NCBI GenBank assembly: GCA_030528905.1
Contig: JAUMXZ010000004.1
Coordinates: 1 to 46,856, forward strand
Source: Clostridia bacterium
GTDB lineage: Bacteria; Bacillota; Clostridia; Oscillospirales; Acutalibacteraceae
Length of the DNA: 46,856 nucleotides
Direction: 5' to 3'
Of the stretch, positions 1 through 46,856 are shown in pieces. The translations under genes were made by a program, and so were the position numbers. The notes under the pieces were generated by a model, which did not search any database, was not told where the DNA came from, and worked only from the letters and a program-made list of their open reading frames with translations. How positions within the stretch are numbered: position 1 is the stretch's first letter; each line of letters opens with the position of its first letter.

Positions 1-494
1 AATTCATCTACTATATAAAACTCGCCCTTCGTACCCTCCTGTACTGAAAATGTGAGGTCCTTTAAATTATTCATATCAATATTTGCATCTTTTGGAACTA
101 ACATATACTGAGATGACTTTATATATCTGTCTGTAAAGTCCACTTGTTTTGATCTCTCTTCGGTTATCGTCATAGCTGACGCTACTATTTGGCCCTTGCC
201 CGATTTAAGAGAATCTATTAAAAAGTCAAAGTCGATACTAACAACCTTTAAAGAAACACCCATATCCTTTGCTATTTCATTAGCAATATCCATATCAATA
301 CCCTCTACTCTGCCTGCATAGCCTATATATTCAAACGGCGGAAATGTTGGATTTGTAAGGATCACTAATTCTCCTTTTTGCTTTACTGCATCAACATTTG
401 GGGTATTGCTATCAGGATCTATAGCTTTATTTGAACACGAACAAATACATAACAGAGATAAACATAAGCAGCAGATTATAATAAATCTTTTCAT
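1..494 (-). CDS. Amino-acid ABC transporter substrate-binding lipoprotein (3'-truncated by window edge)
   Basis: The minus-strand frame opens at ATG 494, with a CCTCCT complement (AGGAGG) at 500-505, and stays open to the window edge, so about 164 N-terminal residues are present. The protein starts with a short charged-hydrophobic signal and a Cys-rich lipobox (LLCICSC), so it is probably a lipid-anchored extracellular receptor. After it come GELVILTNPTFPPFEY, GIDMDIANEIAKDMG, and the ITEERSKQVDFT segment. These are typical of family 3 solute-binding proteins (SBP_bac_3) that deliver polar amino acids to ABC importers. Permease and ATPase genes would lie outside the window. The M14 peptidase gene ends 30 bases upstream on the same strand, so the two may be cotranscribed. 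The ligand cannot be stated from this fragment. Confidence 0.88.
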   Translation of the reverse strand, partial: MKRFIIICCLCLSLLCICSCSNKAIDPDSNTPNVDAVKQKGELVILTNPTFPPFEYIGYAGRVEGIDMDIANEIAKDMGVSLKVVSIDFDFLIDSLKSGKGQIVASAMTITEERSKQVDFTDRYIKSSQYMLVPKDANIDMNNLKDLTFSVQEGTKGEFYIVDE

Positions 495-524
495 TTAAAC
501 CTCCTTTAATTTATAAACAACATA

Positions 525-1460
525 TTAAATCTGTGTATCCACAAGATAAAAAAACATATTTCTAAGCCTATAGTATATATTTTTCAAGTCAGACATAGGT
601 AATGGGTTTACACCTTTTCCCACTTCAACAGTAAATGCCGGTTTATTAAAATAAGAGATAAACCAGTCTTTAAAGCCGCCAAAAGAGGCTATTTTTTCAT
701 CAGGCTCTGATAGCTTATAGCCGCTTTCTTTTGCTAACATAACAGCAATTTCTTTTGAATTTTTTGGGGTATTACCATTAAAAGAATAATAAATTTCTTC
801 GCCCTGCGAGTGAAATGCAACAGCCGAACAAAAATTCTTAGCTTTACACAGCTGTGTTAAAAACTTGGTTTCCTGCTCACTGTGAGCATACTCACCTCCG
901 TAGCGAGTTCTGCTTGGGCCGTTAATATTATTTTCTATTTCTATTCTCCGAAGCTTCTCCCACATCGCATCAAAATTATGATTAAGGTCTACACCTCTTG
1001 CATTTGCCTGCCAAATATCTAAATTACCGTTACATATTTTTCTCACAAGCCACTTGTATTCTCCGGCACTTTCTTCACCGTGCAAAAAGATCTCAACTCC
1101 ATCAGGATTTATGCAAGGGATTATAAAGAAGCCCTGTTTATCAAGTTTCTTTTTGATAAACTCACTGTTTTTTGACTCATTTAGAAGGTCAAACAAAAAC
1201 ACAAGCAGCACAAGGGCAGTAATATTTTCCATAGCGTGAAATGCAGCACAAAGCAAGACTGGTCTTTTTTGATTACCTATAGCTATACAGTCAATATCGC
1301 GATGACAAGTGCTTTTGGGCGAGGAATCAAATTCTATTCTTACTTCCTTTACATCTTTTATTTTCTTAATAATTTCTTTTCTGCTTTCGTAGTCTGCAGA
1401 CTTAAAATTTTCGATTACACTATTGATATAAAGAAAATCATTTGAAAAAAAGTTTCTCAT
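525..1460 (-). CDS. M14-family zinc carboxypeptidase, probably cytoplasmic
   Basis: A 311-residue M14 metallopeptidase. The zinc ligands are visible as H75 and E78 (FHAMEN) and H217 (AVAFHSQGE), with the general base at E279 (FTVEVGKG). The substrate-binding stretch ARGVDLNHNF is at 154-163. The context resembles gamma-D-glutamyl-meso-diaminopimelate peptidases and MpaA-like murein-peptide amidases, so a role in trimming cell-wall peptides is plausible, but the substrate is inferred. No signal peptide, LysM or SH3 domain is visible, which argues for a cytoplasmic recycling enzyme rather than a secreted wall hydrolase. The start ATG 1460 has a GGGGGTGA ribosome binding site just upstream. The gene is followed after 30 bases by an amino-acid binding lipoprotein gene, so uptake and breakdown of peptides or amino acids may be linked. 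Confidence 0.85.
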   Translation of the reverse strand: MRNFFSNDFLYINSVIENFKSADYESRKEIIKKIKDVKEVRIEFDSSPKSTCHRDIDCIAIGNQKRPVLLCAAFHAMENITALVLLVFLFDLLNESKNSEFIKKKLDKQGFFIIPCINPDGVEIFLHGEESAGEYKWLVRKICNGNLDIWQANARGVDLNHNFDAMWEKLRRIEIENNINGPSRTRYGGEYAHSEQETKFLTQLCKAKNFCSAVAFHSQGEEIYYSFNGNTPKNSKEIAVMLAKESGYKLSEPDEKIASFGGFKDWFISYFNKPAFTVEVGKGVNPLPMSDLKNIYYRLRNMFFYLVDTQI

Positions 1461-1493
1461 TTTGAAAAATCACCCCCAAAGTATCATATGCTG

Positions 1494-1502
1494 TGGTATA
1501 AT
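1494..1502 (+). promoter_or_regulatory. Extended -10 promoter for nudF-nadE-abcF
   Basis: TGG followed by a perfect TATAAT (1497-1502) forms an extended -10 element about 40 bases before the nudF start. No -35 hexamer is recognisable at the usual distance, which fits an extended -10 promoter. It lies in the divergent gap between the M14 peptidase and nudF. Confidence 0.55.
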
Positions 1503-1543
1503 GTGTATATAACACAAATCTATTTACTATGGAGGCTTAACTT

Positions 1544-2104
1544 ATGGAAAAAAATGATTTACTTTTTGAGAAGACTCTTTCACATAAAGAAATATTCAAC
1601 GGCAGGGTATTACATGTTTTTGAAGATCAGGTAGAATTACCCAACAAACATACATCATCCCGAGAAATAATAGAACATCCCGGCGGAGTATGTATAGCCG
1701 CATTAACAGAAAACAACGAATTGCTGCTTGTCAAGCAGTTCAGATACCCTTATAAAGAAGTTATTTTAGAAGTTCCGGCGGGTAAACTTGAAAAAAATCA
1801 GACTCCTCTTGAAAACGGTATCAGAGAACTCGAGGAAGAAACCGGAGCCATAGGAGAAAATTTTATAAGTCTTGGCGAAATGTACCCATCACCGGGCTAC
1901 TCATCTGAAATACTTTATATGTTTTTTTGTAATGTTAAGGAGATCAAAAAAACAAATTTTGATGTCGATGAATTTTTGGAAATTCACACAATACCTCTTG
2001 AAAAATGTGTCGAAATGGTACTCAACAATGAAATACACGATGCTAAAAGTCAGCTTGTTATACTTAAAACATACTATATGCTAAAAAATAAAAAACTTAT
2101 ATAA
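1544..2104 (+). CDS. nudF: Nudix hydrolase, ADP-ribose pyrophosphatase type
   Basis: A 186-residue Nudix hydrolase of ADP-ribose pyrophosphatase size, expected to split ADP-ribose into AMP and ribose 5-phosphate using Mg2+. The Nudix box spans residues 80-102, starting GKLEKN and ending RELEEETG, so the catalytic RE...EE core is intact. The first Glu of the consensus box is Gln here (Q86). A YPSPGYSSEI motif follows the box, and a proline at this spacing is characteristic of ADP-ribose-specific members. ATG 1544 has GGAGG at 1531-1535. It is the first gene after an extended -10 promoter. NAD synthase follows in the same direction, so the pair may couple ADP-ribose recycling to NAD synthesis. 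Confidence 0.9.
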   Translation: MEKNDLLFEKTLSHKEIFNGRVLHVFEDQVELPNKHTSSREIIEHPGGVCIAALTENNELLLVKQFRYPYKEVILEVPAGKLEKNQTPLENGIRELEEETGAIGENFISLGEMYPSPGYSSEILYMFFCNVKEIKKTNFDVDEFLEIHTIPLEKCVEMVLNNEIHDAKSQLVILKTYYMLKNKKLI

Positions 2105-2193
2105 TATCTTCTGAAAAATTATAGCATATCATAGCACTTAATACAAGTTTTTGACTAAAACTGACCTGATAATATGTTAAAGGATTGGATATA

Positions 2194-4095
2194 ATGAATT
2201 ACGGATTTTTAAAAGTAGGCTGTGTAAATATTGGCTTAAATATATGCGATTGTGAGCACAATACAAACGAAATAATCTCAAAAATAGATATGGCATATAA
2301 AGAACAAATAAAGCTGCTTGTTTTTCCTGAATTGGTTATAAGCGGCTGTACGTGTCAGGATCTGTTTTTCCAGAAAACTCTTCTTGACGGCGTTTTAACT
2401 TCACTTCTGAAGATCACAAAGTCTACGCATAACAAAGATATGATAGTCGTTTTAGGCTTGCCACTTGTTAACGATCAAAAATTATATAACTGTGCTGCAG
2501 TAATCTCACAAGGTAAAATTCTTGGCATAGTGCCTAAATCAAACTTAACTTACGATGAAATGAGATATTTTTCAAAACCTTATGATTTACCCGATAAAAT
2601 ATCTTTTGGTAACTATGACATTCCATTTTCAGAAAACCTGATTTTTTCTTGTCAAAGTATGTCTAATTTTAAGTTTGGCGTTTTGTTTGAAACTCAGGAT
2701 ATAAATTCTTTTCTGATATCATCAAATTACATCTTAAACGGTGCAAATATAATAGTAAGTCTTGGCGGCTTAGCCGATTTTTCAGATTCGCTCTCAAAAA
2801 GAAAAACCACTCTGAAAGAACAGAGCAGTCAACTTCACTGTGGTTATATTTTTGCAAATACCGGTCTTGGAGAATCTTCAACTGATAAAGTGTTCGCCGG
2901 ACAAAATATAATAGCTGAGAACGGCGAAATTTTAGCTTTAAGTGAACCTTTTAACCCTTGTATCACATCTTCCTGCTTTGACTTGGATCTTTTAGAAGCA
3001 TTTAAACTAAAAACTCCTTCCAAAACTCCGCTTTATAAATGCACTAAAATCGAGTTTAATCTTAACTTAGACAAGATATCATCTATTGATCGGAAAATAA
3101 CCCCTGCCCCATTTATTCCGACAGATCTTAACCGGGCTGATTATTTTGAACAAATACTTATGTTTCAATGCGAGGGGCTCAAGAAAAGAATCAAACACAT
3201 AAACGCAAAAAAATTGATAATCGGAATCTCCGGCGGCTTAGACTCTACTCTTGCTCTTTTGGTTTGTGTAAGAACCATAAAACAGCTTAACCTTGACAGC
3301 AGCGACATTATAGCCGTTACTATGCCGTGTTTTGGGACAAGCAGCCGTACTTATAAAAATGCAAACACTTTGTGCGAACACTTAGGTGTTACGGTCAAAG
3401 AAATTCCTGTAAAAGATGAGGTCCTGCTGCACTTTAAAGATATCGATCAGGATATAAATAACCACGATGCAACTTATGAAAATGCTCAGGCTCGTATAAG
3501 AACTCTTATCCTTATGGATTTAGCCAATAAACATTCCGGCATCGTCATCGGAACAGGCGATTTATCTGAAATAGCTCTTGGTTTTTGCACCTACAACGGA
3601 GATCATATGTCTATGTATTCTGTTAATTCCTCGTTACCTAAGACTCTTATTCAGGATATTGTAGCCTATGTTTCCACCGTTTGCGAGGACACTCTTCTAA
3701 AAAATACGCTTAACGATATAGTCGCAACACCTATAAGTCCGGAGCTTCTGCCAAGTGACAATGCTAATCTTTTGCAAAAAACAGAGGATATAATCGGTCC
3801 GTATGAACTTCACGACTTCTTTTTGTACTATATATATTCTTACGGCTTTACACCTGAAAAAATATTTAAACTTGCAAAACTTGCTTTTAGTGATAAATAT
3901 ACAACTAAAACTATTTGTAAGTGGCTTTGTGTTTTCTACAAACGATTCTTCGCTTCGCAATTTAAGCGTTCCTGTTCACCTGATGCTGTAAAATCAAGTT
4001 CTATAAGCCTTAGTCCCAGAGGCGGCTTATATATGCCAAGTGATGCTGTTTGTAAGCTGTGGCTTGACCAGATAGATAAGATAAAAAACTTTTAA
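2194..4095 (+). CDS. nadE: NAD(+) synthase with degenerate glutaminase domain
   Basis: A two-domain NAD synthase of 633 residues that amidates deamido-NAD with ATP. Residues 1 to about 270 form a nitrilase-like glutaminase domain. Its Glu (FPEL, E46) and Lys (VPKSN, K115) are present, but the position of the nucleophilic Cys, normally within a CEDLW-like motif, is Phe165 (FGVLFETQD). The C-terminal synthetase domain looks intact: SGGLDST at 346-352, GTGDLSEIALGFCTYNGD, then HMSMY and a PKTL segment. I chose ATG 2194 because AAAGGA at 2179-2184 is spaced for it; an in-frame TTG at 2185 abuts that site and cannot use it. As read, the enzyme should use free ammonia, or ammonia from a partner, rather than glutamine. 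The ABC-F gene starts 12 bases downstream. Confidence 0.92.
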   Translation: MNYGFLKVGCVNIGLNICDCEHNTNEIISKIDMAYKEQIKLLVFPELVISGCTCQDLFFQKTLLDGVLTSLLKITKSTHNKDMIVVLGLPLVNDQKLYNCAAVISQGKILGIVPKSNLTYDEMRYFSKPYDLPDKISFGNYDIPFSENLIFSCQSMSNFKFGVLFETQDINSFLISSNYILNGANIIVSLGGLADFSDSLSKRKTTLKEQSSQLHCGYIFANTGLGESSTDKVFAGQNIIAENGEILALSEPFNPCITSSCFDLDLLEAFKLKTPSKTPLYKCTKIEFNLNLDKISSIDRKITPAPFIPTDLNRADYFEQILMFQCEGLKKRIKHINAKKLIIGISGGLDSTLALLVCVRTIKQLNLDSSDIIAVTMPCFGTSSRTYKNANTLCEHLGVTVKEIPVKDEVLLHFKDIDQDINNHDATYENAQARIRTLILMDLANKHSGIVIGTGDLSEIALGFCTYNGDHMSMYSVNSSLPKTLIQDIVAYVSTVCEDTLLKNTLNDIVATPISPELLPSDNANLLQKTEDIIGPYELHDFFLYYIYSYGFTPEKIFKLAKLAFSDKYTTKTICKWLCVFYKRFFASQFKRSCSPDAVKSSSISLSPRGGLYMPSDAVCKLWLDQIDKIKNF

Positions 4096-4107
4096 TTGGA
4101 GAAATTT

Positions 4108-6030
4108 ATGCACTATACTATAAATGGCGGCTGTGTAGCTTATGGAGCCAATGTAATAATAGATGATATACACTTTGAAATTAAAAATAATGAACATATC
4201 TCAATAGTGGGCAGAAACGGCTGCGGAAAAACTACCTTTCTAAAGCTGATAAACGGAGAATTACCTCTTGAAAGCGTATCGAGTGAGCAGAAAATATCTC
4301 TGTCTAAATCTGAAAATTTAATCGTAGGATATTTAAAACAGATCTCCTTTGATGACTATTCTATTAGTATGCAGGATGAAGTGAAAAAAGCTTTTAAACA
4401 TATCTTCGAGCTTGAAGCGCAAATGTCTGATCTTCAGAAAATATTAGAAAACAGTCAAGATAAAACCTTAATACAAAAATACTCCGATTTAGAACAGGAA
4501 TATGAATTCTTAGGCGGCTACTATTATAAAAAAGAATTTGAGACAGTTTTAAAAAAATTTGGCTTTACTCAGGAAGATAAGCTAAAAAAACTAAGTGAAT
4601 TTTCAGGCGGTCAATGTACTAAAATCGCCTTTGTTAAACTGCTGTTATCCAAACCTGATATACTGCTTCTTGATGAGCCTACTAACCACCTTGATATGAC
4701 AACGGTGCAGTGGCTTGAAGAATATCTGAAAACTTATCCAAGAGCTATTATAACCGTATCTCACGATCAAATGTTTTTAGATAAAATAACAGATATCGTG
4801 TATGAGATTGAACACAAAAAAATGAAACGCTATGTCGGTAATTACAGTAAATTTAAACTGCTAAAAAAAGCTGCCTATGAAAAACAACTAAAAGATTACG
4901 CCTTGCAGCAAAAGAAAATCAAACAGCTTGAGACTACTGTGGAAAAATTCAGATATAAGGCTACAAAAGCTTCTATGGCACAATCTAAACTCAAGCAGAT
5001 AGAGCGTATTGATATAATAAAACCTCCAGATAAAGCTGATACAAAATCCTTTTTTTCAAATATCAAGCCTGTTCTGGAAAGCGGTAATGATGTTCTTGAA
5101 GTTAAAGACCTGAAAATCGGCTATGATACGGTTTTAAGTACGGTTAATTTATCTTTAAAAAAACATCAAAAACTCGGTATTATCGGCGATAATGGCCTTG
5201 GTAAATCTACTTTCTTAAAAACTATAACCAAAAAAATCAAGCCCTTAGGCGGAGCCTTCTATTTTGGCGCTAATGTAAAAATCGGTTATTTTGATCAGCA
5301 GTTAGCCCTGTATCAAAGTAACCAAACAGTATTTGATAACTATAGCGATGAGTTTCCCTATCTTAACCAGACAGAAATAAGAAATGATTTAGCCGCTTTC
5401 GTCTTCAGAGGTGATGATGTTTTTAAAACTATAAATATGCTCTCAGGCGGCGAAAAAGGCCGCTTAGCACTTTGTAAACTGCTCAAAAAAAGACCTAATG
5501 TTTTAATCCTCGATGAACCTACCAATCATATGGATATACTCGGCAAGGAATCACTTGAGAATATTTTGAAAAACTTCGACGGCACTATTATATGCGTTTC
5601 TCACGATAGATACTTCGTTCAGGAAGTCTGTGACTGTCTTCTGGTTTTTGACAAAGACTGTGTAACATATTACCCCTATGGCTATAAAGATTATCAGCAA
5701 AAAAAGCTTCTGGCGCCAACGATTATACCTGATACTGCTAAAAAATCAACCGCTTCTGCAAAAGAGAAAAAAACTCATCAGAATCCTTTGAAAAAAGCTC
5801 GACAGCTTACAAGTAAGATAAAAAAACTTGAGGCTGAGATCTTAATTTTAGAAGAAAACTCTGATAATCTTAAAAATCAGCTTAGCTTACCTGAAAATAT
5901 AAGTGATTATCAAAAACTTACGGATATTCAAAATATGATAAAAGAAAATGAGGCAAAGCTTGATAATAGTTTAGCTGTTTGGGAATCACTTAATAATGAA
6001 CTCGAAATTATAAATAAAAATTTAGGATAA
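4108..6030 (+). CDS. ABC-F family ATPase (ribosome-associated type)
   Basis: A 640-residue soluble protein with two ABC ATPase domains and no membrane segments, as in ABC-F proteins that act on ribosomes. The first domain has Walker A GRNGCGKTT (35-43), signature FSGGQ, and Walker B DILLLDEPTNHLD. The second has GDNGLGKST, LSGGEKGR and NVLILDEPTNHMD. A charged linker of about 80 residues lies between them, and a Lys/Glu-rich coiled coil closes the C terminus, as in YdiF/Uup-like members. I cannot tell whether it is a translation factor or an antibiotic-resistance ABC-F. ATG 4108 is chosen because GGAG at 4098-4101 fits it; the upstream in-frame TTG at 4096 overlaps the site. It is last in the unit and ends just before a strong terminator. 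Confidence 0.9.
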   Translation: MHYTINGGCVAYGANVIIDDIHFEIKNNEHISIVGRNGCGKTTFLKLINGELPLESVSSEQKISLSKSENLIVGYLKQISFDDYSISMQDEVKKAFKHIFELEAQMSDLQKILENSQDKTLIQKYSDLEQEYEFLGGYYYKKEFETVLKKFGFTQEDKLKKLSEFSGGQCTKIAFVKLLLSKPDILLLDEPTNHLDMTTVQWLEEYLKTYPRAIITVSHDQMFLDKITDIVYEIEHKKMKRYVGNYSKFKLLKKAAYEKQLKDYALQQKKIKQLETTVEKFRYKATKASMAQSKLKQIERIDIIKPPDKADTKSFFSNIKPVLESGNDVLEVKDLKIGYDTVLSTVNLSLKKHQKLGIIGDNGLGKSTFLKTITKKIKPLGGAFYFGANVKIGYFDQQLALYQSNQTVFDNYSDEFPYLNQTEIRNDLAAFVFRGDDVFKTINMLSGGEKGRLALCKLLKKRPNVLILDEPTNHMDILGKESLENILKNFDGTIICVSHDRYFVQEVCDCLLVFDKDCVTYYPYGYKDYQQKKLLAPTIIPDTAKKSTASAKEKKTHQNPLKKARQLTSKIKKLEAEILILEENSDNLKNQLSLPENISDYQKLTDIQNMIKENEAKLDNSLAVWESLNNELEIINKNLG

Positions 6031-6034
6031 AAAA

Positions 6035-6071
6035 AGCAGGGCTTTTAAAATTTTTAAGCCCTGCTATTTTT
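6035..6071. terminator. Bidirectional terminator between abcF and MBL gene
   Basis: A ten-base perfect stem, AGCAGGGCTT (6035-6044) against AAGCCCTGCT (6056-6065), is flanked by an A-run on the left and ATTTTT on the right. It can therefore stop transcription from both converging genes. Its right arm covers the stop codon of the minus-strand gene. Confidence 0.88.
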
Positions 6072-6996
6072 GCGTGAATACCTTTATCCCATCACCATTA
6101 CTTACCGCTGTAACAGTTTGGTTTAAATCTGTTCTGTAAACCTCTATTCCCTTTTCATATAACTTTTGAAGCGTTTCCTGTTTTGGCAAGTCATTACTGT
6201 CTTCCCCTACAGATATTACCGCTAAAATGGGATTTACCGCGTTTAAAAAATCTTTTGAAGTAGATGTTTTACTCCCGTGATGTCCTATTTTTATTAGGTC
6301 TGCTGCTACATCACCTTTATTATCAAGAATTTCATCTTCTTCCTCTTTTTGAGCATCTCCCATAAATAAGAAACTGTCGTCTTTATATGTCATTTTGAGC
6401 ACTATAGAATTATTATTGGTATTGTCCTCATTTTTAGTTATAGGCGCAATTACTTTTATTGACAAATCATCTATCGACAAATCATCTCCGCTTTTTACAT
6501 CTTTAGTAATAACTTCTTTGTGCGAAAGCGCAAACCAAAGGCTTTCATAGGCATATGATGTTGGTTTTATGCTATCCGGAACAGATGAAAATATAAATTT
6601 ATCAATATCAAATTCATAAACAACATTTGTCATCTGCCCTAAATGGTCTTTGTCCGGATGCGTATTTACCAGCAGATCAAGTTTCTTAACACCACATCGC
6701 TTCATATATTGTACCACACTGTTTTTAGAATCCATATCACCTGCATCTATGAGTATATTTTTGTCTTTATACTTGATAAGTATGCTGTCAGCCTTTCCTA
6801 CATCAATAAAATGCACCTGAAGATCGTAATTATCAATTTCTTTATCCATATCAGTAATACCGGATAACTTAAATAATTCGTTCCAGGAGGGTACATTAAA
6901 AAGCTTAAATGTAAATAAAACAGAACTAATCAACAATAGCGCGGCACATATTGAAATTATTATTATTTTTCTATTTCTTTTTATGCCCTCTAACAT
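6064..6996 (-). CDS. Membrane-anchored ComEC-like metallo-beta-lactamase-fold hydrolase
   Basis: A 310-residue protein with one N-terminal membrane segment (about residues 9-31), followed by a metallo-beta-lactamase fold outside the membrane. The metal-binding motif is THPDKDHLG (H113, D115, D117, H118). Later motifs are FLFMGD and IKIGHHGS, which match the C-terminal domain of ComEC/Rec2 DNA-uptake proteins. The ComEC channel and OB domain are missing, so this is a stand-alone member; such proteins are usually annotated only as MBL-fold hydrolases, and a nuclease or phosphodiesterase role is inferred. ATG 6996 has AAAGGAG upstream and overlaps the end of ygiQ by 26 bases, so translation is probably coupled. 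Confidence 0.82.
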   Translation of the reverse strand: MLEGIKRNRKIIIISICAALLLISSVLFTFKLFNVPSWNELFKLSGITDMDKEIDNYDLQVHFIDVGKADSILIKYKDKNILIDAGDMDSKNSVVQYMKRCGVKKLDLLVNTHPDKDHLGQMTNVVYEFDIDKFIFSSVPDSIKPTSYAYESLWFALSHKEVITKDVKSGDDLSIDDLSIKVIAPITKNEDNTNNNSIVLKMTYKDDSFLFMGDAQKEEEDEILDNKGDVAADLIKIGHHGSKTSTSKDFLNAVNPILAVISVGEDSNDLPKQETLQKLYEKGIEVYRTDLNQTVTAVSNGDGIKVFTQK

Positions 6997-8821
6997 TATT
7001 TTTTCTCCTTTTAACAGGTCTTACCACTTGTTTGTCCGATGCTATCAGGCAGTCTTTTGATGTTCCTATCAACTTATCATTTTTTGTGATTCTTAACGCC
7101 TTTAAGACGAGCTTTTTGTTCTTAGGATTAAAATACTGCAGTAATGCTCTTTGCATAGCCTTATCTTCATCACTCTTGGCCACATAAACTTTTTTCATTG
7201 TATATGGGTCAATTTCTGTGTAGAACATACAGGTAGAAATTGTACCCGGTGTGGGATAAAAATCCTGTACTTGTTCCGGACGAATTTTGTGTTTTTTCAA
7301 AAACAGCGCAAGCTTTACCGCATCATTAAGAGTACACCCCGGGTGTGATGACATTAAGTACGGTACAAGATATTGCTCTTTTCCTATCTGCTTTGTTATT
7401 TTGTAAAACTTACTTGCAAATTTCTCATAAACATCTATATGCGGCTTGCCCATACAATCAAGTACATTATCGCAACAATGTTCCGGCGCAACCTTTAATT
7501 GTCCGCTTATATGATGTTTTATAAGCTCATACATAAAGGTGTCATCTTTGTCCTGCATCATATAATCAAATCTGATACCGGAGCGGATAAAAACCTTTTT
7601 TATGCCTTTTATACTTCTTAATTTTCTTAAAATCTCTATGTATTCTTTATGATCAACATAAAGATTTTTACAGGCAGTCGGTGCAAGGCATTTCTTTCCT
7701 TTGCACATACCCATTTTAAGCTGCTTTGTACACGAAGGTTTTCTAAAATTAGCTGTAGGCCCTCCCACATCGTGTATATAACCCTTGAAATTCGGCTTTT
7801 GAGTTAGCTTCTTTGCTTCTTCTATTATAGATTCTTCGCTTCGTGTTGTTATATATTTACCCTGATGAAAAGCTATGGAACAAAAATTACAGTTTCCAAA
7901 ACAGCCCCTGTTATGAGTTATTGAAAACTCTACTTCTTCTATTGCCGGAACACCGCCATATTTTTCATATATCGGGTGATATGTTTTTTCAAACGGCAAT
8001 GAATATACTTTATCTAACTCTTCAGTGTTAAGCGGCTTCATAGGTACATTCTGGACTACTATAACATTATCGTGTCTTTGTATAACAGGTTTTGATATCT
8101 TATAATCCTGTTCATCATTTTGTTTTCTACAGGCTATTGCATATAACTTTTTATCTCTGCTTACCTGCTCAAAACTTGCACACTCAACACACGGCATATA
8201 TTTATAATCCTTGCTGTTCACTTTATAACATATACCCGGTATCTTTTTTATTTCCTCTAAACCTTTATTGTTTTTTAGACAATCTGCTATAAGTACAGTT
8301 TGTTTTTCTCCCATACCAAACGATAAAATATCCGCATCTGAGTCGATTAAAATAGACTTCCTTACCTTGTCATCCCAATAGTCATAATGCGCAAATCTTC
8401 TCAAAGAGGCCTCAAGTCCTCCTATTATTATAGGTATATCTTTATAAATCTTTCTGATTTTTTTTGAATATACTATAACAGCTCTATCCGGTCGGTTATA
8501 TATTTTATTTTTAGCTGAATATATATCATTTTTTCTTTTTTTCTTAGCAACAGTATAGTTGGCTACCATAGAATCTATGTTTCCCGAAGTCACCATAAAG
8601 CCTAATCTTGGCCGGCCGTAGATCATAAAATCGTCATCACTGTCTACATCAGGCTGAGCGATTATTCCTACTTTATAGCCCTCATTTTCCAGCACCCTTG
8701 CTATTATCGCTATTCCAAAGCTCGGATGGTCCACATAAGCATCTCCGGTTACTAATATAAAATCGACTTTATTCCAGCCATTTTTTATCATTTCTTCCCT
8801 TGTCAGCGGCAAAAAACTCAT
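6971..8821 (-). CDS. YgiQ-family radical SAM protein
   Basis: A 616-residue member of the YgiQ (UPF0313) radical SAM family. The N terminus (FLPLTREEM, and VTGDAYVDHPSFG) is the family's typical cobalamin-binding-like domain. The 4Fe-4S motif CxxxCxxC is at C307, C311 and C314 (GCFGNCNFC). A Lys/Arg-rich tail closes the protein. Its substrate is not known for the family. ATG 8821 has a GGAGG site at about 8829-8833. The Na/phosphate cotransporter gene ends 75 bases upstream behind a likely terminator, and the MBL gene overlaps its 3' end. Confidence 0.9.
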   Translation of the reverse strand: MSFLPLTREEMIKNGWNKVDFILVTGDAYVDHPSFGIAIIARVLENEGYKVGIIAQPDVDSDDDFMIYGRPRLGFMVTSGNIDSMVANYTVAKKKRKNDIYSAKNKIYNRPDRAVIVYSKKIRKIYKDIPIIIGGLEASLRRFAHYDYWDDKVRKSILIDSDADILSFGMGEKQTVLIADCLKNNKGLEEIKKIPGICYKVNSKDYKYMPCVECASFEQVSRDKKLYAIACRKQNDEQDYKISKPVIQRHDNVIVVQNVPMKPLNTEELDKVYSLPFEKTYHPIYEKYGGVPAIEEVEFSITHNRGCFGNCNFCSIAFHQGKYITTRSEESIIEEAKKLTQKPNFKGYIHDVGGPTANFRKPSCTKQLKMGMCKGKKCLAPTACKNLYVDHKEYIEILRKLRSIKGIKKVFIRSGIRFDYMMQDKDDTFMYELIKHHISGQLKVAPEHCCDNVLDCMGKPHIDVYEKFASKFYKITKQIGKEQYLVPYLMSSHPGCTLNDAVKLALFLKKHKIRPEQVQDFYPTPGTISTCMFYTEIDPYTMKKVYVAKSDEDKAMQRALLQYFNPKNKKLVLKALRITKNDKLIGTSKDCLIASDKQVVRPVKRRKNNVRGHKKK

Positions 8822-8847
8822 TTAACTTCCTCCGATTGTTTTATTAT

Positions 8848-8888
8848 ATATAAAAATTCCACTGTACCATCCGGCAAAGTGGAATTTT
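8848..8888 (-). terminator. Probable terminator after the Na/Pi cotransporter gene
   Basis: An 11-base perfect stem, AAAATTCCACT (8853-8863) with AGTGGAATTTT (8878-8888), has a 14-base loop. On the minus strand it ends in a T-rich stretch (TTTTTATATAT). It lies just after the stop of the transporter gene and may allow some read-through into ygiQ. Confidence 0.65.
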
Positions 8889-8896
8889 CTTTTATA

Positions 8897-10570
8897 TTAA
8901 CTGTTTGTTGTCTGTTGTATAAGCTCACCATTTTGGATATATTTTTTCTCTTTTATCAGTGAGAATGCTATGTTATTTGCGTGATCTGCAATTCTTTCCA
9001 GGTTAGTAAGCAAGTCCATAAATACTGTGCTTGAAGTAGCAGAACAGGTTCCGTTTTTCAAGCGTTTTATATGTCTTTCTTTTGCAGAATCTGTCATAAC
9101 ATCAATGCTTTCTTCCATACGCGCAATTCTCATTATCTCGTCAACATCTTTAACTCCGCGCGAGAATAATATCATAGTTTTGTTGAAAATATCATATACC
9201 CTATCTGATAAATCTTTTATATCTCTTTGGGCTTCTTCTGTAAAGCGCTTATTAAGATCAAGCATTCTTTGCAAGAGTTCTGCTATATTTTCACAATGAT
9301 CGCCTATTCTCTCTATGTCACTTATTACTCGATATAATCCACTTACTCGCCTTATATCCGAATCTGACATATCAAGTTCGTTTATTTTTGTAATATAGCC
9401 CGTTATACCCTGATTGAGATAATCTATTATCTCCTCGTGTTCCATAACATACGCTACACCCGTTTTATCGTAAGCCAAAAGTGAGTCCATCGCTTTTTTA
9501 TAGGTCTTTTTAGCAATACCACCCATTCTCTCTATTTCTTTTATACATACTGTCACTGCCATAGGAGGAGTTTTTAAAACTCTTTCGTCAAGATATGCAA
9601 GTCTTTTGGTTTCAACTTTTTCATCTTCGCCCTTAACAATAAGACAGGCAATTTTGATAAGCCAGTTACTCAACGGCAGCATTATTGCCGTACCGACTAT
9701 ATTAAATATACTATGCGCAAGTGAAATCTGCAGCATTATATTATTTGGAGCTAAAGATTCTATAAACTGTGTATATGGGAAAAGCATAGTAAACACAACA
9801 AAAAGCGCCGTACCTATAACATTAAATATTAAATGAACTACAGCTGTTCTTCTTGCAGTTCTTGAAGATCCCATAGATGAGAGCATTGCTGTTATACAAG
9901 TTCCGATATTCTGGCCATAAACTATGTATATAGCATTACCAAGTCCAATAGCTCCCGCAGCACCAAGAGCCTGTAATACACCTACAGATGCAGATGAGCT
10001 TTGAATTAAAGCTGTGAAAAGTGCTCCGACTAAAACTCCTAAAAGCGGATTTGTCATAGAAACCATTAAATCTGTAAATTCAGTCATTGTTGATAACGGT
10101 TTCATTGCTGTTTCCATATTGCTCATTCCTAAAAACAGCAATCCGAATCCCACTATAATCTGGCCTATATGCCTTATCATATCTTTCTTTATAAAGCATA
10201 TCATTATGACACCGGCAAATATTGCAATAGGCGCTATAGACTTTAAGTTTATCGCAATTATAAGTCCTGTTACGGTAGTACCTATATTAGCACCCATTAT
10301 TACACCGACGGCCTGTGCTAAGTTCATAAGATTGGCATTAACAAATCCAACTACCATAACCGTTGTTGCCGAAGAGCTTTGAATTACAGCAGTAACAACC
10401 AATCCGACTAATGCGCCCATATATTTGTTAGTTGTCAGCTTTTCTATCATCTTACGAAGGTTAGGACCTGCTGCAGTTTCCAAGCCTTCGCCCATAAGTT
10501 TCATACCGAATAATAAAAGTCCAAGACCACCAAGCAGACCTATTGCCATACTTAAATACTGAGTATCCAT
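8897..10570 (-). CDS. Na+/phosphate cotransporter with PhoU-like domain
   Basis: A 557-residue member of the Na/Pi-cotransporter II family. The N-terminal half holds two inverted membrane repeats, each with the family QSSSA signature (residues 64-68 and 190-194) and GANIGTT or GQNIGT segments. The C-terminal 200 residues or so form a helical PhoU-like domain (IERIGDHCENIAELL and LERIADHANNIA). The likely job is sodium-driven phosphate movement across the cytoplasmic membrane, with PhoU-type regulation built in. ATG 10570 has GAGGGGG upstream. It follows the DUF2752 gene by 54 bases and ends at a terminator-like hairpin. Confidence 0.92.
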   Translation of the reverse strand: MDTQYLSMAIGLLGGLGLLLFGMKLMGEGLETAAGPNLRKMIEKLTTNKYMGALVGLVVTAVIQSSSATTVMVVGFVNANLMNLAQAVGVIMGANIGTTVTGLIIAINLKSIAPIAIFAGVIMICFIKKDMIRHIGQIIVGFGLLFLGMSNMETAMKPLSTMTEFTDLMVSMTNPLLGVLVGALFTALIQSSSASVGVLQALGAAGAIGLGNAIYIVYGQNIGTCITAMLSSMGSSRTARRTAVVHLIFNVIGTALFVVFTMLFPYTQFIESLAPNNIMLQISLAHSIFNIVGTAIMLPLSNWLIKIACLIVKGEDEKVETKRLAYLDERVLKTPPMAVTVCIKEIERMGGIAKKTYKKAMDSLLAYDKTGVAYVMEHEEIIDYLNQGITGYITKINELDMSDSDIRRVSGLYRVISDIERIGDHCENIAELLQRMLDLNKRFTEEAQRDIKDLSDRVYDIFNKTMILFSRGVKDVDEIMRIARMEESIDVMTDSAKERHIKRLKNGTCSATSSTVFMDLLTNLERIADHANNIAFSLIKEKKYIQNGELIQQTTNS

Positions 10571-10624
10571 TTTTAATACCCCCTCAGGTTGTTTTACTTA
10601 GCTCTATATAATAATAGCCTCCAT

Positions 10625-11044
10625 TTAATGTAAACTCACCGGTGCGAGTAATAAAAATGGCATTATCGGTATATTTCTTAATACCGTAAAGACTATAGAA
10701 GTAATTATAATCACCCTCGTAAAACAAGGATGTTTTATAACATCGTATAATATGAGCCTGTTTTTGGAGAATTTCTTTAATATTCTTACAAAAATGCTGT
10801 ACATTAAAACAAGGCTTACTGCAAACATAAACACATTACACCTTATTGCCGTAATAATATCAAGATGCAAAAGTGCATATATCATTCTTGTCGTACCGCA
10901 AACAGGACAATAAATTCCTGTAAGATAATTCAAAGGACAAACCGGAAGAAATTTTGACTGGCCCGGTTTATTAAAATAAAAAAACACTCCAAATAATAAA
11001 ACAAGTATAATAAAAATAATAATTGTTAATTTTTTGTTTTTCAT
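10625..11044 (-). CDS. DUF2752 membrane protein
   Basis: A 139-residue protein with about three hydrophobic segments. It carries the DUF2752 core: a PVCPLNYLTGIYCPVCGTTR stretch with C36, C46, C49 and R53, followed by a membrane helix. The family's function is unknown. No clear Shine-Dalgarno precedes ATG 11044. The CD225/zinc-ribbon gene ends only 16 bases upstream, so translation may be coupled. DUF2752 and CD225 genes are, from memory, often neighbours in other bacteria, which suggests they work together at the membrane. Confidence 0.8.
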   Translation of the reverse strand: MKNKKLTIIIFIILVLLFGVFFYFNKPGQSKFLPVCPLNYLTGIYCPVCGTTRMIYALLHLDIITAIRCNVFMFAVSLVLMYSIFVRILKKFSKNRLILYDVIKHPCFTRVIIITSIVFTVLRNIPIMPFLLLAPVSLH

Positions 11045-11060
11045 AAAACTGATTTATAAT

Positions 11061-11570
11061 CTAAAATTTACTTAGCATTTCTGAATATATCATAGAAATC
11101 AGCTGAAAAAGACTTATACATATAAACTCTATATATATAATTGCTGCTATTATTGTTCCTATTGTATTTAATATTACAGCTGTACCTGATGCCTTCTTAG
11201 CTTCACTGTATTTGCCCTGACACAACAAATTTTTTACTTTATTTGAATATACAAGAGCGGCTATTCCAAGCGGAGTAAAAAAACAAAGCGTACATATAAT
11301 TGACCAAGCTAAGTGAGTTGATATCGATTTTGACTGTTTGCTGCTGTCAGATGTTCTCTCACTGTTGTCAGGTTTTGTTTGGCTCTTAACATCTAATTTT
11401 TGCTCAGCATTGTCAGGTTTTGTTTGGTTTTCGACATCATATTGTTCTTTACTTTCAGAACCGAGCGGAACATCTGTTTCTGTAGAAACTAATATCTGAA
11501 ACTCACACTTACACGCCGGACAAATATCTTTTCCCTCAGAAATTTCTATCCCGCAATTCGGACAAAACAT
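11061..11570 (-). CDS. Zinc-ribbon protein with CD225/dispanin-like membrane domain
   Basis: A 169-residue protein. An N-terminal zinc ribbon (C3, C6, C17, C20) is followed by an acidic, polar linker (about residues 30-82) that contains two copies of a 15-residue repeat. The C-terminal part has two hydrophobic segments with the CD225/dispanin pattern: LAWSIICTLCFFTPLGIAAL, then VYSNKVKNLLCQG and YSEAKKASGTAV. Bacterial CD225 proteins have no settled function. The ATG at 11570 has GGAG about 12 bases upstream. The gene lies 27 bases after ackA and 16 bases before the DUF2752 gene, so it is probably in one operon with them. Confidence 0.75.
   Translation of the reverse strand: MFCPNCGIEISEGKDICPACKCEFQILVSTETDVPLGSESKEQYDVENQTKPDNAEQKLDVKSQTKPDNSERTSDSSKQSKSISTHLAWSIICTLCFFTPLGIAALVYSNKVKNLLCQGKYSEAKKASGTAVILNTIGTIIAAIIYIEFICISLFQLISMIYSEMLSKF
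11349..11438 (-). repeat. Two tandem 45-base coding repeats
   Basis: Residues 45-59 and 60-74 of the zinc-ribbon/CD225 protein are tandem copies of a DV(E/K)xQTKPDN-type unit. At DNA level an 18-base block (11365-11382) recurs exactly 45 bases away (11410-11427). The copy number could vary between strains by slippage without shifting the frame. Confidence 0.85.
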
Positions 11571-11597
11571 ACTGTAATATCACTCCTTTTTGAGTAA

Positions 11598-12812
11598 TTA
11601 TACATTACCCTCCACTAATTTTTTAGTATCTCTTGCAATTACTATTTCCTCATTTGTCGGAATTACATAAACTGCGACCTTTGAGTCATCTGTAGAAATT
11701 TTTCCTTCGTTACCTCTGATCATTTTCTCATTTGCCTCGTTATCAATTTTAACTCCGAGATAATTAAGGCCCTCACATACTACCTTTCTGTGATGCGGAT
11801 GATTCTCACCTATGCCGGCTGTAAAAACTATAGCATCGCAGCCATCTAAAACAGCTGCATACTGGCCTATGAACTTTTTGATGTGATATTCAAGCATCTC
11901 GTGTGCTAAAATTGCGCGTTCATTACCTTGATCTACAGCATCGCTTATATCTCTGTCGTCACTTGAAATTCCTGAAATTCCGAGTAAGCCTGACTGTTTA
12001 TTAAGAAGATCGCTCATTTGTTCCGGAGTTATTCCTTTTTCTATTGAAGCTATATATGTAACAACTGATGGGTCTAAGGTTCCGCTTCTTGAACCCATCA
12101 TAATGCCATCAAGAGGTGTAAGGCCCATACTTGTATCCTGAACCTTGCCGCCTTTTACTGCTGCTAATGAAGATCCGTTACCTAAATGACAGGTGATAAT
12201 TTTTAAATCTTTTATATCCTTGCCCATTAGTTCTGCACATCTTGCACTTACATATCTATGTGAAGTTCCGTGGAAGCCGTATCTGCGAACCTGATATTTT
12301 TCATAATATTTATAAGGAACAGCAAACATATAAGCTTTTGGAGGCATTGTTGAATGGAAAGAAGTATCGAACACAACAACCTGAGGTAAGCTTTCGCCGA
12401 AAACAGACAGACAAGCTCTTATTCCCTGTACGTGAGCTTTATTATGAAGTGGAGCTAACGGGATAAGGCTTTCGATATCTGAAATAACCTTTTCATTGAC
12501 AAGCTCTGACTTTTTAAATATAGCGCCGCCCTGAACTATTCTGTGGCCAACAGCAGAAACTTCAGACAGATCTTTAATAACGCCTACCTCTGAATCGAGA
12601 ATAGCATCCTTGACCTGCATAAATGCACAGGTGTGATCCGGCATATCGACTTCTATTTTCTTAACCTTGCCGTCAAATCTTTTATGAGTAAATATACCTT
12701 TTCCGATTCCTATTCTCTCGCAATTACCTTTGGCTAAAACACTCTCATTTTCCATATCTATAAGTTGATATTTCAATGAGGAACTACCTGCATTTATTAC
12801 CAGTATCTTCAT
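11598..12812 (-). CDS. ackA: Acetate kinase
   Basis: A 404-residue acetate kinase that interconverts acetyl phosphate plus ADP with acetate plus ATP, the last step of acetogenic fermentation. The N terminus INAGSSSLKY, the AVGHRIVQGG segment with R91, DTSFHSTMP with D149 and the HGTSH box (181-185) are all present, and the length is normal. The start MKILVINAG is standard, although the upstream ribosome binding site is weak. Phosphotransacetylase, which commonly precedes ackA in Clostridia, is not in the window. The divergent gene across a 130-base gap is tmcAL, whose product also consumes acetate and ATP. Downstream genes follow at short spacing. Confidence 0.97.
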   Translation of the reverse strand: MKILVINAGSSSLKYQLIDMENESVLAKGNCERIGIGKGIFTHKRFDGKVKKIEVDMPDHTCAFMQVKDAILDSEVGVIKDLSEVSAVGHRIVQGGAIFKKSELVNEKVISDIESLIPLAPLHNKAHVQGIRACLSVFGESLPQVVVFDTSFHSTMPPKAYMFAVPYKYYEKYQVRRYGFHGTSHRYVSARCAELMGKDIKDLKIITCHLGNGSSLAAVKGGKVQDTSMGLTPLDGIMMGSRSGTLDPSVVTYIASIEKGITPEQMSDLLNKQSGLLGISGISSDDRDISDAVDQGNERAILAHEMLEYHIKKFIGQYAAVLDGCDAIVFTAGIGENHPHHRKVVCEGLNYLGVKIDNEANEKMIRGNEGKISTDDSKVAVYVIPTNEEIVIARDTKKLVEGNV

Positions 12813-12942
12813 TTTTAATGCACCATCTTTCTGACATAATTTACAATATTATTTGTTATGGCTTTATAAGTAGACATTTTTCCACTTATATGTTATATAT
12901 ATCATATACTCAAATCAAATTCAAGGGGTTTTGAAACTTTTT

Positions 12943-14148
12943 ATGAAAAAAAATACAATAGCAATAATTGCAGAATACAACCCATTTCACAATGGTCATT
13001 TATATCAAATAAATAAAATAAAGCAAATTTATAATGATTGTGATATAATAGTAATAATGAGCGGCAACTTCACTCAAAGATGTGAGCCGGCACTTTTATC
13101 AAAATATTCAAGAGCAAAACAAGCGCTAAGCTGCGGGGCTGACTGCGTAATAGAACTGCCGTCACTATTTTCTACTGCTCCTGCACAAAATTTTGCAAGA
13201 GCCGGTGTGTTTATCGCTAACAGTCTTAATTTTGTCGATACGCTTTTTTTCTCAACCGAATGTGGTGATATAGACATAATTAAAAAACTCGCATTTTTAA
13301 CCGAAGATGCTGCGATATCCGATAATATAAAAAACTATTTAAAACAGGGCTTTAGCTATCCGACTTGTGTTCAAAAAGCTGTACAAGTAAATTCTGAAAA
13401 ATCTGTATATGATGAATTGAAAAAAGCCAATAATATGCTTGGTATAGAATATATTAAAGCGCTTAATCATTACAACTCAAAAATTAAACCTGCAACTATT
13501 AAAAGAATGGCTGTAACTCACGACTGTATGAATACAAAAAACTATTTTGCCAGCGCTAAATTTTTAAGACATAAAATTTTAAATAACCAATATAATGATA
13601 TTGCCCCTTTTATTCCGGAAACATCTTATAATATACTCTTAGATGAGGTAAAAAACAGTCTTGCTCCTAACGATTTTAACAAACTGGAAAATCTTATATT
13701 TTTTAATCTATACTCCGCTTCAAAAGACAATTTACAAAATACTGCCTATATAACCGAAGGCTTAGAAAACAGACTGATAAACGCTGCAAAATCCTCTGAG
13801 TCACTTGAGGACTTACTTGAAAAAATAAAAACAAAGAGATATACTTATTCTAAGATAAGAAGAATTTTATTGTATTCTTTGCTTGGTATCAACTCTGAAT
13901 ACAGCAAATTTACGCCACAATACACAAGAGTGTTAGGTGTTAACTCAGAGAAAGAATACCTGTTAAGCAAGATAAAAACATCTTCAAGTTTACCGGTTGT
14001 CTTTAGCGGAAAACAAATTCTCAAGCTTAACAAAACCGCTAACAAAATCTTCGATATTGAAAACCGTACTGCTGATTTGCTTTCTCTGTGCGGCAGCAAA
14101 ATCTCATATAAAAATAATGAATTTACAGCTATGCTTGTAAAAGTTTAA
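12943..14148 (+). CDS. tmcAL: tRNA(Met) cytidine acetate ligase
   Basis: A protein of about 401 residues of the TmcAL (YlbM) family, which activates acetate with ATP and acetylates the wobble cytidine (C34) of elongator tRNA-Met. The N-terminal nucleotidyltransferase motif NPFHNGH (HNGH at 16-19) and the SGNFTQRCEPAL and GADCVIELPS segments are present. The start is uncertain: GGGG at 12925-12928 lies only 2 bases before an in-frame TTG (12931) and 14 before ATG 12943. I prefer the ATG because MKKNTIAIIAEYNPFHNG matches the usual family N terminus. It is divergent from ackA, and a DUF4380-like gene follows after 13 bases. Confidence 0.9.
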   Translation: MKKNTIAIIAEYNPFHNGHLYQINKIKQIYNDCDIIVIMSGNFTQRCEPALLSKYSRAKQALSCGADCVIELPSLFSTAPAQNFARAGVFIANSLNFVDTLFFSTECGDIDIIKKLAFLTEDAAISDNIKNYLKQGFSYPTCVQKAVQVNSEKSVYDELKKANNMLGIEYIKALNHYNSKIKPATIKRMAVTHDCMNTKNYFASAKFLRHKILNNQYNDIAPFIPETSYNILLDEVKNSLAPNDFNKLENLIFFNLYSASKDNLQNTAYITEGLENRLINAAKSSESLEDLLEKIKTKRYTYSKIRRILLYSLLGINSEYSKFTPQYTRVLGVNSEKEYLLSKIKTSSSLPVVFSGKQILKLNKTANKIFDIENRTADLLSLCGSKISYKNNEFTAMLVKV

Positions 14149-14161
14149 GGAGAATGTTCCT

Positions 14162-15097
14162 ATGTTTAATATAAGAGAAATTGATTACAAAAATTTTGGT
14201 AAATGCCTTGAAATTTCAAACGGTATAATAAAAGCTGTCGTCACCATTTCTATAGGTCCCCGTATCTTAGACTTTTCTTTTATCAACGGCAAAAATATTC
14301 TCTTTAATGATGAGGGCCGTATATATCAACACGAATATGCAGACAGCAACAATACATACGGTGAAAATAATATCTTCTATTTTTACGGCGGACATCGTCT
14401 TGAGCTTGTGCCGAGAACCTGGCCGAAGACTATGTCCCCTGATAACGAACCTGTTGTGTATTCAAAAACTGACGACGGAATTTTATTTATCGCTCCCTCT
14501 TTACCTCTTAGCGAAGGTATAGAACTTAGTATTAAAATCATAATCAACGGCAAAGACAGTAATTTAATGGTTGTTCATAACCTGAAAAATAACTCAAATG
14601 AACAAAAAATCGTCGCTTTAGGCGGCACAACTCAGCTAAATTCCGGCGGTACTTTGATTATCCCGCAAAACAAATTACAAGATGAAAAAGAACTAAGTCC
14701 CAATAAAGCTATATCTCTTTGGCCCTATTCAAAATTCGATGACACAAGAATCCATTTCTATCGCAATTTCATAACTTTAAAACAAAATCCTGACATCAGC
14801 CGAAGATTTAAGTTCGGGTTTAATAATCAGTCCGGTGTTTGCGTTTACAAAAAAGATGATCTTGCTTTTGTGAAAAATTTCCTTCATAACTCAAAAGCTC
14901 AATACCCGGATTTAAACTCCTCTTTTGAAGCATATACAGACGAAAATATGCTTGAAGTTACCTCTCTTAGTCCGCTTTGGAGTGTTGCCCCTAATGAGAG
15001 TATATATCATGCAGAAAACTGGACTTTAAAAAAATTAGACAGTTCTAAGCCTTTTGACACTATTGATGACATTGAAAATTTTATGAAAAACTTGTAA
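14162..15097 (+). CDS. DUF4380-like protein, sugar-mutarotase-like fold suspected
   Basis: A 311-residue soluble protein that I place in DUF4380 from the pattern ISIGPRILDFSFINGKNILF near the N terminus, YGGHRLELVPRTWP in the middle and HAENWTL near the end. The family is thought to share the beta-sandwich of galactose mutarotase-like proteins, but I know of no proven reaction. No signal peptide or membrane segment is visible. ATG 14162 has AAGGAGA upstream, overlapping the stop region of tmcAL, so the two are cotranscribed and probably translationally coupled. A strong terminator follows at 15127-15156. Confidence 0.6.
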   Translation: MFNIREIDYKNFGKCLEISNGIIKAVVTISIGPRILDFSFINGKNILFNDEGRIYQHEYADSNNTYGENNIFYFYGGHRLELVPRTWPKTMSPDNEPVVYSKTDDGILFIAPSLPLSEGIELSIKIIINGKDSNLMVVHNLKNNSNEQKIVALGGTTQLNSGGTLIIPQNKLQDEKELSPNKAISLWPYSKFDDTRIHFYRNFITLKQNPDISRRFKFGFNNQSGVCVYKKDDLAFVKNFLHNSKAQYPDLNSSFEAYTDENMLEVTSLSPLWSVAPNESIYHAENWTLKKLDSSKPFDTIDDIENFMKNL

Positions 15098-15116
15098 TAA
15101 CACTTATCTATATTCT

Positions 15117-15158
15117 AAAAAAAATCAATCCTCTCTATTTTACAATAGAGAGGATTTT
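15117..15158. terminator. Bidirectional terminator between DUF4380 gene and folK
   Basis: A perfect 13-base stem, AATCCTCTCTATT (15127-15139) with AATAGAGAGGATT (15144-15156), has a 4-base loop. An eight-base A-run lies on the left (15117-15124) and TTTT on the right. It closes the plus-strand tmcAL unit and, more strongly, the minus-strand alr-fol operon. Confidence 0.92.
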
Positions 15159-15185
15159 ATATGCTTTCAGTTTAATATAAATTTT

Positions 15186-15677
15186 TCAGTTAAGGCCTAC
15201 AACAAACACATTAACGATTCCTGTGCTGTCAACTTTTTGAAAATCGTTTGAAAAATTAAAAGACATCGCTGTCCCTTGCGGATAAAGATCATTTAGCGGA
15301 AGCAGTACAAAAGCACGCCTTCTTATCTGCGGATGAGGCAGTATAAGATTAGGTGAAGAAATCTCTTCGTCTTCATATAGCAGCAGATCTATATCTATAA
15401 TTCTCGGCGCATACTCACTTTCTCTTATCCGTCCTAATGCAGTTTCTATGCCAAGACAAGCGCCTAACAGTTCGTGTGGGCTAAGATCTGTTAGAAGCTT
15501 AACACAACAATTAAGAAAATTAGGTTGTTCCGGAACTTCAAATGGGGCAGTTTCATAAATTTTTGATACTTGTATAACTTGCGTAGAACACAAATTCCTC
15601 AGAGCGTTTATCGCTGATATTAAGTTTTTCCCTCTGTTGCCAATATTACTACCCAAAGATAGAACAGCCTCATTCAA
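15186..15677 (-). CDS. folK: 2-amino-4-hydroxy-6-hydroxymethyldihydropteridine diphosphokinase
   Basis: HPPK transfers pyrophosphate from ATP to 6-hydroxymethyl-7,8-dihydropterin. Visible are SLGSNIGNR near the N terminus, YETAPFEVPEQPNFLNC, the DIDLLLY metal-binding motif and HPQIRRRAFVLLPL. The longest frame begins at GTG 15695, but AAAGGA inside that extension is spaced correctly for TTG 15677. That start gives MNEAVLSLGSN, the normal family N terminus of a 163-residue protein. It overlaps the end of folB by 8 bases and is the last gene of the folate operon, ending just before a terminator. Confidence 0.92.
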   Translation of the reverse strand: MNEAVLSLGSNIGNRGKNLISAINALRNLCSTQVIQVSKIYETAPFEVPEQPNFLNCCVKLLTDLSPHELLGACLGIETALGRIRESEYAPRIIDIDLLLYEDEEISSPNLILPHPQIRRRAFVLLPLNDLYPQGTAMSFNFSNDFQKVDSTGIVNVFVVGLN

Positions 15678-16047
15678 TGTAATCTTTCCTTTCACGCTTT
15701 AATTTCACCGCAACATAGTCAAAGTCACCACTCATAGGCGCATCAGGCTTCTTTATAACCAGTTTAACTTTCTTTACAAGAGGAAATTGCCTGAATATTT
15801 CTTTTGATATATATTCACCTAATGCTTCGATCAAGTCAAAATTTGTGTTTGTTACTGCGTATTCTATAGCCTTTTTCACCTGTGCATAATTTACCGTTGA
15901 ATTTATATCATCAGTTATAAATCCTTTTTTTGAATTTATACTCAGATCCACATCGAATATAAACTCCTGGCCGGATTGTTTCTCCTCATCATTAACCCCG
16001 TGATAAGCAAAAATTTTTAAACCCTTTATAGTGACAGAATATGACAT
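15670..16047 (-). CDS. folB: Dihydroneopterin aldolase
   Basis: A 125-residue FolB that cleaves 7,8-dihydroneopterin to 6-hydroxymethyl-7,8-dihydropterin and glycolaldehyde, the step before FolK. The N terminus SYSVTIKGLKIFAYHGVNDEEK and the C-terminal VKLVIKKPDAPM, which carries the conserved Lys, are typical. The frame extends to ATG 16065, but AAAGGGG lies 8 bases before the second ATG (16047), which I take as the start. It follows folP by 33 bases and overlaps folK. Confidence 0.92.
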   Translation of the reverse strand: MSYSVTIKGLKIFAYHGVNDEEKQSGQEFIFDVDLSINSKKGFITDDINSTVNYAQVKKAIEYAVTNTNFDLIEALGEYISKEIFRQFPLVKKVKLVIKKPDAPMSGDFDYVAVKLKRERKDYIE

Positions 16048-16080
16048 AACAATATCCCCTTTCATAATAAAATAATATAA

Positions 16081-16860
16081 TCAATAGAGCGACACAAATG
16101 TATTTATCGCATCTATGTTTTGCTTTACATTATGGACTCTTAAAATATTCACGCCATTTAAAACAGCTGCAATATTTGCACCTATTGTTGCAGCTTCTCT
16201 TATACAGTCAGCATCATTACAACATACAGGCAAGAAACTTTTTTTTGAAAGTCCTAACAATAAGGATACATCAGGAATCCTGTATTTTTTTAAATTTTTT
16301 AATATTCTTATATTATCCTCTTGTTTTTTCCCAAAGCCTATGCCCGGATCAAAACATATTTTGTCTTTTGATATGCCTAACTTTAAGGCTTGGTTTAATT
16401 TTTTTTCAAAATACGGCAAAATTGATTCTATTTTTTCGCCTTTATGCATTATTATTATAGCTGCATCATAATATTTTACAATTCTGAGCATTTCATCGTT
16501 TTGGCTTGAAGACACATCGTTTATAATATCTACGCCGCTTTTGAGCACCTTTTTTGCTACACTTGTATAAAATGTATCAATAGAAACAGGTATCTTTATT
16601 TTTTGTCTTATATCATCAAGCACGGGAAAGAGTCTTGAAAGTTCTTCATCATCAGATATAACCGTACTTTCAGGTCTTGTCGATTGGGCTCCTATGTCAA
16701 GAAAATCTGCACCTTCTGCTTCGATTTCCAAAGCCCTTTCAAGAGCTTTTTCATAGGAATTATATTTTCCGCCATCTGAAAAGGAGTCGGGCGTTATGTT
16801 TAAGATTCCCATTATCTGCGGAGTTTTTAGTCCCTTGAATGACAGTTTCTCCTGTTTCAT
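16081..16860 (-). CDS. folP: Dihydropteroate synthase
   Basis: A 259-residue DHPS that joins p-aminobenzoate to the FolK product and is the target class of sulfonamides. The signature MGILNITPDSFSDGG is near residues 17-31. It is followed by GADFLDIGAQSTRPES, PVSIDTF, INDVSS, CFDPGIGFGK and LLGLSKKSF. The frame could start at GTG 16869 within folE, but ATG 16860 is well spaced from AGGG, lies 2 bases after the folE stop, and gives the normal length. Confidence 0.95.
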   Translation of the reverse strand: MKQEKLSFKGLKTPQIMGILNITPDSFSDGGKYNSYEKALERALEIEAEGADFLDIGAQSTRPESTVISDDEELSRLFPVLDDIRQKIKIPVSIDTFYTSVAKKVLKSGVDIINDVSSSQNDEMLRIVKYYDAAIIIMHKGEKIESILPYFEKKLNQALKLGISKDKICFDPGIGFGKKQEDNIRILKNLKKYRIPDVSLLLGLSKKSFLPVCCNDADCIREAATIGANIAAVLNGVNILRVHNVKQNIDAINTFVSLY

Positions 16861-16862
16861 AT

Positions 16863-17426
16863 TCAGCACCCTGTTAAAAGTGACATCACTTCTGCTCTGC
16901 TTTTATGATCTGTTCTTATACTGCCTCTTAAAGCTGAGGTCTGAGTTTTTGCTCCTGCACATTTTGCACCTCTCATCGTCATACAAAGATGCTCTGCATT
17001 TATCACGACTGCTACTCCTAAGGGATTGAGTTCATTATAGATAAAGTCAGCGATCTGCGTTGTTAATCGTTCCTGTACCTGAGGGCGTTTTGCAAAACAG
17101 GAAACTATTCTTGCAAATTTTGAAAGGCCTAAAATCTTTCCCTTTCTTGGTATGTATGCAATATGTGCTACTCCTACAAACGGCAGCAAATGGTGTTCAC
17201 ATACTGAATAAAGCGGTATATCTTTTACTATCACAAGTTCTTCATGCCCTGTGCCTTCGTTGAAAATTTTAAGATGCTCTTTTGGATCTTCATCAAGGCC
17301 TGCAAATATCTCCATATACATATTTGCAACTCTCTTAGGCGTTTCAAGAAGACCCTCTCTGTTTTTATCTTCACCTATTGCTTCTAAGATCATTTCGACC
17401 GCTTTTTCTATTTTTTCTCTGTCCAC
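16863..17426 (-). CDS. folE: GTP cyclohydrolase I
   Basis: A 187-residue type I GTP cyclohydrolase that makes dihydroneopterin triphosphate, the first pterin of folate synthesis. Zinc ligands are seen at C76 and H79 ([10 protein letters not shown]) and C148 (EHLCMTMRG). The GLSKFARIV and RPQVQERLT segments are also typical. The start is GTG 17426, with GGAGG seven bases upstream. It follows cdd by 16 bases and is followed at once by folP. Confidence 0.96.
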
Positions 17427-17442
17427 AAAAAGGCCTCCATTT

Positions 17443-17886
17443 TTAATCTTCTATATTTTTTAGTCCGAAACTATGCGGCAACAGCTCAGACAGCGTGTAA
17501 ATTTTTATATTTTCAACATCAATATCCCGGCTTTTGCATACAATTATCTTAAACTCCAAACCGGGACAAAACTCACTCATAACCTGTCTGCAAACTCCGC
17601 AGGGAAAACAATATTCTGATATATTCTGTTTTTTTAGTCCTCCAACTATCGCTATTGCTTCAAAATCATATACGCCATCACTCACAGCGTTAAAAAAAGC
17701 TACTCGTTCTGCGCAGATCGATGGTTCAAAGGCCGCTGATTCTATATTGCAGCCTGTGTATATTTTTTGACTTTTACAAAGCAAGGCCGCACCTACAGCA
17801 AATCCGGAATAAGGGGAATAAGATTTTTCTCTTGCCTTCAAAGCTTCTTTTATAAGTTCTTTATAGCGGTTTTCTTCTTTTCTCAT
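17443..17886 (-). CDS. cdd: Cytidine deaminase
   Basis: A 147-residue homotetramer-type cytidine deaminase that converts cytidine or deoxycytidine to uridine or deoxyuridine. The zinc site is Gram-positive style: C58 and E60 (ICAERVAFF) with C96 and C99 (PCGVCRQ). The N-terminal [14 protein letters not shown] and [15 protein letters not shown] stretches are canonical. It starts 3 bases after the deoC stop with no strong ribosome binding site of its own, so it is probably coupled to deoC. Its C-terminal tail is slightly longer than usual. Confidence 0.96.
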
Positions 17887-17889
17887 AAT

Positions 17890-18543
17890 CTAATTTGATT
17901 TTTTCATAAGACTAACAAGTCTGCTCGTACCAAGTCTGTCAGCACCTAACGCTATAAACTTTTCAGCATCAGAAAAATCTGAGATACCGCCTGCTGCTTT
18001 TATTTTTAAATTCTCGGATATATTGTTTTTAAACAGTTCTACATCGTTAAATGTTGCACCCGAAGTAGAGAACCCTGTTGAAGTTTTAATATAGTCCGCA
18101 CCTGATTCTGATACTATATGACACATTTTGATTTTTTCAGAATCGGTTAAAAGACAGGTTTCTATAATCACCTTTAAAATCTTATCTCCACACACAGCTT
18201 TTAATGCTTTTATTTCATCGAGTATGGTCTTGTAATTTTGAGATTTCAAATCGCCTATATTTATTACCATATCAATTTCATCTGCTCCGTTATTAAGTGC
18301 GTCATCGGTCTCAAAAACTTTCGAGTTTTTGGTGCTGTAGCCGTTTGGAAACCCTATAACCGTACAGATTTTGGTTCTGTTTTTGATATAATTTTTACAT
18401 TCTTTCACAAATGACGGTGCAATACATACGCTTGCAGTGTTATAAAATATTGCATCGTCGCATAATAATTTTATATCTTCAAAAGTTGCGCTCTGTTTTA
18501 GTAGTGTATGATCGACTTTTTTTAATATCTGTTGTTTATCCAC
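17890..18543 (-). CDS. deoC: Deoxyribose-phosphate aldolase
   Basis: A 217-residue class I aldolase that splits 2-deoxyribose 5-phosphate into glyceraldehyde 3-phosphate and acetaldehyde. The Schiff-base lysine is K153 (DYIKTSTGF), and supporting residues are D91 (EIDMVINIG) and K124 (LKVIIET). The start is GTG 18543, with GGAG ten bases upstream. It sits between alr and cdd. The matching pentose mutase deoB and phosphorylase deoD are about 10 kb away on the same strand. Confidence 0.96.
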   Translation of the reverse strand: MDKQQILKKVDHTLLKQSATFEDIKLLCDDAIFYNTASVCIAPSFVKECKNYIKNRTKICTVIGFPNGYSTKNSKVFETDDALNNGADEIDMVINIGDLKSQNYKTILDEIKALKAVCGDKILKVIIETCLLTDSEKIKMCHIVSESGADYIKTSTGFSTSGATFNDVELFKNNISENLKIKAAGGISDFSDAEKFIALGADRLGTSRLVSLMKKSN

Positions 18544-18559
18544 CTTTAATATTCTCCTT

Positions 18560-19747
18560 TTAAGGATTTATATAATTAAGTTTACTTATTATCTTATTAT
18601 TTTTTATATATATTCTTGGCACACGCTTACTTATATTACAAGCGATTTCATAATTTATAGTATCGCACCACTTAGCCACTTGATCTATTCCTATCTCATT
18701 TTTATTTGGGTCGCCGAAAATGACAACTGTATCATCAGACTGAGCATCGGCTATATTGGAAACATCAAGCATAAGCTGATCCATACATACCGTTCCTATT
18801 ATAGGCACTCTTGCTCCCTCTATTGTCATCACTCCGTAATTTGAAAGTCTTCTTGGATACCCATCTGCATAACCTACAGGTACAGTCGCTATTTTGGTTG
18901 TTTTCTGGGTTTTAAATGTACCGGAGTAACTTATCGGAGTACCGGGATCGACTACTTTGACATAAGATATATTAGTTTTAAATTTCATTGCCGGAATAAG
19001 CTTCATATCAAAGCTCATAGATGTATTAGGTGTCAGACCGTATAAAATTATTCCCGGTCTGACCATATTGATATGGGTACTTGGATACTGTAATATCGCA
19101 GCTGAATTAGCACAGTGATAGAAGCTGAACTTTACTCCCTTTTTTCTTAATTCAGAAACGATAAGAAGGAAATTATTAAACTGTTTTTTAGTGTAAGCTC
19201 CTGCATCAGACTGCGAATCTGCAGAGGAAAAATGACTGTACATTCCATCGGCAAACAAGCCCTTTAGTCTTACTATTTTCAAAATTTTATTAACGACATT
19301 CTGAGCTTGTTCAAAATCATAAGCCGGAAAGCCTAATCTGCCCATTCCGGTATCTATTTTCAGATGGACCTTAACCTTAGTCCCCCATATTACCGCATAT
19401 TCACTTAGCTGCTGGGCATATTTTTCTGATATTACACTTTGGGTTAAATTATTGTCTATCAGCGTTTTAGCCATATTCGGAGGAGTATATCCGAGTATCA
19501 GTATAGGCAACGATATTCCGTGAGCTCTGAGTTGTAATGCCTCATCTATATTGGCAACAGCTAACCAGTCTGCTCCCAAGCTCTCATATTCTTTTGCAAC
19601 TGCTACTGAACCGTGTCCATAAGCATCTGCTTTGACAACACACATAATCTTTACTTTTTTATTTAATTTATTTCTTATTTGTAGATAATTGTTTTCTATA
19701 GCATTGAGATTTATTTCAAGCCAAGTTCTTCTTAAAAATTGCTCCAT
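18560..19747 (-). CDS. alr: Alanine racemase
   Basis: A 395-residue PLP enzyme supplying D-alanine for peptidoglycan. The PLP lysine is K39 (VVKADAYGHG) and the catalytic tyrosine is Y274 (ISYSGTF). The KIDTGMGRLGF, HCANSAAILQ and PVGYADGYPRRLSN segments are also present. ATG 19747 is preceded by AAAAGGG. It heads the minus-strand run alr-deoC-cdd-folE-folP-folB-folK, with 16 bases to deoC. A TTGACA-like box lies about 35 bases upstream on this strand, but no well-spaced -10 accompanies it, so I do not call a promoter. Confidence 0.96.
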   Translation of the reverse strand: MEQFLRRTWLEINLNAIENNYLQIRNKLNKKVKIMCVVKADAYGHGSVAVAKEYESLGADWLAVANIDEALQLRAHGISLPILILGYTPPNMAKTLIDNNLTQSVISEKYAQQLSEYAVIWGTKVKVHLKIDTGMGRLGFPAYDFEQAQNVVNKILKIVRLKGLFADGMYSHFSSADSQSDAGAYTKKQFNNFLLIVSELRKKGVKFSFYHCANSAAILQYPSTHINMVRPGIILYGLTPNTSMSFDMKLIPAMKFKTNISYVKVVDPGTPISYSGTFKTQKTTKIATVPVGYADGYPRRLSNYGVMTIEGARVPIIGTVCMDQLMLDVSNIADAQSDDTVVIFGDPNKNEIGIDQVAKWCDTINYEIACNISKRVPRIYIKNNKIISKLNYINP

Positions 19748-19814
19748 AATAACAATCCCTTTTTATATAAATTTTGTCAAATTTTAATTATTATAAAAAT
19801 ATGAGGTGATAATA

Positions 19815-19904
19815 ATGACATACTTTTTTACAAATCATTTTCTAAACGAAGATATTGATGATTTCATTTTTGCTGATGAGGAGTGGTACCCCAGTGAAAA
19901 ATAG
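19815..19904 (+). CDS. Candidate 29-residue small protein
   Basis: An ATG at 19815 is preceded by a good ribosome binding site (GAGGTGAT) and opens a 29-codon frame ending at TAG 19904. The product starts MTYFFTNHF and ends DEEWYPSEK, with 8 acidic, 8 aromatic and only one basic residue (Lys). It has no membrane segment. About 40 bases later a strong terminator stands in the same orientation, which supports a real short transcript. I do not recognise the family. It lies in the 222-base gap between alr and a DUF1624 gene, both on the opposite strand. Confidence 0.5.
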   Translation: MTYFFTNHFLNEDIDDFIFADEEWYPSEK

Positions 19905-19943
19905 CAGATTAAGCTGCAATATTTTCAATTTTAAATCTTCAGT

Positions 19944-19976
19944 CAGTCTGTACAATTATACAGACTGTTTTATTTT
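19944..19976 (+). terminator. Terminator after the 29-codon ORF
   Basis: A nine-base perfect stem, CAGTCTGTA (19944-19952) with TACAGACTG (19959-19967), is followed by TTTTATTTT. There is no comparable T-run on the other strand, so it serves plus-strand transcription. Confidence 0.8.
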
Positions 19977-20713
19977 GTGAAATATTCCACTACGAACAAC
20001 AAAAATAAAATTACCGGCTGATGTACTATATATATAATCAGAGTGTGACGGCCTAAGAACGAAAACAAATTTGAATGTTTCTTATAAAACTGAGCCGGCA
20101 GCTGTTCTTTTTTGACTATTCTTCCTATAAATGTTCCGGCAAAAAACATAAAGATATAGGGTAAAATCGGAAAATAATCTGAAGAAAAAAAGCTATCGCT
20201 TGCAAAACCTAAGGCAAACAACATATCGCTGTTATACATAAAATCCGGTATATCTATAAGTCTGATGCCCAAAACGCCCAAAAATCCATACATTACTCCG
20301 TATGTAAAGACAAACAGGATAATAGCGGTTATAAAGCCACCTAAAATCGGTATACGCTCTAAAAACTTTTGCAAAGCGGCAAACAGTAAAATTGACACAG
20401 AAAGAAGATGTAAGATTCCGAATAAAATCACTTGCTCCGGCATTATTAAATATGTAACAACGGATATCACCAAAGATATAAAAAACAGTTTTAAACCTCT
20501 TTTGAGGTTTGATTTAGACAAGTATGATGAAATACCCGATATAAAAATAAACAAGCTTGCTACAAGCGGTTGAAATGGTGAAAATATGTTTATAAGCACC
20601 GTTCCGACACTTATCGAAAAGATACTGCTCATAGAATAGAACAAGTGATAAAACACCATTAAGACTATAGCCAAGCCCCTTATTTCGTCAAATAGATAAA
20701 CTCTTTTTTTCAC
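19970..20713 (-). CDS. DUF1624 (HGSNAT-like) membrane acyltransferase family protein
   Basis: A 247-residue polytopic membrane protein with about seven hydrophobic segments. The start RVYLFDEIRGLAIVLMVFYHLFYS matches the DUF1624/heparan-alpha-glucosaminide N-acetyltransferase-like family, with an Asp-x-x-Arg-Gly motif in helix 1. The C terminus FLGRHTLIIYIVHQPVI is also typical of membrane acyltransferases. It may transfer acetyl groups to an envelope sugar, but the substrate is unknown. The start is GTG 20713. A TTGTAA-N17-TAAAAT promoter lies about 40 bases upstream. Confidence 0.8.
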   Translation of the reverse strand: MKKRVYLFDEIRGLAIVLMVFYHLFYSMSSIFSISVGTVLINIFSPFQPLVASLFIFISGISSYLSKSNLKRGLKLFFISLVISVVTYLIMPEQVILFGILHLLSVSILLFAALQKFLERIPILGGFITAIILFVFTYGVMYGFLGVLGIRLIDIPDFMYNSDMLFALGFASDSFFSSDYFPILPYIFMFFAGTFIGRIVKKEQLPAQFYKKHSNLFSFLGRHTLIIYIVHQPVILFLLFVVEYFTK

Positions 20714-20752
20714 GCTTCTGACACTTTCCCATTCTTATTTGTTTATAAGTAT

Positions 20753-20781
20753 ATTTTACCAATATATTCATTACATTACAA
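20753..20781 (-). promoter_or_regulatory. Sigma-A type promoter for the DUF1624 gene
   Basis: On the minus strand TTGTAA (20781-20776) and TAAAAT (20758-20753) are separated by 17 bases. They lie between the ComEA-like gene and the DUF1624 start. Confidence 0.5.
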
Positions 20782-20801
20782 TAAGAACCTAAATTTATTC
20801 A

Positions 20802-21239
20802 TTAAATTGTAACAAAGTCTTTTATCGCATTAAATTTTACTTCCCCGATACCGCTGACATCCAAAAGCTGTTCTACGCTTGTAAAACCGCCTATAGCTTC
20901 TCTGTAATCTATAATTCTTTGTGCGATTGTCGGGCCTATTCCATCGAGAGTTTCAAGTTCTTCTTTAGATGCTGTGTTTATATTCACGATTTGTCCGGTT
21001 ATTTGTTCTATTACCGACTGCACATTTTCGTCTTTATCTTCTTGTTGCGGCTGCTTTTCTTTCTCAGACTGCGATTGATAAACTATATACTCGCTTTCCT
21101 GAGTATAGTTTGTTATTTCTATAACCTGCACATCAGGCTTATACAGCATATTATATCCGATTATCGCCGCACAAAGCACAATGGCTACACTTATTAGTAA
21201 TCTTTCAGTTGAAAACTTCTTATCATTATTATCTTTCAA
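20802..21239 (-). CDS. ComEA-like helix-hairpin-helix protein
   Basis: A protein of about 145 residues with one N-terminal membrane anchor (LLISVAIVLCAAIIGYNML), a polar Gln/Glu/Lys-rich linker, and a C-terminal double helix-hairpin-helix domain (NINTASKEELETLDGIGP, then LLDVSGIGEVKFNAI). This is the layout of ComEA, the surface DNA receptor for competence, although its usual SLBB domain is not evident. The longest frame starts at TTG 21260, but GGAG inside it is spaced for TTG 21239, which I chose. It overlaps the end of the HAD gene by 11 bases. No ComEC channel gene is nearby. Confidence 0.8.
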   Translation of the reverse strand: MKDNNDKKFSTERLLISVAIVLCAAIIGYNMLYKPDVQVIEITNYTQESEYIVYQSQSEKEKQPQQEDKDENVQSVIEQITGQIVNINTASKEELETLDGIGPTIAQRIIDYREAIGGFTSVEQLLDVSGIGEVKFNAIKDFVTI

Positions 21240-22050
21240 TATTTTTCTCCAAATATTCAATAAAGTCTGCTACCGCACCCTTATCACAATGGCTTACAAC
21301 AACATCAGCAAAACTTTTTATGTCCTCCGGAGCATTCTCCGGTGCTGCACAAATACCCGCTGCCTTTAACAGATCCCAATCATTATAGTAATCTCCGATA
21401 GCACAAGCCTTTGAGTTGTCAATTTTAAGGTGACCAATTAAACGATTAAATGCGTTTCCCTTGTTTGAATTACTCGGAAGCATCTCAAGAAAATTGCCGC
21501 AAGAGGTAACCCAAATGACATCTTCACCGGTTATGCTCTGAGCATATTCTTTTACCTGGTTCATAATTTTCTCATCAACAGCAAAAAACACCTTATACCA
21601 GGGGCTTTTTATATCTTCCAAATTGCAGTACACATAGTTATTATTTTCCATATTCATATGATACTGCACATATTCATTTTCTTTAATTATATTTATTGCT
21701 CCATCGACATATATTTCGACGCCAACAGATGGGAATTTTTCCAATATTTTTTTCATATATGCTGCTGCATTTGTTTTATTCACAAACAGTTCTGATATAA
21801 ACTCATCATTTTCAAAGTCATAAATTGCACCGCCGTTTAAGATTATAGCCGGAGCATTAAACTTTAAGCTCTCGTTATACTTAGACACAGAAAATTTATT
21901 TCTGCCCGTAGCAAGTGAAAACTTGCCGCCGAGTTTTTTAAATCTTTCTATCGCATCTATATTTCGTTTAGGAATATCTCGGCTTTCAGGTATTAAGGTA
22001 CCGTCTAAATCTGATAAAATAAGATATCCTTTAAAAATATTCTTTTCCAA
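21229..22050 (-). CDS. HAD-superfamily phosphatase, Cof type
   Basis: A 273-residue cytoplasmic HAD hydrolase of the Cof/IIB group. Motif I is SDLDGTL (nucleophile D14, acid D16), a Thr-Gly-Arg motif II follows (LATGRN), and motif IV is GDYYNDWDLL. The size and cap type fit sugar-phosphate or flavin-phosphate phosphatases, but the substrate cannot be read from sequence. The start is TTG 22050, with AAGGG nine bases upstream. Its 3' end overlaps the ComEA-like gene. Confidence 0.88.
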   Translation of the reverse strand: MEKNIFKGYLILSDLDGTLIPESRDIPKRNIDAIERFKKLGGKFSLATGRNKFSVSKYNESLKFNAPAIILNGGAIYDFENDEFISELFVNKTNAAAYMKKILEKFPSVGVEIYVDGAINIIKENEYVQYHMNMENNNYVYCNLEDIKSPWYKVFFAVDEKIMNQVKEYAQSITGEDVIWVTSCGNFLEMLPSNSNKGNAFNRLIGHLKIDNSKACAIGDYYNDWDLLKAAGICAAPENAPEDIKSFADVVVSHCDKGAVADFIEYLEKNIER

Positions 22051-22116
22051 AACTAATTCCCTTCTTTTTATACAAAATCAAGTTAAAAAATACTGCTAAC
22101 AGGTAATTTTTTGTAA

Positions 22117-22152
22117 AACAAAAACCCCGAAGGCGATTAGCTTTTCGAGGTT
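22117..22152 (-). terminator. Terminator after tRNA-Ser
   Basis: A nine-base stem (22123-22131 with 22144-22152, one G-T pair) stands 7 bases after the tRNA 3' end and is followed on the minus strand by TTTTTGTTTT. Confidence 0.8.
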
Positions 22153-22159
22153 CAAAATC

Positions 22160-22252
22160 TGGCGGAGAGAAGGGGATTTGAACCCCTGAAACCGCTTTAA
22201 CGGTTTACACGATTTCCAATCGTGCTCCTTCGGCCAGCTCGGACATCTCTCC
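22160..22252 (-). tRNA. tRNA-Ser (anticodon GGA)
   Basis: The minus strand folds as a class II tRNA. The acceptor stem is GGAGAGA (22252-22246) with TCTCTCC (22070-block at 22164-22170), the discriminator is G, and CCA is encoded. The anticodon loop TTGGAAA gives anticodon GGA (22217-22215). A long variable arm (ACCGTTAAAGCGGT) and a GGTTCAAATCC T-arm are present. The length is 93 bases with CCA. It decodes UCC and UCU serine codons. A consensus promoter and a terminator bracket it, so it is a single-gene unit. Confidence 0.97.
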
Positions 22253-22276
22253 ACAAATAAAAAAACAACTACCATA

Positions 22277-22305
22277 ATTATACTCACATTTCCTCATTAT
22301 GTCAA
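22277..22305 (-). promoter_or_regulatory. Consensus promoter of tRNA-Ser
   Basis: On the minus strand, TTGACA (22305-22300), a 17-base spacer and TATAAT (22282-22277) match the sigma-A consensus exactly. They stand 25 bases before the tRNA 5' end. Confidence 0.92.
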
Positions 22306-22336
22306 TAATAATTTATCATTATAATTCCCAAACCAC

Positions 22337-22365
22337 TTGACTTTATCTATAGATTTTACTATATT
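22337..22365 (+). promoter_or_regulatory. Promoter of the Cys-rich small membrane protein gene
   Basis: TTGACT (22337-22342), a 17-base spacer and TATATT (22360-22365) lie 48 bases before the small ORF at 22413. They are back to back with the tRNA-Ser promoter. Confidence 0.75.
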
Positions 22366-22412
22366 TATTTAAAATCGTAAAATTAAATTTTAATAGTAAA
22401 CACGAGGTGTAT

Positions 22413-22568
22413 ATGACTGTTTTAGACTATATTATTATCGCGCTTATTCTCTTTCTGACAGTTCTTGCTGTTATTAAGATTATTAAAAGAAAGGGCAGCT
22501 GTAGTGGTTGCTCAAAAAATTGTGCCGGTTGTCAAAAGTTCCGACAAAAAAAAGAAAAGACAGACTAA
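22413..22568 (+). CDS. Small Cys-rich membrane protein, FeoB-associated-like
   Basis: A 51-residue protein. One membrane helix (about residues 6-24) is followed by a basic stretch (KIIKRKGS), a CxxCxxxCxxC cluster (C30, C33, C37, C40) and a Lys-rich tail. This matches small FeoB-associated Cys-rich membrane proteins, which are usually found near ferrous iron transporters, but no feo gene is visible here. The cluster could bind iron or zinc at the membrane. GAGGTG precedes ATG 22413. The gene has its own promoter and a terminator overlapping its stop codon, so it is a complete single-gene unit. Confidence 0.8.
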   Translation: MTVLDYIIIALILFLTVLAVIKIIKRKGSCSGCSKNCAGCQKFRQKKEKTD

Positions 22569-22590
22569 TTTTTCAGTCTGTCTTTTTTTA
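22551..22590. terminator. Bidirectional terminator between the Cys-rich gene and nupQ
   Basis: A twelve-base stem, AAAAGACAGACT (22555-22566) with AGTCTGTCTTTT (22575-22586), is followed by Ts on the plus strand. On the minus strand it is followed by TTCTTTTTTTT. It closes both converging units, and its left arm contains the end of the small ORF. Confidence 0.92.
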
Positions 22591-22595
22591 TATTA

Positions 22596-23510
22596 CTATC
22601 TATAGCTTCTTACATATGGTAATCCATTTGTTTTCGGATCTTCGCTGTTTCCTACTATCACAAGTGCTGTGAGCATAACAACAAACGGTAATGCTGATAA
22701 GAGCATTGTGTAATTTGAAAGTCCTGTTCCTCCTAAGAGTACAACCAATGACTGCATAAATCCGAACAACAAGCACGACCACAATGATCCAAGCGGAGTC
22801 CATTTTCCAAGCATTACAGCACCGAGTGCTATAAATCCGTTACCGATAACGACAAGGAATGAGAATTGTGAAACTACTGATAATGTCATAGTTGCTCCGC
22901 CTAATCCTGCGAATAATCCGGAAAGCAATACGCAAATATATTTTATTTTATTAACATTTATTCCTACGGCATCTGCTGCATCAGGATGTTCACCTACTGC
23001 TCTTATATGCAAGCCAAGCTTTGTTTTGTACAGCATTATATGTACAAGTATAGCAGCTGCAATAGCAAGCAGAACCGGAATTTTTATATTAAGGTAATAA
23101 AGCGGTGAATCAGGTGATACAATTCCGTCTAATATGCCCGGGAATGATGGGCAGCTCGGAGTTGAAGATGCACCGTCAAATATCAAATCACAGGCTACTA
23201 AGGCTACGCCCGGAGCAAAGAAGTTCATTGCTACTCCTATAACGGTATGATTTGCCTTACAGGTAACAGTTCCTATTCCGTGAAGCACTGATACTCCCAT
23301 ACATATAAGTCCTGCTGAAATAAAGGCTATCCATACATTACCGGTAAAGTAGCTAATGGTTGCTCCGATAAATGCACCCAAAGTCATAAGTCCGTCAACA
23401 CCAATATTTACAACAGCAGAGCGTTCAGAAAGCATTCCTCCTAAAGCTGTAAAGATAAGCGGTGAGGAGTACATAAGAGTAATTCCTAAAATAAATAGTA
23501 TAATTTCCAT
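22596..23510 (-). CDS. nupQ: Nucleoside ABC transporter permease (BMP family, YufQ/NupQ-like)
   Basis: A 304-residue integral membrane permease of the BPD_transp_2 class with about eight or nine hydrophobic segments. The conserved cytoplasmic loop GLHIRAVGEHPDAADAVGI is the contact with the ATPase. Together with NupP and NupO it would import nucleosides delivered by BmpA. ATG 23510 shares a TAATG overlap with the nupP stop, and GGAGG lies just upstream, so translation is coupled. It is the last gene of the unit. The symbol follows the B. subtilis/L. lactis nomenclature for this transporter type. Confidence 0.88.
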   Translation of the reverse strand: MEIILFILGITLMYSSPLIFTALGGMLSERSAVVNIGVDGLMTLGAFIGATISYFTGNVWIAFISAGLICMGVSVLHGIGTVTCKANHTVIGVAMNFFAPGVALVACDLIFDGASSTPSCPSFPGILDGIVSPDSPLYYLNIKIPVLLAIAAAILVHIMLYKTKLGLHIRAVGEHPDAADAVGINVNKIKYICVLLSGLFAGLGGATMTLSVVSQFSFLVVIGNGFIALGAVMLGKWTPLGSLWSCLLFGFMQSLVVLLGGTGLSNYTMLLSALPFVVMLTALVIVGNSEDPKTNGLPYVRSYR

Positions 23511-24619
23511 TATTTTTTCCTCCTTTGTTCAAGCTTATCTGCTAATCTTGGGAATATTACAACAAGTGCCATACAGAAAATTGAGATACCGATTGTAATA
23601 TTGACTATGTCTGTTGGAACACCAAGCTGTGATTGTGCACTCTCTGCTCCGTAGAACAATGCAGAAAAGATTATTCCGAGAAATACAGAAGCTATTGGAG
23701 ATCCTGCTGCTATAAAGGAGATAGACATTCCTCTTGTAAATCCATTTCCCTGGAACGCGGCTAATTGTGACATTTTATGCGGTTCCATTCCCATTACAAC
23801 TAAAGCTCCGGCTAATCCGCAGATAGCTCCTGCTATAGTAAGTGATAATGTTATCTTCTTCACTACACTCATTCCTGCTATTTCACAGTTTGGTTTTCCC
23901 AGTCCTGCTACTTTAAGCTCATATCCCATTGTAGTCTTTTTGAAAAACCACACCATTGCTATTGCTACTGCTATAGCAATTAAGAATCCGAAATTGACAT
24001 CCGGTTTTGCTAAGAAGTCATAAAGCCACGGAACATTAGTTTGAAGATTTTGCATAACTCCTTCTGGCAAAGTCAGATTTATAAATGATGATTCATTTAC
24101 TCTATGTACTATTGATGGGCCTTCGTCAACATACTCAAGGCTTACAAAGAAGTTTGAAACATAGAGCATTGTCCAGTTGACCATTATTCCTGATACGATC
24201 TCATTTATTCCAAATCTTGCTTTTAAATATCCTTCTATTAAGCCGCATAAAAGTCCGCCTAATATACCTGCTATTATAACTAGTGGTATTTGGATGACAG
24301 GGTGAAAATTACATACGCAGCCTACTATTGTTGCAGTTAATGTTCCTGCTATAAACTGACCTTCCGCACCGATATTTATAAGTCCTGATTTAAACGCAAA
24401 AGATACACCTAATGCCAAAAGGATAAGCGGAGTACTTTGTATTAAGACATTTGATATATATTTTGGTTGTGATAATGATCTGCTGCACCAAGCAGCAAAA
24501 ACCTCGATAGGATTATTACCAAGACAGACTAAAACTATAGCTGTAACCAAAAAGCCCAAAAGCAAAGACATAATTGTCGCAACGACAGGCTTTCTCAGAG
24601 ATTTAATTAGAACTTGCAT
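23510..24619 (-). CDS. nupP: Nucleoside ABC transporter permease (YufP/NupP-like)
   Basis: A 369-residue permease partner of NupQ with about nine hydrophobic segments. The KTTMGYELKVAGLGKPNCEIAGM stretch is the coupling-loop motif of this family, and FKSGLINIGAEGQF is also typical. ATG 24619 has GGGAGGG upstream and overlaps the end of nupO by 17 bases. Heterodimeric permeases of this kind serve nucleosides in Firmicutes, and the deoD and deoB genes just upstream support that substrate. Confidence 0.88.
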   Translation of the reverse strand: MQVLIKSLRKPVVATIMSLLLGFLVTAIVLVCLGNNPIEVFAAWCSRSLSQPKYISNVLIQSTPLILLALGVSFAFKSGLINIGAEGQFIAGTLTATIVGCVCNFHPVIQIPLVIIAGILGGLLCGLIEGYLKARFGINEIVSGIMVNWTMLYVSNFFVSLEYVDEGPSIVHRVNESSFINLTLPEGVMQNLQTNVPWLYDFLAKPDVNFGFLIAIAVAIAMVWFFKKTTMGYELKVAGLGKPNCEIAGMSVVKKITLSLTIAGAICGLAGALVVMGMEPHKMSQLAAFQGNGFTRGMSISFIAAGSPIASVFLGIIFSALFYGAESAQSQLGVPTDIVNITIGISIFCMALVVIFPRLADKLEQRRKK

Positions 24620-26141
24620 TTTGCTTCCCTCCCGATATTAATAATTGAATAGACTTCTTATCGGCATCTTTGCGTTCAAAATCTCCTATTATTTCTCCGT
24701 TTCTCATAACCGCTATTCTGTCCGATAAGCATAAAATCTCGTCTATATCGTAAGAAATAAGTAAAACTGCTTTGCCCTTATCTCTTTGCTCTAAAATTAT
24801 ACTATTGATCTTCTCTATTGCAGCCATATCTACATTTTTTGTTGGCTGGCTTACGACTAAGACATCGGGATTATTTGCAATTTCTCTTGCTAAGAATAAT
24901 TTTTGCTGATTTCCGCCGGAGAGTGCACTCGGAGTCATACCTGCGCAATTTTTAGGCTGTATATCATACTGTTCTATTAAGACTTCTGCAAAAGCTGCTG
25001 CTTTTTTATAATCTATTATTCCTTTTCTTGAAAACTCAGGAGATTTATATTTTTCAAGAATAACATTATCAGCAATACTTATACCTGATATCAGACCTCT
25101 TGCAAGTCTTTCCTCGTGCATTACAGCAACCTTATTATTTCTTATAAATTTAGGGCTTTTATTTTCTATATGAACTCTGTTTACTGCAATAGTTCCGCTT
25201 TTAACTTTTCTGACTCCGGCAATAGCTTCTACAAGTTCAGTTTGTCCGTTTCCGTCAAAGCCTGCGATACCAAGAATTTCGCCTTTTCTAATGTTAAGAG
25301 ACAGATCTTTTACTCGTAATATTTTTCTGCTGTCTGTTACATACAGATTCTTTATAAAGAACACAGTTTTTTGCGGATTAAACGGTTTTTTCTCTAATTC
25401 AAACTTAACTGTGCGTCCAAACATTCTAAGGGCAAGGTCCTGTTCGTCCATTCCTTCGGTATCAAAAGTGCCGACTACTTTGCTGTCTTTGAGTATAGTA
25501 CATTTATCTGCACATTTTAAGATTACATCCAGTCTGTGAGTAGAGAGTAAAACGGTTTTGCCCTCGGCTTTGAGCTTTTTGAATATCTTTATCAGATCAT
25601 CAGTTTCTTTAGCATCAAGTGTTGCCATTGGCTCGTCAAAGATAAATACATCAGCATCCTCATATAAGGCTCTTGCTATTTCTATTTTCTGTTTCATTCC
25701 CAATGTAACAGTTTCGACTTTTGCCTTGAGGTCAAAATCAAAAGAATACTTATTTATTATATCCTTTATTTTTTGTGCTTCTACTTTTCTGTTTATTATT
25801 CCTATAGCGTTTGTTTTTTCGTTTCCGAGCATTATATTATCTTCAACGGTAAATTTATCTATGAACATAAAGTTTTGGTGTGCCATTCTTATTTTCTTGT
25901 TCATAGCATCTTTGGGGCCTTTAAATTCCACCTTTTCACCATTTACATATATCAAGCCGCTATCATATGAGTATAATCCGTGCAATATACTCATAAGGGT
26001 AGTTTTTCCGGATCCATTTTCTCCGACTAATGCGTGTATTGTTCCTTTTTCAAGATTCAAATCAACATTATCTAAAACAGCTTCTCCTCCGAAAGTTTTC
26101 ACAATACCCTTCATCTGAACAGCATATTTATTTTCAACCAA
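24603..26141 (-). CDS. nupO: Nucleoside ABC transporter ATP-binding protein (YufO/NupO-like)
   Basis: A 512-residue fused ATPase with two nucleotide-binding domains, as in sugar and nucleoside importers. The first has Walker A GENGSGKTT and Walker B VFIFDEP. The second has the family's usual degenerate Walker A, GFDGNGQTEL, with signature LSGGNQQK. The start is TTG 26141, with GGAGG nine bases upstream; no better ATG is available before the conserved VQMKGIVKTFGG. It lies 22 bases after bmpA and overlaps nupP. Confidence 0.92.
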   Translation of the reverse strand: MVENKYAVQMKGIVKTFGGEAVLDNVDLNLEKGTIHALVGENGSGKTTLMSILHGLYSYDSGLIYVNGEKVEFKGPKDAMNKKIRMAHQNFMFIDKFTVEDNIMLGNEKTNAIGIINRKVEAQKIKDIINKYSFDFDLKAKVETVTLGMKQKIEIARALYEDADVFIFDEPMATLDAKETDDLIKIFKKLKAEGKTVLLSTHRLDVILKCADKCTILKDSKVVGTFDTEGMDEQDLALRMFGRTVKFELEKKPFNPQKTVFFIKNLYVTDSRKILRVKDLSLNIRKGEILGIAGFDGNGQTELVEAIAGVRKVKSGTIAVNRVHIENKSPKFIRNNKVAVMHEERLARGLISGISIADNVILEKYKSPEFSRKGIIDYKKAAAFAEVLIEQYDIQPKNCAGMTPSALSGGNQQKLFLAREIANNPDVLVVSQPTKNVDMAAIEKINSIILEQRDKGKAVLLISYDIDEILCLSDRIAVMRNGEIIGDFERKDADKKSIQLLISGGKQNASSN

Positions 26142-26163
26142 TTTATCACACCTCCTTTATTTA

Positions 26164-27207
26164 TTATAAATTTGCTTTAAACTCTTTAAGTTCACTTCTG
26201 CTTGACGGCGGCACTACTGTACCGTTTTCAATACTCGCTTTGAGTTCCATCGCAGAATTATAGACTTCCGTATCAACATTTTTATTTTCTGTTGGTATGC
26301 CTACAAACCCTAATTTGAGTCCGTAATCAAAGTTCTTTGCGCCCACATCTTCATTGTTATACATTTTCTCACACAAATCCAATACAGCCTTATCAGTATT
26401 TACTACTGCTGAGGTTAAAATGTTATCAGGAGCGATTACAGATTGGTCTGTTATTGAGCCGATTACATATTTGCCTCTGGCTTTTGCTTCTTCTATTACT
26501 CCGGTACCTGCTGCTGAAGCATTTTGGAAAATTATATCGCAGCCATAAAGATACATTTTACTTGCAACGGATCTTCCCTTTGACATATCAGAGTAACTTT
26601 CAGCATATTGAATCATTACTTCGATATTTTTTCCGAGTTCTCTTGCAGCATATGCAACACCTGCCTCATAGCCGCTTTCGAGTTGATATGATCCTACATT
26701 ATCCATACCGCCTATAAAGCCAACCTTATTTGTAGTAGTTGTTCTTCCTGCTATATAGCCGGTAAGAAATGCTGCTTCGTGGCTTCTGAATGTTACGGTA
26801 GTAAGATTTTGTGGGATTTCATCAAGTGTTGATCCTGCCAACAGATATTTGATATCCGGGTTTTGTGCTGCTGCCTTTGCAACTGCACCTGTTAAGAGTG
26901 CGCTTCCTGCAACTATGACATCACTTTTGTTATCTGCAAGTATATCAATTCCGGTCAAAAATTCAACTTCTTGCGTAGGCTCTATATATTCAAGTTCTAT
27001 CTCCGGATGAACTTCTTTTAATTTTGTCAGCGCTTCCCAACAAGCCTGGTTAGATGAAAAATCATTTTTTCCGCTTGTATCGGTAATTAAAGAGTAGTTC
27101 ATTGTTTCCTCACTCTTTTGTTTACCTTGGCTATATCCGCAAGATGTAAGAACAGAAAGTAAAACCGCAAACAATAAAAATATTGATAATATTTTCTTCA
27201 ATTTCAC
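26164..27207 (-). CDS. bmpA: BMP-family nucleoside-binding lipoprotein
   Basis: A 347-residue surface lipoprotein. A basic-hydrophobic signal ends in the lipobox LTSC (lipidated C23). The body shows the BMP fold: SLITDTSGKNDFSSNQACWEAL at the N terminus, then PDIKYLLAGST, KVGFIGGMD, and DIIFQNASAAGTGVIEEAK. It should capture nucleosides for NupOPQ. The start is GTG 27207, with GAGGG seven bases upstream. A hairpin without a T-tract separates it from deoD. Confidence 0.9.
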   Translation of the reverse strand: MKLKKILSIFLLFAVLLSVLTSCGYSQGKQKSEETMNYSLITDTSGKNDFSSNQACWEALTKLKEVHPEIELEYIEPTQEVEFLTGIDILADNKSDVIVAGSALLTGAVAKAAAQNPDIKYLLAGSTLDEIPQNLTTVTFRSHEAAFLTGYIAGRTTTTNKVGFIGGMDNVGSYQLESGYEAGVAYAARELGKNIEVMIQYAESYSDMSKGRSVASKMYLYGCDIIFQNASAAGTGVIEEAKARGKYVIGSITDQSVIAPDNILTSAVVNTDKAVLDLCEKMYNNEDVGAKNFDYGLKLGFVGIPTENKNVDTEVYNSAMELKASIENGTVVPPSSRSELKEFKANL

Positions 27208-27235
27208 AATTATTCCCTCTCTTTATTAAACATTT

Positions 27236-27270
27236 AGGGAGTGCCCCTCAAGAAACGAAAAGCACTCCCT
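27236..27270 (-). other. Hairpin between deoD and bmpA, without T-tract
   Basis: A nine-base perfect stem, AGGGAGTGC (27236-27244) with GCACTCCCT (27262-27270), has a 17-base loop. On the minus strand it is followed by AAATGTTT rather than a U-run. It may be a weak terminator, an RNA-stabilising 3' end for deoD or a processing site that lets deoD and bmpA be expressed at different levels. Confidence 0.55.
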
Positions 27271-27288
27271 TAAAAATACAAAAATATA

Positions 27289-28026
27289 TTAAGCTTCTAT
27301 GCCTACTTCTAAAGCGACCTTCATCATATTTGCGAAGCTTAACTTTCTCTCATCAGCAGAAAGTTTTTCGCCTGTAAACATCATATCTGAAATTGAGATC
27401 ATGCACAATGCATTTTTACCTGCTCTTGCAGCATTCATATAAAGAGCGGGAGCTTCCATCTCACAGCAGAGGATTCCCATTTTTCTCCAATTTTCTAATT
27501 TATTTGCATTTGGATCGTTATATCTCTCATCATAGAACATATCTGTTGCGAATGTATTACCTACAACAGCATCTACTCCCAATTCAGCAGCTTTTTCTTC
27601 AGCAGCTTTCAATAATTTATAGCTTGCAATAGCGGAATATGTTCCACCGATATTAAACTGTTTGTCATAATTTGTGTCGTAGCAAGAACCCATTGCGATA
27701 ACTAAATCTTTTAATTTCAAGCCATCTGCTATAGCGCCTGCTGAGCCGATTCTTATGATATTATCAACATCATAGCAATTAAACAGCTCATATGTATAGA
27801 TACCAACAGAAGGATTGCCCATTCCGCCTGCCATTACAGAAATTTCTTTGCCTTTATACTTACCTGTATAAGCAAGAATATTTCTTACAGTATTTACACA
27901 TCTTGCATCCTCAAGAAATTCCTCTGCGATGTATTTTACACGAAGTGGATCTCCCGGCATCAAAACAGTTTTTGCAAAATCCCCTAATTTTGCCTCGTTA
28001 TGCGGTGTTGGTGTTAAATTTGCCAT
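27289..28026 (-). CDS. deoD: Purine nucleoside phosphorylase (DeoD type)
   Basis: A 245-residue hexameric-type purine nucleoside phosphorylase that phosphorolyses (deoxy)nucleosides to base and (deoxy)ribose 1-phosphate. Typical parts are MANLTPTPHNEAKLGDFAKTVLMPGDPLR..., with VLMPGDPLR and GMGNPSVGIY as phosphate-site motifs, RIGSAGA and CCEMEAPALY. The frame could start at TTG 28041, but GGAGG at 28033-28037 falls inside it and is spaced for ATG 28026. It lies between deoB and bmpA. The 163-base gap to deoB holds no clear terminator or riboswitch. Confidence 0.95.
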   Translation of the reverse strand: MANLTPTPHNEAKLGDFAKTVLMPGDPLRVKYIAEEFLEDARCVNTVRNILAYTGKYKGKEISVMAGGMGNPSVGIYTYELFNCYDVDNIIRIGSAGAIADGLKLKDLVIAMGSCYDTNYDKQFNIGGTYSAIASYKLLKAAEEKAAELGVDAVVGNTFATDMFYDERYNDPNANKLENWRKMGILCCEMEAPALYMNAARAGKNALCMISISDMMFTGEKLSADERKLSFANMMKVALEVGIEA

Positions 28027-28189
28027 AAAACATACCTCCAATAAAAATAATATAAATTAAAATATATAAATAAGCAGAAACGAACAAAGAGATTACATTA
28101 GGAACACAACACCCGACATAAACTCAAGACACATCTCTGAATATTCCAAAAATGACAGCCGGCTTTGCAGGCTTTGAAGCTTAAATATT

Positions 28190-29365
28190 TTACTTTAAAA
28201 TGTCTTTTAATCTTGATGTTCCATCAAGTTTGCCCGGAGAATCAAGATAGTCTATAATTGTTGCGCCTATATCAGCGAAGGTATGAAGTGTGCCTAAGTT
28301 TGCACCTTCTTTAATATTTTTTCCGTAAATAACCCACGGAACATATTCTCTTGTATGGTCTGTTGACCAGGTAGCTCTTGGGTCACAGCCGTGGTCTGCT
28401 GTGATCATAAGTATATCATTTTCTCTAAGGTTTGACATAATCTCAGGTATTCTGCTATCGAAGTATGTAAGGCCCTTAGCATAGGAATCAGGGTCTCTTC
28501 TATGTCCCCAAAGCATATCAAAGTCAACGAGGTTGACAAAGCATAAGCCGTTAAAATCTCTTTTCATATATTCCAAAAGACGATTTATGCCGTCCTCATT
28601 ACTCTTTGTTTTGACATAGTCTGTTACGCCTCTTCCTGCGAATATATCATAAATTTTTCCAACGCCCAAAACATCCTTGCCGTTTGCATTAAGAACATCA
28701 AGCATTGTTGTTTTTGGCGGCGGCAATGATACATCGTGGCGATTTGGAGTTCTTACAAAATTAGGATATTCTCCTATAAATGGTCTTGCTATAACTCTTC
28801 CGACTCCGAGGTCACCCTGGAGCAGTTCTCTTGCTATTTCGCAGCACTCATAAAGTTCAGCAACAGGCACGACTCCTTCGTGAGCTGCTATTTGGCAAAC
28901 GCTGTCTGCAGAGGTATAAACTATCAGGCAGCCTTCTTCGACGCACTCTTTTCCGTAATCCTTGAGAACTTCTGTTCCGGAATATGGTTTATTACAAAGA
29001 GCCTTTTTCCCTGTACGCTTTTCAAGCTCATCGATAAATTCCTGTGGAAATCCATTTGGGAAAAGAGGTAATGGTTTATCTGAACGCACTCCTGAAATTT
29101 CCCAGTGGCCTATAGTAGTATCTTTTCCCTTTGAAGCCTCCTGCATTCTTGCAACTGTACCTATAGGAGAAGCTTCTTTTTGATTTGCCCACTCAAGACC
29201 ATCAATATTGAAAAAACCTATCTTTTTCATATTCGGTATATTCAAGAAATCTGTTGTTGCTACCGACTTTATAGTATTCGCACCCTTATCTCCGTAATCC
29301 TGCGCATCGGGTTCTTCGCCTATACCTACGCTGTCGAGTACGATAAGGAACACTCTTTTATCCAT
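28190..29365 (-). CDS. deoB: Phosphopentomutase
   Basis: A 391-residue DeoB that converts (deoxy)ribose 1-phosphate to the 5-phosphate using two Mn2+. The metal-site Asp is in FLIVLDSVGIG at the N terminus, and the other ligands are in TADHGCDPRATWSTDHTREY near the C terminus. KDTTIGHWE carries the phosphorylated Thr. ATG 29365 is preceded by AAAGGTGA. It starts the salvage group deoB-deoD-bmpA-nupOPQ and feeds the DeoC aldolase encoded further along. Confidence 0.96.
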   Translation of the reverse strand: MDKRVFLIVLDSVGIGEEPDAQDYGDKGANTIKSVATTDFLNIPNMKKIGFFNIDGLEWANQKEASPIGTVARMQEASKGKDTTIGHWEISGVRSDKPLPLFPNGFPQEFIDELEKRTGKKALCNKPYSGTEVLKDYGKECVEEGCLIVYTSADSVCQIAAHEGVVPVAELYECCEIARELLQGDLGVGRVIARPFIGEYPNFVRTPNRHDVSLPPPKTTMLDVLNANGKDVLGVGKIYDIFAGRGVTDYVKTKSNEDGINRLLEYMKRDFNGLCFVNLVDFDMLWGHRRDPDSYAKGLTYFDSRIPEIMSNLRENDILMITADHGCDPRATWSTDHTREYVPWVIYGKNIKEGANLGTLHTFADIGATIIDYLDSPGKLDGTSRLKDILK

Positions 29366-29438
29366 TTTTTCACCTTTCTTTCTCCATAAACTTATGATAC
29401 TTACAAATACATCAGGTGTTTATTAAAGTTGTGCAAAA

Positions 29439-29687
29439 TTACTTGAAGAAGAATGCAACAACATTAATAGCTATTACGAGTACAAAAAACCCTAAAGCAA
29501 TAATTTTAGTCCATCTGGATAAAAATCTATCTACAGAACGAGCCTTATTCTTCTCAAAAAAGGTATCTGCTCCACCGGTTACAACTCCGACATTTCTATC
29601 GTGGCCCTCTTGTAAGAGAACAACAGCTATAATAGCAATAGCGAAGATAACCAAAACGATACCGAAAATCCATTCTACTACACTCAT
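29439..29687 (-). CDS. secG: Preprotein translocase subunit SecG
   Basis: An 82-residue SecG, the small accessory subunit of the SecYEG export channel. It has two membrane helices (about residues 5-25 and 58-78) joined by the conserved loop VLLQEGHDRNVGVVTGGADTFF. GGAGG at 29697-29700 and its neighbour is spaced for ATG 29687; the frame's earlier GTG (29696) overlaps that site. It lies alone between tatD and deoB, with a TATAAT box about 30 bases upstream on this strand. Confidence 0.93.
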   Translation of the reverse strand: MSVVEWIFGIVLVIFAIAIIAVVLLQEGHDRNVGVVTGGADTFFEKNKARSVDRFLSRWTKIIALGFFVLVIAINVVAFFFK

Positions 29688-29831
29688 CCATAACACCTCC
29701 TATAAATTAAATACCACATTATAATTTTAACATAACATATTTTTTTATGCAATAATTTCTTTACAATTAAATCAATTTTTAAATTCAAGTCTGCCATATT
29801 TGTGTACTTTGACTCAAATTCAAGATTATTT

Positions 29832-30605
29832 TTATCCATTTATTTTGAAGCACATATTTGAATTCTCATAAGTTTTTTTCAAAACACTGTTTACATCTGT
29901 ATTTTTCAGTTCTGCTATTTTCTGAGCTGTATATAAAATCATAGAGGAATCGCATCTTTTGCCTCTGTACGGCACCGGTGACATATATGGGGCATCTGTT
30001 TCAAGCAATATACTTTCAAGCGGCAGGCTTTTTGTCACATTTAATATTTTTTTAGCATTTTTAAATGTAACTGCTCCGCCGATTCCTATATACATACCAA
30101 GTTTTAAAACTTCCGCTGCCATTTCCACACTTCCTGAAAAACAATGCAACACGCCCTTAGGCTTATATTTTTTCAGTATTTCCATAACATCAGCGTGTGA
30201 ATCTCTGTCGTGAACTATTATTGGGCAATCAAGCTCTTTAGACAAAGCCACCTGACTTTCAAATATTTCTTTTTGAATTTCTCTTGGCGCGTTATCTTCA
30301 TAATGATAATCAAGGCCTATCTCGCCAACAGCCACACATTTTGGATGTTTTAAAAACTGTGCTATCTTATCTTTGTAATCCTTTGGCACATCTGATAGAT
30401 TTTCCGGATGAAACCCTGCTGCAAAGTACATAAAGTCGTATTTTTGTGCAAGCTCTTGTGAAGCCTTTGATGACTCTATATCCACACCGGCATTTATTAT
30501 TCTGCCTACATTTTTCTTTAAAAGACTGTTTAATAAATCATCTCTGTCTTCATTAAATGCCTCATCATCATAGTGAGCGTGTGTATCAAATATTAAACTT
30601 TCCAT
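29832..30605 (-). CDS. tatD: TatD-family metal-dependent hydrolase
   Basis: A 257-residue TatD-type DNase of the amidohydrolase superfamily. Metal ligands appear in FDTHAHYDD, in AVGEIGLDYHYEDN, in PIIVHDRDSH, in VLHCFSGS and in LLETDAPYMSP. Members degrade DNA or process its ends, and some proofread D-aminoacyl-tRNA. It starts 15 bases after the metG stop, a pairing common in Firmicutes, so the two are cotranscribed. The ribosome binding site is weak. Confidence 0.93.
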   Translation of the reverse strand: MESLIFDTHAHYDDEAFNEDRDDLLNSLLKKNVGRIINAGVDIESSKASQELAQKYDFMYFAAGFHPENLSDVPKDYKDKIAQFLKHPKCVAVGEIGLDYHYEDNAPREIQKEIFESQVALSKELDCPIIVHDRDSHADVMEILKKYKPKGVLHCFSGSVEMAAEVLKLGMYIGIGGAVTFKNAKKILNVTKSLPLESILLETDAPYMSPVPYRGKRCDSSMILYTAQKIAELKNTDVNSVLKKTYENSNMCFKING

Positions 30606-30620
30606 ATTGGCCCACTTTCT

Positions 30621-32576
30621 TTATCGGATTATGCTTCCCTCGGGGATATCATCAACGAAAATGACCTTTATTCCATCATCGGTATCTGCAGCTAAAATCA
30701 TTCCCTGACTTTCAACTGAGCATAAAACAGCAGGTTTTAAGTTGGAAACTAAGATTATATGCCTGTTTATCAAATCTTCCGGTTTGTAAAATTTAGCTAT
30801 TCCGGACACAACGGTTCTGTCAGACACAGAGTCGTTTACAGTGAGCTTTAAAAGCTTTTTGGCCTTTTTCACAGGCTCACAGGCTACAATTTTTCCCACT
30901 TTCAGCTCAACTTTAGCAAAGTCATCTATTGCTATTGTATCTTTTGTGCAGACATTCTCAATCTTTTTAGCTGCACTATCTTTTTCTTTCTTGCTGTTGT
31001 TTTGATTTGCAAACATCATATTAAGTTCTTCTATTTCTTTTTTTGCATCTATTCTCGGGAAAAGCGGCTGACCTTTTATGACACTTACATCCTGTTTAAG
31101 CAGACCCCATTTTTCTAAGCTTTCAAAGGTTACTACATCCTTTTGAGCTCCGATTCTTTTAGCGATTTCTTCTGCGGTGCTTGGCATAAACGGAGTTATC
31201 AGAACACAGATAAATCTCATAACTTCGCAAAGATTGTAAAGAACTTTAGCTAATCTTGCTTTTTTAGTTTCATCTTTGCCTAATATCCACGGCATTGTTT
31301 CGTCTATATATTTATTTGCTCTTGATATAAGCTTCCAAACATCAGAAATTGCCGCTGAAAACTGGAATTTATCCATAGAGTTTTCGTATTTTTCTTTCAC
31401 TTGCAAAGCCAAGTCTGAAAGTTCTTTGTCTATGTCAGCACCCTCTTTTTCAAGAGGCAGAGTTCCTTTGAAATATTTTTCTATCATAGCACAGGTTCTT
31501 GACAAGAGATTTCCTAAATCGTTTGCAAGATCAAAGTTAATTCTGTTTATCAATGCCTCATTTGTAAACCAGCCGTCTGAGCCAAACGGAATTTCTCTTA
31601 GCAGGAAATATCTTATTGCATCAACACCATAGCGATCGCATAAAATTTTAGGATCTACCACATTACCCTTTGACTTAGACATTTTTCCGTCATCGCCAAA
31701 CAGCAGCCAGCCGTGTCCAAAAATCTGCTTTGGCAACGGTAAATCAAGTGCCATTAAGACTGCCGGCCATATTATAGCGTGGAATCTTACGATTTCCTTG
31801 CCTATAAAATGGACATCTGCCGGCCAATATTTTTGATAATCGCTCTCATCATCACCTGCATAACCCATAGCTGTGATATAGTTTGTCAACGCATCAAGCC
31901 ACACATATACAACATGCTTTGTATCAAATGTTACCGGTATGCCCCAGCTAAAGCTTGTCCTTGAAACACATAAGTCTTCAAGACCGTTTTTTATAAAACT
32001 GATCATCTCATTTTTACGGCTTTCAGGCTGTATAAACTCCGGATGCTCCTCATATAGTTTTAACAGTCTGTCTGCATACTTGGAGATCTTAAAGAAGTAT
32101 GCCTCCTCTTTAGTTTTCTTTACTTCTCTGCCGCAGTCAGGACATTTACCGTCATTTAACTGTGTTTCGGTCCAGAACGACTCACACGGTGTACAGTACC
32201 AGCCCTCATAATAGCCCTTATATATTTCGCCTTTTTCGTATAGTTTTTGGAATATATTTTGAACAGCCTTTATATGATAATCGTCAGTAGTTCTTATAAA
32301 TTTATCATTTGATATATTCAGAAGTTTCCAAAGTGACTTAAAGTTTGCGACTATTTTATCCACATATTCTTTCGGCGTAGTATTACACTGACTTGCCTTT
32401 TGTTCAATTTTCATACCATGCTCATCAGTTCCGGTCAAAAACATAACATCATAGCCTTTTAATCTTTTATATCTTGCTACAGTATCTGCTGCAACTGTTG
32501 AATAGCTATGACCTATATGAGCATTATCAGACGGATAATATATAGGGGTTGTTATATAAAAAGTTTCTTTACTCAT
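30621..32576 (-). CDS. metG: Methionine-tRNA ligase
   Basis: A 651-residue MetRS. The HIGH motif is at residues 20-23 (NAHIGHSYS). A zinc knuckle follows (CTPCESFW and CPDCGREV), and the KMSKS loop is GKMSKSKGN. The C terminus carries an EMAP/Trbp111 tRNA-binding domain (KVELKVGKIV and VSNLKPAVLCSVES). ATG 32576 is chosen over TTG 32588 because MSKETFYITTPIYYPS is the normal N terminus; neither has a strong ribosome binding site. No T-box leader is visible in the short gap upstream. Confidence 0.96.
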   Translation of the reverse strand: MSKETFYITTPIYYPSDNAHIGHSYSTVAADTVARYKRLKGYDVMFLTGTDEHGMKIEQKASQCNTTPKEYVDKIVANFKSLWKLLNISNDKFIRTTDDYHIKAVQNIFQKLYEKGEIYKGYYEGWYCTPCESFWTETQLNDGKCPDCGREVKKTKEEAYFFKISKYADRLLKLYEEHPEFIQPESRKNEMISFIKNGLEDLCVSRTSFSWGIPVTFDTKHVVYVWLDALTNYITAMGYAGDDESDYQKYWPADVHFIGKEIVRFHAIIWPAVLMALDLPLPKQIFGHGWLLFGDDGKMSKSKGNVVDPKILCDRYGVDAIRYFLLREIPFGSDGWFTNEALINRINFDLANDLGNLLSRTCAMIEKYFKGTLPLEKEGADIDKELSDLALQVKEKYENSMDKFQFSAAISDVWKLISRANKYIDETMPWILGKDETKKARLAKVLYNLCEVMRFICVLITPFMPSTAEEIAKRIGAQKDVVTFESLEKWGLLKQDVSVIKGQPLFPRIDAKKEIEELNMMFANQNNSKKEKDSAAKKIENVCTKDTIAIDDFAKVELKVGKIVACEPVKKAKKLLKLTVNDSVSDRTVVSGIAKFYKPEDLINRHIILVSNLKPAVLCSVESQGMILAADTDDGIKVIFVDDIPEGSIIR

Positions 32577-32645
32577 AAAAACTTGCAAAGCCTATTATAA
32601 AAGCTTAACAAGATCCCTCCCTTATTGATTTTTAGACAATTATTA

Positions 32646-33017
32646 TTAAGGCGTATCTTCTTTATCTTTACCGGTTTTTCCTAATGCTCTTGAAAGCCAC
32701 GCATCTGCCAAATCCATAGCCATATAAAGATTTTCTTTATATGCATAGTTTACCACTAATTTTTTTATATCAGTTGTTTGCTTGGTTGACATAAGCTGGA
32801 CTAAAAGCTTATCTGCGATTTCCAAACCATTTTGGACTTTTTTGCTTTCAACAGTTATTTTGACCACATAATCATCAAGCATACTGCCGTAGTACAAACA
32901 ATCCTTACAACGAACCAAAGGCTTGCCTTTGTATGTTAAAAACTCTGAACCTTGCGGTAAGCTATCAAAATTTTTAGATGTATCGTTTCTGCTTTGTTTT
33001 TCTTTATTATCTGCCAT
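32646..33017 (-). CDS. Conserved hypothetical protein
   Basis: A 123-residue soluble protein. A polar N terminus of about 20 residues is followed by EFLTYKGKPLVRCKDCLYYGSM, a hydrophobic beta-rich stretch (YVVKITVES), and a helical region ending AMDLADAWLSRALGK. The Cys pair C37/C40 lies in the central motif. I recall similar unannotated proteins in Clostridia but know no function. ATG 33017 has GGGAG six bases upstream; the longer frame from 33095 has no such support. It lies between the cysS terminator and metG, in the same direction, so it may be cotranscribed with metG. Confidence 0.75.
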   Translation of the reverse strand: MADNKEKQSRNDTSKNFDSLPQGSEFLTYKGKPLVRCKDCLYYGSMLDDYVVKITVESKKVQNGLEIADKLLVQLMSTKQTTDIKKLVVNYAYKENLYMAMDLADAWLSRALGKTGKDKEDTP

Positions 33018-33139
33018 ACAGTTCTCCCTTTCTTTAGTCTTAGAGATTTTTAAAATTGATTTAAAAATAAAATTCCTTTTGTTACAGCTATACAATTAAA
33101 CCATAATAAAGAAAAATACTCATCCTGCATAATTGTAAC

Positions 33140-33176
33140 AAAAAAACGGCATAAATTCAACCATAAAATTATGCTG
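33140..33176 (-). terminator. Terminator of the recA-cysS operon
   Basis: An eight-base stem with one mismatch (33169-33176 with 33047-block at 33147-33154) has a 14-base loop. On the minus strand it is followed by seven Ts. It lies about 70 bases after the cysS stop. Confidence 0.65.
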
Positions 33177-33245
33177 TCCGACAAACATCGTGCTGATATT
33201 TTATTTCGTCGAATACTCTTTGTTCTTTAAGGCTTTGCTGCAGTT

Positions 33246-34652
33246 TTAATTATAATGCCATTTTACTCCACTTGGGGTATCTTCGATTACAACACCCATA
33301 CTTTTTAATTTTTCTCTTATTTCGTCAGCTTTTGCCCAATTTTTTTCTTTTCTTGCAAGTGTTCTTTGGTTTACAAGCTCATCTATTTCCTCTTCTGAGA
33401 ACTTGCCCTCTTTTTTTACATATAACAGTCCTAATACTCCGGTAAGCTCTGTAAAGAACTTCAAAGCCTCTTTAGCATAAGCTTTTGATGAGGTTTCATT
33501 ATTATTTATAATATGATTTATCTCTTTTACGACATCAAAAATTACAGCGATTGCATCAGCAGTATTCAAGTCATCGTCCATCGCCTTTATGAACTTATTT
33601 CTATACGAATACAGGCTGTTGAGGTTTGTCTTATCGCAGGCACGGGTATCGGATTTAGCATTTTCTGATAAAAACTCCAGATTTTCCTTGCAGTTATACA
33701 GTCTTTCCAAAGATGCTGTGCATTGTGCCATTAAGTCTTGACTAAAATTTATAGGACTTCTGTAATGAGAGCATATCATCAAATATCTTATTGGCTCATA
33801 GCCATATTCACTACTTATATCTCTTACGGTAAAGAAGTTGTTAAGTGATTTTGACATCTTCTTATTATCGATATTTATATATCCGTTATGCATCCAATAT
33901 TTTGCAAATTCCTTATCGTTGCAACATTCACTTTGTGCGATTTCATTTTCGTGATGTGGGAAGATTAGATCCTGGCCTCCGCAGTGTATATCTATTGTAT
34001 CTGCAAGATATTTTTTAGCCATAGCAGAACATTCGATATGCCAGCCGGGTCTGCCCTTACCCCAGGGTGCCTGCCAGTAAGGTTCTGTTGGTTTTGCCGC
34101 TTTCCAGAGTGCAAAATCCATTGGATTTTCTTTTTGCTCGCCAACTTTTATTCTTGCACCTGCCTCAAGCTGTTCTAAAGGCTGATGTGAAAGTTTTCCG
34201 TACTCATCAAAATCTAATGTTCTGAAATAAACATCTTTATTTTCTGAGACATAGGCATAGCCTTTTTTTATAAGTTCATCTATAAAGTCTATCATCTCAT
34301 TTATATTTTCCGTAGCTTTAGGATGAACATCTGCTGCTAAGACATTAAGACCCTGTGCATCTTTTTGATACTCTTCTATATATTTTCTTGCTACATCGCT
34401 GTAATCTGTGTTTTCTTCGGTTGCTTTTTTTATAATTTTATCATCTATATCGGTATAATTCTGCACGAATTTGACATCATAGCCCCTATACATCAAGTAT
34501 CTTCTCAGGACATCGAAAACACAAATCGGTCGCGCATTACCTATATGTATGTAGTTATACACAGTAGGTCCGCAGGCATATATCAGAACTTTATTTTCAT
34601 TAACAGGGATAAATTCTTCTTTTTTCCTGGTTAAAGTATTAAATATTTTCAT
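33246..34652 (-). CDS. cysS: Cysteine-tRNA ligase
   Basis: A 468-residue CysRS. The N terminus shows YACGPTVYNYIHIGNARP, with the first zinc Cys and the HIGH-like HIGN. The other zinc ligands are in GWHIECSAMA and in FPHHENEIAQSE, and the catalytic loop is KKMSKSLNN. The ATG overlaps the cysE stop by 4 bases (ATGA), so the two are translationally coupled; cysE-cysS pairs are common in Firmicutes and join cysteine supply with tRNA charging. The gene ends before a terminator. Confidence 0.97.
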   Translation of the reverse strand: MKIFNTLTRKKEEFIPVNENKVLIYACGPTVYNYIHIGNARPICVFDVLRRYLMYRGYDVKFVQNYTDIDDKIIKKATEENTDYSDVARKYIEEYQKDAQGLNVLAADVHPKATENINEMIDFIDELIKKGYAYVSENKDVYFRTLDFDEYGKLSHQPLEQLEAGARIKVGEQKENPMDFALWKAAKPTEPYWQAPWGKGRPGWHIECSAMAKKYLADTIDIHCGGQDLIFPHHENEIAQSECCNDKEFAKYWMHNGYINIDNKKMSKSLNNFFTVRDISSEYGYEPIRYLMICSHYRSPINFSQDLMAQCTASLERLYNCKENLEFLSENAKSDTRACDKTNLNSLYSYRNKFIKAMDDDLNTADAIAVIFDVVKEINHIINNNETSSKAYAKEALKFFTELTGVLGLLYVKKEGKFSEEEIDELVNQRTLARKEKNWAKADEIREKLKSMGVVIEDTPSGVKWHYN

Positions 34653-35329
34653 ATTTTCTCCTTATTCTGCTTTATATCTTTTTGTATTTTTTCTAATTCT
34701 TTTACCTCTTTTTGCAAACTTGCAAGCTTATGTTCTATCATACAAATCTCGGTTGATATCGGATCTATATAATGTATTTGGTCAAGCTCAAAGCTGTTCT
34801 TGCAAGGTTTTTTGCCATTGATTCTTACCACCCTTGAAGGTACTCCTACCGCTGTAGCATTATCCGGTATTTCGTCAAGAACCACAGCTCCTGCTGCTAC
34901 GCGGGAATTATCTCCTATTCTGAACGGGCCTAAAACTTTTGCTCCTGCACCTATTAACACATTATCTCCTAATGTCGGATGCCTTTTCCCGTGATCTTTT
35001 CCTGTTCCTCCGAGAGTTACATTCTGATAAATCGTACAGTTATCTCCTATAACCGTAGTTTCGCCTATTACGACTCCCATTCCGTGGTCTATAAACAAGC
35101 CTTTGCCTATTGTTGCCCCCGGATGTATTTCAATTCCGGTTTTATGCCTTGCTCTTTGAGAAATCCACCTTGCTATAAACTTATGATTGCGTTTATAAAA
35201 CCAATTTGCTTTTCTGTATGCTCTGACTGCCTTAAAGCCTGAGTACAGAAAGAAGACCTCCCATCTTGATCTGGCTGCCGGATCTCGCATCATTATTGAA
35301 TCTATTTCTTCTTTAAGTTTTCTAAACAT
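34649..35329 (-). CDS. cysE: Serine O-acetyltransferase
   Basis: A 226-residue CysE/EpsC-type enzyme that acetylates serine with acetyl-CoA, the committed step of cysteine synthesis. A short helical N terminus is followed by a left-handed beta-helix: IEIHPGATIGKGLFIDHGMG, VVIGETTVIG, and NVTLGGTGK, where the His-Gly active-site region lies. The C terminus is a charged coil. ATG 35329 has AAGGGG about 12 bases upstream. It overlaps cysS by 4 bases and follows pgsA by 53 bases. I see no T-box in this gap. Confidence 0.94.
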   Translation of the reverse strand: MFRKLKEEIDSIMMRDPAARSRWEVFFLYSGFKAVRAYRKANWFYKRNHKFIARWISQRARHKTGIEIHPGATIGKGLFIDHGMGVVIGETTVIGDNCTIYQNVTLGGTGKDHGKRHPTLGDNVLIGAGAKVLGPFRIGDNSRVAAGAVVLDEIPDNATAVGVPSRVVRINGKKPCKNSFELDQIHYIDPISTEICMIEHKLASLQKEVKELEKIQKDIKQNKEKI

Positions 35330-35382
35330 CGATAACTAATTCCCCTTTTTACAGTTTATATAGTATCTTAAATAAAATTTTC

Positions 35383-35946
35383 CTACATTTCTTTTATTAT
35401 ATTCCTGTTCTGATAGATATATATAACTCCTGAAACAATCGTCAGAACTACACTTACATATATTAAAATCTGTGAAATATAATCAAGTATGTAAACATTA
35501 TTTGTATCAATCATATCTTTTATTGCCTGTACTGCCAACACGAACAACACAGCAAGCATTTGGCTGACGGTTTTGACCTTGCCCCACAAGTTTGCCGCTA
35601 TAACAATTTTCTTGCTGCTTGCGACTAATCTTAGTGAAGTAACGGCAAGTTCTCTTGTTAATATTATCATCACTACTGCTGCATTTGTAATACCAAGCTG
35701 AACAAAGCATATAAATGCTGACATCACCAACAGCTTATCTGCAAGAGGATCAGCAAACTTCCCAAAATCGGTAACACAATTTGTACTCCTTGCTATTTTG
35801 CCGTCTAAGAAATCCGTAAACGAGGCAACTGAGAAAATGATAATTGCCGCAATATCTCCATAAGGAAGCTTATCAAATAATAATTCGAACATAAAAAATG
35901 GTATCAGCAATATTCTGATAATAGTTAATTTATTAGGAAGATTCAA
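35383..35946 (-). CDS. pgsA: CDP-diacylglycerol-glycerol-3-phosphate 3-phosphatidyltransferase
   Basis: A 187-residue integral membrane enzyme that makes phosphatidylglycerol phosphate. The CDP-alcohol phosphotransferase motif DGxxARx8GxxxDxxxD is complete (DGKIARSTN, then FGKFADPLADK). There are about four hydrophobic segments. The start is TTG 35946, with GAGGG eight bases upstream; MNLPNKLTIIR is a normal family start. It lies 34 bases after rimO, as in many Firmicutes. Confidence 0.95.
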   Translation of the reverse strand: MNLPNKLTIIRILLIPFFMFELLFDKLPYGDIAAIIIFSVASFTDFLDGKIARSTNCVTDFGKFADPLADKLLVMSAFICFVQLGITNAAVVMIILTRELAVTSLRLVASSKKIVIAANLWGKVKTVSQMLAVLFVLAVQAIKDMIDTNNVYILDYISQILIYVSVVLTIVSGVIYIYQNRNIIKEM

Positions 35947-35980
35947 TTTCTATTCCCTCTCCAATCGCATAAATTCGTAT

Positions 35981-37348
35981 TTAGTTGTCTTCAAATATTA
36001 AAGACTCATCCTCACAAAAATCGATAACCTCTCCTATAAGGTCTGAATATCTTGAGTCCACTATTTTTATTTTTAAGAATATTCCTGACGGTATTGCTGC
36101 TGGAAGGTCATACATCACAATAGGATCCACATCCGGTGCTGAACCGTAATATCTTCCGAAATAGTAACCCTTTTTACTGTTATAATCATCGTGTATAACG
36201 GTAAATATTTTTCCTTTCAGGCTCTCGTTAAATTCATCCATTATATATGCCTGTTGATGACGCATTGATCTTAATCTTACCAGTTTATCACTTTCGCTTA
36301 CCTGATCATTTCTTTCCCCTGCTATTGTATTTTCTTCCTGAGAATACTCAAAGCAGCCCATTCTTTCAAACTTCATATCGTGTGCAAACTGAAACAGTTC
36401 GACAAATTCTTCTTTGGTTTCGCCCGGAAATCCTATTATAAATGTAGTCCTTATATAAATCCCCGGAACCATTTCTCTTATATGCTTTATCTGTTTTTCC
36501 AGCTCATCTTTATTACCTCTGCGATTCATCTCTCTTAATACTTTCTCATTACAATGCTGCATAGGTATATCAAGATAATTTACAATTTTCTCTTCTTTTG
36601 CCATCAGCGACAAAAGACTGTCTGTTATTCTATGCGGATAACAATACAGCAGTCGTATCCACCTTATATCTTCTATTTTAACAAGCTCTTCCAACAGATT
36701 TACAAGCATATATTTCCCATAAAGGTCTATACCATAACTTGTTGTATCCTGAGCTACGAGTATAATTTCTCTTACTCCATTCTGAGCCATTTCCTTTGCC
36801 TGACTCACTATATCCTCTATTTTACGGCTTCTGTATCTGCCTCTTATTGAAGGTATCGTGCAGTATGTACATTTATTATTGCAGCCTTCTGCGATTTTTA
36901 AGTAGGCATAATGGGGATGTGTGCTCTGTATTTTTTTACCTTCAAGCGGCAGATTTTCTTTTGGCGGAAACAGTAAGACTTTTTTACCGGAAAGCACTCT
37001 TTTGACTACACTTACAATATCCGCATTTGCGCCTATTCCTATTACAGCATCGACTTCTTTTTGCATATCACTCATTACTTGGTGTTGAAATCTCTGTGCC
37101 ATACAGCCTGTAACTATTATATATTTTGGCTTGCCGACTTCTTTATACATACCCATTTCAACTATTTCGCTTATACTTTCTTCAATAGCATCACTTTTAA
37201 ATCCACAGGTATTTATAATAGCAAAATCCGCTTTTGAAGGATTAGGAGAGAATTCATAACCTGCATCTAAAAGCTTTGCAACCATCATTTCCGCATCGAC
37301 TCTATTTTTATCGCAGCCCAATGTAATCATATGAAATTTTTCAGCCAT
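35981..37348 (-). CDS. rimO: Ribosomal protein uS12 methylthiotransferase
   Basis: A 455-residue radical SAM enzyme that adds a methylthio group to an Asp of ribosomal protein S12. The N-terminal domain has three cluster Cys residues (LGCDKNRVDAE with C12, INTCGF and VTGCMAQR). The radical SAM domain has GCNNKCTYCTIPS. The Cys-Asp-Lys-Asn start distinguishes it from MiaB. A TRAM domain closes the C terminus. ATG 37348 has GGGAGGAG upstream. It sits between recX and pgsA. Confidence 0.95.
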   Translation of the reverse strand: MAEKFHMITLGCDKNRVDAEMMVAKLLDAGYEFSPNPSKADFAIINTCGFKSDAIEESISEIVEMGMYKEVGKPKYIIVTGCMAQRFQHQVMSDMQKEVDAVIGIGANADIVSVVKRVLSGKKVLLFPPKENLPLEGKKIQSTHPHYAYLKIAEGCNNKCTYCTIPSIRGRYRSRKIEDIVSQAKEMAQNGVREIILVAQDTTSYGIDLYGKYMLVNLLEELVKIEDIRWIRLLYCYPHRITDSLLSLMAKEEKIVNYLDIPMQHCNEKVLREMNRRGNKDELEKQIKHIREMVPGIYIRTTFIIGFPGETKEEFVELFQFAHDMKFERMGCFEYSQEENTIAGERNDQVSESDKLVRLRSMRHQQAYIMDEFNESLKGKIFTVIHDDYNSKKGYYFGRYYGSAPDVDPIVMYDLPAAIPSGIFLKIKIVDSRYSDLIGEVIDFCEDESLIFEDN

Positions 37349-37375
37349 TTTTCTCCTCCCGGTATAAAACCTATT

Positions 37376-38008
37376 TTACAAATCTATATCCATCTCATAA
37401 GCAGCACTTTTTATATCGTCATAATTGTAGCCCATTCTAATTAGCTTAGCCACAATACGCCGTTTAGACCTCTCATCAGCGCTGTAAAAATTTATTTTTG
37501 CCAACAAGAGTTCTTTAATTTTTTCTTTCGGGTTAATACAAAGATTATCTATAACATCATCAATGATATATTTATCTATTCCTTTTTTTAAAAGCTCAAG
37601 CTTAATTCTTTTTCCGCTGAAGTTTTTAAGCTTTAAAAGTGTGTTTGCATATCTTTTGGCATAATCGTAATCGTTTATAAAAGACATATCCTCCAAAGAT
37701 TTTATGACTTGTAAAACCACATCACTATCATAATCTTTTGAGAGTTTTTTTTGCATATCATAACTTGAATAATCTTTAAAGTCCAAAAGATACAAGGCTT
37801 TTTCCCTTGCTCGTTTAAACTCAGACTTATCTCTCAAAACTTCCATATCATCAAGTGTTACATCATCATTTTCTTTTATATTATTCTGATATATTATATC
37901 GTCATCTAAAAGCGCATAGAATTCTCCATCAATATATACGCTGCTCAAATGCTTTTTAGCCTTTTGTATTTTTGTTATCTTAACATAGTAGCCGCTATTA
38001 CTCATCAT
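37376..38008 (-). CDS. recX: Regulatory protein RecX
   Basis: A 210-residue RecX that modulates RecA filaments. It is built of three-helix repeats ([23 protein letters not shown]-like units) after a short beta-rich N terminus ([21 protein letters not shown]). Two adjacent ATGs (38008 and 38005) overlap the recA stop region by about 10 bases, so translation is coupled to recA. The ribosome binding site is weak and lies within recA. Confidence 0.9.
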
Positions 38009-39170
38009 CGACTATTATATCTATATCTGTTGTGTTTTTAGCTCTTCTTTGCGCAGACTGCGGCAGATCGATTGATTTTATCGCATCATTATTTTTACCA
38101 AAATCAAGCTCCTGATGGCTGTTTTCATTACCGCTGTCTTCCTGTTGTAAATTTTCAGACAACGCTTTAACCTGACTGAATATCTCATCAAAGAACTGAG
38201 TATCATCTTCAAGTATCTTTTTTATATTATCTCTGCCCTGGCCAAGTCTTCTGTCCTTATATGAAAACCACGACCCGCTTTTATGGATAATATCTGCATT
38301 GATAGCCATATCTAAAAGTTCACCTGATTTTGATATTCCTTTACCGTACATAATATCAAACTCTGCCTCTTTAAACGGCGGGGCTATTTTATTTTTGACT
38401 ACTTTTGCCCTTGTTCTTGAGCCTATTATCTCTTTAGCTGTTTTCAGTGTTTCTATTTTTCTTATATCTATTCTCACAGACGAATAAAACTTTAATGCTC
38501 TTCCGCCGGGAGTAACCTCAGGGTTTCCGAACATCACTCCGACTTTTTCTCTTAGCTGATTTATAAATATTGCAACACAGTTCGATTTAGAGATAGCTCC
38601 GGCAAGTTTTCTTAACGCCTGCGACATCAATCTTGCCTGCAGACCTATATGTGAATCGCCCATTTCGCCCTCTATTTCAGCTCTTGGCACAAGTGCTGCA
38701 ACAGAGTCTATAACTATAACATCTATAGCTCCTGATCTTACCAAAGCCTCAGTTATTTCCAAAGCCTGCTCTCCTGTATCGGGCTGTGCTACTAAAAGTG
38801 AGTCTATATCTACTCCGAGAGCCTTTGCATAAACAGAATCAAGTGCGTGTTCGACATCTATAAACGCTGCATTTCCACCTTGTTTCTGACCTTCCGCCAC
38901 ACAATGCAGTGCCAATGTAGTTTTTCCCGAAGATTCCGGGCCATATATTTCTATAATTCTGCCTCTTGGAAATCCACCTATACCAAGAGCCTTATCAAGA
39001 CAAAGTGAGCCTGTGGAGATTACATCTATGTTCATCGCCTTATCCTGGCCTAATCTCATTACAGCTCCCTTGCCGAATTGTTTTTCTATTTGAAGCAAAG
39101 CCGTATCCAAAGCCTTGCTTTTGTCAACAGACTTTCCTTTGTCCAATGCCTTATTTTTAGATGCTGCCAT
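37998..39170 (-). CDS. recA: Recombinase RecA
   Basis: A 390-residue RecA, the strand-exchange ATPase that also triggers the SOS response. Walker A is GPESSGKTT (77-85), Walker B is [10 protein letters not shown], and the L2 loop follows [17 protein letters not shown]. About 60 C-terminal residues form a polar tail ending in acidic residues (IIVDDE). GGAGG lies seven bases before ATG 39170; the longer frame from 39197 would run through that site into prmC. It lies 14 bases after prmC and overlaps recX. No SOS box was recognised upstream, where prmC coding sequence occupies the space. Confidence 0.98.
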
Positions 39171-39184
39171 TTTCCCGCCTCCGT

Positions 39185-40051
39185 TTACGCAGAACATTTT
39201 GTAAAGATCAACGCTCTGTTAATTCCATTCATATCTTTTTTCATTGTATCAAGTTCAAACCCATTTTGTTCAAAAATGAGTCTGACATCATTTTCCATAT
39301 TTATACCTATTTCCAAGGCTATTTGTCCGCCGATTTTTAATTTACTTTTCCAATTTTTACAAATACCTCTATAGAAATCAAGACCGTCTTTACCGGCCAA
39401 CAGAGCTATATGCGGTTCGTGTCTGACTTCTTCCTCAAGCGTATACATTTCATCTTCTCTTATATACGGAGGGTTGGAAATTATGAAATCAAAGCTGTCA
39501 TCTTCAAAGCTATCACAGGCTTTAAAGATATCATCACATATAGGATTTACATTCTTTGTTTTATGAAAAAGTATATTTTTCTCCAAATACTTATATGCTT
39601 CTTTTGATATTTCTATTGCATAAATATCAGCATTTTCAATATTTTTTGAAAGTACAGTTGCAATTATTCCGCTTCCTGAACACAAATCGACTATTTTAAA
39701 TCTGTTTTTATTGTTCTTTTTCTGTTTTATTTTATCAAGAAGAAGCTCTACAACCACTTGTGTATCCTCTCTTGGTATAAGAACGCCCTTTCCCACGAAA
39801 AACTCATAGCCCATAAATTCCCAAAATCCCAACAGATACTGTAGCGGGATTTTATTTATTCTTTGTAAAACAAGCCATTTAAACTCTTTTAGTTCAGAAT
39901 CTTTTATTTTATTATTTCTAAATAAGATAAACTTGTTTTTGTCTAATGAGCATACTTTTTGGAGCAATTCCCGTGCTTCAAAACGGGCATTTTCGATGTT
40001 GTAGCTTCCAAGCAGTTTCACCGCTTCCATATAGGCTTGATTAAGCGTCAT
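39185..40051 (-). CDS. prmC: Peptide chain release factor N5-glutamine methyltransferase
   Basis: A 288-residue PrmC that methylates the GGQ glutamine of release factors. The N-terminal helical domain is followed by a SAM-binding domain with [16 protein letters not shown] and the catalytic motif ISNPPYI. The longest frame begins at 40111, deep inside the upstream gene; I chose ATG 40051 ([14 protein letters not shown]), which gives the family's usual length and overlaps the DUF1385 stop by 11 bases. Ribosome binding sites for all candidate starts are weak, so coupling to the upstream gene is likely. Confidence 0.92.
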
Positions 40052-41033
40052 TTCTATTATCATTTTCACATTTTTCAGTGCAGCTTTCAGGTTGGTCCGG
40101 TTTGACTGCATTTAAAGCTTCTATTGCGACCTCTATCATTTCATCATCAGGTTCTTTTGTTGTAATTCTTTGAACCCAAAGTCCGGGCGCTGCAATAATT
40201 CTTGTAAACCAATTATCATATTTACCGCAAAATCTGATAGCTTCATAGCCAAGTCCCATAACGATAGGCAAACATAAAAGTTTTACTGTTGTTCTGAGAA
40301 CAGGGTTTTCAAACGGTATGAAAAATCCGATAATTACGCCTACTATAAGTGAAATTATTATAAAACTTGTCCCGCAGCGAGGATGAAATCTTTTAAACTC
40401 TTTGACATTTTCTACTGTAAGCTCCTTATTTGCCTCGTAGCAAAATATCGTTTTATGTTCAGCTCCGTGATACTGAAAGACTCTTTTTATATATGATATA
40501 TTCGAACAGAAAAACAGATATATCATAAATATTATAACTCTTAATAAGCCTTCACAGACAGAACGGATAATCATAGTATTTTCAGGTGTACCTAAATAAG
40601 GACTGATAAAATTGTAAAGTATAGTCGGCAGCATAAAAAACAGCAATACTGCAATACCGATACCTAAAACAGTAGATATCACCATTACGACATTCATTAT
40701 TTTATCTCCGAATTTTTCGTCAAGCCATTTTTCAAATTTAGTCGGTTCTGTTTGCTGCTCCTCATCTTCAAAGCCTGATTTTTCTGCTGAGATCATAAGT
40801 GCTTTATATCCTGTTTTCATAGAATCTATAAAAGTACCAAGTCCTCTTATTATCGGCGCTTTTAAAATCGGATATTTATCTTTTAAATTATTTTCCTGCA
40901 TATACTCAGTTGATATGCTTTTATCCGGCATTCTCACACACACAGCCGTTTTGTCAGGGCCTTTCATCATAATTCCTTCTATGAGTGCCTGACCACCTAT
41001 GGAGCAGTATTTGGATTTGCCTTTGTCTTTCAT
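40041..41033 (-). CDS. DUF1385 membrane protein (YqhQ-like)
   Basis: A 330-residue DUF1385 protein. The family signature GGQALIEGIMMKGP is near residue 13, and about five hydrophobic segments follow, with HGAEHKTIFCYE and FKRFHPRCGTSF motifs between them. The function is unknown; genes of this family commonly sit beside prmC and release-factor genes in Clostridia. ATG 41033 is the only possible start (the frame is closed by a TAG upstream, with no GTG or TTG between), yet it has no adjacent ribosome binding site. A strong GGAGGG lies 48 bases upstream, beyond a perfect nested hairpin. Confidence 0.88.
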   Translation of the reverse strand: MKDKGKSKYCSIGGQALIEGIMMKGPDKTAVCVRMPDKSISTEYMQENNLKDKYPILKAPIIRGLGTFIDSMKTGYKALMISAEKSGFEDEEQQTEPTKFEKWLDEKFGDKIMNVVMVISTVLGIGIAVLLFFMLPTILYNFISPYLGTPENTMIIRSVCEGLLRVIIFMIYLFFCSNISYIKRVFQYHGAEHKTIFCYEANKELTVENVKEFKRFHPRCGTSFIIISLIVGVIIGFFIPFENPVLRTTVKLLCLPIVMGLGYEAIRFCGKYDNWFTRIIAAPGLWVQRITTKEPDDEMIEVAIEALNAVKPDQPESCTEKCENDNRNDA

Positions 41034-41043
41034 ATATTTTATT

Positions 41044-41079
41044 ACGACCGATAACAGATTGGTAATCTAAATCGGTCGT
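41044..41079 (-). promoter_or_regulatory. Nested hairpin between a Shine-Dalgarno and the DUF1385 start
   Basis: The outer stem is ACGACCGAT (41044-41052) with ATCGGTCGT (41071-41079). Within it a five-base inner stem, AGATT (41056-41060) with AATCT (41064-41068), closes a 3-base loop. GGAGGG (41082-41087) lies just 5' of it on the minus strand and ATG 41033 ten bases 3' of it. With the hairpin folded, the two would be about 12 bases apart. It has no T-tract on either side, so it is not a standard terminator. Confidence 0.7.
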
Positions 41080-41087
41080 TTCCCTCC

Positions 41088-42497
41088 TTACTCCTCATCA
41101 TTTTTTAACGCATTAAGCGAAATTATAACAGTTGTACCTTCTCCCTCTTTGCTTTCTATTATAAGGTTTCCCGAATGGAGTTTAACAATTTCATCTACTA
41201 TAGCAAGTCCTATACCTGAGCCTCTTTGAGTATTATTAACTTTATAGAACTTCTCTGTGATTTTAGGCAGATGTTCCTCAGGTATTCCGCAGCCGTTATC
41301 CTTGACGACTATATAGATTTTGTCTTCTCTTTCCTGTACGCTTACTGTTATTATTGAATTTTCAGGACTGTATTTTAAGGCATTATCTATAAGGTTGGCA
41401 AAAACCTGTCTTAATCTGTCTTTATCTCCTATAATCGGACTCACTGTTTCGGGCGGTTCAAACAAAAGATGCTTCTTTTCTGCAATAGCTCGTTCAATAT
41501 ACATATAAACAGCATCATCAAGCTCGGCTAATATATCCAGTTTTTCAGGTATAAGGATCATTTTATTATTCTGCATATTGGAAAAGTCCAAAAGTTCTTC
41601 AACAATATTTGAAAGTCGTCTGGTTTCATTGGTTATTATTCCCAGACCTTTTTGCATTGTTGCCGGACTTGCTCCGAGTTTCATAGTTTCTGCCCAGCCG
41701 TTTATCGCTGTTAGCGGAGTTCTTAATTCGTGGGATACAGATGAGATGAAATCATTTTTCATTTTTTCTGTTTCCCCAAGCTCACTTGCCATATAATTTA
41801 TGTTATCGCAAAGATCTCCTATTTCGTCGTCATATCTTTTCTCTAATTTCTCATCAAATTTTCCAAGCGCTATGCCTTTTGTTATATTGCTAACACCCTT
41901 TACAGAGCTTACAATACCGTTTAGGAAATATGTACTGTAGCTCATAATTAGAATTGCTGCAAAAATGAATAAAAATATAAACATCAGATTCATAAGTGAT
42001 ATCATATAATCCACATATTTAAGGGAAACTATATAATATATACTTCCTAAATACACTCCTGTCGGACTTATAGTCGGCTGAATTGCCGCTATTACTTTTT
42101 CGCCGTCATTAAGTCTTCCTATCCATACAGTAAAATCCTGCAGCGAATTATCCTTTGAGAACTTTGTTATATTTTTTATATTTTCCCCATTACCTTTAAA
42201 TCCGGATGCTTTCATAACGACTTGATCATACTCGTTAAGCAAAACTATTTCGCATAAATCTTTTGATGGAAAATTCTGTATATAATTTTTAGAAAACTCC
42301 ATAAAATCTTCTTCTGAGTTGTTATACATATGCAAATAGCTTTTATACACTTGAGAATAATTGCTTAGTTCTTTGCCTATTTCCCCGTAATAATAATTCA
42401 TTACCACTGTTGATAGCAGCAGTGAAAGCGTTGTGAGTACTATTCCTATATATATTATGCTGTTTACAAGCCATCTTTTTACTATACCTTTTTTCAA
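41088..42497 (-). CDS. Membrane sensor histidine kinase
   Basis: A 469-residue kinase. Membrane helices at about residues 12-34 and 168-190 enclose an extracellular sensor domain of about 130 residues. Then come a HAMP domain, a HisKA domain with phospho-acceptor H256 (SVSHELRTPL) and a HATPase domain (N-box FANLIDNALKYSPE, G-boxes DNGCGIP and GSGIGLAI). The start is TTG 42497, with GGGAG eleven bases upstream. It follows its response regulator by 43 bases. The layout resembles WalK/PhoR-like kinases, without a PAS domain. The signal is unknown. Confidence 0.94.
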   Translation of the reverse strand: MKKGIVKRWLVNSIIYIGIVLTTLSLLLSTVVMNYYYGEIGKELSNYSQVYKSYLHMYNNSEEDFMEFSKNYIQNFPSKDLCEIVLLNEYDQVVMKASGFKGNGENIKNITKFSKDNSLQDFTVWIGRLNDGEKVIAAIQPTISPTGVYLGSIYYIVSLKYVDYMISLMNLMFIFLFIFAAILIMSYSTYFLNGIVSSVKGVSNITKGIALGKFDEKLEKRYDDEIGDLCDNINYMASELGETEKMKNDFISSVSHELRTPLTAINGWAETMKLGASPATMQKGLGIITNETRRLSNIVEELLDFSNMQNNKMILIPEKLDILAELDDAVYMYIERAIAEKKHLLFEPPETVSPIIGDKDRLRQVFANLIDNALKYSPENSIITVSVQEREDKIYIVVKDNGCGIPEEHLPKITEKFYKVNNTQRGSGIGLAIVDEIVKLHSGNLIIESKEGEGTTVIISLNALKNDEE

Positions 42498-42540
42498 TTT
42501 GTATATAACTCCCTTTTGGTATGAATATTAAGAAAGGTAA

Positions 42541-43239
42541 TTATGCCTCCCATTTATAGCCAAGTCCCCAAATTGTAACGATATGCTTTGGCATAGACGG
42601 ACTATCTTCCACTTTCATTCTCAATCTTCTTATATTTACATCGACAATCTTTTCCTCGCCGATATAGGAAGTTCCCCAAACATGAGCCAATATTTTGGTT
42701 CTGTCAAGAACTACGCCGGGATTTGATAAGAAAAACTCCATAATTTGAAATTCCACCTGAGTCAGCTCTATCAATCTGCCGTTTTTTAACAGTGTTCTGT
42801 TTCTCAGGTTCAGAGTAAAATCTCCGTCTGAAATTTCTTCTCTTAAATTATTTTCATTTCGTGTTTCTGCCAACGCAACACGCCTGTAGAGTGAATCTAT
42901 TCTGGCTACAAGCTCAGACGGGCTGAAGGGCTTTGTTATATAGTCATCTGCTCCTAACATCAGACCGTTTACTTTATCCATTTCCTGACTTCTTGCAGAT
43001 AGCATAATAATTCCCATTAAACCGTTTTGAGCTCTTAACTTTTTACACACAGTAAATCCGTTTATTCCGGGCAAAGTCACATCTAAAATAGCAAGATCAA
43101 AATCTTTTGTTTCCTCATATTTTTTAAGTCCCTGTTCTCCGCTGTCTGCTTCAACGACTTTATATCCGGCTCTTTCCAAATTTATCACAATAAATTCTCT
43201 TATGCTGTCTTCATCTTCTACTATCAAGATTTTTTTCAA
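42541..43239 (-). CDS. OmpR-family response regulator
   Basis: A 232-residue regulator. The receiver domain has acidic pocket EDED near residue 8, phospho-acceptor D53 (AILDVTLPG) and the KPF motif (YITKPFSPSE). The C terminus is a winged helix (LTQVEFQIMEFFLSNPGVVLDR, then VDVNIRRLRMKVE). The start is TTG 43239, with a strong GGAGG eight bases upstream. It lies between a lipoprotein gene (18 bases upstream) and its kinase gene, so all three form one transcript. Confidence 0.95.
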   Translation of the reverse strand: MKKILIVEDEDSIREFIVINLERAGYKVVEADSGEQGLKKYEETKDFDLAILDVTLPGINGFTVCKKLRAQNGLMGIIMLSARSQEMDKVNGLMLGADDYITKPFSPSELVARIDSLYRRVALAETRNENNLREEISDGDFTLNLRNRTLLKNGRLIELTQVEFQIMEFFLSNPGVVLDRTKILAHVWGTSYIGEEKIVDVNIRRLRMKVEDSPSMPKHIVTIWGLGYKWEA

Positions 43240-43257
43240 AATTACTTCCTCCTTACT

Positions 43258-44619
43258 CTACAAAAGCGAAAAGTTGTTTTTTAATGTTTCCTCATTTATA
43301 AAATATTCCGGGTTATCATAAATTTTAACTGCATAGACTATATTTCCTGTTGTTAATATTTCTGTGAATTCTTCTGCATTCTCAAGCGAATTATCCCAAA
43401 TATGTCTTGAGAACGCCTTTACTTTCAATATTGCATCTCCTGTCGATGTAATATTGCCCTCACTTTCGCTTTTATAGCTTATGGTTAATGTTTGAGTTGA
43501 AGAATCAAGCTTGCCTACAATTTTATTTCCCCAGCCTGCAGGAAAAGTTATATAATAGCCGTCATCATAGTTTACAATTCTGTCTGATATAGTTACCATT
43601 GTGCTGTCATTATTGTTGTAATTCTGCCACGATATAATCGGACAATACTTATCTGTTGTTTCCTGTTTTATACCCCGGGACAGATCTGATGGCAGATCAA
43701 TAATTCCGTCTTCATTTATATCTTCACTTAGTATTATGGTGTCTCTTTTCAAAGATTCATATAATTGCGGGTTACTGAATATTGGTGCTTTTAAGGTTTG
43801 ATTAAGCTTATCCCAATATATTATTTCTGTTGCTAATCTGCCGTCGCTCAAAACCGCATCTACTGCTACACCGACCTGGTCTGAAAACACATCTGCAAAT
43901 ATAATATTCTTATATTCAGTTATATGAGAATCCATTTTGATTTGTCCTATTGTTTCAAAAGTATATTGGCTCTGATTATATTTCATAAGTCGCGTGTAGA
44001 TATCATTTTCAGTCGGTATCAGAGAAAAGAGTATCATTTCATATAATAAATCTTCATCAAAATCCTGGAATTGAAAATCCAAGTAATCAACATTTTCGAT
44101 AATAGCTTCTATTGAATCTTCGTGGCACTTAAACACAAACACCTGCTGCATAGATAAATTCGGAGTATTTAACCCCACGACAATTTCCTCTTTATTATCT
44201 GCATCTATATCACCAAAGGATACCTTATCTATCTGTGCCAGGTTAAATGTTTGTTCTCCTATTTTATACCAGTTATCATCCTGATCTTTTGAAACAACCA
44301 TCATACAAAGTGTTGCGCCAAGAGAATTTTTAGGCTTATAAAAAGCAATCGCCTCAGACTCGCCGTCTGAATCCAAATCTCTTAGTATAACAGCACTCCT
44401 GTACTCTCCGTCATTAGGATACCTAAATGTATATTCTCCGACATTGTCATAGATAAGCTGTTTTATCTTTGCTTCATCTTCAGAACCTTGCGGAGCCAAC
44501 ATAAAGTTTCTTATATTATTAAGCCGCATATCTATCGGACTGCAGCCTTGTAAGACCGGTACAAAACACATCATTATGATAAGCATAGCTATCAGAACAT
44601 ATGGTTTACATTTCTTCAT
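43258..44619 (-). CDS. Lipoprotein with FG-GAP/VCBS-like repeats
   Basis: A 453-residue surface lipoprotein. The signal peptide ends in lipobox LQGC (Cys at about residue 26). The body has repeats with Asp-rich calcium-type loops (RDLDSDGESEAIAFY, GDIDADNKEEIVVGL, SEDINEDGIIDLP), as in FG-GAP/VCBS beta-propeller proteins. The ligand and role are unknown. I chose ATG 44619 over TTG 44622; both lie behind AAAGG at a rather long spacing. It is followed 18 bases later by a response regulator and then a histidine kinase, so it may be part of, or regulated by, that signalling pair. Confidence 0.72.
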   Translation of the reverse strand: MKKCKPYVLIAMLIIMMCFVPVLQGCSPIDMRLNNIRNFMLAPQGSEDEAKIKQLIYDNVGEYTFRYPNDGEYRSAVILRDLDSDGESEAIAFYKPKNSLGATLCMMVVSKDQDDNWYKIGEQTFNLAQIDKVSFGDIDADNKEEIVVGLNTPNLSMQQVFVFKCHEDSIEAIIENVDYLDFQFQDFDEDLLYEMILFSLIPTENDIYTRLMKYNQSQYTFETIGQIKMDSHITEYKNIIFADVFSDQVGVAVDAVLSDGRLATEIIYWDKLNQTLKAPIFSNPQLYESLKRDTIILSEDINEDGIIDLPSDLSRGIKQETTDKYCPIISWQNYNNNDSTMVTISDRIVNYDDGYYITFPAGWGNKIVGKLDSSTQTLTISYKSESEGNITSTGDAILKVKAFSRHIWDNSLENAEEFTEILTTGNIVYAVKIYDNPEYFINEETLKNNFSLL

Positions 44620-44648
44620 CAAATCAAATCAACCTTTTATAATCAAAT

Positions 44649-46289
44649 TTATTTATGGTCTTTTCTTATTTTATTTCTTCTGATTTTTCCGCTTGTAGTT
44701 TTCGGAAGCTCGTTTACAAACTCAACTATACGAGGATATTTATAAGGTGCGGTCTGGTCTTTTACATAGACTTGTATCTCTTTTTTCAGTTCCTCACTTG
44801 CCTGTTTATCCTTTGTCAAGACTATTGTAGCTTTTATTACCTGTCCTCTTATCGGGTCAGGAACGCCTGTTATAGCACATTCCAAAACATACGGAAGCTC
44901 CATTATAACGCTTTCTATCTCAAACGGCCCTATTCTGTAGCCTGAAGATTTTATTATATCATCTGTTCTGCCGACATACCAAAAATATCCATCTTCATCT
45001 TTCCAAGCGGTATCTCCGGTGTGATAAACATCATCATACCAGGAGCTGTTAGTTTTATCATCATCTCCGGTATAGCCCACAAACAGTCCGCAGGGTATAT
45101 ATTTATCTGTTCTTACAACGATTTCTCCTACAATACCCTCATCTACGCTATTGCCATCAGGGTCAACCAAATCAACATCATAACCGGGCGATACAGTTCC
45201 CATAGAACCGGGTTTTGGCTCGGTGCCTTGAAGATTAAGAAGCAGCGGTGTAGTTTCAGATTGTCCGAACGCTTCCATTAGTTTTACTCCGGTAGCTTCA
45301 ACAAATTTGTTATAAACTTCCGGATTTAAAGCTTCTCCGGCAATAGCTGCGTGTTTTAAGCTTGACAAATCATATTTAGATAAGTCTTCTCTTATAAAAA
45401 ATCTGTACATAGTCGGTGGCGCACAGAAAGTTGTTATCTGATATTTTTTAAACAGCGGTAAAATCTCATTTGATTTAAACTTATCAAAGTCGTATACAAA
45501 AATTCCGGCTTCCATAAACCACTGTCCATATAGCTTGCCCCACATACACTTCATCCAGCCTGTATCAGAAATAGTTAAATGAAGCCCGTCAGGATCAACA
45601 CTTTGCCAGTATTTAGCTGTTATTATATGACCTAATGGATAGGTGTGGCAGTGAGTAACTACTTTTGGGTGACCTGTTGTACCTGAGGTAAAATATGATA
45701 AAATCGGCTCATCTGAATGAGTTTTAACTCTTTTTAGCTCATCGGAATATTTTTCTATTTCCTCATCAAAACATATAAAGCCGTTTCTTTTGCCTCGTAC
45801 GCAAAATTTAACTTTAGCCTCGTTAAGTTCATTCAAAGCGCTCTCAACGTGATCGATAACCTCTGATTCTACTGTACAGACTATAGCTTTTATGTTAGCT
45901 TTTTCAAAGCGATATATTATATCATTTTTTGTCAAAAGGTTTGATGCCGGTACTGCAACTGCGCCGAGCTTATGAAGAGCCATTACGCAGAACCAGAATT
46001 GGTAATGGCGTTTTAATATAAGCATAACCTTATCGCCTTTTCTTATTCCGTTTGCCCTTAACATATTAGCTGTCATATTACTGTATTTTTTTATATCCGC
46101 AAAAGTGAATGTCCTTTCCTCGCCCTTGTCATTACACCAGAGCATTGCTCTTCTGTTTGGTTCAACTTCTGCTATCTTATCTACAACATCATAAGCAAAA
46201 TTAAAATTGTCCTTATAAACAGGCTCAAAATTCACCAGTCTTCCGTCATAAAAGGTTTCCATACAATATTTTTGGTGTAAATTAAGCAT
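44649..46289 (-). CDS. AMP-binding acyl-CoA ligase
   Basis: A 546-residue member of the ANL superfamily, closest in layout to medium-chain or acetyl-CoA-type acyl-CoA synthetases. The P-loop is TSGTTGHPK (201-209), the middle motif is MEAFGQSETTPLL, the hinge is GRTDDIIKSSGYRIGP, and the catalytic lysine is K535 (TTSGKIRR). It should activate a carboxylic acid with ATP and CoA; the chain length is not readable. ATG 46289 has AAGGAGG upstream and overlaps the upstream XRE-cupin gene by 8 bases, a pairing seen widely in Clostridia. Confidence 0.9.
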   Translation of the reverse strand: MLNLHQKYCMETFYDGRLVNFEPVYKDNFNFAYDVVDKIAEVEPNRRAMLWCNDKGEERTFTFADIKKYSNMTANMLRANGIRKGDKVMLILKRHYQFWFCVMALHKLGAVAVPASNLLTKNDIIYRFEKANIKAIVCTVESEVIDHVESALNELNEAKVKFCVRGKRNGFICFDEEIEKYSDELKRVKTHSDEPILSYFTSGTTGHPKVVTHCHTYPLGHIITAKYWQSVDPDGLHLTISDTGWMKCMWGKLYGQWFMEAGIFVYDFDKFKSNEILPLFKKYQITTFCAPPTMYRFFIREDLSKYDLSSLKHAAIAGEALNPEVYNKFVEATGVKLMEAFGQSETTPLLLNLQGTEPKPGSMGTVSPGYDVDLVDPDGNSVDEGIVGEIVVRTDKYIPCGLFVGYTGDDDKTNSSWYDDVYHTGDTAWKDEDGYFWYVGRTDDIIKSSGYRIGPFEIESVIMELPYVLECAITGVPDPIRGQVIKATIVLTKDKQASEELKKEIQVYVKDQTAPYKYPRIVEFVNELPKTTSGKIRRNKIRKDHK

Positions 46290-46856
46290 ATTTATCCTCC
46301 TTATCTGAGTTTTCCTCTCTCATTACTATTGCAAGAAATACGCAGTCCATATTTCCTACTGCTATCATACCGTGTTCTTTTGAAGAATCGTAATAGATAC
46401 AATCTCCCGGATTTAGAATCTGAGTATGACCATCGACTTCAATTTTCAACTGGCCTGTTAAAATATAGTCCATTTCCTGACCTGCGTGGGTTGAAAGTCT
46501 TATAGGTTTTCTCTGATCTGCTTCTATATACGGTGCAGTTACTAAAAGAGGTTCTGCAATTTTATTTCTGAATTTATATGCTAAATGCTCATAGACAAAG
46601 CCTTTTCTTCTTTTGACGTTAAGACCTTTACCTGCTCTTACTACAGAACATTTTGTAAGCTTAGGGTTTTCGCCTGTCAATAATTCACCCGGATCAACGC
46701 CAAATTTTTTAGCGCATTTATACAGAAAAGAGATCTCAAAATCCTTTTCACCATTTTCATATGCTTCATATGTATCGACATCAGTTTGAGTTACTTTTGC
46801 CATATCTTCTACACTAAGTTCCAAAAGTTCCCTTAATGCTTTCATTCTTTGTGCAA
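46282..46856 (-). CDS. XRE-cupin transcriptional regulator (5' end outside window)
   Basis: At least 187 residues: an N-terminal XRE-type helix-turn-helix (about residues 1-60) followed by a cupin (about 95-175, with PIRLSTHAGQEMDYILTGQ and LNPGDCIYYDSSKEHGM). This design often senses a small molecule and controls a neighbouring metabolic gene. An ATG stands at 46845, but the frame stays open to the window edge (AQR before MKALREL), and AQRMKALRELLELSVEDMA reads like an intact first helix. The true start is therefore probably outside. The acyl-CoA ligase overlaps its stop and is the obvious target. Confidence 0.85.
   Translation of the reverse strand, partial: AQRMKALRELLELSVEDMAKVTQTDVDTYEAYENGEKDFEISFLYKCAKKFGVDPGELLTGENPKLTKCSVVRAGKGLNVKRRKGFVYEHLAYKFRNKIAEPLLVTAPYIEADQRKPIRLSTHAGQEMDYILTGQLKIEVDGHTQILNPGDCIYYDSSKEHGMIAVGNMDCVFLAIVMREENSDKEDKYA

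Follow-up and report, generated by a model that had tools for sequence, protein, structure and literature searches.

The NadE family of NAD synthetases has been sorted into fused, clustered, remote and none types, and all enzymes of type F characterised at the time use glutamine (PMC3376133). Glutamine-dependent NadE has since been judged widespread, with 19,848 two-domain sequences counted (PMC7196632). In the octameric enzymes the core is double-layered and built of glutaminase (G) domains; passage through the glutamine and ammonia tunnels is controlled by the YRE loop, which also couples both active sites; and Y58, F130 and K644 help form the tunnel constrictions in NadE of Mycobacterium tuberculosis, K644 forming constriction 2A and bonding to E129 of the YRE loop (PMC6946656). 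A C-terminal loop serves as a G-domain interface (PMC3376133). Single-domain, ammonia-dependent enzymes (type N) lack the G domain, and the main branch lacks helix alpha-18 and the C-terminal loop as well, the latter also being absent from the type N structures of branch VI; in addition, two-subunit NAD synthetases are known in other bacteria, such as the type C enzyme of Thermus thermophilus (PMC3376133). Outside the NadE family, human CPS1 keeps a fused glutaminase-like domain that is inactive through loss of its Cys (Ser294), and takes free ammonia (PMC4655335).

Here we describe the NAD synthetase encoded at positions 2194-4095 (+) of contig JAUMXZ010000004.1 (assembly GCA_030528905.1) from a Clostridia bacterium (Bacillota; Clostridia; Oscillospirales; Acutalibacteraceae). 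The whole stretch of DNA analysed, 46,856 nt, is referred to as the window and the protein as window NadE (Table 1).

Table 1. Features of window NadE and its upstream neighbour
Feature	Position	Strand	Remarks
nadE, two-domain NAD(+) synthetase, 633 aa	2194..4095	+	ATG start; in-frame TTG at 2185
Nitrilase-like glutaminase (G) domain, residues 1-280, putatively inactive	2194..3033	+	PF00795
E46, triad Glu, kept	2329..2331	+	M. tuberculosis E52
C52 in place of Y58 (tunnel constriction 1)	2347..2349	+	Tyr in 99% of 128 active rows
K115, triad Lys, kept	2536..2538	+	M. tuberculosis K121
YRE-loop region SNLTYDEMRYF, four residues short of consensus	2539..2571	+	alignment
F165, last strand residue ahead of elbow	2686..2688	+	TTT; column and predicted strand
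E166, nucleophile column	2689..2691	+	GAA; M. tuberculosis C176
Synthetase (S) domain, residues 314-633	3133..4092	+	
SGGLDS motif, residues 346-351, intact	3229..3246	+	
C-terminal loop SPRGGLYMPSD (putative), residues 607-617	4012..4044	+	G611, Y613 replace D656, R658 of active enzymes
NUDIX hydrolase gene, upstream of nadE	1544..2104	+	

Window NadE is a two-domain enzyme without the catalytic cysteine

Judged by its sequence, window NadE is a full-length NAD synthetase of the octameric two-domain type: it matches NF002730 (NadE1-Gln, the glutamine-dependent octameric synthetases) at 693.8 bits (cut-off 473) and contains both a CN_hydrolase and an NAD_synthase domain, the former (PF00795) scoring 41.8 bits with a match confined to residues 9-139. 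Its SGGLDS motif is what we take to be the ATP/pyrophosphate loop. The AF2 monomer model (mean pLDDT 86.7) superposes on the M. tuberculosis enzyme (3dla) with a Z score of 45.9 and an rmsd of 1.9 over 599 residues at 34% identity, and the G-domain fold (residues 6-279; pLDDT block means 80-98) matches nitrilases with Z about 30. The alignment behind this model, a structure prediction of the kind the original prediction had called for, contained 58 relatives, most of them active, so the model speaks for compatibility with the fold rather than proof. No link to the loss described below was seen for the NUDIX hydrolase gene. A second neighbour of nadE is a gene for an M14 zinc carboxypeptidase (528-1460, minus strand).

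The E-K-C triad of the glutaminase domain is incomplete in window NadE, which has E46, K115 and E166 in its place. In an ungapped HMMER alignment with wild-type M. tuberculosis NadE (3dla), FKFGVLFE is paired with FVLHVEIC, which ends in C176, and MAFFT agrees, with 71 rows and again with 152, in giving E, K and E as the triad letters. In the AF2 model the strand 160-165 stops at F165, just before E166, and 82% of the 128 active rows have Ile in the F165 column. The original prediction, made from the sequence, is therefore borne out in that the catalytic Cys is gone, and the alignment with the M. tuberculosis enzyme and Clostridia homologues that it proposed shows no Cys of window NadE in the nucleophile column. 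It was off by one residue in naming Phe165 as the replacement: its own motif, GVxxC, reads G162-V163-L164-F165-E166 and puts E166 at the place of the Cys. Reads with TGT at 2686-2688, offered there as a refutation, would likewise concern the wrong codon, the nucleophile codon being GAA at 2689-2691. GAA matches neither Cys codon (TGT, TGC) at any base.

E46 and K115 occupy the triad columns in the alignment, as was claimed. Their presence should not be read as evidence of function, since of the 50 rows without a working triad, window NadE included, 34 keep the Glu and 28 the Lys (see below). The spacing, described earlier as close to that of M. tuberculosis, is the same from Glu to Lys (69 residues in both) and differs from Lys to nucleophile (51 versus 55; the earlier value of 50 ran to the Phe), because the YRE loop of window NadE is four residues shorter.

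The alteration extends well beyond the nucleophile. The sites altered together (M. tuberculosis numbering) are C176, Y58, the Y127-Y131 stretch, E177 (now Thr), D178 (Gln), K209 (Ser), D656 and R658. The YRE loop (YxEFYE) is incomplete, and whether TYDE keeps the loop Tyr and Glu hinges on gap placement. On the synthetase side, the tunnel-side motif SPRGDWR of active enzymes reads SPRGGLY, within a stretch that is inferred to be the interface C-terminal loop. The claim of an intact synthetase domain thus holds for the ATP and NaAD motifs and fails for the tunnel-side loop. Among columns conserved in active rows, window NadE keeps 41 of 66 in the G domain (at least 90% conserved in 128 rows; 25 lost) and 123 of 144 in the S domain (21 lost). 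Since several linked sites are altered and 49 other rows show comparable loss, neither chance nor a base error accounts for the substitution; the argument that an eroded motif speaks against a single base error is sustained, three base changes being needed.

Thus, window NadE resembles the M. tuberculosis enzyme (octameric and glutamine-dependent; 3dla, 3sdb, 3szg) in domain order, fold and S-domain motifs, and departs from it in having Glu for C176, a YRE loop four residues shorter, and changes at Y58, D656 and R658. The crystallised C176A mutants of M. tuberculosis NadE are its laboratory counterpart.

Loss of the triad recurs among Clostridia

The window's family contributed two-domain NadE sequences from 150 genomes, its order from 197 and its class from 148, and 80 loci of named genomes were added; the source assemblies are public and include many metagenome bins. 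Once eight fragments and four duplicates had been discarded, 297 non-redundant rows and the M. tuberculosis reference made up the set; broken or S-only pieces, some other partial matches, dimeric-type NadE matches and four members of the L234 group discussed below (G241, G254, G311, G331) were left out. Rows whose triad Lys or Cys is gone are called dead.

A working triad is absent from 50 of the 297 rows, window NadE included. The other dead rows comprise 12 of 67 from the family, 23 of 87 from the order, 11 of 62 from the class and 3 of 80 from named genomes; the low share in the last group may be bias, that set being ranked by likeness to the window protein. A tree built on the S domain, from which the tested loop was masked out, sorts the dead rows into 27 all-dead clades; these need 27 changes, of which at least 13 are forced by well-supported branches alone (SH-aLRT support from a quick search). 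Earlier, smaller trees gave 18 clades with 7 forced changes and, in the first set with the loop unmasked, 10 with 3. The branch of window NadE is long and its placement varies: it falls beside L072, its nearest active relative, in the first tree, in a clade of its own in the next, and within a long-branch group of dead rows in the tree of the full set, and its loss may not be independent of that in other dead rows. In the S domain, identity to the nearest relative is 63%. The spread of one dead G domain by recombination was rejected, as the nearest G-domain neighbour is an active one in 30 of the 50 dead rows. From these comparisons we infer a repeated, graded loss of glutaminase function in Clostridia, of which window NadE is one case.

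The loss is mirrored in the synthetase domain. R658 is kept in 1 of 13 dead rows and in 98% of 128 active rows, while D656 and K644 are each kept in 8 of the 13. The link between R658 and the triad is strong in sequence counts, but comes down to four well-supported independent pairs. Exceptions occur on both sides: the Arg is kept by five dead rows (L040, L209, L228, L260, L266) and missing from 12 others whose triad is intact, including one fragment.

One genome (G158) carries both an intact-triad two-domain NadE and a copy with a collapsed G domain (L223 and L241).

Replacement residue and stages of decay

At the nucleophile column, the 40 dead rows with a readable codon have Gly (31), Cys (3), Ser (2), Ala (2), Tyr (1) or Asp (1); nine further rows have a gap, and window NadE has Glu. 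The three rows that retain Cys (L066, L069, L231) are without both Glu and Lys. Among the 27 dead clades, 24 include a row with Gly (p about 4e-16 under an expectation of one in six, a rough null that ignores mutation bias). The nucleophile elbow is strained in such folds, and relaxation of this strain by Gly is a possible explanation for the preference. Of the 31 Gly codons, 15 end in A or G and so did not arise from TGY by a recent single step. The GAA codon of window NadE, one transition away from GGA, may have arisen via Gly.

The dead rows can be arranged by the extent of decay. In the mildest (L040, L260, L266) most of the site is kept; in a middle stage, to which window NadE, L089 and L126 belong, the loop is shortened or scrambled; and in a strong stage (L066, L068, L069, L230, L231) the Glu is lost as well. 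In the most extreme stage, represented by one family of the order (f10; L234-L237 and L239-L242), E, K and C are all absent, the C-terminal loop is cut to LPYMPAD or similar, and a remnant of the G domain keeps GESSADNV or similar. The G domain of L237 and L239 is about 215 residues long, counted from the first Met, and L237 scores 372 bits against NF002730, under the cut-off of 473. Losses do not follow one set sequence: in L157 and L201 all three of E, K and C are still there, yet the YRE loop is eroded and R658 is missing, and given these two rows the Cys criterion may undercount inactive enzymes. In genome G383, the NadE frame L270 has Gly at the nucleophile and a stop inside the G domain, which is either a sequencing error or the start of domain loss.

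Sister pairs of dead rows show a relaxed G domain; L052 and L061, for example, are 0.40 identical in G where S identity is 0.69, against a range of 0.44 to 0.55 (5th to 95th percentile) for active pairs. The closest pairs of the extreme group are more even, with G and S identities of 0.89 and 0.90 (L236/L239) and of 0.77 and 0.84 (L237/L240); in other pairs of this group G lags behind S (0.36 to 0.50 versus 0.56 to 0.65). The conservation of the G remnant in these two closest pairs of the L234-L242 group, like the recurrence of Gly at the elbow, would agree with a new role gained by the dead domain in place of passive scaffolding, for example the sensing of a ligand or the admission of ammonia. 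Structural constraint alone suffices to explain both observations, and for window NadE we regard such a new role as unlikely.

Ammonia supply and the remaining alternatives

The source genome (1.42 Mb, 99.5% complete, 145 contigs) was searched for proteins that could compensate for the loss. Rescue by a second NadE or by a separate nitrilase was rejected: neither was found in the genome searches, the one other, weak match to NadE (L002) being MnmA and the sole CN_hydrolase (PF00795) match being NadE itself. Of 14 control genomes, 12 gave a match in the same CN_hydrolase search. In 20 of the 26 dead-NadE genomes looked at there is exactly one match to window NadE, and so the enzyme with the dead G domain is the only candidate NAD maker in those 20.

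These searches bear on the idea that a separate glutaminase (a type R or C subunit) feeds ammonia to window NadE, for which the two-subunit NAD synthetases of other bacteria offer a precedent (PMC3376133). Window NadE is like the T. thermophilus enzyme in having a nitrilase-like module alongside the synthetase; the partner in T. thermophilus is a separate active subunit, and none was found in the window's genome. The original prediction had allowed for ammonia from another source, and in the form of another nitrilase-type glutaminase, the kind that the search covers, this has lost support; we consider a separate glutaminase improbable. Likewise improbable is a pocket that still works, with C52 attacking glutamine from the Tyr58 position, which borders the glutaminase pocket. 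The C52 column lines tunnel constriction 1, and E46 and K115 are kept, but a Cys at this column is unique to window NadE among the 16 dead rows compared (CASYYAYAISSYYAGA), and the residues that hold or gate glutamine (YRE loop, E177, D178) are lost as well. An assembly error or a decaying pseudogene, which the fragmented genome and the long branch of window NadE might suggest, is hardly credible given three base changes from Cys to GAA, the linked alterations, an open frame of 633 codons, the conserved S columns kept, the status of sole NadE found in the genome and the similar losses in 49 other rows.

The source genome has one glutamine synthetase, so glutamine is not lacking. No ammonium transporter (Amt, PF00909) was found in it by a search that is positive in 14 of 14 controls. 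Amt was found in 5 of 26 dead-NadE genomes, 43 of 68 active genomes and 23 of 52 genomes with single-domain NadE; the difference between dead and active genomes (Fisher p 1.7e-4) counts sequences rather than events, as do all Fisher tests in this comparative analysis. Restricted to the window's family, the comparison is 4 of 11 with 32 of 48 (p 0.09); a tree-corrected test on five pairs is not significant. The missing Amt points weakly to an ammonia-rich habitat and is confounded by kinship.

Proposed mechanism and implications

Taken together, the comparative evidence supports the view put forward in the original prediction, and window NadE is very probably an NAD synthetase that runs on ammonia and has retained its dead glutaminase domain as an assembly core. 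Glutamine hydrolysis would have been lost with the replacement of Cys by Glu166, the shortening of the YRE loop and the drift of the tunnel motif on the synthetase side. NaAD would still be adenylated in the S domain and then attacked by free cytosolic NH3 drawn from the surroundings, as in single-domain NadE. The dead G domain would probably be kept because glutaminase domains form the octamer core, where it would hold the S domains in place. In the usual route of decay, the Cys (mostly to Gly) and the YRE loop would tend to go first, followed by the Lys and Glu, and in one family the G domain would finally shrink to a remnant resembling a pure scaffold.

The expected chemistry of window NadE, free ammonia acting on adenylated NaAD, is that of the type N enzymes (PMC3376133), and S-only NadE matches are common in the window's bacterial family. 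Unlike type N, window NadE retains its G domain at full length, and its C-terminal loop is present in altered form. It thus appears to join a glutamine-dependent architecture with ammonia-dependent chemistry. The precedent for a dead fused glutaminase is CPS1, in which the catalytic Cys is likewise replaced; CPS1 belongs to another glutaminase class and catalyses another reaction, and is an analogue rather than a relative. No report of a natural NadE that has lost its glutaminase nucleophile was found in open-access titles and abstracts, a search outside which most subscription journals lie, and the passages of PMC3376133 and PMC7196632 consulted make no mention of fused NadE with a lost triad.

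We know of no octameric two-domain NadE with a naturally dead G domain that has been assayed. The rule that fused NadE uses glutamine has been applied to large sequence sets (PMC7196632, PMC3376133), and with 50 of 297 two-domain rows lacking a working triad, predictions of nitrogen source and metabolic models of gut Clostridia need checking. Because the losses are many and graded, they form a natural series on the non-catalytic roles of glutaminase domains, and the same series informs which synthetase residues serve only the ammonia tunnel. More broadly, we think it somewhat more likely than not that two-domain NadE of Clostridia has repeatedly turned ammonia-only by a common route, on which Cys gives way to Gly, the YRE loop collapses, the tunnel gate on the synthetase side drifts, Lys and Glu disappear, and the domain shrinks to a re-selected scaffold, perhaps with a new structural or regulatory role. 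If so, a two-domain NadE would no longer imply glutamine dependence.

A further group of rows (L310-L338) lies outside the 297, with additional dimeric-type matches left out. Among 11 octameric-type rows in this group, two of which are near-repeats of other rows, one lacks the Cys: L320, from outside the class and 35% identical, has P, Q and K on the triad columns and a heavily eroded G domain. On the separate branch of dimeric two-domain NadE, the nucleophile is absent in 4 of 18 fetched rows; the step from Cys to Gly is seen here too, in L328, L333 and L338, while L337 has Tyr, and the rest of the motif is mostly kept.
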